From Kiloniellaceae bacterium (GTDB lineage Bacteria; Pseudomonadota; Alphaproteobacteria; Kiloniellales; J153), in the NCBI GenBank assembly GCA_021776135.1, contig JAJFGL010000041.1:1-64000 (forward strand): 64,000 bases of DNA. The letters are read 5' to 3'. Positions 1 through 64,000 of the stretch are shown piece by piece; positions within the stretch are counted from its first letter, which is position 1, and each line of letters opens with the position of its first letter. Made by a program: the position numbers and the translations under genes. Under the pieces are notes generated by a model. It saw nothing but the letters and a program-made list of their open reading frames with translations, was not told the DNA's origin and ran no database searches.

Positions 1-1076
<1,076 letters not shown>

Positions 1077-1200
1077 TCAGGCGGCAGCGGGCCCAAGGGT
1101 GAATCGTCCAATCCCTGAACACGCGCTGGCGCGGTGCCGCATATGAATAATTCGCGTCTCTACCGCCTCGAAGAATCGAAGCGGTTTGTACCGGCTTGGC

Positions 1201-1521
1201 TTAAGCGGCTTTCCTGCCCTTTTTCACGGCCTTGCCCGAGAGCACGCCCATGATGTCGGACTCTTTCATAATCAAGAGTTCATCACCGTCCAGCTTGACC
1301 TCGGTGCCCGACCACTTGCCGAACAACACCCGGTCGCCGGCCTTGACGTCGAGGGCGTGAAGCTTGCCATCTTCGCCGCGCGCGCCTGGGCCAACGGCGA
1401 TAACCTCGCCTTCCATCGGCTTTTCCTTGGCCGTATCGGGGATGATGATACCCCCGGCTGACTTTTCTTCTCCATCGGTACGTTTGACGACCACACGGTC
1501 ATGCAGTGGGCGAAACCTCAT
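1201..1521 (-). CDS. groS: Co-chaperonin GroES
   Basis: A 106-residue 10 kDa chaperonin that caps GroEL. It begins [14 protein letters not shown] and carries the mobile loop segment [18 protein letters not shown], then the conserved [15 protein letters not shown] barrel core. GroES proteins are usually 95-97 residues. Here the conserved end (about MGVL) is followed by a short basic tail, [12 protein letters not shown], which is an unusual addition. It is the first gene of the groESL operon, with the promoter and CIRCE operator 60-120 bp upstream. Confidence 0.98.
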
Positions 1522-1580
1522 GTCGGAGCTCCAATTTAAACGGCTTACAGAAAGGGTTTAGCACCTCGGAGAAGCGGTTG

Positions 1581-1607
1581 TTAGCACTCTCTCAAGATGA
1601 GTGCCAA
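1581..1607 (-). promoter_or_regulatory. CIRCE operator (HrcA binding site)
   Basis: The sequence shows TTAGCACTC, nine spacer bases, then GAGTGCCAA. This matches the CIRCE consensus TTAGCACTC-N9-GAGTGCTAA at 17 of 18 arm positions; the single change is in the second arm. It lies between the likely groES promoter and the gene, close to the expected transcription start. HrcA repression of groESL through CIRCE is established for alphaproteobacteria. hrcA itself is not in the window. Confidence 0.93.
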
Positions 1608-1609
1608 GG

Positions 1610-1637
1610 ATGTAATATCTCTCGCCTGAGGAGTCAA
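1610..1637 (-). promoter_or_regulatory. Probable groESL promoter
   Basis: On the minus strand TTGACT (1637-1632) is followed after 16 bases by TTACAT (1615-1610), with CIRCE immediately downstream. The CTTGAC core would also suit a heat-shock sigma factor (RpoH) -35 element. Spacing and position relative to CIRCE support the call; the -10 match is weak. Confidence 0.55.
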
Positions 1638-1794
1638 GACCCGGCCTGCGGATTAGCGCCTGAAATAGCCTTTCCATGCTGGCAGCAGTCTCCGGCCGTG
1701 GCTGCTATCTTATTGTTTTATTTATTAGTTATTGTTGTCATATCAGGTAAGAATTGCATGGGGAAGCGCGTGAAACGAAACCGGGACAAAGCCG

Positions 1795-2058
1795 ATGAAT
1801 GAGATAGAAAAACAGCTCAACGACTACCGGCTGACGACCGCCGAGATCCTGTACCGCCTGCCGGACCACCCGGCGCTGTTGCAATCTTACCTCTGGCAGG
1901 AATACGACCTCGCGCCGCGCTTTCCCATGTTGCACAAATTCCTGGATTTCTGGAGCCGTAACCTGGACGGCAAGCTCCATTCGGTCCAAGTCGCCAATGT
2001 CCAATTAATCCAGGCGCCAGAAGCGCGCTACGCCAGCGCGCAGCTGCGCCTGCAGTAA
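1795..2058 (+). CDS. Usg family protein
   Basis: An 87-residue soluble protein of the alphaproteobacterial Usg family. The segment YRLTTAEILYRLPDHP, the W-Q-x-Y-D-L-A-P-R-F motif and the FLDFW-x-x-x-LDGKLHSV block are characteristic. The family has no settled function; it was named for a small ORF next to tryptophan genes in Caulobacter. It stands between groESL (divergent) and ctaA (same strand, 53 bp downstream) and probably belongs with neither. No signal peptide or membrane segment. Confidence 0.8.
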   Translation: MNEIEKQLNDYRLTTAEILYRLPDHPALLQSYLWQEYDLAPRFPMLHKFLDFWSRNLDGKLHSVQVANVQLIQAPEARYASAQLRLQ

Positions 2059-2111
2059 ATCCCACGCCACCGCGGCTTGGCCTGGCCGAAAAATCCAGGC
2101 AAATTCCGGCC

Positions 2112-3197
2112 ATGATCCCGGACACGCGACCCGATAGAGCCATAGGCCTCTGGCTGCTGACCTGCGCCGCCATGATCTTCGCCATGGCCGTGATCGGGGC
2201 GATCACGCGCCTGACCGAGTCTGGTTTGTCGATCATGGAATGGGCCCCGTTCAGCGGCGCCCTGCCGCCCCTGAGCGAAGCTGAATGGGACCGCTTGTTC
2301 GCGCTGTACCGGCAAATTCCGGAATACCTGGAACTTAACGCCGGCATGACCCTGGACGCGTTCAAGACGATTTTTTGGTGGGAGTGGATTCATCGCCTCT
2401 GGGGCCGTGCCATCGGCGCCGTTTTTGCGCTGCCCTTCCTTTGGTTCTTGGCGCGCGGGCGGATCGGCCGGGGCCTGGCGCCGCATCTGGTCGCGATGTT
2501 CGTTCTCGGCGCTCTTCAGGGCGGGCTCGGCTGGTATATGGTCGCCAGCGGACTCGCCGGGCGGGTCGATGTCAGCCAATACCGCCTGGTCGCGCACCTG
2601 GCTCTCGCGGTGGCGATTTACGCTTATGTGCTTTGGATCGCCATGGGCCTGCTCGACCCGGCGCCGGAAACCAGAACCGGCGACGCGTCTCAGCGTCAGC
2701 GCTTCGCGCCTGAGCGTCAGCGCTTCGCGCCAAGGCGCCTGCGCGCCGGTTTGATCGCGCTCGCCGGGCTGACCGGCCTCACCATGGCATCCGGCGGCTT
2801 CGTGGCCGGGCTTAACGCCGGCTTGATCTACAATACCTTTCCCTTGATGGACGGCCAGTTGATACCCGACGAGTACGCGGCCATGCGCCCCCTGGCTCTA
2901 AACCTCTTCGAGAATGTAGCCACGGTCCAATTCAACCACCGGGTTTTGGCCATCGGCACTGTATTTCTGGTTTTTGTCTTGTGGATTAGGTCGCGGCGGC
3001 TCGAACTGGCACAGGGCGCGCGGCTGGCCTTGAACTTGGTCCTGGTCATGGCCTTGGTGCAGCTTGGCCTTGGCATCGCGACCTTGATTTTAGTGGTGCC
3101 GGTCTGGCTGGGCGCCCTGCACCAGGCCGGAGCCATGGCTTTGATCGGCTTAATTCTTTTTTCGATTCAGCGCATCCGGCCCACGGGCGCTGTATAA
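2112..3197 (+). CDS. ctaA: Heme A synthase (COX15/CtaA family, type 2)
   Basis: Inner-membrane haem monooxygenase that converts haem O to haem A for aa3-type cytochrome oxidase. 361 residues with about eight transmembrane segments in two four-helix halves. Haem-ligand histidines are visible in EWIHRLWGR (about H94), in the HLALAVAIYAY helix, in QFNHRVL and in LHQAGA near the C-terminus. ITRLTESGLSIMEW near residue 31 is typical of the proteobacterial/mitochondrial type. The central cytoplasmic loop carries a repeated heptapeptide (see the repeat at 2692-2731). Its presence implies that the host makes haem-A-containing oxidases. Confidence 0.95.
   Translation: MIPDTRPDRAIGLWLLTCAAMIFAMAVIGAITRLTESGLSIMEWAPFSGALPPLSEAEWDRLFALYRQIPEYLELNAGMTLDAFKTIFWWEWIHRLWGRAIGAVFALPFLWFLARGRIGRGLAPHLVAMFVLGALQGGLGWYMVASGLAGRVDVSQYRLVAHLALAVAIYAYVLWIAMGLLDPAPETRTGDASQRQRFAPERQRFAPRRLRAGLIALAGLTGLTMASGGFVAGLNAGLIYNTFPLMDGQLIPDEYAAMRPLALNLFENVATVQFNHRVLAIGTVFLVFVLWIRSRRLELAQGARLALNLVLVMALVQLGLGIATLILVVPVWLGALHQAGAMALIGLILFSIQRIRPTGAV
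2692..2731 (+). repeat. In-frame direct repeat inside ctaA
   Basis: A 19-bp sequence starting AGCGTCAGCGC occurs at 2692-2710 and again at 2713-2731, a period of 21 bp. It encodes a doubled QRQRFAP-like heptapeptide in the loop between the two halves of heme A synthase. The frame is preserved, which suggests a recent slippage duplication in a tolerant linker. Confidence 0.9.
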
Positions 3198-3232
3198 TCC
3201 GCCAGTTAGATTTTCCAGGGAGTTACAATTCG

Positions 3233-4339
3233 ATGGAATTCAAGTTTGCGATCGGCCCAAGGGTTCGTAAATCGCCTTTTTTCGACGCGGCCGTCGCGGC
3301 CGGAGTCACGCGCTTTACCACCTACAATCACATGTACATGCCGGTTAGCTACGGCGATTTGGAAGCCGAGTATTGGCGCCTGAAACAGGGCGTTACGTTT
3401 TGGGATGTGGCCTGCGAGCGGCAAGTGGAAATCGTTGGGCCGGACGCGGCGGCCCTGGCGCAATATTTATCTCCGCGCGACTTAACGCGCTGCACATCCG
3501 GTCAGGGCAAATACGTACTGCTCTGCAATCATGCTGGGCATCTCATCAACGATCCCGTGCTCTTGAAGCTCAACGACGAGCGATTCTGGTTTTCGATCGC
3601 CGACAGTGACGTGCTTCTCTGGGTCCGCGCCATCGCCGCCGAACGCGGGTACAAGGCCCAGGTCCGCGAGCCTGACGTTTCGCCGCTCGCGATCCAGGGT
3701 CCTAAGGCGGAAGCTGTCGTGTGCGATTTGTTTGGCGACTGGCCCCGCGACCTCAAGTACTTTTGGTTTCGCGAGACGGAGCTTGAAGGCATTCCCTTGG
3801 TTCTAGCCCGCTCCGGATGGAGCAAGCAGGGCGGGTTCGAACTCTATTTGCAGGATGGGGCGCGGGGCAGCGAGCTTTGGAATTTGGTCAGGGAGGCCGG
3901 GCGGCCTTACGATATAGGCCCCGGCGCACCGAACAATATCGAGCGGATCGAAAGCGGCCTGCTGTCCTATGGCGGCGACACCGACGACGAAACGAATCCC
4001 TTCGAAGTCAATCTGGGAAAATATATAGATCTGGATATCGAGGCGGACTTCATCGGTAAGACGGCCTTGCGGGAAATCGCGCGGACCGGGCCAAAACGCC
4101 GCCAAGTCGGGCTCTTCTTGGACGGGGAGAACATTGTACCCAACCAACACCGCTGGGACGTGACGCTTGAGGGCGAAATCGTCGGTAAGCTGACCGCCGC
4201 TACCTATTCATTACAACTGAAGCGAAATATCGCCCTCGCCTTGATCGAGCTCCGGGCCGCTGAATCGGGGCGCGGGCTGGTGGTGCGCGCGGACGACGGT
4301 CCGCGCCGGGCCGAGGTAACCGGGATACCGTTTTGCTGA
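3233..4339 (+). CDS. GcvT-family folate-dependent aminomethyltransferase/demethylase, DmdA-like
   Basis: 368 residues with the tripartite GcvT fold (tetrahydrofolate-binding domain followed by the C-terminal barrel). The layout and local motifs resemble dimethylsulfoniopropionate demethylase DmdA more than glycine-cleavage T protein: the N-terminal R-K-S/T-P-F motif and Y-N-H block, W-D-V-A near residue 63, S-P-R-D-L, SGWSKQGG-x-E-x-Y near residue 200, and I-E-R-I-E-x-G-L-L-S-Y-G near residue 240. No gcvH or gcvP is adjacent, which argues against a glycine-cleavage role. It could be a true DmdA, or a sister clade acting on another methylated substrate. Family is certain, substrate is not. Confidence 0.75.
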   Translation: MEFKFAIGPRVRKSPFFDAAVAAGVTRFTTYNHMYMPVSYGDLEAEYWRLKQGVTFWDVACERQVEIVGPDAAALAQYLSPRDLTRCTSGQGKYVLLCNHAGHLINDPVLLKLNDERFWFSIADSDVLLWVRAIAAERGYKAQVREPDVSPLAIQGPKAEAVVCDLFGDWPRDLKYFWFRETELEGIPLVLARSGWSKQGGFELYLQDGARGSELWNLVREAGRPYDIGPGAPNNIERIESGLLSYGGDTDDETNPFEVNLGKYIDLDIEADFIGKTALREIARTGPKRRQVGLFLDGENIVPNQHRWDVTLEGEIVGKLTAATYSLQLKRNIALALIELRAAESGRGLVVRADDGPRRAEVTGIPFC

Positions 4340-4368
4340 TGCGCCAAAGTGGCGGCGGCGGTTAATCC

Positions 4369-5673
4369 CTATCCGGCGATCTGGGCGCTGCAGTCGCGCG
4401 GGTGCCGGACCAAACCCCATCCGAACTCCTCGTCGCGGCCGGGGGCGCCGAGGTCGAGCAAGCGGGGCATCAAGCCCTCGCGCGCGGTAGCGGGGTTTTT
4501 CGCCCCTCCCGCCGCCACATTCAGGCCGATCAGCACGCTGACATAGGGCGCCGCGAAAGAGGTGCCGCTTTGCCGCCGGCCGCCGCCGGGTACGGCGGTC
4601 CAGATATCGACACCGGGGGCGGCGAACTCGACATAAGGTCCGCGATTCGCGAAGCGATAGAGCTTTTGGTTTAAATCCACGGCGGTGACGGCGATCACGT
4701 AATCGTAGGCGGCGGGATAAGCGGGCGATGCCTCGGGGCCGCCGTTGCCGGCCGCGGCCACCAGGATGAAGCCCTTGCGATAAGCTTTGCCCAAAGCCGT
4801 GTCGAGAATTTGGTTGGCGGACCCGGCGACGCTGAGATTAATGACGTGAACCTTTTCTCCCGCCACCCAATCGACCGCCCGCAAAAGCCCGATGACGTTG
4901 GCCGTCACCCGGCCCTGCTCGTTAATCTCGAATATATTGGCGTGCTTGAGCTCGGCCGCCGGCAATAAACCGCCCCAGGATTGCTGGCCGATAATCATGG
5001 CGGCGATGGCGGTGCCATGTTCGATGGCGCCGGGCCGGCGTTTTTCAGAGTTAAAAGAGCGGTACTCCAGGTTCCGCCCGGCCAGGGCCGGATGATCGAT
5101 ATCGACCGCGCCGTCAATGGTGCCCAGCCGCACCCCGCGGCCGCACTGCAAGGATGTTTTGCCCCATCCCATGACCGAGCGCGCCAAGAGCGCGGGCGTC
5201 CGCTCGCCGGCGGTAGGATCGAACTGGTGGTTGGCATCGACCGTCAAGCCCGGAAACCGGCGGCGCAGCCGGGAAACGGCGTCGGGCACGCTGAGTCCGC
5301 TTGGCACCCGCAGGCGATAGACACTGAGCGACAAAGTGCGCAAGGCGAGCTTTTCCATGACCGAGAATCCAAGCTGGCGCGCGCGCCGCTCGAATCCTTC
5401 GGGGGGGTCGGAGACTATGATCTCGCCAGGTTCGAAGCGCTGGCCGGGCGAAAGCGCGGAGAGCTCCTGAATCAGGGCTGAGTCCTCGGCGGTCGGGCCG
5501 GCGGCACCCGAAGCGCGCCCATCCGGAAGGATGCCGCCGTCGATGCCTTTCAGGCGGCCGTCCTTGTCGTAATAAAGAATTTTCCATTGCGCACCGAGCG
5601 GTTGAGCAAGAAATAGCGATGCCGCGACGACCGTGACGAGAAACCTGAGAACTCTTGGAACACCGGGCAGCAT
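4369..5673 (-). CDS. Secreted subtilisin-like serine protease (S8 family)
   Basis: 434 residues. An N-terminal hydrophobic segment ending about LGAQ is a Sec signal peptide. Residues about 75-160 look like an inhibitor/propeptide-type region, followed by the catalytic domain. The full triad is visible: D187 in GTIDGAVD, H219 in EHGTAIA and S372 in SGTSFAAP, with the oxyanion-hole N310 in AAAGNGG. It is divergent from the RTX protein at 5925 across a 250-bp AT-rich region, so the two exported proteins may share control. Substrate unknown; processing of the neighbouring RTX protein is possible but speculative. Confidence 0.9.
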   Translation of the reverse strand: MLPGVPRVLRFLVTVVAASLFLAQPLGAQWKILYYDKDGRLKGIDGGILPDGRASGAAGPTAEDSALIQELSALSPGQRFEPGEIIVSDPPEGFERRARQLGFSVMEKLALRTLSLSVYRLRVPSGLSVPDAVSRLRRRFPGLTVDANHQFDPTAGERTPALLARSVMGWGKTSLQCGRGVRLGTIDGAVDIDHPALAGRNLEYRSFNSEKRRPGAIEHGTAIAAMIIGQQSWGGLLPAAELKHANIFEINEQGRVTANVIGLLRAVDWVAGEKVHVINLSVAGSANQILDTALGKAYRKGFILVAAAGNGGPEASPAYPAAYDYVIAVTAVDLNQKLYRFANRGPYVEFAAPGVDIWTAVPGGGRRQSGTSFAAPYVSVLIGLNVAAGGAKNPATAREGLMPRLLDLGAPGRDEEFGWGLVRHPRDCSAQIAG

Positions 5674-5754
5674 GTAGACTCCAGACGCGACGGCTGAGGC
5701 GGCGCGCGATCAATATAGTGTAGTAAGAAATAACGCATCGCTAATTGAAATAGA

Positions 5755-5809
5755 ATTAACCTCGTATTCTTATGGTTAATCATTATAGAATCATACACGT
5801 ATGGTTAAT
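5755..5809. promoter_or_regulatory. Cluster of ATTAACC/GGTTAAT motifs in the protease-RTX intergenic region
   Basis: ATTAACC (5755-5761) and GGTTAAT (5774-5780) form a 7-bp inverted repeat with a 12-base spacer. The 10-mer TATGGTTAAT recurs at 5771-5780 and 5800-5809. The whole 5700-5925 interval is strikingly AT-rich compared with the flanks. It looks like an operator array for the divergent genes; the regulator is unknown. The spacing does not fit a CtrA site. Confidence 0.4.
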
Positions 5810-5924
5810 TACATTTATACATTAATTCCTATCTAAAATTAGACGCTATTCCATTTTTTATTAAGCTCCCCGCCCTAATATTACATCGTTCTCTTCCTGA
5901 AGTTTCTTTCTCTGAACTAGGAAT

Positions 5925-7748
5925 ATGGCGATGGCGCATTTGGATGCTTCTCAACCAGCTTCGGGCTCCCAGAATGCCCGCTTGCCGATGCGAAACGAGG
6001 CTGCGGAAGCCGCGGAAAGACAGGCCGATTCCCTGTTTCTGAGCGAACCGGTCGGCGCGGACCGCAGTGTTCACAGGATCTTTCCCGATCAGATCATCGG
6101 CGCGCAATTCCCCTCGACCGCCGCCAGCACCCTTCTGAATGGGGCCGATCTGGTGCTCGCTTTCGCCAATGGCGGGTCCATCGTCCTGAGCGGGTTTCTG
6201 ACCGCGTTACAAGCGCAGAACCCGGCCCAGTTGATTTTCGATGACGGCACGATTTACACCCTCCCGGACCATGCCGCCAGGGCCGCGCGGGCACAAATGG
6301 ACGAGGGTTTGAGTGTCGCTTCCGGCCCAGGCGAGCAAGCGCCGGAAACCGACCCCGGCGTGGCGGCCCAGAGCATTTTCGGTAGAAACCAGGGATACGG
6401 TCATGATTTCGGCGCAATAGACGAGGGGTTGCAGGCTATCGGCGCCCTATCTTCATCGGGGTTCGCACCGGCGGACCAAGCCGCCGGGTTAGATGCCTCC
6501 CGGCGTGCGCCTCAGCCTGCCTCGGACACTATTTTTTCCGTGCCGAGTTCATCCCAAGACCAGGCTCAAGCGGAGGCCCTGGCACAGGTGCAGCCGGCGG
6601 CGAGCAACAGCCCCCCCAGCGGTATCGTCTTGAATGGAAATTCCGTCGACGAACTAATCGCCAACGTCCCGGTCGGCATTGCCCTCGCGAGCGATCCGGA
6701 CTTAGGAGATAACATTACCTACACGCTGAGCGGCGACGCGGGCGGGCGCTTCACCATCGACGCGGTCAGCGGCCTGGTCTCGACCGCGCAAGCCTTGGAT
6801 TTCGAAACCGCCGCAAGTCATAGTATTACCGTGCGCGCCACCGATGCGGGCGGCGCGGCGGTCGAAGAATCCTTCACTATCGCCGTCAACGACGTCAGCG
6901 AAATTGTCGGCGGGGCCGGCGCCGACACCCTGACCGGAACGCCGCAGACCGATGTGATCGACGGCCAGGACGGCGACGACAACATTTCCGGCGGCGGCGG
7001 CAACGATATAATCTTTGGCGGCATCGGCCGCGACACCCTGGACGGCGGCGACGGGGTCGACTCGATTTTCGGCGAGGCCCAGAACGATATCTTGATCGGC
7101 GGCGCCGGCGCCGACCGCTTGTTCGGCGGCAGCGGCAACGATGCCCTGTTCATCGATGCCAGCGACACCCTGATCGACGGCGGCGCGGGAACGGACCGGG
7201 TCACCGTGCAAGGCGCGGCGGGGGTGACCTTGGACATGACGTCCAGCAGTATCGAGTTGGCGTTCGGGGGCGTGGGCGCCGATGTCTTCGACGCCACCGG
7301 GTCTAGTGTAAATGTCCGCCAGGACGGCGCCGGGGGCAACGATAGCCTAACCGGCGGCAACGGCGGCGACAGGCTGCGCGGGGAAGGCGGAAACGATACC
7401 TTATCGGGTGGCGCCGGCGGCGATACCCTGGAAGGCGGCGCGGGAGCGGACGTTTTCATATTCAACCTGAACTTCGCCGGCGGCCTCTTCGGCGCCGAGG
7501 GCAACGACACGGTCACCGACCTGACGACCGGCGACATCCTAAGCTTTCGCGGTGTCGCCGACGCGAACGGCGACACGGCCATCGATCTGAGCGATTTGAT
7601 CGGCCACGTCACCGTGGCCAGCGCCGGCGGAACGACGACCCTTAGTTTTGACGGCGGCGGATCGATCGACCTCGCGGGCATCGCCGGCCCTTTCGGCGCC
7701 CTGGCCGACCTGACCGCCGCCGGGTTCACGCTTGAGGGCGTTGCCTAG
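5925..7748 (+). CDS. RTX protein with cadherin-like domain, type I secretion substrate
   Basis: 607 residues without a Sec signal. Residues about 1-230 are acidic, alanine/glutamine-rich and of unknown fold, with a short segment (NGGSIVLSGF) resembling regions found in large RTX adhesins. A cadherin-like repeat follows at about 236-325, then two blocks of GGxGxDxLx calcium-binding nonapeptides (about 329-400 and 466-512). The C-terminus is rich in hydrophobic residues, as expected for a type I secretion signal. No hlyB/hlyD/tolC genes are in the window, so export must use a system encoded elsewhere. Probable surface adhesin or secreted calcium-binding protein; no enzymatic domain was recognised. 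Confidence 0.85.
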   Translation: MAMAHLDASQPASGSQNARLPMRNEAAEAAERQADSLFLSEPVGADRSVHRIFPDQIIGAQFPSTAASTLLNGADLVLAFANGGSIVLSGFLTALQAQNPAQLIFDDGTIYTLPDHAARAARAQMDEGLSVASGPGEQAPETDPGVAAQSIFGRNQGYGHDFGAIDEGLQAIGALSSSGFAPADQAAGLDASRRAPQPASDTIFSVPSSSQDQAQAEALAQVQPAASNSPPSGIVLNGNSVDELIANVPVGIALASDPDLGDNITYTLSGDAGGRFTIDAVSGLVSTAQALDFETAASHSITVRATDAGGAAVEESFTIAVNDVSEIVGGAGADTLTGTPQTDVIDGQDGDDNISGGGGNDIIFGGIGRDTLDGGDGVDSIFGEAQNDILIGGAGADRLFGGSGNDALFIDASDTLIDGGAGTDRVTVQGAAGVTLDMTSSSIELAFGGVGADVFDATGSSVNVRQDGAGGNDSLTGGNGGDRLRGEGGNDTLSGGAGGDTLEGGAGADVFIFNLNFAGGLFGAEGNDTVTDLTTGDILSFRGVADANGDTAIDLSDLIGHVTVASAGGTTTLSFDGGGSIDLAGIAGPFGALADLTAAGFTLEGVA

Positions 7749-7807
7749 GGCATTGGCTTGGACCACAATGGCGCCGACGATCGTGTCCCGGGTAAAAGGC
7801 GTGGCGG

Positions 7808-8434
7808 ATGTATGTGCCAAAACACTTCGCGCTGCAAGATCCGGAGCGGATCGCGAAGGTTTTCCGGCACTTCGACTTCGCGCTTCTGATTAGCGCCCTG
7901 GACGGCCAAGCGCCCGTGGCGGCGCACCTTCCATTCATTTTCGATAGCACGCGCGGCGCCAAGGGAACCCTGCGCGCCCACATGGCGCGGGCCAACCCGC
8001 AGTGGCGCGATCTGGCCCAGCTCGCCGAGACCGGCGGTGAGGCCCTGGTGGTGTTTTCCGGACCCCATGGCTATATCTCGCCGTCGTGGTACGGGCCCGG
8101 CGACGCGGTGCCGACCTGGAACTATGTCGCGGTTCATGCGTACGGTGTCCCGCGTTCGATCGAGGACGCGGGCGAGGTCGAGGCCCTGCTCGCCGGGATG
8201 GTCGCGCTTCACGAGGCCGGTTCGCCCGCGCCCTGGTCGCTTGAAACTCAGAACGAGGCCTACCTCGCGCGTATGCGGCGCGGCATCGCCGCCTTCGAGA
8301 TCCCCATCGCGCGCCTCGAGGCCAAGGCCAAGCTCAACCAAAACAAGGACGCGGGCGTGCGCCGCGATGTCGCCATGGCCCTGCGCGAAGGCGGCGAAGC
8401 GGACCTGGCCGCGTGGATGGAAGATACCCTCTGA
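7808..8434 (+). CDS. FMN-binding PaiB-family protein
   Basis: 208 residues resembling the PaiB/FMN-binding negative regulator family. It begins MYVPKHFALQD and has the flavin-binding-fold motifs HLPF, AHMARANPQW, GPHGYISPSWY and VPTWNYVAVHAYG typical of the group. Members bind FMN with a split-barrel fold; Bacillus PaiB is described as a negative regulator of sporulation and protease genes, but most proteobacterial members are uncharacterised. It ends directly before the glycerophosphodiesterase start (stop at 8432-8434, next ATG at 8435), so the two are translationally adjacent. Confidence 0.85.
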   Translation: MYVPKHFALQDPERIAKVFRHFDFALLISALDGQAPVAAHLPFIFDSTRGAKGTLRAHMARANPQWRDLAQLAETGGEALVVFSGPHGYISPSWYGPGDAVPTWNYVAVHAYGVPRSIEDAGEVEALLAGMVALHEAGSPAPWSLETQNEAYLARMRRGIAAFEIPIARLEAKAKLNQNKDAGVRRDVAMALREGGEADLAAWMEDTL

Positions 8435-9442
8435 ATGAATCGGCTTGAGCGTTTCGCGAAAATCTTACTTCTTCTCTCCGGCCTGCTTCTGGCCGCCGCG
8501 CCCGGCTTTGCCCTGGCGGCTGAATTCGATGCCCAGGGTCATCGGGGCGCGCGCGGCCTCTATCCCGAGAACACCTTGCCCGGCTTCGCGGGCGCCCTGG
8601 CCATCGGGGTCACGACCCTGGAGATGGACACCGGCATGACCGCCGACGGTACGGTCGTGGTCCATCACGACCGCAAGCTAAACCCGGTGCGCACCCACGG
8701 CCCCGGCGGCGCCTGGATCGAGGGGCCCGTTCCCGCCTTGTCGGCACTGACCTTGGCGGAACTGGCGCCCTACGATGTCGGCCGGGCCCGGCCCGGCGGC
8801 AAGGTCGCCCAGCGCTTTCCCCAGCAAGTGGCCGTCGACGGCACGCCCATTCCCACCCTGGACCAGGTTCTGGCCTTGGCCGAGGCCCAGTCCAAAAGCA
8901 CCGTCCGCTACAATATCGAGATCAAGACCTCGCCCTTGGCGCCGGAAGAGACCGCGCCGCCCGGCGAGATCGCCGATGCCGTGATCGCGGTGCTGCGCGA
9001 GGCGGGGACCGTGGAACGGGCGACGATTCAGTCCTTCGACTGGCGCTCCCTCAAACACGTTCAAGAGGCCGCGCCCGGGATTCCCACTGTCTACCTGACC
9101 GCCCAGCGTTCGTGGCTGAACAACCTGGAGCGCGGCCAGCCAGGGGTATCGCCTTGGACCGCCGGAATCGATGTCGATGACTTCGGCGGCTCCATCGCGC
9201 GCGCGGTCAAGGCCGCCGGGGGGGCCGTCTGGTCGCCCTATCACCGCGACCTGACCGCCGCCGATTTGGCGGAGGCCCATGGCCTGGGCCTCAAGGTCGT
9301 GGTCTGGACCGTCAACGAACCCGCCGGCATGGCCGCGCTGATCGATCTTGGGGTCGACGGCATCATCACCGACTACCCTGACCGCCTGCGCCGGGTCATG
9401 GCCGAGAAGGGTCTGCCCCTGCCGCCGGCCCATGCGAATTAG
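8435..9442 (+). CDS. Periplasmic glycerophosphodiester phosphodiesterase
   Basis: 335 residues with a Sec signal peptide (cleavage about FALAA-EF). It hydrolyses deacylated phospholipid head-group diesters to glycerol 3-phosphate plus alcohol. The GDPD TIM-barrel signatures are present: HRGARGLYPENTLPGF with the catalytic H-R and E-N, L-E-M-D after the second strand, and HHD about 20 residues on. The late strand motif VVWTVNEPAGM and the end GVDGIITDYPDRL are typical. Lies directly after the PaiB-like gene on the same strand. Confidence 0.93.
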   Translation: MNRLERFAKILLLLSGLLLAAAPGFALAAEFDAQGHRGARGLYPENTLPGFAGALAIGVTTLEMDTGMTADGTVVVHHDRKLNPVRTHGPGGAWIEGPVPALSALTLAELAPYDVGRARPGGKVAQRFPQQVAVDGTPIPTLDQVLALAEAQSKSTVRYNIEIKTSPLAPEETAPPGEIADAVIAVLREAGTVERATIQSFDWRSLKHVQEAAPGIPTVYLTAQRSWLNNLERGQPGVSPWTAGIDVDDFGGSIARAVKAAGGAVWSPYHRDLTAADLAEAHGLGLKVVVWTVNEPAGMAALIDLGVDGIITDYPDRLRRVMAEKGLPLPPAHAN

Positions 9443-9645
9443 CCGAGCGAGATTTCACCCTTTATATCGTGGGTCAAGGGCAAGCCCTGTATGGTCAGGG
9501 TCGCCTTGACCTGAAGTTTCTCGTGGCCCTTGAGAGCGCCGGATTCCAGGCCCGCATGCACCGCCTGCTCGATTTCGCGCTGGGAGGTCACACCGACTTT
9601 TTTCAGGAACTTGCGCAGTTCCATGTTGAAAACATCTTCGTTCAT
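9439..9645 (-). CDS. Small conserved protein, DUF6494-like
   Basis: 68 residues beginning MNEDVFNMELRKFLKKVGVTSQREIE, which I recognise as a conserved short family of alpha- and gammaproteobacteria (DUF6494, from memory). No membrane segment or signal. Its 3' end overlaps the phosphodiesterase stop region by four bases on the opposite strand. Function unknown. The start at 9645 fits the family's conserved N-terminus. Confidence 0.7.
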   Translation of the reverse strand: MNEDVFNMELRKFLKKVGVTSQREIEQAVHAGLESGALKGHEKLQVKATLTIQGLPLTHDIKGEISLG

Positions 9646-9760
9646 ACGTTTTTTCCTTATTCATTCCCTCAGCCTAGAAGATAACCGCCCGGCGCCGGGC
9701 GCGCCATGGCGCAGGTGCCGCGCCCGCGTTATCATGGCAAGGGTTACCAGGAGACAGGTC

Positions 9761-10543
9761 ATGCGATTGAGCGCGCGGCAAATAGCCGACTTCGAGGAAC
9801 AGGGATACCTGTTCCTTCCCGAGGCCTTCGACCCGGCCGAGGTTGCGGCCCTGCGCGCCGAAATCCCCGGTATCTTCGCGCAACAACGCGACGAGGTTTG
9901 GCGCGAGAAGGACGGCAAGGCCGTGCGCACCGCCTTTGCCGCCCACACCTATAACGAGGCCTTCCGGCGCCTGGCCGCCCATCCGCGCATGGTCGAGCCG
10001 GTGATGCAGCTACTGGACGGCCCGGTTTACGTCCATCAATTCAAGATCAACGGCAAGGAAGCCTTCGACGGCGACGTCTGGCAGTGGCATCAAGACTACG
10101 GCACCTGGGCCCGCGACGACCTCATGCCAGAGCCAAGAGCCATGAACGTCGCCGTGTTCCTGGACGAGGTGACCGAGTTCAACGGTCCGCTCATGTTCAT
10201 TCCTGGAAGCCATAAGGACGGCACCTTGAAAGCCGGGCACGATCTGGCGACCACGTCCTATCCCTTGTGGACCTTGGATAGGGCGACCGTCACGCGCCTG
10301 GCGGAAGCGGGCGGCATCGCCGCCCCCAAGGGGGCCGCCGGTTCCGCGATCGTGTTTCACAGTAATTTGGTCCATGCCTCCGCGCCCAACATCTCGCCTT
10401 GGGGGCGCACCATCGTTTACGTCAGCTTGTGCCACGTCGATAACCACATCCGGCAGTTCAAACGCCCGGAATGGGTCGCCCACCGCGACTTCACGCCCAT
10501 CGCGCCCTTACACGACGCTTGCCTGAGGGATTTAGGAGCATGA
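9761..10543 (+). CDS. Phytanoyl-CoA dioxygenase (PhyH) family protein
   Basis: 260 residues from the ATG at 9761, preceded by AGGAG at 9749-9753; an in-frame ATG at 9734 is possible but has no better ribosome site. Fe(II)/2-oxoglutarate hydroxylase fold: WHQDYGTW holds the H-x-D iron ligands, NGPLMFIPGSHKDG is the conserved core motif, and the distal histidine is in VFHSNLVHASAPN, with R of GRTIVYVS as the 2-oxoglutarate-binding candidate. It resembles ectoine hydroxylase-like members, but no ectoine genes are nearby. It overlaps the next gene (ATGA), making it the first of four tightly packed genes. Confidence 0.88.
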   Translation: MRLSARQIADFEEQGYLFLPEAFDPAEVAALRAEIPGIFAQQRDEVWREKDGKAVRTAFAAHTYNEAFRRLAAHPRMVEPVMQLLDGPVYVHQFKINGKEAFDGDVWQWHQDYGTWARDDLMPEPRAMNVAVFLDEVTEFNGPLMFIPGSHKDGTLKAGHDLATTSYPLWTLDRATVTRLAEAGGIAAPKGAAGSAIVFHSNLVHASAPNISPWGRTIVYVSLCHVDNHIRQFKRPEWVAHRDFTPIAPLHDACLRDLGA

Positions 10544-11901
10544 ATCTACACCGCCTGCTCGCCGCCCGCGCGGAGGATGGCCGCCCGGTGCGCGTCGGCT
10601 TGATCGGGGCCGGTAAGTTCGGCTCCATGTTTCTGGCCCAGGCGCGCCTGGTGCCCGGCTTTCATATCGTGGCCGTGGCCGATCTGGACCCGGCGCGCGC
10701 CCGCGCCGCCCTGGCCGCCACCGGCTGGCCGGCGGAGCAATTCGGGGCGCCCAGCTTCGCGACGGCGCTCGAGTCCGGGGGCACCCATGTCACCGACGAT
10801 GCGGAAAAACTAATCGCCGCCCCTGGCCTGGATGTGGCGATCGACGCCACCGGGCACCCGCGCGCCGGGGTTCGTCATGCGCGGCTATGCGTGAAACACG
10901 GCCGTCACCTGGTGATGGTCAATGTCGAGGCCGACGCCCTCTGCGGCCCCCTACTGGCGTGCGAGGCCGAGGCGGCGGGCCTGGTCTATTCCCTAGCCTA
11001 CGGCGATCAGCCGGCGCTGATCTGCGAGATGGCCGACTGGGCGCGGGCCTGCGGCTTTCCCATCGTGGCCGCCGGCAAGGGCACTAAGTACCTGCCCAGC
11101 TACCACGGCTCGACCCCCGATACGGTCTGGGACCACTACGGCATTTCGCCGGAAGCCGCGGTCGCCGGCGGCATGAACCCGCAAATGTTCAATTCATTCA
11201 TGGATGGCACCAAGTCGGCGATCGAAATGGCCGCCGTGGCCAATGCGGCCGGCCTTACCGCGGCGCCGGAAGGGCTCGCCTTCCCGCCCGTGGGTGCGGA
11301 CGATCTGGCGCAGGTCTTGCGCCCTGCAGCCAAGGGCGGGGTGCTGCACTGCAAGGGCCAGGTCGAGGTCATCTCCAGCCTGAAGCGCGACGGCAGCCCG
11401 GTGGCGCGCGATCTGCGCTGGGGCGTCTATATCGTCTTCGAGGCGCCCAGCGATTATACGGCGCGCTGCTTTTCGGAATACGGTTTGCTAACTGACGAAA
11501 CCGGGCGCTATGCCGCCATGTACAAGCCCTTTCATCTGATCGGGCTGGAGCTCGGCATCTCGGTGGCCAGCGCCGCCCTGCGCGGCGAGGCGACCGGGGC
11601 GCCGGCCGGGTTCCGTGGCGATGCGGTTGCTGTGGCCAAGCGCGATCTTAGCGCCGGCGAGACCCTGGACGGCGAAGGTGGTTTTACGGTTTGGGGCCGC
11701 CTCATGCCGGCCGCCGGCAGTCTTGCCAAGGCGGCGCTGCCAATCGGCCTGGCCCAGGGCGTAAAGCTGACCCGCGCCGCCGCCAAGGGCACGGTTCTGA
11801 CCGCCGCCGACGTGACCCTGGACGCGGCCGACGCGGCCGTGGCTGCGCGCCGCGACATGGAAGCGGCCTTCGCCAAGCCCGCGCCGCGCATGGCGGTGTG
11901 A
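10540..11901 (+). CDS. SAF-domain NAD(P)-dependent oxidoreductase (COG4091-type, homoserine dehydrogenase-like)
   Basis: 453 residues. An N-terminal Rossmann fold (GLIGAGKFGSMF, about residues 20-31) is followed by a homoserine-dehydrogenase-like central region (KGTKYLPSYHGSTPDTVWDHYG, MFNSFMDGTKSAIEMAAVAN) and a C-terminal SAF domain (KRDLSAGETLDGEGGFTVWG). The start at 10540 is supported by TTTAGGAGC just upstream and an ATGA overlap with the dioxygenase stop. Members are often found in sugar-acid or tetrose catabolism loci, but the true substrate is unknown here. Likely works in sequence with the adjacent dioxygenase. Confidence 0.82.
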   Translation: MNLHRLLAARAEDGRPVRVGLIGAGKFGSMFLAQARLVPGFHIVAVADLDPARARAALAATGWPAEQFGAPSFATALESGGTHVTDDAEKLIAAPGLDVAIDATGHPRAGVRHARLCVKHGRHLVMVNVEADALCGPLLACEAEAAGLVYSLAYGDQPALICEMADWARACGFPIVAAGKGTKYLPSYHGSTPDTVWDHYGISPEAAVAGGMNPQMFNSFMDGTKSAIEMAAVANAAGLTAAPEGLAFPPVGADDLAQVLRPAAKGGVLHCKGQVEVISSLKRDGSPVARDLRWGVYIVFEAPSDYTARCFSEYGLLTDETGRYAAMYKPFHLIGLELGISVASAALRGEATGAPAGFRGDAVAVAKRDLSAGETLDGEGGFTVWGRLMPAAGSLAKAALPIGLAQGVKLTRAAAKGTVLTAADVTLDAADAAVAARRDMEAAFAKPAPRMAV

Positions 11902-11911
11902 ACGCCGCCCC

Positions 11912-12787
11912 ATGTTAGTCCGCCCCGATCTCGCCAAGGCGATCGCCTGGATGCTTGGCGCCTTGCTTAGCTTTACCGCCATGGTCGTTTCGGTGCGCGA
12001 GTTGTCGGTGGGGATGCACGCTTTCGAGATGCTGTTCATCCGCAGCGTTATCGGCATCGCCGTGCTCATGGCCATCGTGTCTTTCCGGCCTTGGCCGCAT
12101 CTGCGGACCGGACGAATCGCGGGGCATCTCGCGCGCAACGTTATTCACTTCGCCGGCCAGGTCTTCTGGATCTTCGGCATCGCCCTCCTGCCCCTGGCCA
12201 CGGTCGCGGCCATCGAGTTCACAACCCCGATCTGGGGCGGCATCCTGGCGGTCCTGTTCCTGGGCGAGCGCATGAACCGGGGCCGTTGGGTTGCCTTCGC
12301 GCTAGGGGTTGCCGGCATGATATCGATCCTGCAACCCGGCGCCGGAGCGGTAAGTTCGGGCGCGCTCATCATGTTGGCCTGCGCCTTTTGTTTTGGCGCG
12401 ACCGGCACTACGACCAAGTGGTTGACCGGCAGCGAAAGCGCGCTGACCATCGTTTTCTACATGGTTCTGATCCAAACCGCCTTGGGCGGGGTCGCGTCGA
12501 TCTTCGTCTGGACGCCTGTCCGCCTGGGCGATTGGCCCATGCTTTTCGCCCTGGCCCTGACCGGTCTTTCCGCCCATTACTGCATGTCCCGCGCCTTGAT
12601 TCTGGCCGATGCGATCCTGGTCATGCCCATGGAGTTCCTGCGCCTGCCCTTGACCGGCCTAATCGGTTTTCTGCTGTACCGGGAAGGTTTCGAAGTCGCG
12701 ACCATGATCGGCGCGGCGCTAATTTTCTCTGGCAGTTTCTATAGCCTGAACCATGAGAATCGCGTTGCGCGTAAGATCGCAAACTGA
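11912..12787 (+). CDS. EamA/DMT-superfamily transporter
   Basis: 291 residues with about ten transmembrane segments in two EamA repeats. FTTPIWGGILAVLFLGERM is the signature at the end of the first repeat (about residue 110). Starts 10 bp after the SAF-domain dehydrogenase and ends 17 bp before the SDR gene, so it probably moves the substrate or product of those enzymes across the inner membrane. Confidence 0.88.
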   Translation: MLVRPDLAKAIAWMLGALLSFTAMVVSVRELSVGMHAFEMLFIRSVIGIAVLMAIVSFRPWPHLRTGRIAGHLARNVIHFAGQVFWIFGIALLPLATVAAIEFTTPIWGGILAVLFLGERMNRGRWVAFALGVAGMISILQPGAGAVSSGALIMLACAFCFGATGTTTKWLTGSESALTIVFYMVLIQTALGGVASIFVWTPVRLGDWPMLFALALTGLSAHYCMSRALILADAILVMPMEFLRLPLTGLIGFLLYREGFEVATMIGAALIFSGSFYSLNHENRVARKIAN

Positions 12788-12804
12788 ATGAAAGGGGGGA
12801 TATC

Positions 12805-13551
12805 ATGACAGGGGTGATTCTGGTAACCGGCGGCGGGCGCGGCATCGGCGCGGCCACGGCGCGCCTGGCCGCCAAGCGCGGCTATGCCGTCTGCATCAAT
12901 TACGCCAGCGCCGTCGAACCGGCCGAGACCCTGGCGGCGGAAATTCGCGATCGCGGCGGACGCGCCTTCGCGCACCGGGCCGATGTCGCCCGCGAAGACG
13001 AGGTCGAGGCCATGTTCGCCGCCCTCGACCGCGAATTGGGGCCGATTACCGCCCTGGTCAACAACGCCGGGCTGTCGGGGCATATTTCGCGCCTGGATGC
13101 GGCCAAGCCCGAGGCCATACGCCGGGTCGTCGAGGTCAACGTCATGGGGGTCATGTTGTGCGCCCGCGAAGCCGTGAAGCGCATGTCGAGTCTTCACGGC
13201 GGCGCCGGTGGGGTTATCGTCAATATCTCCTCGGTGGCGGCCTCGCTTGGCAATCCTGGCGAATATGTCTGGTACGCGGCCACCAAGGGCGCGGTCGATA
13301 GCTTCACCATCGGGCTGGCCAAGGAGGTGGCGAAAGAGGGGATCCGGGTCAACGCGGTCGCGCCCGGCATGGTCGCGACCGAAATTCACGCCGCCGGCGG
13401 CGACGCCGGACGCCTGGAGCGGGTCGGCAAGACGGTCCCCCTTGGCCGCCATGGCGAGGTGGAGGAGATCGCCGAACCGGTCCTGTGGCTCATGTCCCAT
13501 GAGGCCCGATACATAACCGGCGAGATTTTGCGCGTCTCGGGCGGGCGCTAA
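12805..13551 (+). CDS. SDR-family NAD(P)-dependent oxidoreductase
   Basis: 248 residues, classical short-chain dehydrogenase. Cofactor motif TGGGRGIGAA at about 8-17, NNAG at about 89, catalytic Ser in VNISSVAAS, and the Y-x3-K pair in YAATKGAVDSF. The C-terminus RVSGGR is typical of FabG/YgfF-like members. It is the last of the four co-directional genes, separated from the transporter by 17 bp containing AAAGGGGGG as the ribosome site. Substrate unknown. Confidence 0.9.
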   Translation: MTGVILVTGGGRGIGAATARLAAKRGYAVCINYASAVEPAETLAAEIRDRGGRAFAHRADVAREDEVEAMFAALDRELGPITALVNNAGLSGHISRLDAAKPEAIRRVVEVNVMGVMLCAREAVKRMSSLHGGAGGVIVNISSVAASLGNPGEYVWYAATKGAVDSFTIGLAKEVAKEGIRVNAVAPGMVATEIHAAGGDAGRLERVGKTVPLGRHGEVEEIAEPVLWLMSHEARYITGEILRVSGGR

Positions 13552-13708
13552 GAGATTCGTCATAACTGGGACGTATCTCTGGACCGGCGCGCGAGAACCG
13601 AAAAGCTCGACATCGCCCCATGCATGGGGCAAAAAGGACTGGCGGTCGAGACTGTTATCTTAGTTTTTATCTTAGTTTTGACCCAAAAAAAACGGGGGCA
13701 GGCATAGC

Positions 13709-14416
13709 ATGAGGCGGATTTTTCCAGGCAAGAGAGCCGCTATTCGGCTGAAAGTTCTGGTTTTATGCGCGTCGATTTGGGGTCTTGCCGCGCCGGCGAG
13801 CGCCGAAGAGGGCGTTTTTTCCTATTTCATGGGTGTACGCGCCATCGGCGCCCAAAGCGAGATCGAAGATATACGGACCTCCGGATTTACCGGAACCGCG
13901 GCGATTCAGAACGATACCGACCTCGTCGGCGGTATCGGCGTGGTTTTCGGGGCGAAATCCAGGGATTTACCGGTTCGGCTGGAATTGGAAGTCGCCCATC
14001 GTTTTCGCTTCGATCTGGATGTGCGGGAAAACCGGACCGGTTCTGTCATCGATCACGAAATGAACGTCGCGACCACCTCGGCCCTGGTCAGCGCCATTCT
14101 TGAGTGGCGCAATGAGTCCGATTTCATCCCCTTCGCGGGCGCGAGTATCGGTTGGGCGCGCAATGACGTGGAGACGGAACGGATAAACTTGGCGACCCAG
14201 GTCAATACCACCCGCGATCAGGCCACGAATCACTTCGCCTGGGGCGGAACCCTGGGCGTGGATTGGTTTTTCGCCGAGAGCTGGAGCGCTCAAGCCGCCT
14301 ACCGCTACATCGATTTGGGCGAAACGGATACCGGCACCGGCCCCGCGGGCGAGCGCATCGAGGGGGAAAGCTATGCCTCGCATGACCTCTTGCTCGGTGT
14401 TTCCTACCACTTCTGA
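13709..14416 (+). CDS. Outer-membrane beta-barrel protein, OmpA-like/Opa-type porin fold
   Basis: 235 residues with a Sec signal peptide (cleavage about APASA-EE). Alternating hydrophobic strands and the terminal LLLGVSYHF with a final aromatic residue are the marks of an eight-stranded barrel inserted by BAM. Similar proteins are annotated as outer-membrane or porin family proteins of unknown role. The region before it (13655-13685) holds two copies of TTATCTTAGTTTT in AT-rich DNA that may belong to the promoter. Confidence 0.8.
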   Translation: MRRIFPGKRAAIRLKVLVLCASIWGLAAPASAEEGVFSYFMGVRAIGAQSEIEDIRTSGFTGTAAIQNDTDLVGGIGVVFGAKSRDLPVRLELEVAHRFRFDLDVRENRTGSVIDHEMNVATTSALVSAILEWRNESDFIPFAGASIGWARNDVETERINLATQVNTTRDQATNHFAWGGTLGVDWFFAESWSAQAAYRYIDLGETDTGTGPAGERIEGESYASHDLLLGVSYHF

Positions 14417-14436
14417 ACTGCCGCACTAGGCATGGC

Positions 14437-15564
14437 ATGACCGCCGGCCCGCTCGCGGCGTACCGCGCCAAGCTTGAGGCGCGGGAGATCGAATTCGATC
14501 CCGCGCAGCAGCTTGCCGTGGAGAAACTTCAAAGCCTGCACCACGCGGTGAACCGCTATCGGCCCGCAAGCGGGCCCGCGGGTTGGAAGGCGCGCCTTGG
14601 CCTCGCGCGCCGGCGGGGCGAGCCGCCGCAAGGGCTTTATCTCTTCGGGCCGGTCGGCACCGGCAAATCCCTGCTGATGGATATGTTCTTCGCCACAAGC
14701 CCTGTCGAGGCCAAGCGCCGGGTTCATTTCCATGCCTTCATGCAGGAGGTTCACCAAGGCCTTCACGCCAAGCGCCAGGCGGAAAACGGCGGCCAGGGCG
14801 ATCCCCTGGCCAGCCTGGCGCAAGACATGGCGGATGAGGCCTGGTTGTTGTGCTTCGACGAATTTCATGTCGTCAACATCGCCGATGCCATGATTTTAGG
14901 GCGCTTGTTCGAAGCGCTCTTCGAGCACGGCGTGATCGTCGTCCTGACCTCGAACGCCGCCCCCGGCCGGCTGTACGAGGGCGGGCTACAACGCGAAAAC
15001 TTCCTGCCCTTCATCGCGCTTTTGAAATCCCGGCTGGATATCTTGCAGCTCGACAACGGGCGCGACTACCGCTTGGAGCGCTTGCGTAACGAGCCGGTCT
15101 ACCACACGCCCTTGAACGCCAAGGCCAAGGCCGCGCTGAAGCGGACCTTCGCCCAGCTAACCGAAGGCGCGAAGGTGGCGCCCCTGACGCTCCAGGTGGG
15201 GGCGCGCGGCCTGAAGGTTCCCGCCGCCGGGCGCGGGGCCGCGTTCTTCACCTTCAAGAACTTGTGCGAAGAACCCCTGGGCGCCGCCGACTACCTGGCC
15301 ATCGCGACGCACTTTCATACGGTGGTTCTGGACGGCGTTCCGTGCATGACCCCGGAGAAGAGAAACGAAGCCAAGCGCTTCATGACCCTGATCGACACCC
15401 TTTACGATCATCGGGTCAACCTGGTCATGTCGGCGGCCGGCGCGCCGGATACGCTTTATCCCAAAGGCACCGGCGCCAAGGACTTCAAACGCACGGCATC
15501 GCGCCTGATGGAAATGCGCAGCCAGGATTACATTGCCATGGAGCATATGCAGCAGGTGCGATGA
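14437..15564 (+). CDS. zapE: Cell division ATPase ZapE (AFG1 family)
   Basis: 375 residues. AAA+ P-loop ATPase with Walker A GPVGTGKS (about residue 70), Walker B LLCFDEFHV (about 143) and sensor LTSNAAPGRLYEGG. The late motif LIDTLYDHRVNLVMSAA is diagnostic of ZapE/AFG1. In E. coli ZapE interacts with the FtsZ ring; the mitochondrial homologue handles respiratory subunits. In many alphaproteobacteria zapE lies just before mdh and sucC, as it broadly does here, although five kilobases of envelope genes intervene. Confidence 0.93.
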   Translation: MTAGPLAAYRAKLEAREIEFDPAQQLAVEKLQSLHHAVNRYRPASGPAGWKARLGLARRRGEPPQGLYLFGPVGTGKSLLMDMFFATSPVEAKRRVHFHAFMQEVHQGLHAKRQAENGGQGDPLASLAQDMADEAWLLCFDEFHVVNIADAMILGRLFEALFEHGVIVVLTSNAAPGRLYEGGLQRENFLPFIALLKSRLDILQLDNGRDYRLERLRNEPVYHTPLNAKAKAALKRTFAQLTEGAKVAPLTLQVGARGLKVPAAGRGAAFFTFKNLCEEPLGAADYLAIATHFHTVVLDGVPCMTPEKRNEAKRFMTLIDTLYDHRVNLVMSAAGAPDTLYPKGTGAKDFKRTASRLMEMRSQDYIAMEHMQQVR

Positions 15565-15579
15565 CGTAAAGTGCCCTAG

Positions 15580-17169
15580 TTAATTGGGCGGCCAAACCGG
15601 GCGCGGGCGGCCGATCGCCTGAGGGTCGGAGTCAATCCAGCCCCTCGGCATAATGGTTTGCCAGCCCTTCGGTTTCGGTTTGAAATCATTTATAGGCGCG
15701 ACCCTGACACCATAGGCGCCCAAGTATTCCGCGAAGCAGAGGTTGCGCCAGCGGCGCGGGTCGGCGTTGATGTCGGACACGGACAGCGTGGGCGAGTAAG
15801 CGGTAACGTTCCTGACCAGCACGACCTCGTGCGCGTGGTTGGGATTATCCAAGACATCTCGAATTTGCGCCGACGTTTCCCTAGCGAAGATGGATCCCCG
15901 TATCATATCCAGGCTTGCGTTGCTGAAGTTCCCGGTTCCCGCGACGGTTACGAAGCAGGCGGCGAACAGACCCAGCGACAAGCGCCGGCGGTCAAGCTTG
16001 GAGAGGTCGAGCGCCAAAACCTTGCCGAAATTGGCGAAGGCAAATGACAAGACGGCGAGCCACAAGATCAAGCCGAATGTGTCGACCAGGAATTGAGCCC
16101 GTAGCGGCATCGCGGAAGAATATGCGTAGAACATGGGCAAGGCCGCGAGGTAGGGAAGCATTATCAGACCGGCGAAGGCGGCCAGGGCCGCGCGCCGCCG
16201 GCGGGCGCCGGCTTTCCAATCCACGAGAAGCTGGTCGCGAAAGGCCCAAAAAAAGGCGAAGGCAAGAACCCAAACACTGGCCCGGGAACCCCAAAGGGCT
16301 AGGCGTTCGCTGGTCCAAAGAAACGCACGAATGGCCATGATAAGGTACTCGATAGGTGCTTTTCCCGTATCCAGCCCCATGACCCCGGCGCGTGTTGCGG
16401 TGCCGGGCGACGAGAGGTTTAACCACAAGCCGAGCGCGGCGCCGGCGGCGACAAGCGCAATGCCGGCCATGCCGGGCCGGGAAAGGATGCGGGCGACAAG
16501 CGTGCAGAAGGCGCCGCTTAAAATCACTGTCGGCGCCGAAGCCTCGAAGCTGCCCGCCGCCGCAACGGCGGCCAAGCCCCCAAGCGACGCAAAGCTTATC
16601 CAAGCGGCAAGACTCAAATCCGGCCGGGTAAGCATGAGCATGCAGGCCAGGGCCAGTAAGGTTCCAGTAACCGCGCTCACGTAAGTGGCGCTCGCCGATA
16701 GCCAGTAAAAAACTTCGGATAGATTCTCGGTATACGAAATCAGGACCAGCGCGGATAGAAGGCCTAGCGCGGACTTACTCCGCCAGTCGGTTGCGCGTGG
16801 CGCCAGGATCTCGGCCAAGGCCCAGACCAAGGCCAGAAAGGCCAAGGCGATGGAGGCGAGAAAGACGGGGGGGATGGCCGTGTAGGCGCTCCCGATGGGA
16901 AACGCGCGACCTAAAGCGAGATTGACGAAAGTCGCGAAAAACCTGCCGTTCACGTTGCCGTAATAGTGCTCGAACGCACCGAAAAATCCGGATTTAGCGT
17001 ACTGGGCAGCATAGCAAAAATCGTCGGATGCCGGCCCGGCGTGAAAGGCATCGATAAGGAAGGGGGCGAAGAGCACGGCGGCCACGGCTAAAGCTAAACC
17101 GGATCGAAAACCCTGGTTTTGAACCGTGTGGCTTGGGGTATCGCCCGGCGACGGTACTTGCGATGTCAC
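15580..17169 (-). CDS. Polytopic membrane protein, DUF6056-like, possible GT-C type glycosyltransferase
   Basis: 529 residues from the GTG at 17169, which overlaps the upstream stop as GTGA; longer readings run into the upstream gene. About eleven to twelve transmembrane helices. Near the N-terminus ASDDFCYA carries paired acidic residues in the first periplasmic loop, a place where GT-C enzymes keep catalytic aspartates, followed by GNVNGRFFATF. A soluble C-terminal tail (about 100 residues) lies in the periplasm. Translationally coupled to the membrane protein at 17166-18716, so both probably act in one lipid-linked sugar or polymer step. Family call is tentative. Confidence 0.55.
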   Translation of the reverse strand: MTSQVPSPGDTPSHTVQNQGFRSGLALAVAAVLFAPFLIDAFHAGPASDDFCYAAQYAKSGFFGAFEHYYGNVNGRFFATFVNLALGRAFPIGSAYTAIPPVFLASIALAFLALVWALAEILAPRATDWRSKSALGLLSALVLISYTENLSEVFYWLSASATYVSAVTGTLLALACMLMLTRPDLSLAAWISFASLGGLAAVAAAGSFEASAPTVILSGAFCTLVARILSRPGMAGIALVAAGAALGLWLNLSSPGTATRAGVMGLDTGKAPIEYLIMAIRAFLWTSERLALWGSRASVWVLAFAFFWAFRDQLLVDWKAGARRRRAALAAFAGLIMLPYLAALPMFYAYSSAMPLRAQFLVDTFGLILWLAVLSFAFANFGKVLALDLSKLDRRRLSLGLFAACFVTVAGTGNFSNASLDMIRGSIFARETSAQIRDVLDNPNHAHEVVLVRNVTAYSPTLSVSDINADPRRWRNLCFAEYLGAYGVRVAPINDFKPKPKGWQTIMPRGWIDSDPQAIGRPRPVWPPN

Positions 17170-18716
17170 GATCCTGGTTCCCGCTGAACCGTATAGAGAA
17201 CGAAACGGCCGCCCCGGTACACCTCTTGCCAAGCACAAGCGCCGACGGTGTCTTCGCCATTTTCGCCCGCAATGCTGAGTATGTAATCGGCATTGCGCCG
17301 GCGCAGGATGTCGGCTCGCTCGGCGCAAGCTGTAACCGGGTTGTAAAACCGCGCTACATCGGCCCGCCGCGCTTCGCCGTTGGCAATCGTGGGGGCATCG
17401 TAACGTAGAGCGACAACCTTAGCCCCCGTCAACGCAGTCAAGGGATAGGCCCAAGCCGTCGGTGCCAACACCGTCGCGTTGGAAATCGGTATCGCGATCC
17501 CCAGGTCTTCAAGGTCGCGGTATTGCCGCGCGGCCGAATGGGTGCCTAATGGCGTCCCCGCAACGAGATCCCAGTAGAGGCCATAGGAGCGGGGAGAATC
17601 GGCCTGTGTTTGATAAATTCCCGCGGCTATGCCGATTATGAACAGGAAGCCAAGCAATTGCATTTTCGCTTTTGGGTCCGGTAAGGACGCTATCCAGGCG
17701 ACCAACAAAAGATGAAGCGCGAAGGCAATGAAGATCAGATATCGCGACAGAATATGCGATAGATGCAGCGCATAGTTACCAAGATAAATTATCAGCAGGA
17801 TCGCCAGTAGCGCCAAGATGAACTTAATTGGACGCGATTCGCGGCACGCTGTTATGGCGCCAAAGCCCAAGATCGCGGGGCCGATCTGTAACAGTGGGTT
17901 CTGATAGAATACGTCAAAGTCGCCGAAAAAGTCGGGTGAGGAGCGTGCCGCCAACACCAATTCCAGGACCGAGAAATACGGCCAGAAAAATCCCAGAAAA
18001 ACCCCTGCCGCCGGCCACGCGGCCCAGACCAAACCGCGAATCCCGATCCCCGGCGACATCGAGACCTTCACCGCTAAAAATACGAGGAGGAAACTTGTTG
18101 TGATCGGGTGAATCACGAACAACAAGGCCAGCGCCGCCGTGAAACCGGCTTGCCAGGCAATAGTGCGAAACCCAGGCTCAAAATATATGGCACCGACGAT
18201 CATCGCGGCGGAGAACGCGAAGGTGCTAGGGTAGCCGATAACGAGGGTAAACTGTGCGAGGCTATATATACCGCTCCACCATGCCGGCGCGCCCCAAAAC
18301 AACAGCATGGTCGCGAAGAGAACGAAATCCAAACGCGCGTCGCCAATGACGCGGCGCGCCAGTTCATGGCACCCGATCATGAATAACAGGGCGTTCATGA
18401 TCGACGACACCGTCAGAATGCTCCAAATGTTCACCTGGCCCAGCGCCATGACCGCCGCCCAAAAAAGGTGGTACGGTGTGTAGAGGTGAACCTCGTAGGC
18501 TTCGTTCAGAAACAACGGCGTGGGAAACAGAAGATCGGCCGAAAGGGTGCGAATGGCGGCCAAATGTTGCCAGAGATCGTAGGTCGTCTCGTCCAGGCGA
18601 ATCTGCATGACGCCGAGACCGAGAATTGCCAAGGCGCAGGTAAAGGCGGCGTATCGCATAAATCTATACGGGATAGCGGTCTTGCCTGCAGAAACGGCTT
18701 GCGTACTTACACCCAT
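17166..18716 (-). CDS. Polytopic membrane protein of unknown function, possible glycosyltransferase
   Basis: 516 residues with roughly twelve transmembrane segments and a C-terminal soluble region of about 130 residues. The first large loop carries LDETTYDLWQHLAAIR and YEVHLYTPYHLFW, acidic and histidine residues placed as in GT-C mannosyltransferases. No closer family was recognised. It overlaps the next membrane gene by GTGA. The segment is a little richer in A/T than its surroundings. Confidence 0.5.
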   Translation of the reverse strand: MGVSTQAVSAGKTAIPYRFMRYAAFTCALAILGLGVMQIRLDETTYDLWQHLAAIRTLSADLLFPTPLFLNEAYEVHLYTPYHLFWAAVMALGQVNIWSILTVSSIMNALLFMIGCHELARRVIGDARLDFVLFATMLLFWGAPAWWSGIYSLAQFTLVIGYPSTFAFSAAMIVGAIYFEPGFRTIAWQAGFTAALALLFVIHPITTSFLLVFLAVKVSMSPGIGIRGLVWAAWPAAGVFLGFFWPYFSVLELVLAARSSPDFFGDFDVFYQNPLLQIGPAILGFGAITACRESRPIKFILALLAILLIIYLGNYALHLSHILSRYLIFIAFALHLLLVAWIASLPDPKAKMQLLGFLFIIGIAAGIYQTQADSPRSYGLYWDLVAGTPLGTHSAARQYRDLEDLGIAIPISNATVLAPTAWAYPLTALTGAKVVALRYDAPTIANGEARRADVARFYNPVTACAERADILRRRNADYILSIAGENGEDTVGACAWQEVYRGGRFVLYTVQREPGS

Positions 18717-18855
18717 GGATCGGCACTAACTCCAGGTTCAAGATTACCGGCATAGAAGCACGCGGGAGATCCACCCCCACGCGGGCCGGGTTTAAGTTAT
18801 GGCAAGAGCTTAACGAATTGCCTAACCGCCATGCAGACTGGGAACGGGGGTTAAC

Positions 18856-19581
18856 TCATCCCAACCGGCGGGCCAGGCAGTAGACGGTGAGGCCGGCCAG
18901 GCGGTTGAAGGGGAACACGACCCTTCGTTCCAAGTCGTGAACGGCTATCAGCAAGGAATTCACGGCTTTTCCCTGGGTACTCAAAGCGCTTTTCGTGGGG
19001 CCCGCGCCGGATTTACGGCGCCAATTTCCTAGCAGCCTTTGGATCGCCGCGAAGGGGAACAGCAGACCGAAAAAGTAACCGCTCTTGACCGGCTCCAGGC
19101 CCGCGGCCCGGACGACAGCCTCAAGCTGACGCCGGGTATAGCGCCGCCGGTGCTCCAAGAATTCGTCGTGGCCGGACCACAGGAACTGAAACGCCGGCAC
19201 CGTGATAACGACTTGATCCTGGGGCCGCAGCCGGGCGGTGGATCCGCGCAGCAGGGCCACGTCGTCGTCGACGTGTTCCAGAACGTCCATCATGAGAACG
19301 ATATCGGCCGGGCCTTTATCGGGCGCGCGGGCGAAGCGGATTTCACGGTCGTTATGGCGTTCGATACTTTCCGCCCGGTAGGCGGGATCGACGCAAACGG
19401 CGCGCCGGCAAATTCCGGCATCGAGCAACTGGCGCGAGAAGACGCCCGAGCCCGCCCCGATATCGAGCACAGTCTCGACATTTAGGCCCTTGAGAAGCTG
19501 CAAGAGGGCGCGGCCCTTCGAGGCATAGTACCAATGCCGGCCCTCGTTCTCGCCGAGTATGGCAACTTCCTTGAGGTCCAT
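18856..19581 (-). CDS. Class I SAM-dependent methyltransferase
   Basis: 241 residues from the ATG at 19581 (MDLKEVAILGENEGRHWYYASKGRALL). Motif I VLDIGAGSGVFSRQLLD near residue 40, acidic motif II in AVCVDPAY, and MMDVLEHVDDDVALL as motif III. The pattern W-S-G-H-D-E-F-L-x-H-R-R-R-Y is shared with methyltransferases of polysaccharide and lipid-sugar gene clusters. With the two membrane proteins downstream it suggests an envelope glycan-decoration locus. A longer reading to 19716 adds an unconserved stretch. Confidence 0.8.
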   Translation of the reverse strand: MDLKEVAILGENEGRHWYYASKGRALLQLLKGLNVETVLDIGAGSGVFSRQLLDAGICRRAVCVDPAYRAESIERHNDREIRFARAPDKGPADIVLMMDVLEHVDDDVALLRGSTARLRPQDQVVITVPAFQFLWSGHDEFLEHRRRYTRRQLEAVVRAAGLEPVKSGYFFGLLFPFAAIQRLLGNWRRKSGAGPTKSALSTQGKAVNSLLIAVHDLERRVVFPFNRLAGLTVYCLARRLG

Positions 19582-19659
19582 GCGCGGGCGCCTTGAAATT
19601 TCTGCGCCGGCCGGGGAAACACTCGCGTCGGTGCGTCTAAGATTTGATTCAAGTGTTCC

Positions 19660-20846
<1,187 letters not shown>

Positions 20847-21003
20847 GGCGCGTTTAGCGATGACTACTCCCGGTTGCGTGGCCTGGGCGGGGTGTTAGAG
20901 TGACTTTTCGTACAGGCGATTCGGCGGGGATAACTCTTGGTCGCGCAAGCGCCCTGAGACTTCGCCGGCATGAATTTTCGATTCCAATCCCGCGCGAGGA
21001 CCG

Positions 21004-22200
21004 ATGAATATCCATGAATACCAGGCTAAGAGTCTGCTAGCGAAGTATGGCGTCGCGGTGCCCCGCGGTTCCGTCGCCTTCACCCCGGCCGAGGCCGAAG
21101 GCGCGGCGCGCGAGCTGGGCGGCCCCATCTGGGTCGTGAAATCGCAAATTCATGCCGGCGGACGCGGCGCGGGACGCTTCAACGACGATCCGCAAGGCGC
21201 CGGCGGCGTGCGCATTTGCAAATCGCTGGAGGAGGTCAAGGACAACGCCAAGCAGATGCTGGGCCACGTTCTGGTGACCAAGCAATCCGGGGCCGCGGGC
21301 AAGGAGGTCAAGCGCCTCTATATCGAGGAAGGCTGCGACATCGCGCGCGAGCTTTACCTCGGCATGCTGATCGACCGGGCGACCAGCCGGGTCACGATCA
21401 TGGCCTCGACCGAGGGCGGCATGGAGATCGAGGAGGTCGCCGCCGCCACGCCCGAGAAAATCCTCAAGCTGGCGATCGACCCGGTGACCGGGATCATGCC
21501 CCATCATGGCCGCAAGATCGCCTTCGGCCTGGGCCTGGAGGGCAAGCAGGTCGGGTCCGCGGTCAAGCTTATCGCCGCCATGTACAAGGCCTTTATCGAG
21601 CTCGACGCCAGCATCGTCGAGGTCAATCCCCTGGTCGTGACCGGCGCCGGCGAGGTTATCGCCCTCGACGCCAAGATGAACTTCGACGAAAACGCCTTGT
21701 TCCGGCACAAGGACGTCGCCGCCATGCGCGACGAGAGCGAGGAAGACCCGGCGGAGCTGGAAGCCGCCCAGCACGATCTCAACTACATCAAGCTGGACGG
21801 CAGCATCGGCTGCATGGTCAACGGCGCCGGCCTCGCCATGGCGACCATGGACATCATCCAGCTAACCGGCGGCTCGCCCGCCAACTTCCTGGATGTCGGC
21901 GGCGGCGCGACCGCCGAGCGTGTGACCGCCGCCTTCAAGCTCATTCTGTCCGATCCCAACGTCAAGGGCATCCTGGTCAATATCTTCGGCGGCATCATGC
22001 GCTGCGACGTCATCGCCGAGGGCGTGGTCACGGCCGCCCGCGAGGTCGCCCTGCATGTGCCCCTGGTGGTGCGCCTGGAGGGAACCAACGTCGATCTGGG
22101 CAAGAAAATTCTGGCCGATTCAGGGCTACCCATTGTTTCTGCGGACGATCTGGGCGATGCCGCCGAAAAAATTGTCCAAGCAGTCGGGGAGGCGGCGTAA
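21004..22200 (+). CDS. sucC: Succinyl-CoA synthetase beta subunit
   Basis: 398 residues. N-terminal ATP-grasp domain ([27 protein letters not shown]) and C-terminal flavodoxin-like CoA-ligase domain ([28 protein letters not shown]). Makes ATP or GTP while converting succinyl-CoA to succinate. Its stop overlaps the sucD start (TAATG), so the subunits are translationally coupled. Confidence 0.98.
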
Positions 22201-23075
22201 TGGCGGTCCTGGTCGATAAGAACACCAAGGTCATCTGCCAAGGCTTCACCGGCGCGCAGGGGACATTCCATTCCGAGCAGGCCCTGGCCTATGGTACCCA
22301 GATGGTCGGCGGCGTGACCCCCGGAAAGGGCGGCGCCACGCACCTGGATCTTCCGGTCTTCGATACGGTGGCCGGGGCGGTCGAGAAAACCGGCGCCGAT
22401 GCCTCCGCGATTTATGTGCCCCCGCCCTTCGCCGCCGACGCCATTCTCGAGGCCATCGATGCCGGCGTGGCCCTTATCGTCTGCATCACCGAAGGTATTC
22501 CGGTGCTCGATATGCTGCGGGTCAAGCGCACGCTCCTGGGATCGGGAAGCCGCCTGATCGGGCCCAATTGCCCCGGTATCATCACCCCGGGCGAATGCAA
22601 GATCGGGATCATGCCGGGCCACATTCATAAACGCGGCCGCATCGGCATCGTGTCGCGATCCGGCACCCTGACCTACGAGGCGGTGGCCCAGACCACGGCG
22701 GCGGGCCTGGGGCAGACCACCTGCATCGGTATCGGCGGCGATCCCATCAACGGCACTAATTTCGTCGATTGTCTGGAATTGTTCCTAGGCGATCCCGAGA
22801 CCGAGGGCGTCATCATGATCGGCGAAATCGGCGGCACCGCCGAGGAAGAAGCGGCGGAATTCTATCGCAAATCCGGCAGTAAGAAGCCCATGGCGGGCTT
22901 TATCGCCGGGCTGACGGCGCCGCCGGGCCGGCGCATGGGCCATGCCGGCGCCATCATTTCCGGCGGCAAGGGCGGCGCCGAGGATAAAATCGAAGCGCTC
23001 AAATCGGCCGGGATCGCGGTGGCGCAATCGCCTTCGGCCTTGGGTTCGACCATGTTGGAAGCCATGAAGGCTTGA
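22200..23075 (+). CDS. sucD: Succinyl-CoA synthetase alpha subunit
   Basis: 291 residues from the ATG at 22200. CoA-binding Rossmann domain ([15 protein letters not shown]) and the ligase domain with the phosphorylated histidine in [12 protein letters not shown] near residue 245. [20 protein letters not shown] is the family signature. The frame stays open far upstream inside sucC, but that extension is an alternative-frame shadow of the beta subunit; the true start is fixed by the TAATG overlap. Confidence 0.98.
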
Positions 23076-23201
23076 ATTTTCCCGTGCGCGGGTCCGCGAT
23101 AGTTACCGGTCGTCAAGATTGATCGTTTAGTCTGGGCGCCAGCGCGGCGGAAAGCCCGCATAGTTACGTGTCCGGATGGCCCAGGGGGGCCGTGTTAACG
23201 A

Positions 23202-26168
<2,967 letters not shown>

Positions 26169-26192
26169 CGCAAACCAGGGGACTAAGCAGAC

Positions 26193-27380
26193 ATGGCAAC
26201 GGACATCGTGGTTCCTATTCTCGGCGAATCGGTCAGCGAGGCGACCGTCGCCCAGTGGCTTAAGAAGCCGGGCGACGCGGTCGCCGTCGACGATCCCTTG
26301 GTCGAGCTGGAAACCGATAAGGTCACGCTCGAGGTCAATGCCAGCGTCGCCGGCGTCTTGTCCGAAGTCACCGCCGAAGAGGGCGCCAATGTCGAGGTCG
26401 GCGCGCTTCTGGGGCGGATCGGCGAAGGCCAAGGCGCGCCCGCCAAGGCGCCCGCGCCCAAGGAAGCCAAGCCCGCTGCGGCGGCAACCCCGCCCCCACC
26501 GGCGCCGCCGGCGGCCGCGAGTGACGCGCAGTCCCCCGCCGTGCGCAAGGTGGTCGCCGAACACGGATTGGATGCGGCTAAGATCCAGGGCACCGGCAAG
26601 GACGGACGTCTTGTGAAAGAAGACGTTCAAAAGGCCGTGGCCGGCAAGGACGCACCGGCGGCCCCACCCCAGGAACCCGGCGCGGGCGAGGAGCGGGTGC
26701 GCATGACCCGCCTGCGCAAACGCATCGCGGAACGCTTGAAGGAGGCGCAGAACACCGCCGCCATGTTGACCACCTTCAACGAGGTCGACATGGGCGCGGT
26801 CATGGATATGCGCAAACGTTACCGCGAAAGTTTCGAGAAAAAGCACGGCGTGCGCCTGGGCTTCATGTCGTTCTTCACCAGCGCGGTCGTGGCCGCCTTG
26901 AGGGAACTGCCGGCAGTCAACGGATCGATCGAGGGCGATGAGATCGTCTACCGGAATTATTACAACATCGGCGTGGCGGTATCCGCCCCACAAGGTCTGG
27001 TGGTGCCGGTTTTACGCAATGCCGAAAACATGGGCTTCGCCGATATCGAAAAGAATATCGGCATCCTCGGCCGGCGCGCGCGCGACGGCAAGTTGTCCAT
27101 GGAAGATATGTCCGGCGGGACCTTTACCATTACCAACGGCGGCGTGTTCGGCTCGCTGCTCTCGACCCCGATACTCAATACGCCGCAGTCCGCCATCCTA
27201 GGCATGCACAAGATTCAAGACCGCCCCATGGCGGTGGACGGCCAGGTTACGATCCGCCCCATGATGTACCTGGCGTTATCCTACGATCATCGGCTGATCG
27301 ACGGGCGCGAGGCGGTCACCTTCCTGGTCCGGGTCAAGGACTGCATTGAAGACCCGGAACGTCTGTTGCTAAGCGTTTAG
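26193..27380 (+). CDS. sucB: Dihydrolipoyllysine succinyltransferase, E2 of the 2-oxoglutarate dehydrogenase complex
   Basis: 395 residues. Lipoyl domain with the modified lysine K43 in ETDKVTLEV, an alanine/proline-rich linker, a peripheral subunit-binding domain at about 112-150 ([14 protein letters not shown]), a second Pro/Ala linker, then the catalytic acyltransferase core ending with the active-site motif [12 protein letters not shown]. One lipoyl domain only, as usual for SucB. Preceded by AGGGGAC as a ribosome site. lpd would be expected next but is displaced by an antisense gene. Confidence 0.97.
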
Positions 27381-27386
27381 GCCGCG

Positions 27387-28016
27387 CTAGGCAACTCGTC
27401 GCGGCGCTTCGCCCTCCCGGCGGTAACACCAGACGGCGGCCGGAGGCAGGTTCGAGAAAACCCATTGCGAGCGGCCCCCTTGGAGCTCAAGCTTCGCGAG
27501 AGATTTTTTCGGCACCGGAGAGACGGGACTGTAGGTGAACTGCAGGAACTCGCCGCCAGGCACCAGAACCGCGAAGGCCCCGGCCAAGATTCGCCGGCAA
27601 TCTTTTCTGGTCATGGCCACGAGCGGCAGGCCCGAGACAACGGCCTTGACCGGCCCAATGCCCGCGTGAGTCAGTAATGACTTCAGATCGCGAGCATCAG
27701 CGCACAGGACGCGCACGCCAGGGTAGCGTTTAGAAATAAATTTACACAACTCAGCCTCGCGCTCGACCACGATCAGATCTTGGCGCGCGACCCCGGCGTC
27801 CAGGATGGCCCGGGTTATGCTGCCCGTACCGCCCCCCAATTCAACGACCGTGCCTGGCGCATCCGGATCGATTCCCTCGGCCATTGCTCGGGCCAGTGCC
27901 CGGCCGCTTGGCGCGATAGCGCCTAAACGCTGCGGCCGACGCAGCCACATCAGGAAAAAATCAACCTCGTCCTTCCACGCCCGGCGGCGCGTCAAAGCCG
28001 TAAGTATATGGGACAT
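27387..28016 (-). CDS. PmtA-like phospholipid N-methyltransferase / class I SAM methyltransferase
   Basis: 209 residues from the ATG at 28016; longer readings add an unconserved leader. The region [26 protein letters not shown] followed by [20 protein letters not shown] is the pattern of alphaproteobacterial phosphatidylethanolamine N-methyltransferase PmtA, which is related to rRNA adenine dimethylases. The SAM motif sits near residue 55. It stands convergent to sucB with only six bases between stops and divergent from lpd. Phospholipid methylation is probable, but an rRNA or other substrate is not excluded. Confidence 0.72.
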
Positions 28017-28247
28017 TCTTCGACAACAAATCCGGTTAGTTTGTGCTTCCCAGGGCCTCCCGCCGTGGTCCGCGTCGGACAACAGATCATAGATTGGGTC
28101 ATATCCCAACCGCTGCAAGGGCTTGCCAGACCGAATGCTTCTCGCCAGTCAAAGGACCGGCTTCGAGGGGGCCGGTGCAGCATCCCCCTTGTTCCCGGCC
28201 CGCCCGTACGGCAAGGTCGCGCAACGGTGCAAAGGGGAGCCAGAAAC

Positions 28248-29657
28248 ATGAGCGAAAACGCCTTCGACCTTGTGGTGATCGGCGGCGGGCCGGGGGGCTA
28301 TGTCTGCGCCATTCGGGCCGCGCAACTGGGCCTGAAGACGGCCTGCGTGGAAAGCCGCGGCAGCCTGGGCGGCACCTGCCTCAACGTCGGCTGCATTCCT
28401 TCCAAGGCCCTGCTCCATGCCTCGGAAGTTTACGACGAAGCGCGCCACGGCATGGCCGCCATGGGCATCAAGGCGGAGAAGGTCGAGTTGGATCTGGCCG
28501 CCATGCTCGCCCACAAGGACAAGATCGTCGGCGATCTGACCAAGGGCATCGAGTTCCTGTTCAAGAAAAACAAGGTCACCTACCTGAAAGGCACCGGCAC
28601 TCTGACCGGCAAGGGCGCGTTAAAGGTGACCGATGGGGCGGGCGGAACGCGGGATATCGCCGCCAAGCATATCGTCATCGCGACCGGATCGGATCACATG
28701 CATCTGCCCGGCGTGGAGATCGACGAGAAACGCATTGTCTCCTCGACCGGCGCCCTGGCTATCGACAAGGTGCCGGAACATCTGGTGGTTATCGGCGGCG
28801 GCTACATCGGGCTTGAGATGGGATCGGTCTGGCTGCGCCTTGGGGCCAAGGTCACGGTGGTCGAGTTCCTGGACCGCATCGTTCCCGGCATGGATGGCGA
28901 GGTCGGCAAGACCTTCCAGCGCACCCTCAAGAAACAAGGCATGACCTTCCAGCTTTCGACCAAGGTGACCGGCGCCAAGGCGGGCAAGAACGGCGTCGCC
29001 CTGACCCTGGAGCCCGCCAAGGGCGGCGAGACCCAAGAACTGAAGGCCGATGTGGTGCTGGTCGCCATCGGCCGCCGGGCTTACACCGAAAGCCTGGGCC
29101 TGGAGGCCCTGGGAATCGAGACCGACAAGGCGGGCCGGATCCCCATCGACGACCATTTCCGCACCAAGCTCGAAGGCGTCTATGCCATCGGCGACGTGGT
29201 CGCCGGCCCCATGCTGGCCCATAAGGCGGAAGAAGAAGGTATCGCGGTCGCTGAAATCCTGGCCGGCCAGGCCGGTCATGTGAATTACGAAACCGTGCCC
29301 GGAATCGTCTACACCTGGCCGGAAGTCGCCGCCGTCGGCAAGACCGAGGAACAATTGAAAGAGGCCGGAACCGCCTACAAGGCCGGCAAGTTTCCCTTCG
29401 CCGCCAACAGCCGGGCGCGCGCCAATGGGACGACCGACGGCTTCGTCAAGATACTGGCCGACGCCAAGACCGACCGTGTCCTGGGCGCGCATATCATCGG
29501 GCCGGACGCCGGCAACCTGATCCACGAGGTCGTGGTGATCATGGAATTCGGCGGTTCGGCGGAGGATTTAGCGCGCTCCTTCCACGGTCATCCGACCCTC
29601 AACGAAGCGGTCAAGGAAGCCGCCCTGGCGGTCGATGGCCGGGCTATCCACGCCTAG
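28248..29657 (+). CDS. lpdA: Dihydrolipoyl dehydrogenase, E3 component
   Basis: 469 residues from the ATG at 28248, with AAAGGGGAG upstream. FAD motif [19 protein letters not shown], redox-active C44/C49 in [20 protein letters not shown] motif [15 protein letters not shown], and the interface catalytic H-P pair in [10 protein letters not shown] near the C-terminus. Reoxidises the lipoyl arm of SucB and probably of other 2-oxo acid dehydrogenases. Likely has its own promoter because an antisense gene separates it from sucB. Confidence 0.97.
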
Positions 29658-30900
29658 GAGTTCCCCCTCCGCACCGCGCCGCCGCCTTTCCGGCTCGCGC
29701 CTGGTGGTGGGTATGTGCGCGGCGCACATATTTTCCATGCTGGGTTTTGCCAGTTTCGCCGCCCTGCTTCCGATCTTTTTCTCCGAGTGGAGCCTGAGCA
29801 ACACCCAGGCCGGTTGGATCAACGGGATTTATTTCGGCGCCTACATGATCGCGGTTCCGGTCCTGGTCAGCTTGACCGACCGGATCGATCCGCGCCGGGT
29901 TTATATGGCCGGGGCGGTTGTGACCGCCTTCGCCGCCTTGGCCTTCGCGCTTTTCACGGGCGGATTCTGGGGCGGTTTCCTGGTCCGCGCCCTGGCCGGT
30001 GTCGGTTTGGCCGGCACCTATATGACCGGCCTCAAGGCCCTGACCGACCATATCCACGACGGCATACGGCCGCGCGCGATCGCTTTTTACACCGCGACCT
30101 TTTCCATCGGTTCGGCCTTGTCGTACCTCCTGACCGGCGAAATCGAGGCGGTTCTGGGGTGGCGTTGGGCCGTCGGCCTGGCCGGGCTGGGGCCCTTGGT
30201 CTCGCTGGCCATCGTTGCCTGGTTGGCGCCGCCATCCCAGCCGCACCACTTGACCAAGAGCACGACCGCGCTGTTGGATTTCCGCCCGGTCCTGCGCAAC
30301 CGGCGCGCCTTCGCCTATATCCTGGCCTACAGCGCCCATAACTGGGAGTTGTTCGCCTTGCGCTCCTGGCTGGTCGCTTTCCTGGTCTTCGCCCAAGGCC
30401 AACAGAGCGTGGGCGCGTTCGGCGGCGGCTGGAGCCCGACCGCCTTGGCGGCCCTGATTACCGTCCTGGGCCTGCCGTCCAGCGTGTTGTCCAACGAATT
30501 GGCGCCGCGCATCGGACGCCGGCGCCTGGTGATCTCGATCATGTGCGCCTCGGCCGCCATCGCCGCGTTTCTGGGGTTTCTGGCGCCCGTGCCCTTCATC
30601 TTGTTGTTTGCCGTTGTCGTGATCTACGGCATTACCGTGACCGGGGATTCAGCCTCCATAACCGCCGGTGTGGTGGCCAATGCCGCGCCCGGCCAGCGCG
30701 GCGCCACCATGGCCGCCCACTCCTTCATCGGCTTCGCCGGCGCCTTCGCCGGACCGCTCGCCTTCGGGGTTGTTCTCGATCTAGCGGGGGGCGCCGAAAG
30801 CCTGCTCGCCTGGGGCCTGGCCTTCGCCTCCTCAGGCGTGGCAGTCGCTTTAGGACCGCTGGCGTTGGTGACCCTAGGCCGGCGCCTGCCGGATACCTAG
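29635..30900 (+). CDS. MFS transporter
   Basis: 421 residues with twelve predicted transmembrane helices. The loop between helices 2 and 3 contains [13 protein letters not shown], the major-facilitator motif A in variant form. A charged leader of about 20 residues precedes the first helix ([26 protein letters not shown]). The chosen start overlaps the lpd end by 23 bp; a start nearer 29713 (MCAAHIF) is possible. Substrate unknown. Its stop codon lies in the palindrome at 30898-30945. Confidence 0.85.
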
Positions 30901-30945
30901 AGCCCTTTCCGGTCGAATGGGTCCATATGATCGGAAAGGGCTCTA
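30898..30945. terminator. Long palindrome shared by two convergent genes; possible bidirectional terminator or REP element
   Basis: TAGAGCCCTTTCCG (30898-30911) is perfectly complementary to CGGAAAGGGCTCTA (30932-30945), a 14-bp stem with a 20-base loop. The first TAG is the stop of the MFS gene, and the other arm supplies the TAG stop of xerC on the opposite strand. There is no T-run. Palindromes of the form TAGAGC...GCTCTA are widely repeated in alphaproteobacterial intergenic DNA (from memory), so this may be an inserted repeat that also ends transcription. Confidence 0.65.
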
Positions 30946-31911
30946 GCGCTTAGCGCGCGGATGGGCGCGGTCATAGACCGCGAGGAGACCGGCGGCATCG
31001 ACCTCAGTATAGCGCTGGGTCGAGGACAGGGAGGCGTGGCCAAGCAACTCCTGGATCGCCCGCAGATCGCCCCCGGCGGCCAGAAGATGGGTCGCGAAAC
31101 TATGGCGCAAGGCATGGGGCGTCGCCGTCGCGGGCAGGCCCAAGCTTGCGCGTATATCCGCGAGCCGCGCCTGGATCCGGCGCGCGCCCAGGCGCTTGCC
31201 CCGCGCGCCGACGAAAAGCGGCCCCTCGGGCGGCAATCGAAAGGGACAGGCTTCCAAATATACCCGCACGGCATCGACCACCGCCGGCAATAAGGGCACG
31301 TAGCGTTGCTTGTTGCCCTTGCCGGTCACGTTCATGGCGTCCTGGCCCGGCGTCGGGGCCTCGCCCCGGTTCAGGGCGAGCGCTTCGCCGAGGCGCAGGC
31401 CGCAGCCATAAAGCAGGGTCAAAACCGCCGAATCGCGCTTACCGGTCCAGGGATCGCGGGCCAGGTCTTGGGCCAGGCTCAGGGTCTCCTGGGCTTCGTC
31501 GGCGGCCATGGCCTTGGGCACCGAGCGTGGCAATTTCGGCGTTCGCAACATGCCCAGGGCCGGATTCTCCACCAAGCCCATGCGGGTCAGCCAGCGGAAA
31601 AACCCGCGTACCACCGACAGGCCGCGGGCGCGGGAGGCGCGGCCGATGTCCTGATCCGCCCGGCGCGCCAGCCAGGCGCGGAAATCCGCCGCGCGCAAGT
31701 CCGCCAAAGTCTTGAGCCCCGGCAAGCCGCCTTCGTGCGTGCACAGAAATTCCAGGAATTGCGTGAGATCGCGTCGATAGGCGGCAAGGGTGTGGGGCGA
31801 AACCCGGCGTTCGTGTTCCAGCCACATCAGCCAATCGGCCAGGGCGGCCCGCAGATCGGCCTGGGCCGGAAATCCCAAAACCCTTTGCTCTATTCGGGCA
31901 GGTCTAGCCAT
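30943..31911 (-). CDS. xerC: Tyrosine recombinase XerC
   Basis: 322 residues from the ATG at 31911 ([11 protein letters not shown]). N-terminal SAM-like core-binding domain and C-terminal catalytic domain with the full set R (YGCGLRLGEAL), K (GKGNKQRYVPL), H-x-x-R (TPHALRHSFATHLL), H (LGHASLSST) and nucleophile Y (QRYTEVD). Resolves chromosome dimers at dif with XerD. Overlaps the DUF484 gene by 22 bp; DUF484-xerC is a conserved pair. An alternative start at 31950 is less likely. Confidence 0.95.
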   Translation of the reverse strand: MARPARIEQRVLGFPAQADLRAALADWLMWLEHERRVSPHTLAAYRRDLTQFLEFLCTHEGGLPGLKTLADLRAADFRAWLARRADQDIGRASRARGLSVVRGFFRWLTRMGLVENPALGMLRTPKLPRSVPKAMAADEAQETLSLAQDLARDPWTGKRDSAVLTLLYGCGLRLGEALALNRGEAPTPGQDAMNVTGKGNKQRYVPLLPAVVDAVRVYLEACPFRLPPEGPLFVGARGKRLGARRIQARLADIRASLGLPATATPHALRHSFATHLLAAGGDLRAIQELLGHASLSSTQRYTEVDAAGLLAVYDRAHPRAKR

Positions 31912-32642
31912 CCGCGAATCGAGGTCTCCACCACACGCGCCAGAAAGCACAGAAGTTCGGTGCCCTGGCCCGCTTCGAAGTGCAGGGCGTCGCGGGCGCC
32001 GAAAGCCAAAAGGGCGGACGGCGCCGCGCGGCCGAAGGAAAGCCGGATCAAGGCTTCGGAGCGCACCAAACCGGCGCCCGGCCCAAAGATTTCGGGGTCG
32101 CCGGTCGCATGGTCCCTAAGCACGATATTCTGGCCGGGGCCGATCTGGCGATCCACCGTCTTGGGGCTTAGCACCACGACCCCGGCGGCTGGCGGGCTGG
32201 CGGCGCCGTCTTTCGCCTGTTCGACGCCCACGACAATAACGTCGAGATCCAGGATAACCGCCATATCCGTGGTCAAGGTTTCGATGAAATGTTCGAAGTT
32301 GCGCGCCTTCAGGAGCGCCAGGATTGCTTTGTGCGTGCGTGTCTGGGCGGCAAGGTTGCCACGGGCCGTAACCACCAGCGCGTCGCGCGCCTCGGTCAGC
32401 TCGGCCAGGTCGCGGCGCAGTTTCTCGACCCTGAAGAGTTGCAGATCGGCGATGCCGTTGCCGCTGTTTTGGCCCGGCGTTATCAAGACATCGAGCAGCT
32501 CTTGATTCTCGCACAAGAATTTTGGGTTCTGGCGCAGAAACGCGATCACCCCCGCCGCCGAAACCGGCGCCGCGTGCGCGCCGCCCGCCGGCCCTTTGGT
32601 CTTGGGACGCCTAGGCGCGGCGTCTTGTGGATTTTGAGCCAT
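31890..32642 (-). CDS. DUF484 family protein
   Basis: 250 residues. An alanine/proline-rich leader of about 30 residues is followed by the conserved block [22 protein letters not shown], a predicted coiled coil ([19 protein letters not shown]) and a GAF-like C-terminal domain. Function is not established. Overlaps both neighbours (transaldolase by 32 bp, xerC by 22 bp), so the three are almost certainly one transcript. Confidence 0.88.
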
Positions 32643-33321
32643 TAGCCGTGCCGTTCGTCTTTGTGTCTAGGATGGATTGACCGGTCTTGGCCCAATCCGC
32701 CAGGAAGGCCTCCAAGCCCTTGTCGGTCAGCGGGTGCTTGAACATGGCGCGCAGGATCGCCGGCGGCAGGGTCGCGACATGGGCGCCCATCTTGGCCGAT
32801 TCGACCACATGGGCGGCGCCGCGCACGGATGCGACCAGGACCTCGGTGGTGAAGTCCGGATAGGCGTTATAAATCTCGACAATATCCGCGATCAGATCCA
32901 GACCGTCGGCGCCGATATCGTCCAGCCGGCCGACGAAGGGCGAGACGTAGCGCGCCCCCGCCTTGGCCGCCAGAATCGCCTGGGCGGCGGAGAAGCACAG
33001 GGTCACGTTGACCGGCGTGCCCTCGTCGGTGAAGGCCCGGCAGGCTTTCAAACCGTCGGGGGTGAGCGGCACCTTGATGACCACATTCTTGGCCACGGCG
33101 GCCAGGAGGCGGCCCTCGGACAACATGGTCTGGGTATCCGTGGCGGCGACCTCGGCGCTGACCGGCCCCGGAACTATGGCGCAAATTTCTTTCAGAACCT
33201 CGATGAAATCGCGGCCCGTCTTGGCCACCAGGGAGGGATTGGTGGTCACCCCGTCAACCAGGCCGGTCGCGGCCAGGTCGCGAATTTCGCCGATATCCGC
33301 CGTGTCGATGAAGAAACGCAT
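32611..33321 (-). CDS. Transaldolase, fructose-6-phosphate aldolase-like (TalC/FSA subfamily)
   Basis: 236 residues from the ATG at 33321 ([32 protein letters not shown]). Compact TIM-barrel transaldolase; the Schiff-base lysine is in NVVIKVPLT near residue 85, with [11 protein letters not shown] and [11 protein letters not shown] as further signatures. Acts in the non-oxidative pentose phosphate route or as fructose-6-phosphate aldolase; the two activities cannot be separated here. A basic tail of about 18 residues (ending KSTRRRA) follows the usual end. Divergent from priA. Confidence 0.93.
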
Positions 33322-33469
33322 GAGCTGCTTCGTCTCTCTTTCCACAAACAAGTGTTTAAGTCTGCCTTGAAGGCGTTTCGATAAGGTTTCGGCGAACCCG
33401 AATACCCAGAGCGCACCCACGCCGTCAAGACCCGTTGGTTCCCCAGCCGCGCCTCGTCTAAAGTAACCC

Positions 33470-35722
33470 ATGCCCGATGAGCGCGCCAGCACGGCCCCGA
33501 AACCCGCCTCCAAGATAGAGCCAAGGCTAAACGACGCGCAGCGTTTGCCGGTCCTGCTGCCCCTTCCCCTCGACCGGCCATACGATTACTTGGCGCCGCC
33601 GGACCTGGCATTGGCGCCGGGCGCGGCGGTGCGGGTGTCCCTGGGCGGGCGCGAATCGATCGGCGTGGTTTGGGACCGCGAACCGGGCGGGCGCCAGGTT
33701 CCGGCCGCTAAACTCAAAACCGTTCTGGCGCGTTTCGACGTGCCGCCCCTCAGCGGCGATCAGCGCCGCTTTATCGATTGGGTCGCCAAGTACACCATGG
33801 CCCCGCGCGGCGCGGTTCTACGCATGGCCTTGAGCGTGCCGGCGGCGCTCGATCCGCCGCGCGCCCAAACCGGCTATCGCCTGGCGGCGGGGTGCGGGCC
33901 GGAGATACGCCTGACCCCGGCGCGTAAGCGGGTTCTAGCCGTGGCGAAGGACGCGGGCCCCATGACCTTGGCCGAGCTTGCGCGCACCGCCTCGGTCAGC
34001 ACCTCGGTGGTCAAGGGCTTGCGGGCCGCCGGACTTGTGGAGGAAACAGAGATCGTCGCGCCGCCGCCCTTCGCACGCCCCGATCATGCCCGCGCCGGCC
34101 CAAAGCTATCGCCCGAACAGGCCGCCGCCGCCGCCGACTTACGGGTTCGGGTCGCGGCGGGAACTTACGCCAGCATCTTGCTCGACGGGGTAACCGGCGC
34201 CGGAAAGACGGAGGTTTATTTCGAAGCCATCGCCCAAGCCTTGGAACGCGGCAAACAGGCCCTGGTTCTGCTGCCCGAGATCGCGCTCTCGGCGCAATGG
34301 CTGGAACGCTTTGCGGCCCGCTTCGGAGCCGCGCCGGCGCTTTGGCACTCGGACCTGACGGCGGCGCAAAGGCGCGTGGCGTGGCGCGCGGCGGCGCTGG
34401 GCCAGGCCCGGGTTGTGGTCGGCGCGCGTTCGGCCCTGTTCCTGCCCTTGCATGAGCTGGGCGTCATCGTCGTCGATGAGGAACACGATCCGGCCTTCAA
34501 ACAAGAAGACGGGGTTATCTATCATGCTCGCGACATCGCCGTGGTGCGCGCGCACCTCTTGGGCATACCGATCGTGTTAGCCTCGGCCACGCCGTCCCTG
34601 GAAACCATGGTCAATGTCGAGACCGGGCGTTATGCCAAGGTCCACCTGCCGGATCGCCATGGCGGCGCCGCCATGCCAAGCGTGGAACTGGTCGATTTGC
34701 GCCGCGACCGGCCGGTGAAACTCGCGGGCCTGGGGCAAAGCTGGCTGTCCGAGCGTTTACGCGGCGCCATCGCCGAGACCCTGGAGGCCGGCGAACAGGC
34801 CATGCTGTTTCTGAACCGCCGGGGTTATGCACCCCTGACCCTGTGCCGGGCCTGCGGCCACCGCTTGCAATGCCCTAACTGCACGGCCTGGCTGGTCGAG
34901 CATCGCTCATCCAGGAAGCTGCAATGCCATCACTGCGGTCACCTCGCCGCCCTGCCCGAGGCTTGCCCGTCCTGCGGGGCCCAAGGAACGCTGGCCGCCT
35001 GCGGCCCGGGGGTCGAGCGCCTGGCGGAGGAAATCTCGGTTCTTTTTCCCAAGGCCCGTAGCGCGGTCATGGCCAGCGACACCCTAACCGGGCCCGGCGC
35101 CGCCGCGCGGCTCATCCAAGCCGTGCAAGCGCGCGGGATCGATCTTCTGATCGGCACCCAGATTGTCGCCAAGGGCCACCACTTTCCGCATTTAACCCTG
35201 GTCGGCGTCGTCGATGCCGATCTAGGGCTTTACGGCGGCGATTTGCGCGCGGCGGAGCGGACCTTTCAGTTGTTGCATCAAGTCGCCGGCCGGGCCGGCC
35301 GGGCCGAGCGGCCGGGCCGCGTACTCCTGCAAACGGCGGAACCCGATCATCCGGTCATGCAAGCGCTGGCGCACGGCGGGCGCGACGAATTTTTTCGGGT
35401 CGAGACCGAAATACGCGCAAACCACGGGCTGCCGCCTTTCGGGCACATGGCCGCGCTTATCCTCTCCGGCCTCGAGCCGGCGCCCCTGGACCGCTTTTGC
35501 CGGGCCTTAGCCGGCGCCGCGCCGCGCGCGGAAGGGGTGGCGATTCTGGGGCCCGCCCCTGCCCCCCTGGCGATTTTGCGCGGCCGCCACCGCCGGCGCT
35601 TCCTGCTCAAAACCCGGCGCGATATCCCCCCCCAGGGGATCATCAAGATGTGGCTGGAGGGTCTGAAAACACCCTCCAAGATACGTCTGCAGATCGATAT
35701 CAACCCCTATAGCTTTTTGTAG
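33470..35722 (+). CDS. priA: Primosomal protein N' (replication restart helicase PriA)
   Basis: 750 residues. N-terminal 3'-DNA-binding domain ([16 protein letters not shown]), Walker [10 protein letters not shown] near residue 244, DEEH box in [17 protein letters not shown] motif III, and the zinc-binding insert with C-x2-C pairs (CRACG, CPNC, CHHCG, CPSCG). Loads DnaB at stalled forks. The first methionine at 33470 fits; divergent from the transaldolase gene with 148 bp between them. Confidence 0.96.
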
Positions 35723-35746
35723 CCGCGCGTATATTCGATAGGTGGA

Positions 35747-36034
35747 CTATTCCCGTGGATGGCGCCGGGTTTCTACGAATGAGCGCAGGACGGCGTTGAT
35801 GCGGGTCTGATACCCGCGCCCCTGAGACTTGAACCAAGCAAGCACATCGGCGTCCAACCGTATCGTAACCGGAGTCTTCGCTTGCTCGCTAGGCATGACG
35901 ACGCGCGCTTGGCGCCAGAAATCCTCGCCAATGTCGATTTCCGGTGCATCGGCGGGCGTCGGCACATAGTCGCCGCGCTTAGTCATCGCCTCGGCTTCGC
36001 CGCGCGAGTAACGCTTCGTATCTTTTCTTGCCAT
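35747..36034 (-). CDS. brnA: BrnA family antitoxin
   Basis: 95 residues. The C-terminal ribbon-helix-helix segment TPVTIRLDADVLAWFKSQGRGYQTRINAVLRSFV is typical of BrnA, which neutralises BrnT and represses the operon as a dimer. Lies 3' of brnT with a 56-bp overlap, in the usual toxin-first order. The N-terminal half (SRGEAEAMTKRGDYVPTPADAPEID) is the expected toxin-contacting region. Confidence 0.9.
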   Translation of the reverse strand: MARKDTKRYSRGEAEAMTKRGDYVPTPADAPEIDIGEDFWRQARVVMPSEQAKTPVTIRLDADVLAWFKSQGRGYQTRINAVLRSFVETRRHPRE

Positions 36035-36275
36035 CCTGACCTACCTTCCAAGCGGTAATAATTCGCCGGCAATCGCCGCGCCAAGTATAGGCGACGAAGT
36101 AGTAATCCTCGCCGGCGTGTCCCAGGGCACGAAATCGAGGTTCGCCGTAGTCTTCGCGATCGTCTTCCGCCTCTAACGTTGGGTTATCGAAGATGCCCAC
36201 CGCGGCGCGGAAATCGACCCCGCGAAGCCGTATGTTTTCCAGGCGCTTTTCCTCATCCCATTCAAACCCGGCCAT
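35979..36275 (-). CDS. brnT: BrnT family toxin (ribonuclease)
   Basis: 98 residues of the BrnT fold (PF04365-type, RelE-like ribonuclease). The start FEWDEEKRLENIRLRGVDFRAA and the strands RFRALGHAGEDYYFVAYTWRGDCRRIITAWKV are characteristic; conserved R and H positions for RNA cleavage are present. Sits between priA and the atp operon as a small independent unit. The start codon is only about seven bases downstream of a near-consensus -10 element, which suggests a leaderless mRNA. Confidence 0.92.
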   Translation of the reverse strand: MAGFEWDEEKRLENIRLRGVDFRAAVGIFDNPTLEAEDDREDYGEPRFRALGHAGEDYYFVAYTWRGDCRRIITAWKVGQDGKKRYEALLARRSRGDD

Positions 36276-36281
36276 ACATTG

Positions 36282-36310
36282 ACTCTACATAATGTACGTA
36301 CATTTGTCAA
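36282..36310 (-). promoter_or_regulatory. brnTA promoter with embedded palindromic operator
   Basis: On the minus strand TTGACA (36310-36305) and TAGAGT (36287-36282) are 17 bases apart. The spacer contains the 14-bp perfect palindrome AATGTACGTACATT (36304-36291). BrnA autorepression is established for the family, and an operator between -35 and -10 fits it. The expected transcription start coincides with the A of the brnT ATG at 36275. Confidence 0.75.
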
Positions 36311-36553
36311 TATAAGAAAACGCCATTAAACCAAGTGGATTACCGGGTCGCGAGCGTCCGAATTCGCGGTCTTCGACACGCCCAAGTCGGCTTGCCACAC
36401 TCAAGGGTCTGTGATACCAAATTCGCGCCGCGCACGGGGAGATTGCCTCGGGTATTCTTGGGATTTGGGCGGCGATTTGGGGAATGCGAGAAGTCTTCGC
36501 CCCGCGGTGCCCTTGAGGCCGCCGCCGCGCGAACTGCTTGGGGGTTAGCCGGC

Positions 36554-38643
<2,090 letters not shown>

Positions 38644-38666
38644 TTTGCTCTAGCGGTTAGGTAGCC

Positions 38667-39554
38667 ATGGCCAGCCTTAAGGATCTGCGGGTTCGTATCG
38701 CCAGCGTCAAGTCGACGCAGAAGATCACCTCGGCCATGAAAATGGTCGCGGCGGCGAAGCTGCGCCGCGCCCAGGAGCATGTCGAGGCGGCCCGGCCTTA
38801 TGCCGAGCGCATGGAGCGTATGCTCGGCTCCCTGGCCAAGGCGGCGGCGGGTCAAGAAGGCGCGCCCAAGCTCTTGGCGGGAAGCGGCCGGGAAGACGTT
38901 CACCTCCTAGTCGTCGGCAGCGCGGACCGGGGCCTGTGCGGCGGTTTCAATACCGGCATCGTGCGCAAAGCGCGCCGCAGCGCCGAAAAGCTGCTCGAGG
39001 ACGGCAAATCGGTCAAGATCCTGTGCGTTGGGCGCAAGGGACGCGATCAATTGCGCCGCGCCTACGGCGACATGATCGTCGATACCATCGAAGACGTGGC
39101 CAAGCCGCGCGTGACCTTCGAGGCGGCCGAGAATATCGGCCAACGCATCGCCCAGATGTTCGAAGCCGGGGAGTTCGACGTCTGCACCCTGTTCTACGCG
39201 CGTTTCAAATCCGCCATGACCCAGATCGTGACCGCGCAGCAATTGATCCCTTTTGCCGTTGAGCAAGAAGAGTCCGCGGCGGCCGAGACCGGCGCCAAAG
39301 CGGTTTACGAGTACGAGCCGGACGAAAACGAGATACTGGCCGAGCTATTGCCGCGCAACCTGGCCGTGCAGTTGTTCAAGGCCCTGCTGGAAAACAACGC
39401 CAGCGAGCACGGCGCGCGCATGACCGCCATGGATAGCGCGACCCGCAACGCCGGCGAAATGATCGACAAGCTGACCTTGACCTACAACCGCACCCGACAA
39501 GCGGTGATCACCAAGGAACTGATTGAAATCATCTCCGGCGCGGAGGCTTTGTAG
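38667..39554 (+). CDS. atpG: ATP synthase F1 gamma subunit
   Basis: 295 residues. The N-terminal helix [36 protein letters not shown] and the C-terminal [41 protein letters not shown] form the rotating coiled coil. [13 protein letters not shown] marks the central Rossmann-like domain. 23 bp after atpA. Confidence 0.98.
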
Positions 39555-39580
39555 CGCCCCGGCGCGGCCGAACCCGGTAA

Positions 39581-41032
<1,452 letters not shown>

Positions 41033-41055
41033 ACCGCTAAGCGAAGGAGCCGCCC

Positions 41056-41463
41056 ATGGCCGAAGATAGGGTTGAGTTCGAGCTGGTTTCGCCCGAGCGG
41101 CTATTGCTGTCCGAAGAGGTGGAGATGGTCGTGGTGCCCGGCACGGAAGGCGATTTCGGCGTCTTGCCCCGGCACACGCCCATGATCTCGACCCTGCGCC
41201 CCGGCGTTATCCGCGTTTATGAGAAGGACGCGGTGAAGGAAAGCATCTTCGTGGCCGGCGGTTTCGCCGAGGTCACGCCGGAACGTTGCACGGTCCTGGC
41301 CGATCATGCCGTGCCGGTCGCCGAGATCGACCGCGCGGCAGCCGAACAACAGCTTAAGGACGCGCGCGAGGATCTTTCCGAGGCCAAGGACGAGGCCGAG
41401 CGCAAGGCGGTGGAAAAAACCATCGCCGCCGCCGAGGCCATGCTGCAAGTCAGCCAAGGATAA
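41056..41463 (+). CDS. atpC: ATP synthase F1 epsilon subunit
   Basis: 135 residues. N-terminal beta sandwich (FELVSPERLLLSEEVEMVVVPGTEGDFGVLPRHTPMI) and a C-terminal helical hairpin rich in A, E and K that inhibits rotation. Ribosome site GAAGGAG is a few bases upstream. Ends the F1 operon, which lacks the Fo genes as usual in alphaproteobacteria. Confidence 0.97.
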   Translation: MAEDRVEFELVSPERLLLSEEVEMVVVPGTEGDFGVLPRHTPMISTLRPGVIRVYEKDAVKESIFVAGGFAEVTPERCTVLADHAVPVAEIDRAAAEQQLKDAREDLSEAKDEAERKAVEKTIAAAEAMLQVSQG

Positions 41464-41489
41464 AGCCTTTCACCATTTAGAAGACCGTC

Positions 41490-42311
41490 ATGGCCGCTAA
41501 ACGCTGGACTCTCGACGATATTCCCTGGGCCGATTTCGATCCGGCCAAGGTCGATCCCGACATGCTGAAGGTCGCCAAGGCGGCCAGCATGGTCGAATAT
41601 AACGGCGCCGACTACGCCGTCTATCTGTGCAAGGTTTTCCACGACGACCCGGTTATTCAAGAGGCGGTTCGCACCTGGGCCCAGGAGGAGGTCCAGCATG
41701 GGCAGGCCCTTGGCCGCTGGGCGGCCTTGGCCGACCCCGATTTCGATTTCGAGGCCAGTTTCAAGCGTTTCACGGCGGGGTACCGGATACCTCTGGACGC
41801 CACCCAGTCGGTGCGCGGGTCGCGCGCCGGCGAGTTGGTGGCGCGCTGCATCGTCGAGGTCGGAACCTCATCCCACTACGCGTCCCTGGGCGCGGCCTGC
41901 CGGGAGCCGGTCCTGCGGTCCATTTGCCGCCATATCGCGGCCGACGAGTTTCGTCACTACAAGCTCTTCTATACCCATCTGAAACGCTATCTGGCGGCCG
42001 AGAATATCGGTCGCCTGCGCCGGGTCGCCGTGGTGCTGGGCCGCATCGGCGAGAGCGAGGACGACGAGCTGGCCTATGCCTACTATGCCGCCAATGCCGG
42101 GCCGGGCGAAATTTACGAGCGCAAGCGCTGGTCCCGGGCCTACGGGTCGCGGGCCTTCGCCCATGTCCGGCGCGAGCATGTGGATCGCGGCATCGCCATG
42201 ACCTTCAAGGCGGCAGGCCTCAACCCACAAGGCCGGCTGGCGCGCTTTGCCGGCCGGGCCGGTTTCCGCCTGCTGCAAGCGCGTGGCCGCCGTTGGGCCA
42301 GGGCCGCCTAG
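41490..42311 (+). CDS. Ferritin-like di-iron family protein
   Basis: 273 residues, mostly helical. Two metal-binding helix signatures are visible: WAQEEVQHGQALGRW near residue 65 and ADEFRHYKLFY near residue 150, with further Glu in CIVEVGTSSHYA, giving the E...ExxH...E...ExxH set of ferritin-like and acyl-ACP-desaturase-like carboxylate proteins. Substrate and role unknown. It begins 26 bp after atpC and may be read through from the F1 operon. The C-terminus is strongly basic. Confidence 0.75.
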   Translation: MAAKRWTLDDIPWADFDPAKVDPDMLKVAKAASMVEYNGADYAVYLCKVFHDDPVIQEAVRTWAQEEVQHGQALGRWAALADPDFDFEASFKRFTAGYRIPLDATQSVRGSRAGELVARCIVEVGTSSHYASLGAACREPVLRSICRHIAADEFRHYKLFYTHLKRYLAAENIGRLRRVAVVLGRIGESEDDELAYAYYAANAGPGEIYERKRWSRAYGSRAFAHVRREHVDRGIAMTFKAAGLNPQGRLARFAGRAGFRLLQARGRRWARAA

Positions 42312-42384
42312 CGCATTCTCCGTTTTGGTTGAACGCCGTCATACCAGGGCCATCGCCTTTGGCGCGGCATCTCCATCGGTGTGT

Positions 42385-42471
42385 CCTTCGACCGGTTCAG
42401 GATGAGGATATTCGGGCGCGGCATAAAGAAATGTCCTCATGCTGAGCCCCTCATACTGAGCCTGTCGAAGG
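42385..42471. repeat. REP-like palindromic intergenic element
   Basis: CCTTCGACCGGTTCAGGATG at 42385-42404 is answered in inverse orientation by two imperfect copies, TCCTCATGCTGAGCC (42434-42448) and CCTCATACTGAGCCTGTCGA (from 42449, ending CGAAGG at 42471). Sequences of the form CTTCGACAGGCTCAGGATGAGG are very common dispersed repeats in alphaproteobacterial genomes (from memory). The remaining intergenic DNA, 42312-42510, contains no gene I can support. Confidence 0.7.
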
Positions 42472-42510
42472 ATTGTTGCCGCGAAGATCCTTATCCCGCA
42501 ACCTGCCGGG

Positions 42511-43023
42511 TCAATTCTTCCGCAGGCCCTCTACCACTTCGCTGAATTCGGCGGCCACGGCCTTGTAGAGCGAGCGCTTGAACTCAACAATGAGACCGGG
42601 CAGCTCCGCCGCTTCGGCCCAGCGCCAGGCGCTGAATTCCGGATGCTCGGTGGCGATGTCGATGTCCGATTCGGCGCCTTCGAAGGCCATGGCGAACCAC
42701 ATCTGCTCCTGCCCGCGATAGCGCCCGCGCCAAACTTTGGGCACGAGATCATGGGGCAGGTCATAGCGTAACCAATCCCGGCTTTGCGCGAGGATACGCG
42801 CCGTGGCGATGCCGGTTTCTTCTTCCAATTCACGTAACGCCGCGGCCTGCGGCGATTCGCCCTTGTCGATGCCCCCTTGCGGCATTTGCCAGGCGTTGCT
42901 GGGGCTGTCGATTCTTTGGGCGACAAAGACCTGCCCTACGCGGTTGAGAAGCATGACCCCGACTCCAGGCCGGTAAGGCAGCTTGGCGATCTCCTTTAGA
43001 CTAGGCGCTTTTTTGGGGCTCAC
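42511..43023 (-). CDS. rppH: RNA 5'-pyrophosphohydrolase RppH (Nudix)
   Basis: 170 residues. Nudix box GGIDKGESPQAAALRELEEETG at about 50-71 contains the catalytic REL-x-EE. PYRPGVGVMLLN at the start and WQMPQGG are characteristic of RppH/IalA. Removes pyrophosphate from mRNA 5' ends to begin decay. Overlaps the deacetylase-like gene by 4 bp (ATGA). Confidence 0.95.
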   Translation of the reverse strand: MSPKKAPSLKEIAKLPYRPGVGVMLLNRVGQVFVAQRIDSPSNAWQMPQGGIDKGESPQAAALRELEEETGIATARILAQSRDWLRYDLPHDLVPKVWRGRYRGQEQMWFAMAFEGAESDIDIATEHPEFSAWRWAEAAELPGLIVEFKRSLYKAVAAEFSEVVEGLRKN

Positions 43024-44297
43024 TGTTCGGGAATTTCCCGGGCCGCGGTTTGGCCCGTCAGGCGCGCGGCGGCGATCGATGAGAGAGGCGCCAGGACGAA
43101 ACCGCGGGTTTCGACCTCCGCCGCCCAGACGCGCAGGCGCTCGATGGTCACCGGATAGGTCTGCCCGATGGCGACCGCGAAGCCCTGGGTCCGCGCGATG
43201 CGCTCCAATTGCACCAGCCGGTCGTCGATCGCCACCCGGCTGGCCTGGGCGCGGTCGAGGAAGCGGTCGTTGACGGCGCTCGCCATGCCGATCTTCAAGG
43301 CCAGCGGCCCGGCGACGCTGGCTTCACTGGCGCGGCTGTCGAGGAACAGCATGCCCCGGTTTTTCAACTCTTCCAAAATCGGCGCGATGTGTTCCTCCGA
43401 GGCCAGAAAGCGTGAGCCCATAACCGCGGAAACGCCGATAAAGCCCGTGGTCCGTTTCAAGGTCCAATCCAGGCGCTCAAGGTTCTGCCGCGCGGATAAT
43501 GCGGTTAATAGCGCCTGGGGTCCGGGATCGTCGTCGGGGTAACTGGTCGGCTCCATGGGCAGGTCCAGGAGCACCTCATGGCCATTGACCCGGGCCAAAG
43601 CGACCCATTCGTTCAAGCGGCGCGAATAGGGCGTGAAGGAAAGCGATATGGCGCTGGGAAGCTGTTTAATCGCCGCTTGGGTGGCGGCGGAAGATAGGCC
43701 CAGGCCGGTCAAAACGACGGAAATGCGTGGCAGCTCGCCCGGCGCGTCGAAGGGCTGAGCGTGACGCCGCCAGGGGGGCAGCACTTCCGGCGCCGGCGCC
43801 AGTGCCGGTGCGGACAGTGCGGGAAGCGCCGCCTCCTGGGTCTCGGCCGGCGCCGCCTGGGCCTCGGCCGGCGCCGTCTGGGTCTCGGCTACCGCTTCCT
43901 GCCCGGACTCGGACGGCGCCTCTCCGGGTACGCTGTCTAGGGATTCAGCCGGTTCCGGCGGCGGCGGTGCGTCTGCTTCCGGCTTGACCACGGTTTCGGG
44001 AACCGGGGCCACGACCACCGGCGGCGCGGGCGCGATTTCTTTTTGCGGCGGCGCGGCTTGGGGTTCGGCGGGTTCCACGCGCGCTTCCATGGTCTCGCCG
44101 TCCAGGGTCTCGGGCGGGACTTGCAGATCCACGGCGGGCGCGGGTGCGCTCGCGGACATGGGCTCCGCGTCCGGCCCGGGCAGGAACAGCACGTACCCGC
44201 CCGCCGCGCCCAGCGTGCCCAACAAGGCCAGCCAAGCGACGAGCAACCCCCAACCGGCCACCCGGGAGCCGATGGAACGCGGCGCCGCGTCGCTCAA
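43020..44297 (-). CDS. Divergent polysaccharide deacetylase family protein (YibQ/DUF610-like)
   Basis: 425 residues. One N-terminal transmembrane anchor (WGLLVAWLALLGTLGAAGGYVLFL), a long Pro/Ala/Glu-rich periplasmic linker (about 40-190) containing near-repeats such as TQTAPAEAQAAPAET, then the divergent deacetylase domain (RISVVLTGLGLSSAATQAAIKQLPSAISLSFTPY). The aspartate normally found early in the fold is replaced (VVLTGLG), as expected for the divergent family. Probably acts on or regulates peptidoglycan, together with envC and ctpA upstream. Confidence 0.88.
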   Translation of the reverse strand: MSDAAPRSIGSRVAGWGLLVAWLALLGTLGAAGGYVLFLPGPDAEPMSASAPAPAVDLQVPPETLDGETMEARVEPAEPQAAPPQKEIAPAPPVVVAPVPETVVKPEADAPPPPEPAESLDSVPGEAPSESGQEAVAETQTAPAEAQAAPAETQEAALPALSAPALAPAPEVLPPWRRHAQPFDAPGELPRISVVLTGLGLSSAATQAAIKQLPSAISLSFTPYSRRLNEWVALARVNGHEVLLDLPMEPTSYPDDDPGPQALLTALSARQNLERLDWTLKRTTGFIGVSAVMGSRFLASEEHIAPILEELKNRGMLFLDSRASEASVAGPLALKIGMASAVNDRFLDRAQASRVAIDDRLVQLERIARTQGFAVAIGQTYPVTIERLRVWAAEVETRGFVLAPLSSIAAARLTGQTAAREIPEQ

Positions 44298-44350
44298 GTG
44301 CCTCCCTCCGCTACTTCAGTTCCACCACGCTAGCGCGGCGATTCAACCAC

Positions 44351-45625
44351 TCAGTTAATCGCCCGTTCGCGCACCAAGGCCAAACCACGCAAAAGGTCCA
44401 AGGCGCGCGCGAGCTGGTAGTCTTGCGGCTGAGCGGATGTTGCCGCGGTTCCCTCTTCCGGCGTTTCTTGGCCGCTACCCTGCGGCACGTCGAGGGCGCC
44501 GCGCAGGTCCGATTCCTTGGTTCGGGCCGAGGCATCGAGGGTTTCGATCTTGGCTTGTTGAACCTCGATGTCCGGGGTAATTCCCGTGCCCTGAATCGAG
44601 CGTCCCGAAGGTGTGTAGTAGCGTGCCGTGGTCAGGCGCATGGCGCCGTTTCCGCTGACCGGAATAATGGTCTGAACCGACCCCTTACCGAACGACGTGG
44701 TCCCCATGATGATCGCCCGGCGGTGATCCTGCAGCGCGCCGGCCACGATCTCGGACGCGGACGCCGAACCGCCGTTGATCAGGACGACAATCGGCAAGCC
44801 CTTGGCCAGGTCGCCGCCGCGGGCATTGTAACGCTGCGCGTTCTCGGGATCGCGGCCCCGGGTCGAGACGATTTCCCCTTGACCGAGAAAGGCGTCGGAC
44901 ACGGCGATGGCCTGGTCCAGCAAGCCGCCCGGATTATTGCGTAAATCCAAAATGACGCCGGTCATGGTGTCGCCGAGTTCTTCGCTTCGCTTCTTGATCT
45001 GAGCTTCCAGTCCGGGCGCGGTCTGTTCGTTGAATGTCGTAATACGGACATAGGCCGCCTTGCCCTCCGTGCGTCCGCGCACCGAGGTGATCTTTATGAC
45101 CGCGCGGGTGATGTTCACGTCGAAGGGCTCGCGCCCGTTGCGCCGGATAGACAGCTTGATGGAGGAATCCACCAGGCCGCGCATCATATCGACCGCCTCG
45201 TTTAGGCTCAATCCCTGCACGGGTTTCGAATCGAGATGGGTAATCAGGTCGCCGGCCTCGATCCCGGCCTTGAAGGCCGGGGTGTCGTCGATCGGCGAGA
45301 CCACCTTGACCAGGCCGTTTTCCATGGTCACTTCGATGCCAAGCCCGCCGAACTCGCCCTTGGTCTGAACCCGCATATCGCGGAACGAATCCGCGTTCAG
45401 ATAGCTTGAGTGCGGATCCAACGACGACAACATGCCTTGGATCGCCAGCTCTATCAGCTTCTGATCGGAGACCTCCTCCACATAGTCGGCGCGAACACGC
45501 TCGAACACATCGCCGAACAGCTTTAGCTGACGATAGGTGTCGGTACGGTTTTCCTGTGCCGAAATTCCTAAGGGAATAAACCCGATAACCACGGCCAGAA
45601 TAGTCACTATCTTCAATCTGCGCAT
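44351..45625 (-). CDS. ctpA: Carboxyl-terminal processing protease CtpA (S41)
   Basis: 424 residues with an N-terminal signal/anchor (IVTILAVVIGFIPLGISAQE). A PDZ domain (about 85-165, GLGIEVTMENGLVKVVSPIDDTPAFKAG) is followed by the S41 core with the catalytic serine in GGSASASEIVAGAL and lysine in TTSFGKGSVQTIIP. Degrades periplasmic peptidoglycan hydrolases or lipoproteins in other bacteria. Start overlaps the envC stop (TAATG). Confidence 0.95.
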   Translation of the reverse strand: MRRLKIVTILAVVIGFIPLGISAQENRTDTYRQLKLFGDVFERVRADYVEEVSDQKLIELAIQGMLSSLDPHSSYLNADSFRDMRVQTKGEFGGLGIEVTMENGLVKVVSPIDDTPAFKAGIEAGDLITHLDSKPVQGLSLNEAVDMMRGLVDSSIKLSIRRNGREPFDVNITRAVIKITSVRGRTEGKAAYVRITTFNEQTAPGLEAQIKKRSEELGDTMTGVILDLRNNPGGLLDQAIAVSDAFLGQGEIVSTRGRDPENAQRYNARGGDLAKGLPIVVLINGGSASASEIVAGALQDHRRAIIMGTTSFGKGSVQTIIPVSGNGAMRLTTARYYTPSGRSIQGTGITPDIEVQQAKIETLDASARTKESDLRGALDVPQGSGQETPEEGTAATSAQPQDYQLARALDLLRGLALVRERAIN

Positions 45626-46935
45626 TAGCTTCTTACCTTATCGCCAGTTGTCGCAAGCCAGGGAAGCGGGTTGATAGGCCGGCCCGCATGCCGCAATTCC
45701 AAATATAACTCGGGCGTGGCCCCGGGTGGCCCGCCCAGGATACCCACCGGTTCCCCGGCAAGCAGCCATTGTCCCACCACGGCATCGATTCGTCCTAAAC
45801 CGGACAGGAGGGTATGATATCGCCCGCCATGCTCGATGATCAAGATTTGCCCGTAACTTCTAAACTTACCCGCGTAAACAACCTTACCATCAAATGGGGC
45901 AACAATCTGTGCGCCTTTTCGCGCCGCGATGACAATACCGCGCGCGGCGCGGCCATCGCTCTGGGTTTGGCCGAAGCGGGTTTTCATCTTACCCCGCGCC
46001 GGCACGATAAGGCTGCGTCCTGCGGAGGGAAATGGGCGGATATTGGGCGGCCGCGCCAGGGCGGTTTGCGTGGCCGGGGCCTCGGGTTCTTGGCTGGGCG
46101 CGGCGGAAGGGGCGGATTTCCGCGCTTTTTCAGCCTCGGCTCTTTTTGTATCTTGTTCGCGGGCCTGGGCCGCCTTGGCGGCGCGTTGTTTCGCCTCCCG
46201 CGCCGCCCGCGCCGCCGACTGGCGCTCCTCGCGCACGACCGTCTCCATCAGCTCACGCAGATCCTTGGCCCGCGCGGCCAGGCGCGCGGCGCGCTCGCGG
46301 GCGGCTTTTTGGTCCTGGGTCAAGACGGCCCATAGCTCGCGCTTGCGCTCGATCAAGGCGGTCAGGCGCACCCGGTCGGCGGCCAGCGCCGCCGCGGTCT
46401 CGCTTTCCTGGCTTCGCCGGGCCGCGATCTGGGTGCGCAGGGCGGCTAATTCATCCAATTCCGCGCGCAACGCCGCGGCCCGCGCCTCGATCGCGGGGAT
46501 CGCGGCGCGCAGTAACATGCCGCTGCGAACGGTGTCGATCGGCGGCGCCGGCGATAGCAGCAGCGCATCGCTGGGTTGCAGGGCAATTCTTTGCAGGGCG
46601 CCCAGGGTGAATCCCAATTGGCCGCGCCGGGCCGCCAGGGCCTCGACTTTCGCGGACTCCTGGCTTTCCAGATCGGCCAAAAGCGCCTCAAGGGCGCTCA
46701 ATCTGGCTTCGTGATCTTGCGCGCCCCGTGCGGCCGAGATGGATTCAACCTGCAGCGCCTGTATTTCGCGCGCCAGATTCGCCGCCCGCTGCATAAGCTC
46801 TTCCGCCTGGGCCCGATCCCGGCGCAAGGCCCGCTCAATATCCTTGAGTTCTTTTTGCTGCGCGGCCGCGGGCTGAATCGTGGTGAGACTCAAGACCGCG
46901 AAAACCGCCAAGACCAGGGTCTTTTCCCGGTTCAT
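45625..46935 (-). CDS. EnvC-like murein hydrolase activator (degenerate LytM/M23)
   Basis: 436 residues from the ATG at 46935 (MNREKTLVLAVFAVLS). Signal peptide, then a long charged coiled coil (about 30-270), then a LytM domain. The catalytic H-x-x-x-D of active M23 enzymes is replaced by GIVIAARKGA, while ILIIEHGGRYHTLLSGL is kept. This is the EnvC pattern, meaning it activates an amidase rather than cutting peptidoglycan itself. ATGA overlap with gpmI. Confidence 0.92.
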   Translation of the reverse strand: MNREKTLVLAVFAVLSLTTIQPAAAQQKELKDIERALRRDRAQAEELMQRAANLAREIQALQVESISAARGAQDHEARLSALEALLADLESQESAKVEALAARRGQLGFTLGALQRIALQPSDALLLSPAPPIDTVRSGMLLRAAIPAIEARAAALRAELDELAALRTQIAARRSQESETAAALAADRVRLTALIERKRELWAVLTQDQKAARERAARLAARAKDLRELMETVVREERQSAARAAREAKQRAAKAAQAREQDTKRAEAEKARKSAPSAAPSQEPEAPATQTALARPPNIRPFPSAGRSLIVPARGKMKTRFGQTQSDGRAARGIVIAARKGAQIVAPFDGKVVYAGKFRSYGQILIIEHGGRYHTLLSGLGRIDAVVGQWLLAGEPVGILGGPPGATPELYLELRHAGRPINPLPWLATTGDKVRS

Positions 46936-48491
46936 CGCGCGGCGGATACCGGGGCCAAGCCGGGGCGCAGCAAGCTGCAACCGGTCATGTCCTGGGGTTG
47001 CGGCATTTTCATAAGCGCCAGGATTGTCGGCGCGATATCGGCCAGGCGGCCAGGGGCCAGGAATTGCACCTCCGCCGGCGCGCCAAGCAGGATCGCCGGC
47101 ACCCGGTTCAGGGTGTGGGCGGTGTGGGCCTGGCCGGTCTTGGCGTCGGACATGAGTTCCGCGTTGCCGTGATCGGCGGTTATCAGAAGCGCGCCGCCGG
47201 AGGCGGTCAGCGCCGCCGCGACCCGGCCCAGGCAGGCATCCACGGTTTCGGCCGCCGCCACGGCCGCCGCCAGATCGCCGGTGTGGCCGACCATGTCGCC
47301 ATTAGCGTAGTTGACCACGATCAGGTCGAAGCGCTCGCTCCCGATGGCCTCGACCAGCCTGTCGGTTAGCTCCGGCGCCGACATTTCCGGCTGCAGATCG
47401 TAGGTCGCGACTTTTGGCGAGGGTATCAGGATTCGTTCCTCGCCCTTGAATTCCGCCTCGCGCCCGCCGTTCAGGAAAAAGGTGACGTGGGCGTATTTTT
47501 CGGTCTCGGCGATGCGAAGCTGGGCGAGGCCGGCCGCGGCCACGACCTCGCCCAGGGTCTGGCGCAGCTCGACCGGCTCGAAGATCGTCTCCAGAAAGAG
47601 ATTGAGATCGCTGGCGTATTCGACCAAGCCGGCGGCGGCCGCGAACTTGACCCGGCGCGGCCGGGCGAAGCCGCTGAAACCGGGGTCGAGCAAGGCGGCC
47701 AGAATTTCGCGGGCCCGGTCGGCGCGGAAGTTGGCACACAACAAGCCGTCGCCATCCGCCATGCCGATAAATCCCGCAACGATGCTGGGCAAGACGAATT
47801 CGTCGCTTGTGTCCGCTTGGTAGCTTTGCTCGATCGCCGCGATCGCATCGGGCGCGGCTTCGCCCTTGCCCTCGGCCAGGGCCTCGTAGGCGCGCGAAAC
47901 CCGGTCCCAGCGTTTATCGCGGTCCATGGCGTAGTAGCGCCCGATAACGGTGGCTATAGGCGCGTTCGGGGCCTCGCGTTGAAATTGCTCCAGGAACCCA
48001 AGTGCGCTTCTTGGCGGGGTGTCGCGGCCGTCGAGGATGGCGTGAACCGCGACCGCGACCCCGGCCCCATGGAGAATCTCCGCCAAGCAGGCGATGTGGC
48101 GCTGATGGGCGTGCACGCCGCCGGGCGACAACAGGCCGAGGATATGGGCGGTGCCGCCGCTGACTTTCAGCTTGGCGATGAAGGATCGCAGGGCCGGGCG
48201 CGTGGCCAGGGCCCCTGCGGCGATAGCCGCGTCGATGCGCGGCAGATCCTGCATCACGATCCGGCCCGCGCCCAGGTTCATGTGTCCGACTTCGGAGTTC
48301 CCCATTTGCCCCGCCGGCAAACCGACCTCTTGCTCCGAGGCATGGAGCAAGGTGTGCGGGCATGCCGCCGCAAGGCGGTCCAGCACCGGGGTTTCGGCCT
48401 GGAGAATGGCGTTGTCTCCCCGCTCCTCCCGATGGCCCCAACCATCCAGGATGCACAAGACGACGGGACGGGGGCGGACAGCTTCGGTCAT
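46932..48491 (-). CDS. gpmI: 2,3-bisphosphoglycerate-independent phosphoglycerate mutase
   Basis: 519 residues of the alkaline-phosphatase superfamily. Metal ligand region ILDGWGHREERGDNAI, the phosphorylated serine S66 in GNSEVGHMNLGAG, and the C-terminal metal site TADHGNAE. Interconverts 3- and 2-phosphoglycerate in glycolysis. gpmI-envC-ctpA order is conserved in alphaproteobacteria. Confidence 0.97.
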   Translation of the reverse strand: MTEAVRPRPVVLCILDGWGHREERGDNAILQAETPVLDRLAAACPHTLLHASEQEVGLPAGQMGNSEVGHMNLGAGRIVMQDLPRIDAAIAAGALATRPALRSFIAKLKVSGGTAHILGLLSPGGVHAHQRHIACLAEILHGAGVAVAVHAILDGRDTPPRSALGFLEQFQREAPNAPIATVIGRYYAMDRDKRWDRVSRAYEALAEGKGEAAPDAIAAIEQSYQADTSDEFVLPSIVAGFIGMADGDGLLCANFRADRAREILAALLDPGFSGFARPRRVKFAAAAGLVEYASDLNLFLETIFEPVELRQTLGEVVAAAGLAQLRIAETEKYAHVTFFLNGGREAEFKGEERILIPSPKVATYDLQPEMSAPELTDRLVEAIGSERFDLIVVNYANGDMVGHTGDLAAAVAAAETVDACLGRVAAALTASGGALLITADHGNAELMSDAKTGQAHTAHTLNRVPAILLGAPAEVQFLAPGRLADIAPTILALMKMPQPQDMTGCSLLRPGLAPVSAAR

Positions 48492-48556
48492 GGCGACCTA
48501 TATAAGCGTTTCGGGGTGGATGCCCCAGGCTTTTCCAAGTCAGGGGCTTTTCCAGG

Positions 48557-49039
48557 TCAGGCGCGATGATAGGGGTGGCCGGTTAAGATGGTCTGGGCCC
48601 GGTAGACTTGTTCCGCCAGCATGACCCGGACCAGCATGTGGGGCCAGGTCATGGTTCCCAGGGACAAGGTCAAGGCGGCGGCGGCGCATACGGTCTCGTC
48701 CAAGCCCTCGGCGCCGCCGATGGCGAAGGCCAGGCCGCCGGCGCCTTCGTCCCGCCAGCGGCTCAGCAGAGCGGCGAAGTCCTCGCTGGACAGGCTCTTA
48801 CCGCGCATATCCAGGGCGATCAGGCGGGCGCCGGGCGGGATCGCGGCCAGCAAGAGTTCACCCTCCCGCCGTTTTAATTCGGCCGGCGCCAGTGGCCGGC
48901 GCTCCTCGACTTCCTTAAGGGTCAAGGGCCCCAGCGGTCCCCGGTTTCCTTGGGTGTTCAGGCGCGCCGCGAAATCCCGGTAAAGCTCGCGCGCGGGACC
49001 GGCCTTGGCCCGCCCCACCGCCGCCAGAGTTATCCGCAT
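48557..49039 (-). CDS. rlmH: 23S rRNA pseudouridine(1915) N3-methyltransferase RlmH
   Basis: 160 residues, SPOUT fold. The motifs LIALDMRGKSLSSEDFA and FAIGGAEGLDETV, and the terminal LVRVMLAEQVYRAQTILTGHPYHRA, are the family signature with the SAM knot and C-terminal Tyr/His. Modifies helix 69 of 23S rRNA. It follows rsfS, as in most bacteria. Confidence 0.96.
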   Translation of the reverse strand: MRITLAAVGRAKAGPARELYRDFAARLNTQGNRGPLGPLTLKEVEERRPLAPAELKRREGELLLAAIPPGARLIALDMRGKSLSSEDFAALLSRWRDEGAGGLAFAIGGAEGLDETVCAAAALTLSLGTMTWPHMLVRVMLAEQVYRAQTILTGHPYHRA

Positions 49040-49045
49040 GGGATT

Positions 49046-49462
49046 TTACCCGTCCTGCTTATCTTTCGCTGCGCCGTTGGGAGGTATCTCGACCCCCCAC
49101 ATCTTTTCCAAGCCGTAAAACTCGCGCACTTCGGGCCGGAACAGATGGACGACGACATCGCCGCCGTCGATCAAAATCCAGTCGCCGCGCGGCGCGCCCT
49201 CCATGGCGACATCCCGCGCGCCGCCGGCTTTCAGACGCTCGCGCAGATGCTCGGCCATGGCGACGACCTGACGGCTGGAACGCCCGGTGGCGACAACCAT
49301 GTAATCGGCGATTGTCGATTTTCCTGAAAGTGGGATGGCGACCACGTCTTCGGCCTTGTCGCCATCGAGTGAGGTCTGGACCAACTCAAGAAGTTTCTTG
49401 CTGTGGGCGAGCGGGTCGGGTTTGGCGGCCTTGGAGGCCCTGGCTTGGTTAGATATGGCTAT
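49046..49462 (-). CDS. rsfS: Ribosomal silencing factor RsfS
   Basis: RsfS binds ribosomal protein L14 and blocks subunit joining. The domain is clear: KKLLELVQTSLDGDKAEDVVAIPLSGKSTIADYMVVATGRSSRQV, then DWILIDGGDVVVHLF and YGLEKMWG. The only conventional in-frame start is a TTG at 49384, which would remove the conserved KKLLE start of the domain. The open frame continues upstream to ATA codons at 49462 and 49456, with AGGGAGA just before the first. I therefore give the range up to 49462 (138 residues); the true start is unresolved. Confidence 0.85.
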   Translation of the reverse strand: MAISNQARASKAAKPDPLAHSKKLLELVQTSLDGDKAEDVVAIPLSGKSTIADYMVVATGRSSRQVVAMAEHLRERLKAGGARDVAMEGAPRGDWILIDGGDVVVHLFRPEVREFYGLEKMWGVEIPPNGAAKDKQDG

Positions 49463-49497
49463 CTGTCTCCCTAGTTATCCAATGAACGTGCTATCGG

Positions 49498-50127
49498 TCA
49501 CTCTCGCCGCTTGGCCCGGATCTTGGTCGAGGACTGTGTCTCCAGTCCCTGGTGAATAAAGACCCAGGCCGGCGGCGTCCTCCGCGCCAGCTCGCCGGCC
49601 TCGGATTCAGGCAGGCGGCAGTGCGCGAAGCGCCGGGCCGCTTTTCCGGCCAAAGCTCCTAAATGATAGGAAGGCCGGTCGAATACCGCAACCGGCAGGA
49701 TAGAAAACAATTCCTGCCAGGATTTCCAGGCCGGAATCTGGATCAAATTGTCGGCGCCCATGAGCCATACGAAATGAACTCGGGGAAAGCGCTTGACCAG
49801 GGCGGCCAGGGTATCGGCCGTATAGACGGTTCCTAGAACGGTTTCGATGGCCCCGGCCAATATATTGGGATCCAAGGCCAAGCTGCGTGCTTGGTCCAAA
49901 CGTTTATCCAAGGCCTCGGTTTCGTGACTTTCCTTGAGCGGGTTCTGGGGCGAGACCAGCCACCACACCCGGTCCAGGCGCAGGCGCCGCAGGGCCTCGC
50001 GGCTGATGGCCACATGGGCCTCGTGGGCCGGATTGAAGGAACCGCCCAAAAGCCCGATGCGCTGTCCGGGCGATGGCAGACGCCCGCCCAAGGCGGCGGC
50101 CAGACGGGCCCGGGTGGGCAGCGTCAA
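49498..50127 (-). CDS. nadD: Nicotinate-nucleotide adenylyltransferase
   Basis: About 209 residues from a TTG at 50127; a CTG at 50157 that overlaps the proA stop (CTGA) would give 219. The nucleotidyltransferase motif GLLGGSFNPAHEAHVAIS holds the H-x-x-H pair, and the late STKIRAKRRE is the ISST-x-I-R type motif. Makes deamido-NAD from nicotinate mononucleotide. Longer readings run into proA and are spurious. Confidence 0.92.
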   Translation of the reverse strand: MTLPTRARLAAALGGRLPSPGQRIGLLGGSFNPAHEAHVAISREALRRLRLDRVWWLVSPQNPLKESHETEALDKRLDQARSLALDPNILAGAIETVLGTVYTADTLAALVKRFPRVHFVWLMGADNLIQIPAWKSWQELFSILPVAVFDRPSYHLGALAGKAARRFAHCRLPESEAGELARRTPPAWVFIHQGLETQSSTKIRAKRRE

Positions 50128-50153
50128 TCCGGGGCGCGGTTTTAAGATGCGGT

Positions 50154-51452
50154 TCAGGGCCGGACCCGGCCGTCGCTGCGCACGATGTATTTGTAGCTGG
50201 TTAACTGATCCGCGCCGACCGGGCCCCGGGCGTGCAGGCGCCCGGTCGAGATGCCGATCTCGGCGCCCATGCCGAACTCGGCGCCGTCGGCGAATTGGGT
50301 CGAGGTATTGTGCATGACGATGGCGGCGTCGACACGGGTCAAAAATTCCTCGGCAGCCTGGGCGTCCTCGGTCACGATCGCCTCGGTGTGTTGGGAGCCG
50401 TGATGGGCGATATGTTCCAGCGCGCCATCCAGATCCTCCACCGTCTTGACCGCCAGAATCGCGTCCAGGTATTCGGTATCCCAATCCTCCGGCTTGGCCG
50501 TGACCGCGCGCGGTTCCAGCTTGCGGACAGTCTCGTCGCCGCGAATTTCGCAGCCGGCCTCTATCAGATCGCTCAGGATCGGTGGCAGCAGACTGGATGC
50601 CACAGCCCGGTCAACCAGCAGGGTTTCCATGGCGCCGCAGATTCCGGGGCGCCGCATCTTGGCGTTAAGCGCGATCTCGCGCGCCTTTCGCGGGTCGGCT
50701 CCGGCGTGAATGTAGGTGTGGCACATGCCGTCCAGGTGGGCGATCACCGGAATACGGCTTTCGTTTTGTACCCGCTCAATGAGGCCGCGACCGCCGCGCG
50801 GGACAATGATGTCAACGGTATCGTTCATGGTCAGAAGCATGCCCACGGCGGCCCGGTCAGTTGTTGGCAGGCGCTGAATCGCGGCCTCGGGCAGGCTGGC
50901 GGCACGCAGACCCGTATGAAGACAAGTCAAAATGACCCCGGAAGTTTGGAAGCTTTCCGACCCACCCCGCAGAATCGCGGCATTGCCGGATTTCAGGCAC
51001 AAGCCCCCGGCATCGGCGGTCACATTCGGACGGCTTTCGTAGATCACCCCGATGACCCCCAGAGGCACCGCGACCCGGGCGATCTTCAGGCCGCTCGGGC
51101 GGTCCCATTCTGCCAGGGTGCGGCCGATGGGATCCGGGAAATCGGCGATTGCCTCCAAGCCGCCGGCCATGGCGTCGATGCGGGCGGGTGTCAAGGCCAA
51201 GCGGTCCAACATGGCGGCGCTCAGGCCCTTGGCGCGCGCCGCTTCCATGTCCTTGGCGTTCGCCGCCAGGATCTCGGCCGAGGCCCGCCGAATCGATTCC
51301 GCCGCCGCGCGCAGGGCCTTGGCCTTGGTCTCCGCCGGGGTCAGGGCCAACACAGCCGCGGCGCGCCGGGCGGCCGCGCCGATCGCCGCCATCTCGGCGC
51401 GCAGATCGCCGCTTGTGCTGTCGCTCCGAAGAACCGCCGTGTCAGGGTTCAT
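50154..51452 (-). CDS. proA: Glutamate-5-semialdehyde dehydrogenase (gamma-glutamyl phosphate reductase)
   Basis: 432 residues, aldehyde dehydrogenase superfamily. Catalytic cysteine in [13 protein letters not shown], family motifs [29 protein letters not shown] and [33 protein letters not shown]. Second step of proline synthesis after ProB. It follows proB after about 50 bp. Confidence 0.98.
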
Positions 51453-51501
51453 GGGTGTCTCTCTCGCTGCCTAGTGGATAGAATCCAACAGATGGTACCC
51501 A

Positions 51502-53717
<2,216 letters not shown>

Positions 53718-53734
53718 CTAGGTCCAAACGAAAA

Positions 53735-53761
53735 CGAGGGGAACGGTGCCCGTTCCCCTCG
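53735..53761 (-). terminator. Strong hairpin between rpmA and obgE
   Basis: A 12-bp perfect stem (CGAGGGGAACGG with CCGTTCCCCTCG) closes a three-base loop. On the minus strand it is followed by TTTTCGTTT. It looks like an intrinsic terminator or attenuator that would let rplU-rpmA be expressed at ribosomal-protein levels and obgE-proB at lower levels. Confidence 0.75.
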
Positions 53762-53822
53762 AAATCGAAACCTTATGGGAGCAAGGCGCCTCTAGTTTCG
53801 GGCGCGGCTCGCTTCCCGAATC

Positions 53823-54098
53823 TTATTCGGCCGGCGGCGCCGGCTCGGCCGGGAGCACCGACACATAGGTCCGCCCGTGTTTCTTCTGGGCAAAGCTGAC
53901 CTCGCCCTCGACCAGGGAGAACAGGGTGTGGTCCGTGCCCATGCCGACATTGGCGCCGGGATGGAACTTGGTTCCGCGCTGGCGCACCAGAATGTTGCCG
54001 GGCACCGTATGCTGACCGCCGAACAACTTGACGCCCAAACGCCGGCCCGCTGAATCGCGGCCGTTGCGCGAGGAACCGCCGGCTTTTTTATGGGCCAT
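53823..54098 (-). CDS. rpmA: 50S ribosomal protein L27
   Basis: 91 residues. [29 protein letters not shown] is the canonical start; the extreme N-terminus reaches the peptidyl transferase centre. The C-terminal [10 protein letters not shown] is a short variable tail. Six bases after rplU. Confidence 0.98.
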
Positions 54099-54104
54099 GC
54101 TGGG

Positions 54105-54686
54105 TTACTCCTTGTCGCTCTTGGCCGCTTTCTTAGCGGCGGTCTTCTTGTGCGCGGCCTTCTTGGCGGGGGTTTTCTTGGCCGCCGCCTTTTTGGGCGC
54201 CGCCTTCTTCACCGGGGCCTTCTTGGCCGCTGTTTTCTTGGCCGCCGTCTTCTTTGTGGCAGCCTTCTTCGGAGCCGCTGGTTTCGCGGGCGCGGCCTTC
54301 TTTTTAGCCGTTGGCTTCTGGGTCGAGGTCTTGGCCGTGGCCGGCTTCGCCTTGGTCGGCGCCGGTTGCTTGCCGCCGGTCAAAATCTCGGTCACCCGTA
54401 AGACCGTCAGGTCCTGGCGATGGCCGTTACGCTTGCGGTGATTCTTGCGCCGCTGTTTCTTGAACACGATGATCTTGGGACCACGGGCCTGCTCGACCAC
54501 CTCGGCCGCCACGCAGGCGCCTTCGACCAGCGGCGCGCCAACCTGCAGGCCGGCCTCGTTCTCCAACATCAGGACCGAGTTGAGCGCCAGAGTCTCGCCA
54601 GGCTCGCCGGCCAGCTTCTCCACGCGCAGAATATCGTTGGGGGCGACCCGGTATTGCTTGCCGCCGGTTTTGATGACCGCGAACAT
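54105..54686 (-). CDS. rplU: 50S ribosomal protein L21 with histone-like Lys/Ala-rich C-terminal extension
   Basis: 193 residues. Residues 1-105 are a normal L21 ([41 protein letters not shown]). Residues 106-193 are an 88-residue tail made almost only of K, A, P and T, in irregular AAKKT/KKAAPKK repeats like those of histone H1 and bacterial histone-like tails, ending in SDKE. Most L21 proteins stop near residue 103. The tail is in frame, uses ordinary codons and ends 6 bp before rpmA, so it is not a frameshift artefact. It may bind rRNA or DNA; function unknown. Confidence 0.95.
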
Positions 54687-54759
54687 GACTTTGACTTATC
54701 CAATGTTGGACGCAATAAATACCCCGCCGGGCCGCAAGGGACCGGCGTGCAAGGCCGGG

Positions 54760-54787
54760 ACTATAGCGCCGCCGCCCCGGCTGTCAA
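54760..54787 (-). promoter_or_regulatory. Promoter of rplU-rpmA
   Basis: On the minus strand TTGACA (54787-54782) is followed after 16 bases by TATAGT (54765-54760). This is a near-consensus sigma-70 promoter in otherwise GC-rich DNA, giving a leader of about 65-70 nt before the rplU ATG at 54686. Confidence 0.8.
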
Positions 54788-54905
54788 CGCCTTTCAGGGG
54801 CTCGAGGGGCGCCGGAATGGCGGGTTACCGCCGCTTGCGGGGATTTCCGCCATCCTATAGGGTCCGCCCCGGTTCGACCCAGCCCAGGTGCTGGAACCGC
54901 CCACG

Positions 54906-54995
54906 GAGGGGTGCCGGAGTGGTCGAACGGGGCGGTCTCGAAAACCGTTGTACTCGCGAGAGTACCGTGGGTTCGAATCCCACCCCCTCCGCCAG
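54906..54995 (+). tRNA. tRNA-Ser(CGA)
   Basis: 90-nt type II tRNA with encoded CCA. Acceptor stem GGAGGGG pairs with CCCCTCC (54985-54991), discriminator G and CCA at 54993-54995. T arm GTGGG-TTCGAAT-CCCAC. Anticodon stem-loop GCGGT-CTCGAAA-ACCGT gives anticodon CGA, reading UCG. A long variable arm (GTACTCGCGAGAGTAC) is as expected for serine. A TATAGG at 54856-54861 could be its -10 element. Confidence 0.97.
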
Positions 54996-55025
54996 CAAGT
55001 CATTGATATCTCACAAAAAACCGAA

Positions 55026-55046
55026 TGGGATTCGAACCCACGGTAC
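55026..55046 (-). repeat. Inverted 21-bp copy of the tRNA-Ser T-arm region
   Basis: This segment is the exact reverse complement of tRNA positions 54963-54983 (end of variable arm plus T stem and loop), 42 bp away. It does not extend into a foldable second tRNA. It lies between the tRNA and the recombinase remnant and may be an old attachment-site scar in inverted orientation. The rest of 55047-55280 shows nothing I can support. Confidence 0.85.
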
Positions 55047-55280
55047 GGTCCGCGGCAGTCCGCGGGCCTTCGCACCGGGCCGCCGCACGAGCGGGACCGG
55101 GAGAACGCGGTCTCTCGGCCGTGTCCTCGGCTTCGCGCACGTTTTCTCTCCTGGCCATTTTCGCTGTCCCGTTAGCGCGCGCTCTAGGCACCGTGATGGG
55201 GCGCCCGGTAGGCGTTGAACCGACGGATTTTCGCCACCGCGAAGGCGGCGATACCCAAGGTGTCGATGTTGCCGCGGAAG

Positions 55281-56640
55281 TCAGCCCCGGGAGAACCCCA
55301 AGACCTTTCGCTGTTCATGCCAGCCGATCGGGATGCCCTTTCTGAACCGCTCAAGCTCCAGGTCTGCCGGTTGGTAGCCGTCGAGTATGGCCTCGACAAT
55401 GTCGGGCGCCAGGAAAGCCAAGCGGAGGATGCGCCCGACATAACGCGGGGTGACACCCTCGGCCTTGGCGATAGTTTGGATCGAGGGGGCTTGCCCGGAG
55501 AACAATTTCTCCTTCCAGGCCTGGGCACGGGTCAGCGCCTTGATCAGCGCAGCGTTGATGCGCGGCCGCCTCCCCCTTGTATTTCCTGGTGGGATCACGA
55601 GCCGCATCTCGCCGGAGCAGAGCTTTAGCCGCGCGGGAACGTGGAGGGTCAAGGTGTCGCCCCCAACCTGCGGCCTGGGGGCCCCCTCCATGTCGATCGA
55701 TGACTCATCACCCAGCAAGGCATGCCTGAGCCCGTTGCGGCGGAGGACGATCCGGATCTCTCGTTCGCTCACAGTGACGCGGGCCACAATCCGGAGAACG
55801 AAGGCACGTTGCCCGGAGCCGCTCATTCGCGGCCATCGCTCGGCCTGATTCCTGGCCGCGACCATGAGACGCTCCTGGTCGCGGGGCGGGAGGGAGTCCC
55901 CAAGCTCGTCGATCACCAGGCCCGAGTCTTTGAGCCAGGCGGCGATCCGCGCGGCAACCAACTCTTCGATTTCTCGGGCCGGGATCCGGATGATCGACCC
56001 GGCATCGCCGTCGCGATGTTGGAGCAGAGCCTGGCCCACGTAGTAGCGGTAACGCACCCCGTTCTTGACCGCGTGGGACGGGCTCAGGCGGTTGCCGCGC
56101 TCGTCATGAAGAATCCCGGCGAGCAGGCTCGGCTCCCTGGATCCATTGCCCGCGCCGGTCGAGGGCATTACCGGCAAGCTTCGCCTGTACGGCGTCCCAG
56201 GTCTCGGCATCGATAATCGCCGCGTGCTGGCCCTCGTAGACTTCACCCTTGTGTGCGATCCGGCCGGCATAGAGCGGGTTGCCGAGGAGCTTGTAAATGT
56301 AGCCGCGGCTCAGGGGCCGGCCGCCGCGCATGCGTCCGTTTTCCGCCTTGCGGATCTTGGTCGCAAGTCTCAGCCAGTCAACCTCCTCTTTCACCCGGCG
56401 CACGTTACCGTGCTCCGGGTAGAGATGGAATACGGTCCGCACGGTCTCGGCCTCGGCTTCGTTGATCACCAGGCTGCGGTCCTTGGCCTCATAGCCGAGC
56501 GGCACGAAGCCCCCCATCCACATACCCTTCTTTTTGGAGGCGGCGATCTTGTCGCGGATTCGTTCGCCGGTGACCTCGCGCTCGAACTGGGCGAAGGAGA
56601 GCAGCATGTTGCGGGTGAGCGGCATTGACACGTTAAGTAG
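55281..56640 (-). pseudogene. Large serine recombinase, frameshifted and N-terminally truncated
   Basis: Two overlapping frames together make the middle and end of a large serine site-specific recombinase. The first (to about 56120) carries MLLSFAQFEREVTGERIRDKIAASKKKG, the recombinase domain GYIYKLLGNPLYAGRI and DAETWDAVQAKL; the second carries EPSLLAGILHDERGNRL through to LERFRKGIPIGWHEQRK. They are joined by a one-base shift near 56120-56150. The catalytic resolvase domain with the nucleophilic serine is absent: sequence upstream of about 56640 is an IS6-type fragment in the opposite orientation. Non-functional as it stands. Confidence 0.85.
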
Positions 56641-56676
56641 GTGGCCGCTGCGGTCAGGTGCCGTTACCGTCACTGC

Positions 56677-57067
56677 ATGGCACCGATATCCTTCAAGCGA
56701 CATCGCTTTCCGCCCGTGATTATCCAGTACGCGGTTTGGCTCTACGCTCGGTTCACCCTGTCGTTTCGCGATGTCGAGGATCTGCTGGCCGAGCGTGGCA
56801 TCGACGTTTCGAATGAGGCGGTCCGGCGCTGGTTCCTGAAATTCGGGCGGCTGATCGCTGGCAATCTTAAGCGTAGTCGCCCGCGAGCGAGCACTCGCTG
56901 GCATCTCGATGAGATGGTCATCAAAATCCGTGGCCGGAAACATTGGTTGTGGCGAGCGGTCGACGACGAAGGCGAGGTGCTCGACTTTCTGGTTCAGCCA
57001 CGGCGCTGTGCGCGGTCGGCACAGAGGCTCCTGCGAAAACTGTTGAAGAAGCAGGGCTTTGCGCCGA
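56677..57067 (+). mobile_element. IS6-family transposase, 3'-truncated fragment
   Basis: About 130 residues from the ATG at 56677 match the start of IS6 transposases: FKRHRFPPVIIQYAVWLYARFTLSFRDVEDLLAERGIDVSNEAVRRW, then RWHLDEMVIKIRGRKHWLWRAVDDEGEVLDFLV with the first catalytic D, ending KLLKKQGFAPK. The segment that should follow, with the second D and the E, is missing, and unrelated sequence takes over. No terminal inverted repeats or target duplications were found. It replaces the 5' end of the recombinase gene. 57068-57238 holds no gene I can support. Confidence 0.85.
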
Positions 57068-57238
57068 AGAGCGGGATCGATCTCACGCTCTCCACGCTCG
57101 GTCTCCCCAAATCGTTCAAGCATAGTGGTAGAGCAGGATGAAAGCCCCGCCCAGGAGGAGATCGGTCTTGATGGCTCTCCTTTCGGTTTCGTGATCCTGC
57201 GTAGGATGAGCAAAGAGGAAGAGGTGTGGCGTTGCCGC

Positions 57239-57898
57239 TTAGCGTGCCGGCTCGTTTTCGATCACAACCGTGCGTGTCGTGCCGCTGGGGCCCGGAAAGT
57301 CGGCGAAGAGGGCCCGAATCATGAGCGGAACGACGCGGCCGATTTCGGCTTCAGGTCCGACGCTTACGACCCGCCCTTCGAAGACTTTTTTCGTTTGGCC
57401 TTGTCGCCAGGCCCCTGCTTCCAGGAATTCCAGCATCAAGGTACGGCGATATATCGTGCGTGTTTGCTCGGTATAACCCAGAGGTACATGGCCGCCGCTT
57501 TCGTAGAGTCGGGCGGAAAAATCTTCGCCCTCTGCGGTCCGTCCCCGTATGACACTGTACCGGTCAGGGTAGTAACCATAGACGGGCACGGGTCTGCTTT
57601 CCGAGGTGCCGGCGCCGATACCGTAGTCCAGCCGGATGACATATTCGCTTTGTCCTAAGCCTTTGGCCTGGAGAAATCCGCGAGTCTGCAGTTCGTTGAC
57701 CACGCGGGTGGCGTAGGACGCGAACTCCAGGCTGGTGCTTTTGGCCTCATCGGCGGGGAATAAGACGAAGCTCCGTGGCGCCGGCGAGGAGGTCAAGGTA
57801 TGAAAACCCGTGACCTCCGCGCTGAAGGGTAGGCTTGCACATGCGGCTATCCCCAAAAGAACGGGCACTAAGAGGAAGACGGCGAGATATCTCATCAT
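57239..57898 (-). CDS. DUF4136-like lipoprotein
   Basis: 219 residues from the ATG at 57898. Signal peptide with lipobox LGIAACA, so the mature protein begins at Cys and is lipid-anchored. The body (FVLFPADEAKSTSLEFASYATRVVNELQTRGFLQ...VIRLDYGIG) resembles the DUF4136 fold. It is 46 bp downstream of the cytochrome reading frame and likely in the same transcript. Role unknown; possibly an outer-membrane partner of the cytochromes. Confidence 0.75.
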   Translation of the reverse strand: MMRYLAVFLLVPVLLGIAACASLPFSAEVTGFHTLTSSPAPRSFVLFPADEAKSTSLEFASYATRVVNELQTRGFLQAKGLGQSEYVIRLDYGIGAGTSESRPVPVYGYYPDRYSVIRGRTAEGEDFSARLYESGGHVPLGYTEQTRTIYRRTLMLEFLEAGAWRQGQTKKVFEGRVVSVGPEAEIGRVVPLMIRALFADFPGPSGTTRTVVIENEPAR

Positions 57899-57944
57899 AA
57901 TCCTTATATAGGGCGTTGATGGGCCCTTGGCGACCCGCCCGGAA

Positions 57945-58907
57945 TCACGGTCGTTGCCCAATAAATGCACGGTGCATATAGACGATTATGGCATCAATCT
58001 GCTCCGTTTCCAGGACCTGGCGGAAGGCCGGCATGGAGGTGTTGGGCAGTCCATCGAGTATCACTTGCCGCAGGCGGTCGTCGCTTAGGCGTGCCCTGAC
58101 AGGAAGGTCTGTAAAGGAAGGCGGACTGGGATCGAGGAAGGTGCCAATCCAATTGCGGCCCGTGCCATCCGCTGCGTGACATAGGGCGCAGGCTTGTTGA
58201 TACACGTTCTGGCCCGCGCGCTGCTGCGGTGTCAAATTAGCTAGGCCGGGGATTCGGTCGTGCAGGTTCTCTTCCTCATGATCATAGCCGCGTCCGTATT
58301 CCTCATGTTCGCCGTGGTCCTCTTGCCAGTTGCTTGGCTTCGGCAATAGCGAACCATCTGATTTTACGGTGCTTTCAGGCCGCTGCCCTTGGGCGGCGCC
58401 TTGGACCGTTCCCCGGATCGTGCCCTCATGGCAAACGCTGCAGGTGCGTCTGAACAGATCGAGGCCGGAGCGTTGCGTGGCGCTTAGCTCGATCTCTCGC
58501 GCGTCGACGGCCAAAGTCCCGCTGACGAAGGGAAAGGCGGCGCCGTTGCGGCGCTCGTGATCCGGCCAACCGTTTGCGGCGGTGTGATAGTGTGTGTTGT
58601 GGGCGCCGCAACGTACCAGGGCCTCGAGCACGAAGGCCGCGACGGCCTCGATCTCGGTATCGTCCAGGATCTCCGAGAAGGACTGCATAGCGCTCTGCGC
58701 GCGACCGTGCCGCACCGCCCGTTCGATCCGATCGGCGGTCAGGTCAGAACTCGTGGTAAAATCACGTGGTACCGGATATAGGTATTTCGAGGCTACTGTT
58801 TGCGCGTCGCCGTTGTACCCATGGCAGAAATAACAGCGGACGTTGTAGATGGCACGCCCACGCTCCAGAACCGTATTAGCCGTATCGTCACAACTCAGTT
58901 TTTTTTT
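57945..58907 (-). CDS. C-terminal triheme cytochrome c segment without its own start; probable -1 frameshift product of the upstream gene
   Basis: About 320 codons. Three haem motifs: CYFCH near 58830, CSVCH and CALCH, each in a class-I-like cytochrome domain. Between the last in-frame stop (inside the upstream gene) and the first haem there is no ATG, GTG or TTG; the first usable start (GTG at 58715) lies after that haem. There is no signal peptide, although c-type haem attachment needs export. The frame joins the upstream cytochrome by a -1 shift at the A9 run 58899-58907. A His/Glu-rich stretch (HGEHEEYGRGYDHEEENLHD) could bind metal. Confidence 0.75.
   Translation of the reverse strand, partial: KKKLSCDDTANTVLERGRAIYNVRCYFCHGYNGDAQTVASKYLYPVPRDFTTSSDLTADRIERAVRHGRAQSAMQSFSEILDDTEIEAVAAFVLEALVRCGAHNTHYHTAANGWPDHERRNGAAFPFVSGTLAVDAREIELSATQRSGLDLFRRTCSVCHEGTIRGTVQGAAQGQRPESTVKSDGSLLPKPSNWQEDHGEHEEYGRGYDHEEENLHDRIPGLANLTPQQRAGQNVYQQACALCHAADGTGRNWIGTFLDPSPPSFTDLPVRARLSDDRLRQVILDGLPNTSMPAFRQVLETEQIDAIIVYMHRAFIGQRP
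58895..58907 (-). promoter_or_regulatory. Candidate programmed -1 frameshift site (A9 followed by UGA)
   Basis: On the minus strand nine A (58907-58899) are followed by C and the in-frame TGA (58897-58895). Zero-frame phasing gives A-AAA-AAC-TGA. Re-reading one base puts the ribosome into the downstream haem-rich frame. I could not identify a clear downstream stimulatory hairpin by eye. Confidence 0.55.
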
Positions 58908-60031
58908 ACGGGCATGTGATCGGTATGGGATGCTGGTGCGGCCTGGGGCGCATGATCATGATCTGGTCCAGGCACTGCCGACAACTTCGCATTGGTAAAA
59001 GCCTGATACACATACTCAGCGACGTCGGCGATTTGCTGTAGAGTGAGCACCTTGGACCAGGCCGGCATATCGGTGCCGCGCACGCCCTTGGCGATCCCCT
59101 CGAAGAGGTTCGGCCGATCGTATTCGGCGCGGGCGCGCGGCGCGGTGAAATCCTTCGGCTTGCGGCGCATGAAATAGGCACGCGGGCCGCTCCCATCGCC
59201 TTTCATGCCATGACATTGGCTGCAATTGGCCTCATAGAATATCCGGCCGGCAGTCGTGTCGCCTATCAAGCCGATTGGGAAGGGGGCTTCCGGGTCCTTA
59301 ACGTGGCCACCATGATCGTGCCCGCCAGTTGTCGTGCTTTGCTTTGCCGCGACCTTGCCGTGTTCGGGGCTCTCAGGTTCGCCATCTTGTGGGGAGCGCC
59401 CGAAAGTCATGCGGATGTAGTCGATCACGGCCGCGAGCTCTTCTCGGTCATACTTCGTTGCGAACGGCATCATCGCGGTGCCGGTGACGCCGTAGGTCAC
59501 CGCGTGGATCATACGCTGACGCGATATTTCTTGCGCTTTCTTGGAGGTAAAATCGAAGGGCGGCGGATTCAGGCTGTTCTGGGCCCAAGACGCGGCATTG
59601 CCACGTTCGCCATGGCAGACGCTGCAGGTCCGGGCATAAATCCTGCGCCCAACACCGGCATCGGCTACCGGCGCGGGAAGCATCAGGGCTTCGCGTATAT
59701 AGTCGATAACTCGCGGCAACATATTCTTATCCAGAACGCGGTCCAACTGAGCAACTACCTCCGGCTCATGGTCTTCGCGAACCGCAGATATCATGGCATC
59801 CCGGGTCAAGCGGGCAACTGCTTCCGGGGAAGTAAAATCGACACTCGCACTCTCACCGGTACCCTCGGAACCATGACAGGCGGCGCAGTTGTGGACGTAG
59901 GCATCGCGCGTTGCGAGCATCTGTGCACCCGTGGCGAGCCTATCGTCGTGATCGTGTGCCCCCACGTCGGCGACATTAAAGAAGACGCACGCAAGGATAG
60001 TAGTCAGCCCAATCAGAAAACTTCGTCGCAT
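58895..60031 (-). CDS. Triheme cytochrome c, exported
   Basis: 378 residues from the ATG at 60031. Sec signal peptide (cleavage about DVGA-HD), then three cytochrome c domains with haem motifs CAACH (C49), CSVCH (C136) and CSQCH (C270), each followed by the methionine-type end (GTAMMP, GTDMP). The linker 215-250 is His/Gly-rich. It stops as GTA-AAA-AAA-AAC-TGA, where A-AAA-AAC is a canonical -1 slippery heptamer, and the next frame continues with three more haems. Either this stop is bypassed by frameshifting or the A-run is one base short. Longer N-terminal readings lack a signal peptide. Confidence 0.9.
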   Translation of the reverse strand: MRRSFLIGLTTILACVFFNVADVGAHDHDDRLATGAQMLATRDAYVHNCAACHGSEGTGESASVDFTSPEAVARLTRDAMISAVREDHEPEVVAQLDRVLDKNMLPRVIDYIREALMLPAPVADAGVGRRIYARTCSVCHGERGNAASWAQNSLNPPPFDFTSKKAQEISRQRMIHAVTYGVTGTAMMPFATKYDREELAAVIDYIRMTFGRSPQDGEPESPEHGKVAAKQSTTTGGHDHGGHVKDPEAPFPIGLIGDTTAGRIFYEANCSQCHGMKGDGSGPRAYFMRRKPKDFTAPRARAEYDRPNLFEGIAKGVRGTDMPAWSKVLTLQQIADVAEYVYQAFTNAKLSAVPGPDHDHAPQAAPASHTDHMPVKKN

Positions 60032-60192
60032 AAGTGCATTCGCTTTTTTTCTGGATCGGCTCGCCCGTTTTGGCGATCGCATCCAACTGTTATGTCCGGT
60101 CGAGCCGGGGGTGAAGTTATAGCTTTGATGAAAGAGGTTGCGAGTGTGACTTGTCAAGCCATAGACCTGACGCTCAAGGCGGCCGGCCCGGA

Positions 60193-61047
60193 TCACAAGA
60201 TGTGGCATTCAAAGCATAGGCCTTTTTCGGTGCGCGGCTTTCTGGCGTGGTCGTGGCTGTAGGGTACATGACAGGATACGCATCCGACGCGCCCATTGGG
60301 CAGGAGCACTTCGTCCGCCAGAGCGCTTCGGGGCCGGTAGTCGCCGCTTCGCGCCGCTTTGTCGTACTCGGCGCCAACGGGATGGTCCATGCCGCGAGGG
60401 GCCGGACTGACCGGAGAATCACTGAATCCCAACACGGCGACTTGTCGGCTGGATGGCATGCGGTCGTCATGGCAAATTAGACAACGCTGGGAATAAGGGT
60501 CCAGGCTGGCCGATGACCGGGACCAAACGTCGAAATGCGCCGACTTCAACAAGGATTCGCCCTTGTCGGGCATGGAATCGAAGAAGCTGGCGTCATGGCA
60601 GGACGTGCAGAGGTCCTCGCCGACCGACGCCGCGCGCATCAACCTCGGATTATCTCCATGCAAGGCGTGACAGGTACTACAGGTAAAACGTCCATCGCGG
60701 TCTAAAGGAAAGGCTGCGGAAAGCTGCCGCTCGGGACGAAATCCGCTAGGGTGGCTGGCATCTATGGCACCTCCATGGCACCCGCTGCAAAGCTGCTCCT
60801 GATCGGCGATCAAGCCCGCCGAGATCGGCTGTGCCGCGTCAGGGCTAGCCGTATGACACTCCTGGCAGTCGAGAACGGCATGGCTGCCGGTCGCCACCAC
60901 GACCGCCGGTTCCATACTATTCAACCCGGGCACCTTGAAGACGATGAGAGCAAGCAAGAGGCCGATTGAGGCATAGGCCGCGGCCACCGCAGCCAGGCGG
61001 AGGCGGTCGACAGCTTTATGCAGGGGGGCAAGCCCGGACTGCGGCAT
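60193..61047 (-). CDS. Membrane-anchored heptaheme cytochrome c
   Basis: 284 residues. One N-terminal transmembrane anchor (about 18-38), then seven CxxCH motifs with cysteines at about 61, 87, 123, 147, 189, 256 and 278 and several spare histidines placed as distal ligands (for example near 56, 99, 130, 171 and 266). The spacing is that of doubled-CxxCH multihaem proteins. Likely a periplasm-facing electron relay on the inner membrane that passes electrons to the soluble hexaheme protein next to it. No exact family recognised. Confidence 0.88.
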   Translation of the reverse strand: MPQSGLAPLHKAVDRLRLAAVAAAYASIGLLLALIVFKVPGLNSMEPAVVVATGSHAVLDCQECHTASPDAAQPISAGLIADQEQLCSGCHGGAIDASHPSGFRPERQLSAAFPLDRDGRFTCSTCHALHGDNPRLMRAASVGEDLCTSCHDASFFDSMPDKGESLLKSAHFDVWSRSSASLDPYSQRCLICHDDRMPSSRQVAVLGFSDSPVSPAPRGMDHPVGAEYDKAARSGDYRPRSALADEVLLPNGRVGCVSCHVPYSHDHARKPRTEKGLCFECHIL

Positions 61048-61162
61048 AGGGTATGCCCGTCGGTTGGGAAAACTAGTGCCTATCTAGCCCAAACGATTGA
61101 ACATTCCGTGAACTTCGGGACCCAAACTCGCCCTTGGGAGGCTGAAAACCGGCTCTCGCTGG

Positions 61163-61909
61163 CTAGAGACCGATTGCCATGCGGTGGCTCGGCATCTCCT
61201 CAAACCCGGCAAGTTGCTGAAGTCTCGGTACGTTCTTCAGCAGCACTAACTTGCTGTCGAGGATCTTGATTAGGCCGTCTGTGCTGAGGCGGCTGAAAGT
61301 CCGGCTGATCGTCTCGCTTGTAACGCCCAGATGGTCGGCTATGTCTTTGCGGGGCATCAGCGTATGCACCAAATTCGGATCCTCGTCATCCATCTTCCAG
61401 CGCTGGCTTAGCAACAGAAGGAAGGCCGCCAATCTCTCCGGCACCAACTTCCGGCCGAGTAATATCGCGTGGTCGTATTGCGCTTCGATTTCATCCATTG
61501 CCGTCACAAGCAGAGCGAAACATAGCGAGGGATGGATCCGTATAAAATCCGCGAATGGTTCTTTCTCGAACGCGCAAACCTCGAGATCGGTGATTGTCTC
61601 TGCCGTACAGTGGGCACCGGCGCTGCGTTTTATGCTGCCCAAAAGATCGCCGGTACCTAGGAACCCGGTGACTTGCTGCTTGCCGTTGCGTGCGCTGCGG
61701 TACAGTTTGACCATGCCCCGCGTGATGACGAAGACCTTTTTGATGTCATCATCCTGCTCGAAGATAATCTGGCTACGATCGAATCGGTATCTCTTGGATA
61801 ACGCCTGAAATTGCGCCCGTTCGATAGAGTTTATATGGGAGCACAAAGATATATGACGAACGACACAATGCCGGCAGTCCGGCCGTGCATTTTTTGTAAC
61901 GCAGAGCAT
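61163..61909 (-). CDS. FNR-type oxygen-sensing transcriptional regulator (Crp/Fnr family)
   Basis: 248 residues. N-terminal cysteines C12, C15 and C23 (C-x2-C-x7-C) plus C112 in LEVCAFE make the full set of [4Fe-4S] ligands in the FnrN-type spacing. cNMP-like sensor domain at about 40-150. The helix-turn-helix RKDIADHLGVTSETISRTFSRL contains the E-x2-S-R motif that reads TTGAT half-sites. It lies upstream of the multihaem genes on the same strand, 115 bp away, and probably activates them under low oxygen. Confidence 0.9.
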   Translation of the reverse strand: MLCVTKNARPDCRHCVVRHISLCSHINSIERAQFQALSKRYRFDRSQIIFEQDDDIKKVFVITRGMVKLYRSARNGKQQVTGFLGTGDLLGSIKRSAGAHCTAETITDLEVCAFEKEPFADFIRIHPSLCFALLVTAMDEIEAQYDHAILLGRKLVPERLAAFLLLLSQRWKMDDEDPNLVHTLMPRKDIADHLGVTSETISRTFSRLSTDGLIKILDSKLVLLKNVPRLQQLAGFEEMPSHRMAIGL

Positions 61910-62072
61910 TGCTGGCCTAGCCTGTTCGCATCGCTCAAAAGGGAGCGAAATGTGGATCCATGTGCGCAGCCGTTATCCGGCTGTGGATTTTCCCATGCTT
62001 GACCCGAGCAGCCAGCATGGCATTCTGTACCATAAGTGCCTGAATAATGGGGACGGAGCAACGAATTTGCGA

Positions 62073-62791
62073 ATGCCAAGGGTGCCCTTAATCGGGACCG
62101 CCATCGTTGCGGCATTGTTTCATTGGCAAATTATGTCTTGGCCGCCGATTTCAACCTCGATTCTTTCGTGAACCATATCGTGGATGCCTATGGCGGCGTT
62201 AAAGCGGTCGGATAGACTTCGGTCAGGCGTCAGCATGGCCGGACGATTTCGACAATGCGCGGTGGCGTGGTTGGGGCGGTGCTTCGCGAACTCAGCGGCT
62301 TTGACAAGTTTCGCATCGAGATCGCCTATCCCGGTCCTAAGGTCGAACTACGCATCCTTAACGGGGGCCAAGGATGGAATCAGAGCGGCACCGGGCCCTT
62401 GCCAATGCATGGGGCCATGCGCCTGCAGGCGGCGCGGCTGTCTTTGCCCCAACTCCTCGTTGCGCGTCGCAATGGGCGGAACGACGTCGGGCCGCTTAAG
62501 GGGCGTGATGGCGCTGACTTGCGTCGTCTTCATCTGCCGCTTGATCCGGGATTGTCCCTTTTCATCGATGCCGATCTGGAGACCGGACTGGTTAAACGCT
62601 CGATCGGGGTGATCATGGTGAACGGTCAAGCCATAGAATTCATTTCGGAATATGCTGATTTCAAGGTCTGGGAAGGAATCATGCTTCCAGGCCGAGAGAA
62701 ACAATACGCGATGGGCCAATACATCGGCTATACCATGATCGATCTAGTCGAATTTCCCCAGGAATTGATGAACGAGCGGTTCCAACCGTGA
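62073..62791 (+). pseudogene. Exported LolA-like protein gene, inactivated by a frameshift and an in-frame stop
   Basis: The main piece (62255-62791, 178 residues) starts mid-domain. Upstream in the same frame the sequence continues as LAADFNLDSFVNHIVDAYGGVKAVG, a TAG at 62213-62215, then TSVRRQHGRTISTMRGG. The residues preceding LAADF only make a proper signal peptide (MPRVPLIGTAIVAALF) in another frame from 62073. So one frameshift near 62115-62130 and one nonsense codon break the gene. The body (FRIEIAYPGPKVELRILNGGQGWNQSG) looks like an exported beta-sheet protein. Family call is tentative. Confidence 0.65.
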
Positions 62792-62812
62792 CCAAGAACC
62801 GGTGACAGCAGC

Positions 62813-62826
62813 TTGATTTGGATCAT
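62813..62826. promoter_or_regulatory. FNR-box-like site
   Basis: TTGAT-TTGG-ATCAT matches the FNR/FixK consensus TTGAT-N4-ATCAA at nine of ten defined positions. It lies 194 bp before the NHL lipoprotein start and about 900 bp from the FNR-type gene that could bind it. Confidence 0.6.
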
Positions 62827-62909
62827 TGAGGTTCCCAGTCGTAAGGTGATATTTGACTGGCTAAGCCATATGCACGTGGATCGCGAGTCCATACCGGCAG
62901 AAACACAAT

Positions 62910-62969
62910 GCGGTTTGACTAAGACCATGCCTTATCCAAGCGGTTTGACTAAGACCATGCCTTATCCAA
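62910..62969. repeat. Perfect 30-bp tandem duplication
   Basis: The unit starting GCGGTTTGACTAAGACC occupies 62910-62939 and again 62940-62969 without change. It lies between the FNR-box-like site and the NHL lipoprotein start. The rest of 62792-63019 shows no gene of its own. The duplication is 30 bp, so it would keep any reading frame crossing it. Confidence 0.95.
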
Positions 62970-63019
62970 CAGCTTCGGCGCCCGCCCGCCTTGCGGGGTG
63001 CAATTTTTCTCAGCGGATC

Positions 63020-64000
63020 ATGCGACTTCCAGCGCAATGGCTTCGATTCCCGTGGGCCGCCGCGTTTCTGCTGACGGTCGCGGCCTGCGCCGCGCCGGAG
63101 CCGCCGAAAGCGGTAGAGATCGTATATCCGCCCGCACCTGAAGAACCGCGCTACTACTATGATCGGACCCTTTACGGGAGCACGAACGTCAAACCGGAAA
63201 CCTCGACCGACCGGCTGCGGCGTTTCGCGACCGGGCAGTCGGAGCGGGGCCGGGGGTTCGCGAAGCCGTTCGACGTGCGGGCCGACAATGGGCGCATATT
63301 TATCAGCGACACCGTGAACCGGCGTGTGGCGGTTCTCGATTTTCCGCAGCAACGCTATTACGAGATAGGGACACAGGGGGTCGGTCGCCTGGCCAAGCCG
63401 CTCGGCCTGACCACCGACGCTCAGGGCCATCTCTATGTGGTTGACGGCACGGCGAAGCGGATCCTGGTTTACGATCTGGAAGGCACCTACCTGAAAAGCA
63501 TCGGGACTGGAGAAATTCTGTCGCGCCCGTCGGGAATTGCCGTGAACCCAGATGGGTCCAGGATCTACGTCGTCGATACCGGGGGCGTGTCCAGCAAGGA
63601 TCATACGATCCACGTCTTCGGCCCGGACGGCAAGCACCTGTTTAATATAGGGACCCGCGGAAAGGAAGATGGGAATCTTAACCTACCGCTCATGGCGGCC
63701 ATGGCCCCGGATGGCAACTTGTACGTCTCCGACAGCGGAAACTTCCGGGTTCAGGTCTTCGATCCGGATGGCAACTTCGTCAAGACCATCGGCAGTATCG
63801 GCCGTCGGCCCGGGCAGTTCTCACATCCCAAGGGGATCGCAGTCGATTCCGACGGCAGGATCTTCATCGTCGATAGCGGATTCGCGAATTTCCAGATCTT
63901 CGATAACCAGGGCCAGATCCTTTTATTCGTAGGTGAAAGAAACGAACGCGGCGGGCCCGGTCAATATATTCTGCCGTCGGGAATTTCGGTCGACGTGGAC
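63020..64000 (+). CDS. NHL-repeat six-bladed beta-propeller lipoprotein (3' end outside window)
   Basis: 327 codons present. The ATG at 63020 gives a signal peptide with lipobox LTVAACA, so the protein is lipid-anchored. It is followed by NHL/6-bladed propeller repeats: FAKPFDVRADNGRIFISDTVNRRVAVLDF, LAKPLGLTTDAQGHLYVVDG, RPSGIAVNPDGSRIYVVDT, and FSHPKGIAVDSDGRIFIVDSG. Such propellers are scaffolds and often accompany multihaem cytochromes in electron-conduit gene sets. An in-frame ATG at 62927 inside the tandem repeat is possible but would bury the signal peptide. Confidence 0.85.
   Translation, partial: MRLPAQWLRFPWAAAFLLTVAACAAPEPPKAVEIVYPPAPEEPRYYYDRTLYGSTNVKPETSTDRLRRFATGQSERGRGFAKPFDVRADNGRIFISDTVNRRVAVLDFPQQRYYEIGTQGVGRLAKPLGLTTDAQGHLYVVDGTAKRILVYDLEGTYLKSIGTGEILSRPSGIAVNPDGSRIYVVDTGGVSSKDHTIHVFGPDGKHLFNIGTRGKEDGNLNLPLMAAMAPDGNLYVSDSGNFRVQVFDPDGNFVKTIGSIGRRPGQFSHPKGIAVDSDGRIFIVDSGFANFQIFDNQGQILLFVGERNERGGPGQYILPSGISVDVD

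Follow-up and report, generated by a model that had tools for sequence, protein, structure and literature searches.

A Uet-type porin-cytochrome locus in a Kiloniellaceae-like alphaproteobacterium, with a putative slippage site in its divergent left arm

What kind of system do the multihaem cytochrome genes at the right end of this Kiloniellaceae sequence belong to? The window, i.e. the whole stretch of 64,000 nt that was analyzed, represents bases 1–64000 of a contig of 107,993 bp from a genome that is 97.9% complete. The initial annotation had named a 3+3-haem exported protein, a membrane-anchored 7-haem protein, an FNR-type regulator, a DUF4136 lipoprotein and an NHL propeller lipoprotein, and all five are indeed present. 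It had also suggested that the sequence be extended past 64 kb to look for porin genes. The locus runs from 57,239 to approximately 88,869 (about 32 kb; all coordinates are in the numbering of the window), and the window holds only about its left fifth. The earlier impression that no MtrB-like barrel is encoded here does not hold for the locus as a whole, since a predicted 28-strand barrel and an 11-haem cytochrome lie just past the window edge.

The plus-strand arm begins with an NHL beta-propeller lipoprotein that is similar to UetH (probable start at 63020, based on homologues and the lipobox; end at 64099, beyond the window). Further genes past the window edge encode two OmcE-like tetrahaem proteins (UetA1, 64355–65167; UetA2, 65242–66156), a PPIase (UetB, 66132–67313), the outer-membrane barrel (UetC, 67360–69159), a pair of trihaem cytochromes (69289–69711; the second ends at 70483), two proteins of no assigned role and a PilJ-domain protein, a second NHL protein (73235–74344) and the 11-haem cytochrome (UetJ, 74348–76759). 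ResB, CcsA and a TPR-thioredoxin (76741–79635) represent cytochrome c maturation; a CcmH gene (System I) is found elsewhere in the genome, so the ResB/CcsA pair of the locus is an additional one. Then follow two Reg_prop propellers, a Sel1-like ORF (named by eye), a histidine kinase, a response regulator and two further trihaem proteins. The right end is formed by a haem synthesis gene, that of 5-aminolevulinate synthase (ALAS, 86944–88188), and a globin gene (88255–88869), which are also linked in the congener G003. The genome has one more match to the ALAS model, but it scores below the cut-off, and the ALAS of the locus may therefore be the only one.

This gene content has been described before. 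The Uet (undecahaem electron transfer) set was defined in Gallionella and Tenderiales ('Ca. Tenderia'), where its role is a prediction, and it comprises the tetrahaem UetA, the PPIase UetB, the barrel UetC, the trihaem UetD/E/G, the NHL proteins UetH/I and the undecahaem UetJ (PMC10734462). Following the definitions of that paper, counterparts of UetA, UetB, UetD/E/G and UetH/I were all found in the locus, and the cytochrome at 74348–76759 has the 11 CxxCH motifs of a UetJ. Other genomes were searched for the same neighbourhood, as the initial annotation had advised. With the 11-haem protein as query, genome contigs yielded 277 UetJ relatives. We compared the neighbourhoods of the best 80 of these 277, and most long loci among them showed the order tetrahaem, PPIase, barrel, trihaem, NHL, UetJ, ResB, CcsA. 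The long loci belong to Alpha-, Beta- and Gammaproteobacteria and Magnetococcales; where contigs are short, the order is in many cases visible only in part. Our locus has this recurring order. The Tenderia genome compared here was a 'Candidatus Tenderia' MAG; its UetJ is 51% identical, and genes for NHL and trihaem proteins adjoin it.

Judged by its gene content and order, the locus is a Uet-type porin-cytochrome locus, a kind already described though only predicted, and a literature search found no biochemical demonstration of any Uet system. The hunch of an electron conduit in the initial annotation agrees well with this assignment. Its expectation of an undescribed system does not: it had itself stated that novelty would be refuted by downstream genes in the order of a known pathway, and Uet is such a pathway, albeit not one of those it had listed. 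It is highly probable that the noted genes form the left, divergent arm of a Uet-type locus for extracellular electron transfer, which a Kiloniellaceae-like alphaproteobacterium acquired horizontally. With the Uet loci of 'Ca. Tenderia electrophaga' and Gallionella the locus shares UetA, UetB, UetC, UetD/E/G, UetH/I and UetJ in the recurring order. It differs from them in its alphaproteobacterial host, in that its divergent arm carries the FNR-type regulator and a membrane protein with seven haems, in having two uetA copies and a junction with nine adenines (A9) in the upstream cytochrome pair, and in the linked ALAS and globin genes.

Other conduits would work alike, with a large barrel and a multihaem cytochrome at the outer membrane, namely MtrCAB, MtoAB and PioAB. 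MtrB is among the structural matches of UetC; in fact, the predicted UetC structure (pLDDT 89.2) reaches its highest query TM-score among the solved matches listed, 0.43, with MtrB. However, many unrelated barrels score alike, so this unspecific comparison shows a barrel and no more. In contrast to the structural likeness, there is no sequence membership in these families: no NCBIfam model matched UetC at E 0.01, and the DmsE-family model gave 30.5 bits for UetJ and 33.2 bits for the heptahaem protein, against a cut-off of 192.2. Both scores are too low for the decahaem MtrA/DmsE family, which excludes an MtrAB identity, and family scores likewise exclude a Methylobacter-type PCC. PCC3 is characterized by very large MHCs with medians of 34 and 21 haems (PMC5566968); the largest cytochrome here has 11, far too few for this type. 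A sequence relationship was found to the Geobacter OmcE nanowire (PDB 7tfs), which is matched by the two UetA copies (E 5e-23 and 1e-20) and by the N-terminus of UetJ (E 2e-23). In UetA1, all four CxxCH motifs and four further His residues align with OmcE. UetJ differs from OmcE in its seven further haems, and the likeness of UetA to the filament is one of sequence.

The left arm lies on the minus strand and comprises, in the order leading away from the plus-strand arm, the FNR-type regulator, the heptahaem protein, the trihaem ORF1, ORF2 and the DUF4136 lipoprotein. This five-gene order is kept in two congeners (G002 and G003) at protein identities of 62–78%, which argues against a chance grouping; in G006, the FNR and heptahaem genes are also kept and the contig stops there. 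The regulator (61163–61909) has a C-x2-C-x7-C pattern of the iron-sulfur type near its N-terminus and matches NCBIfam FnrL with E 2e-38, below the cut-off. The heptahaem protein (60193–61047) contains seven CxxCH motifs and an N-terminal membrane anchor (helix at residues 10–38), as had been noted before. Of the 43 Uet genomes searched, 12 have a relative of it, which in one case is weak and partial, and no relative with a solved structure was found by sequence. Its AlphaFold model is poor (pLDDT 58.5) and too weak for a fold search, which leaves a quinol-linked role as a guess. The DUF4136 lipoprotein gene (57239–57970), the last of the arm, encodes a lipobox (IAAC) and matches Pfam with E 1.3e-7, just under the cut-off. 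It is present in two congeners, in one of them as a fragment only.

In a sample of 385 alphaproteobacterial genomes, Uet was found in a single one, that of the window itself. Among the near relatives, two of the three other congeners and one other genome of the family carry it. The rarity of Uet in Alphaproteobacteria looks new. In the UetJ tree, a branch with a support of 99.7 separates the eight rows labelled alphaproteobacterial from all others, the nearest of which are gammaproteobacterial; one of the eight (L031 from G798) bears no more specific title than 'Proteobacteria bacterium'. The horizontal gain that had been proposed for the block is supported by its lower GC content, by flanks that are not shared with its relatives and by recombinase and IS debris. 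The GC content of the island is 58.3% versus 63.6%, GC and GC3 are both below those of the left flank, and the genes flanking the block differ from those in G002 and G003. The mobile stretch has a tRNA-Ser(CGA) gene at its left edge (54905–54994, plus strand, ARAGORN). Beside it lies the remnant of an interrupted serine recombinase (55281–57213, minus strand) in two overlapping ORFs, of which that at 56104–57213 matches Pfam Recombinase (E 1e-10) and Resolvase; the ORF at 55281–56270 has no Pfam match. A fragment of an IS240/IS6-type transposase (56641–57141, plus strand; Pfam DDE_Tnp_IS240, E 3e-17) completes the debris that the initial annotation had recognized. A second transposase of the same Pfam family is located at 100319–101014.

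The presence of an FNR-type regulator raises the question of oxygen control. An FNR-box match, TTGATTTGGATCAT, is found at 62813–62826 on the plus strand, some 190 bp ahead of where the NHL gene probably starts, and has counterparts with one or two mismatches in three relatives. Further matches precede uetA1 (64253) and, weaker, the ALAS gene (86717). Counterparts exist for the first two sites in G002, for all three in G003 and for the first two in G006, where the second is perfect; several of these have two mismatches. With at most one mismatch, the 108-kb contig contains three sites versus 0.87 expected, two of which precede Uet genes, while the third (98073) is outside the locus. When up to two mismatches are allowed, the window has 28 sites versus 11 expected. 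From the regulator and the boxes we infer that the locus is probably under FNR control, in line with the FNR link made in the initial annotation.

The description of a 3+3-haem protein was correct as well, although its halves are two ORFs in different frames. ORF1 (58895–60208, minus strand; probable start an ATG near 60031) encodes an exported trihaem cytochrome with three cbb3-III-type domains. As listed (57945–58715), ORF2 would encode only two haem motifs; this version was dropped because the open frame extends upstream (57945–58955, minus strand) and adds a third CxxCH (CYFCH). At the junction lies the A9 run (58899–58907, minus strand), the sole A or T run of at least nine in the 108-kb contig. 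ORF1 ends in VKKN and a stop, the TGA standing immediately after the run. The frame of ORF2 is −1 relative to ORF1, and its coding similarity reaches back to the A-run, farther upstream than any start that it could use. Neither a signal peptide nor a start codon that could serve ahead of the first haem was found in ORF2.

Every genome of the alphaproteobacterial Uet clade with a readable junction, seven in all, shows the same arrangement (G006 and G797, with identical heptahaem proteins, are apparently one genome and were counted once). Six of them have A9 (G000, G002, G003, G797, G798 and G799) and G806 has A10; the shift is always −1, the zero-frame stop lies at most 3 nt from the end of the run, and the fused alignment is continuous. 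In the control loci outside the clade (L164, in which no ORF1 was called, was left out), the longest A-run at the junction measured only 2–6 in 13 of 13 proteobacterial cases. ORF2 has a signal-like start in 12 of these, and in the thirteenth (L175, Thalassotalea) a hydrophobic N-terminus was missed by the criterion. The upstream trihaem cytochrome itself, the first member of the pair, has matches in 40 of the 43 Uet genomes searched and sits on the Uet contig, 12–20 kb upstream of uetJ, in those cases where positions were compared. In L161 (G827, Magnetococcales), the ORF1 homologue is an open frame of 505 aa with no adjoining ORF2 in the stretch read.

A homopolymer error in sequencing could conceivably have produced the frame break, the gene then being a plain hexahaem ORF: such runs are prone to error, at least six of the seven genomes were assembled from metagenomes, and the alignment of the fused product is continuous. 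However, such an error is improbable as an explanation for exactly nine A's in six genomes from several projects and ten in the seventh, always with the same relative frame, and for a run that has no comparable counterpart in the 13 controls. Moreover, the three Lys codons at the run are AAA in every clade genome. The share of AAA among the Lys codons of the contig is 288/939 (0.31), and it seems unlikely that three AAA would be kept in every lineage by codon drift alone, even if the lineages are not fully independent. Even less probable is a reading in which the trihaem ORF1 protein alone matters because ORF2 is a decaying frame or gives a separate product that is not exported. In the clade genomes, ORF2 indeed has neither a signal peptide nor its own usable start, and the ATG right after the run in G799 has no signal after it. 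Nevertheless, ORF2 is open in seven genomes, retains its haem motifs and aligns over its whole length. For haem to be attached to a c-type cytochrome, the protein has to be exported, and only the fusion would provide for this.

A rival of another kind retains the frame change and ascribes it to the ribosome. The run contains the heptamer A_AAA_AAC, which is among the A-rich heptamers at prokaryotic frame transitions (PMC3711429), and −1 ribosomal frameshifting is a possibility to be taken seriously, if an unlikely one. Against it, no downstream hairpin clearly exceeds the shuffled sequences in most genomes (folds lie within about 2 sd; that of G806, with A10, is 1.7 sd more stable), so a hairpin was rejected as stimulator, and inspection by eye showed no Shine-Dalgarno-like stimulator. 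RNA polymerase, on the other hand, slips efficiently on runs of nine A or T, as known from Thermus thermophilus dnaX (PMC5009743). There, too, slippage on a nine-base homopolymer gives a second product from another frame; the long product of dnaX is the zero-frame one, whereas here the long product would need the slip and would join two cytochrome halves. With a conserved slippery run, a constant frame relation and no alternative start for an exported ORF2, programmed slippage leading to a hexahaem fusion is the best reading of these junctions. We consider it fairly probable that, in the alphaproteobacterial Uet loci, transcriptional slippage on the conserved A9 yields a trihaem and a hexahaem cytochrome from one gene, within an oxygen-switched conduit with OmcE-like wires. 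A literature search found no multihaem cytochrome made by slippage.

How might these parts work together? Electrons would be exchanged among the heptahaem protein in the inner membrane, the cytochromes in the periplasm, the UetC/UetJ conduit and extracellular wires resembling OmcE. RNA polymerase (less likely the ribosome) would slip on A9, so that one gene gives the trihaem protein and a hexahaem fusion that is exported, and FNR would switch the conduit at low oxygen. The direction of flow would be set by the partner. In Tenderia and Gallionella, Uet is proposed to take up electrons (PMC10734462). It was described in cathode- and iron-oxidizing bacteria, and a Uet locus is also found in Ramlibacter lithotrophicus; import through Fe(II) or electrode oxidation is thus a real, if somewhat less likely, option here. 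However, no RuBisCO was found in the 97.9% complete genome, and the locus has an FNR-type regulator and FNR boxes. Both features are more usual with anaerobic respiration and neither is decisive, but they make us lean slightly towards outward flow to an oxidant at low oxygen. Separately, G000 encodes on contig C3 (about 82862–84750; L012, L014) an FHA-domain protein with 10 CxxCH motifs, which adjoins a large, maybe outer-membrane ORF and an upstream membrane protein and could belong to a second electron-transfer locus.

Three aspects appear to be new: the rarity of Uet in Alphaproteobacteria, the FNR-box matches at matching places in relatives and the A-run at the ORF junction. At this junction, programmed slippage may have been recognized for the first time in a multihaem cytochrome. 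Since 40 of the 43 Uet genomes searched have matches to the first cytochrome of the upstream pair, this pair seems to accompany the uetA-J set as described. A predicted, unproven electron-transfer pathway is now placed in Alphaproteobacteria, with a putative oxygen switch that can be tested.

Follow-up and report, generated by a model that had tools for sequence, protein, structure and literature searches.

Organization of the Putative Hexaheme Cytochrome Locus

The window, which is the whole 64,000-nucleotide stretch of DNA analyzed here and belongs to a draft genome in 70 contigs, carries on its minus strand a gene for a putative hexaheme cytochrome c that is laid out in two reading frames meeting at a run of nine adenines (A9). 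The features of the gene and its surroundings are the following.

57945..58907, minus strand: −1 frame, second triheme half (CYFCH, CSVCH, CALCH)
58895..58897, minus strand: TGA stop of the 0 frame, one base past A9
58895..60031, minus strand: upstream frame, 378 aa, signal peptide, CAACH, CSVCH and CSQCH, stop included
58899..58907, minus strand: A9 run, candidate slippage site, in the context GT-A9-CT
60193..61047, minus strand: multihaem cytochrome with seven CxxCH motifs, upstream of the hexaheme gene
61163..61909, minus strand: Crp/Fnr-type regulator
62813..64000, plus strand: NHL β-propeller gene, running past the window end

The three domains of the upstream frame are of the class I cytochrome c type and form a triheme half, the 3′ end of which reads GTA AAA AAA AAC TGA. 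The −1 frame stops at 57945–57947 and is open as far up as 58955; within the window it has no ATG, GTG, or TTG ahead of CYFCH and no hydrophobic segment or signal peptide. Cytochrome c domains (PF13442/PF00034) are found in the N-half and C-half alike, and the fused product of both frames would comprise 695 residues with six CxxCH motifs and one N-terminal signal peptide, so combining haem-binding motifs in cytochrome c domains with a predicted export signal, as is characteristic of c-type multihaem cytochromes. Signal peptides were called by applying a cutoff to hydropathy rather than with a trained predictor, the two resulting classes lying well apart (≤1.13 versus ≥1.86). The preliminary description of this DNA had the layout right, including the three haems, signal peptide, and 3′ end of the upstream frame, a −1 frame open from about 60 nt upstream with three more CxxCH motifs and neither a start codon before the first of them nor a signal peptide, and a joint product of about 690 residues. 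On the other side of the gene, open reading frames resembling two overlapping parts of a serine recombinase (55281–57213, minus strand) and an IS6-like transposase fragment (56641–57141, plus strand) were noted by eye.

Conservation among Close Relatives

An identical two-frame layout was found in three of eight relatives from the family of the window, two belonging to its genus and one to another genus, with 56–78% amino acid identity to the window proteins. Across the window and these three relatives GT-A9-CT is invariant despite a variable surrounding linker, and the codon that ends the frame after AAC is TGA in three of the four and TAG in the other. The preliminary description had called for A9 to be compared with A10 in relatives, with A10 throughout pointing to a simple fusion gene; this was not seen, as the three near relatives all have GT-A9-CT in the same place. 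The A-run is also present in Azospirillum TSO22-1 and in one complete two-contig genome.

The dN/dS ratio is 0.11–0.21 for the C-half and 0.12–0.25 for the N-half (0.20–0.25 against the same-genus relatives), and purifying selection acts equally on both halves. The C-half values are those of a downstream frame that is translated and selected, as is required of programmed slippage.

Junction Types across the Wider Family

Scanning genome contigs first yielded 80 loci, of which 76 were classifiable. Twenty-eight have an A9 or A10 run and a C-half with neither its own start nor a signal peptide, and the remainder comprise 45 two-gene loci, in which the C-half is encoded by a second gene with a separate start and a hydrophobic, signal-peptide-like segment, two fused in frame, and one split without a run. 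Later searches, covering another class and two families, brought the total to 123 distinct junctions (55 A-run, 61 two-gene, five with G_GGA_AAG only, and two fused), with L111 assigned by eye to the A-run type and L141 to the two-gene type, and L171 and L179 (T10, opposite strand) left out of the classification. Sampling evenly across the window's class and phylum yielded no new A-run loci, whereas a draw centred on another class yielded many; a plasmid search found nothing. Most of the A-run genomes are MAGs. Three loci showed peculiarities of their own: in the gammaproteobacterial L037 and L039 the six-haem protein is a single in-frame open reading frame with no A-run, and in L063 the genes overlap, the start and signal-peptide-like stretch of the second gene being inside an upstream frame that stays open for another 1.1 kb. 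The start of the L072 contig (positions 1–20) reads as an Illumina adapter left in the public record.

The 55 distinct A-run junctions, from Alpha- and Gammaproteobacteria, consist of 49 with A9, five with A10, and one with A8, and none is in frame, where chance would give about one-third. They thus share an A/T homopolymer of ∼9 or more with a length conserved among homologs, and it is by the conservation of nine adenines among homologs that functional slippage in transcription has been recognized in published work (PMC1088944). Within the 351 kb covered by the first 28 A-run loci there are 28 A/T runs of at least nine, every one of which sits at the junction, and the genome of the window has ∼9 runs of A9 or longer in 3.96 Mb. 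The Lys codon AAG is commoner than AAA in most of the genes concerned, and the probability of A at all wobble positions has a log10 of about −35, an indicative figure only, since related loci were counted as if independent. As judged from sequence, what has been conserved is a homopolymer nine long and without interruption, not a heptamer.

The overlap between the two frames is at most 30 nt in 28 of 53 A-run loci, with a minimum of 13 nt and the run inside it, and the 0-frame stop lies no more than 12 nt past the run in 48 of the 53. Where the frames share as little as 13 nt, a shift has to fall at the run. No linker run of A7 or longer occurs in any two-gene locus, and none of the A-run loci has an internal C-half start, meaning an ATG, GTG, or TTG accompanied by a hydrophobic segment; the A-run and a second signal peptide are mutually exclusive. 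Relatives with two genes, each with its own signal peptide, had been named beforehand as evidence against a frameshift. Such relatives do exist, but only in a separate sister branch, and the constant absence of the A-run wherever two signal peptides are present supports the frameshift reading. In a tree of the family the A-run spans Alpha- and Gammaproteobacteria, with three changes in all, and the two-gene form, without an A-run, makes up one branch of modest support (65); without a fixed root, gain and loss of the A-run look alike in this tree.

Replacement of the A-run in Genus g544

Five distinct junctions of genus g544 have no A-run and carry CCGGGAAAG in the correct register, two further junctions hold both A9 and G_GGA_AAG, and one holds A9 alone. 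The sequence CCGGGAAAG is invariant in eight of the nine aligned g544 rows (L109, L170, L172, L190, L195, L196, L112/L187, and L185, where two rows represent one junction) within an otherwise variable linker, and GGAG is located ∼14 nt upstream of G_GGA_AAG in most of them. G_GGA_AAG is among the best −1 heptamers in Escherichia coli (PMC4066793), and this subset of g544 has an efficient −1 ribosomal heptamer in register. The three states, A9 alone, both signals, and G_GGA_AAG alone, show what reads as a stepwise replacement. Since the A-run was lost and G_GGA_AAG is carried in the right frame, the frameshifting itself appears to be what is conserved, and its site replaceable.

Proposed Mechanism of Frameshifting at A9

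The reading that we favor, with a probability of roughly 0.7, is that two exported cytochromes c are made from one gene through RNA polymerase slippage at A9. Standard reading would produce the triheme protein, ending at the stop just past A9. On the nine-base A:T hybrid RNA polymerase would slip and add one A, converting A9 to A10 in the mRNA, on which ribosomes would continue and append the second triheme half to give a hexaheme protein of ∼695 residues, exported via the single N-terminal signal peptide. Related bacteria would serve the same need through a pair of triheme proteins, each exported on its own, and in g544 the A-run would have given way to a ribosomal −1 slippery heptamer. The out-of-frame state is probably kept by selection in both classes, with both forms or their ratio being needed. 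The gene layout, its conservation, the selection on both halves, the incompatibility of the A-run with a second signal peptide, and the neighborhood are shown directly by DNA sequence; from these we infer that slippage occurs, that polymerase and not the ribosome is its agent at A9, in what ratio the products are made, and what they do.

Several features of the A-run bear on the choice of agent. A9 occurs in all three codon phases and is followed by G, C, or T, and A_AAA_AAG, the best ribosomal variant, is rare among A-run junctions. The shift is −1 in all A-run loci save L058, where the C-half requires +1 after an A10 run; this is the only such case and comes from one MAG. Two shift directions among orthologs would point to transcriptional realignment (PMC3711429). 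Shine-Dalgarno-like motifs at the A-runs are not clearly enriched (24 versus 15% in the background), and no conserved stem-loop or downstream structure was found at them (mean fold z of −0.01, n = 29). Taken together, the length of nine, the three phases, the single +1 locus, and the lack of Shine-Dalgarno or structural signals favor polymerase slippage for A9.

Production of the fusion by −1 ribosomal frameshifting at the A-run is the strongest alternative and appears unlikely, although all loci but one need the −1 shift that ribosomal slippage would give, and every A9 run contains an in-register heptamer (A_AAA_AAA or A_AAA_AAC/G), as any A9 must. The five g544 genomes with G_GGA_AAG, a purely ribosomal signal with its upstream GGAG, and the two sister junctions that have both signals also speak for it. 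Set against these are the lack of Shine-Dalgarno or structure enrichment at the A-runs, such stimulators being common but not universal, and the non-cognate re-pairing that A_AAA_AAC needs, the AAC-to-AAA shift being disfavored by bacterial ribosomes (PMC4066793). Moreover, a heptamer would have no need of nine adenines and would tolerate A_AAA_AAG, but almost every run is an uninterrupted A9 or A10. The preliminary description had taken A-AAA-AAC to be the active slippery heptamer, and this part of it is not supported: the heptamer is a poor one for bacterial ribosomes, most relatives have the run in other phases followed by G, the run is nine long where a heptamer needs seven, and one locus needs the opposite shift. 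Its broader proposal, a conserved programmed frameshift that would add an exported hexaheme form to the default triheme product, is supported.

It is very improbable that the gene is a phase-variable contingency locus in which replication slippage toggles the C-half. A homopolymer within a gene for an exported protein, and the occurrence of A8, A9, and A10 among species, would suit such a locus; however, with about one-third of junctions expected in frame, none of the 55 is and no on-states were found, the length is nine in 49 of the 55, and g544 retained the shift while changing its site.

Homopolymers are a classic site of error and the window comes from a draft, but the possibility that the gene is in truth a simple fusion, obscured by an assembly or sequencing error (one missing A, as the preliminary description allowed) or by decay into a pseudogene, was rejected for the family on the grounds of conservation and dN/dS and has almost no probability left, because an out-of-frame run is seen again and again, at 55 distinct junctions and in many independent assemblies that include an isolate and the complete two-contig genome, the A10 loci are likewise out of frame, and the C-half is under the selection given above.

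Comparison with Known Systems

The closest precedent for polymerase slippage at the cytochrome A-run is tssM1 of Citrobacter rodentium, where an A-run precedes an early stop and polymerase slippage restores the frame (PMC4256274). Both the short and full-length forms of tssM1 are needed and their ratio matters, and the same is proposed for the cytochrome. The run in tssM1 is A11, the product is a membrane protein of a secretion system, and the case is a rare, species-level one, whereas the cytochrome A-run is kept by dozens of species in two classes. Thermus thermophilus dnaX (PMC1088944, PMC5009743) is alike in its nine-base run, polymerase slippage, and two products per gene, but there slippage truncates the product, where in the cytochrome it would extend it across a second frame. 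The −1 frameshifting of E. coli dnaX and IS3/IS911 (PMC4066793) shares its heptamer logic with g544, which has G_GGA_AAG and a Shine-Dalgarno-like GGAG; the cytochrome A-run loci differ in having nine uninterrupted adenines and neither Shine-Dalgarno nor structure signals.

The two-gene triheme cytochromes of Betaproteobacteria and others have homologous halves and the same neighbors, but their C-half comes with a separate start and signal-peptide-like segment, and there is no A-run. With OmcE-type filaments (PDB code 7tfs) the likeness lies in the neighboring cytochromes; the hexaheme protein itself is not OmcE-like, and its domains are those of class I/cbb3-type cytochrome c. No description of slippage or frameshifting in a bacterial c-type cytochrome was found in the open literature, and the GeneTack main text contains no cytochrome cluster.

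Genomic Neighborhood and Proposed Biological Role

Beyond the window, OmcE-like cytochromes, an isomerase of the PPIC/SurA type, and a second NHL gene are located at 64355–74344 of contig C36. The neighboring OmcE-like cytochromes match 7tfs, which we take to be the Geobacter OmcE filament, along their length (E values of 5e-23 and 1e-20), and a homolog of a filament cytochrome, by which a cluster of the OmcE type is recognized, is thus found close by. Among loci with at least 9 kb, an NHL propeller is nearby in 68 of 68 and an OmcE-like cytochrome in 64 of 68, at median distances from the third haem of ∼1.9 and ∼2.6 kb, respectively, and the A-run, two-gene, and fused types have common neighbors. 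Another multi-cytochrome cluster in the genome of the window (L124, contig C25 of G000, 48000–62000) has weak similarity to individual domains of the hexaheme protein, and no frameshift was seen in it.

To judge by its neighbors, the hexaheme protein most likely works for an extracellular system of cytochrome filaments of the OmcE type, and together with the triheme protein it may feed or anchor the OmcE-like filament. A role in vivo for cytochrome filaments in extracellular electron flow is itself disputed (PMC11077965). We give even odds to the fuller proposal that in many Alpha- and Gammaproteobacteria polymerase slippage at the conserved A9 sets the triheme:hexaheme ratio for an electron-conducting filament of the OmcE type, the shift in g544 having moved to the ribosome.

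If true, and leaving dnaX and mobile elements aside, this would in our assessment be among the most widely conserved cases of programmed slippage in bacterial cellular genes. It would also be the first such case in a multihaem cytochrome, and would connect recoding with the number of haems used in extracellular electron transfer. In annotation pipelines such a gene would end up as two fragments or be dropped as a pseudogene. The range from two genes through slippage to in-frame fusion, together with the replacement of A9 by G_GGA_AAG, would make testable the question of why a short and a long form are kept.
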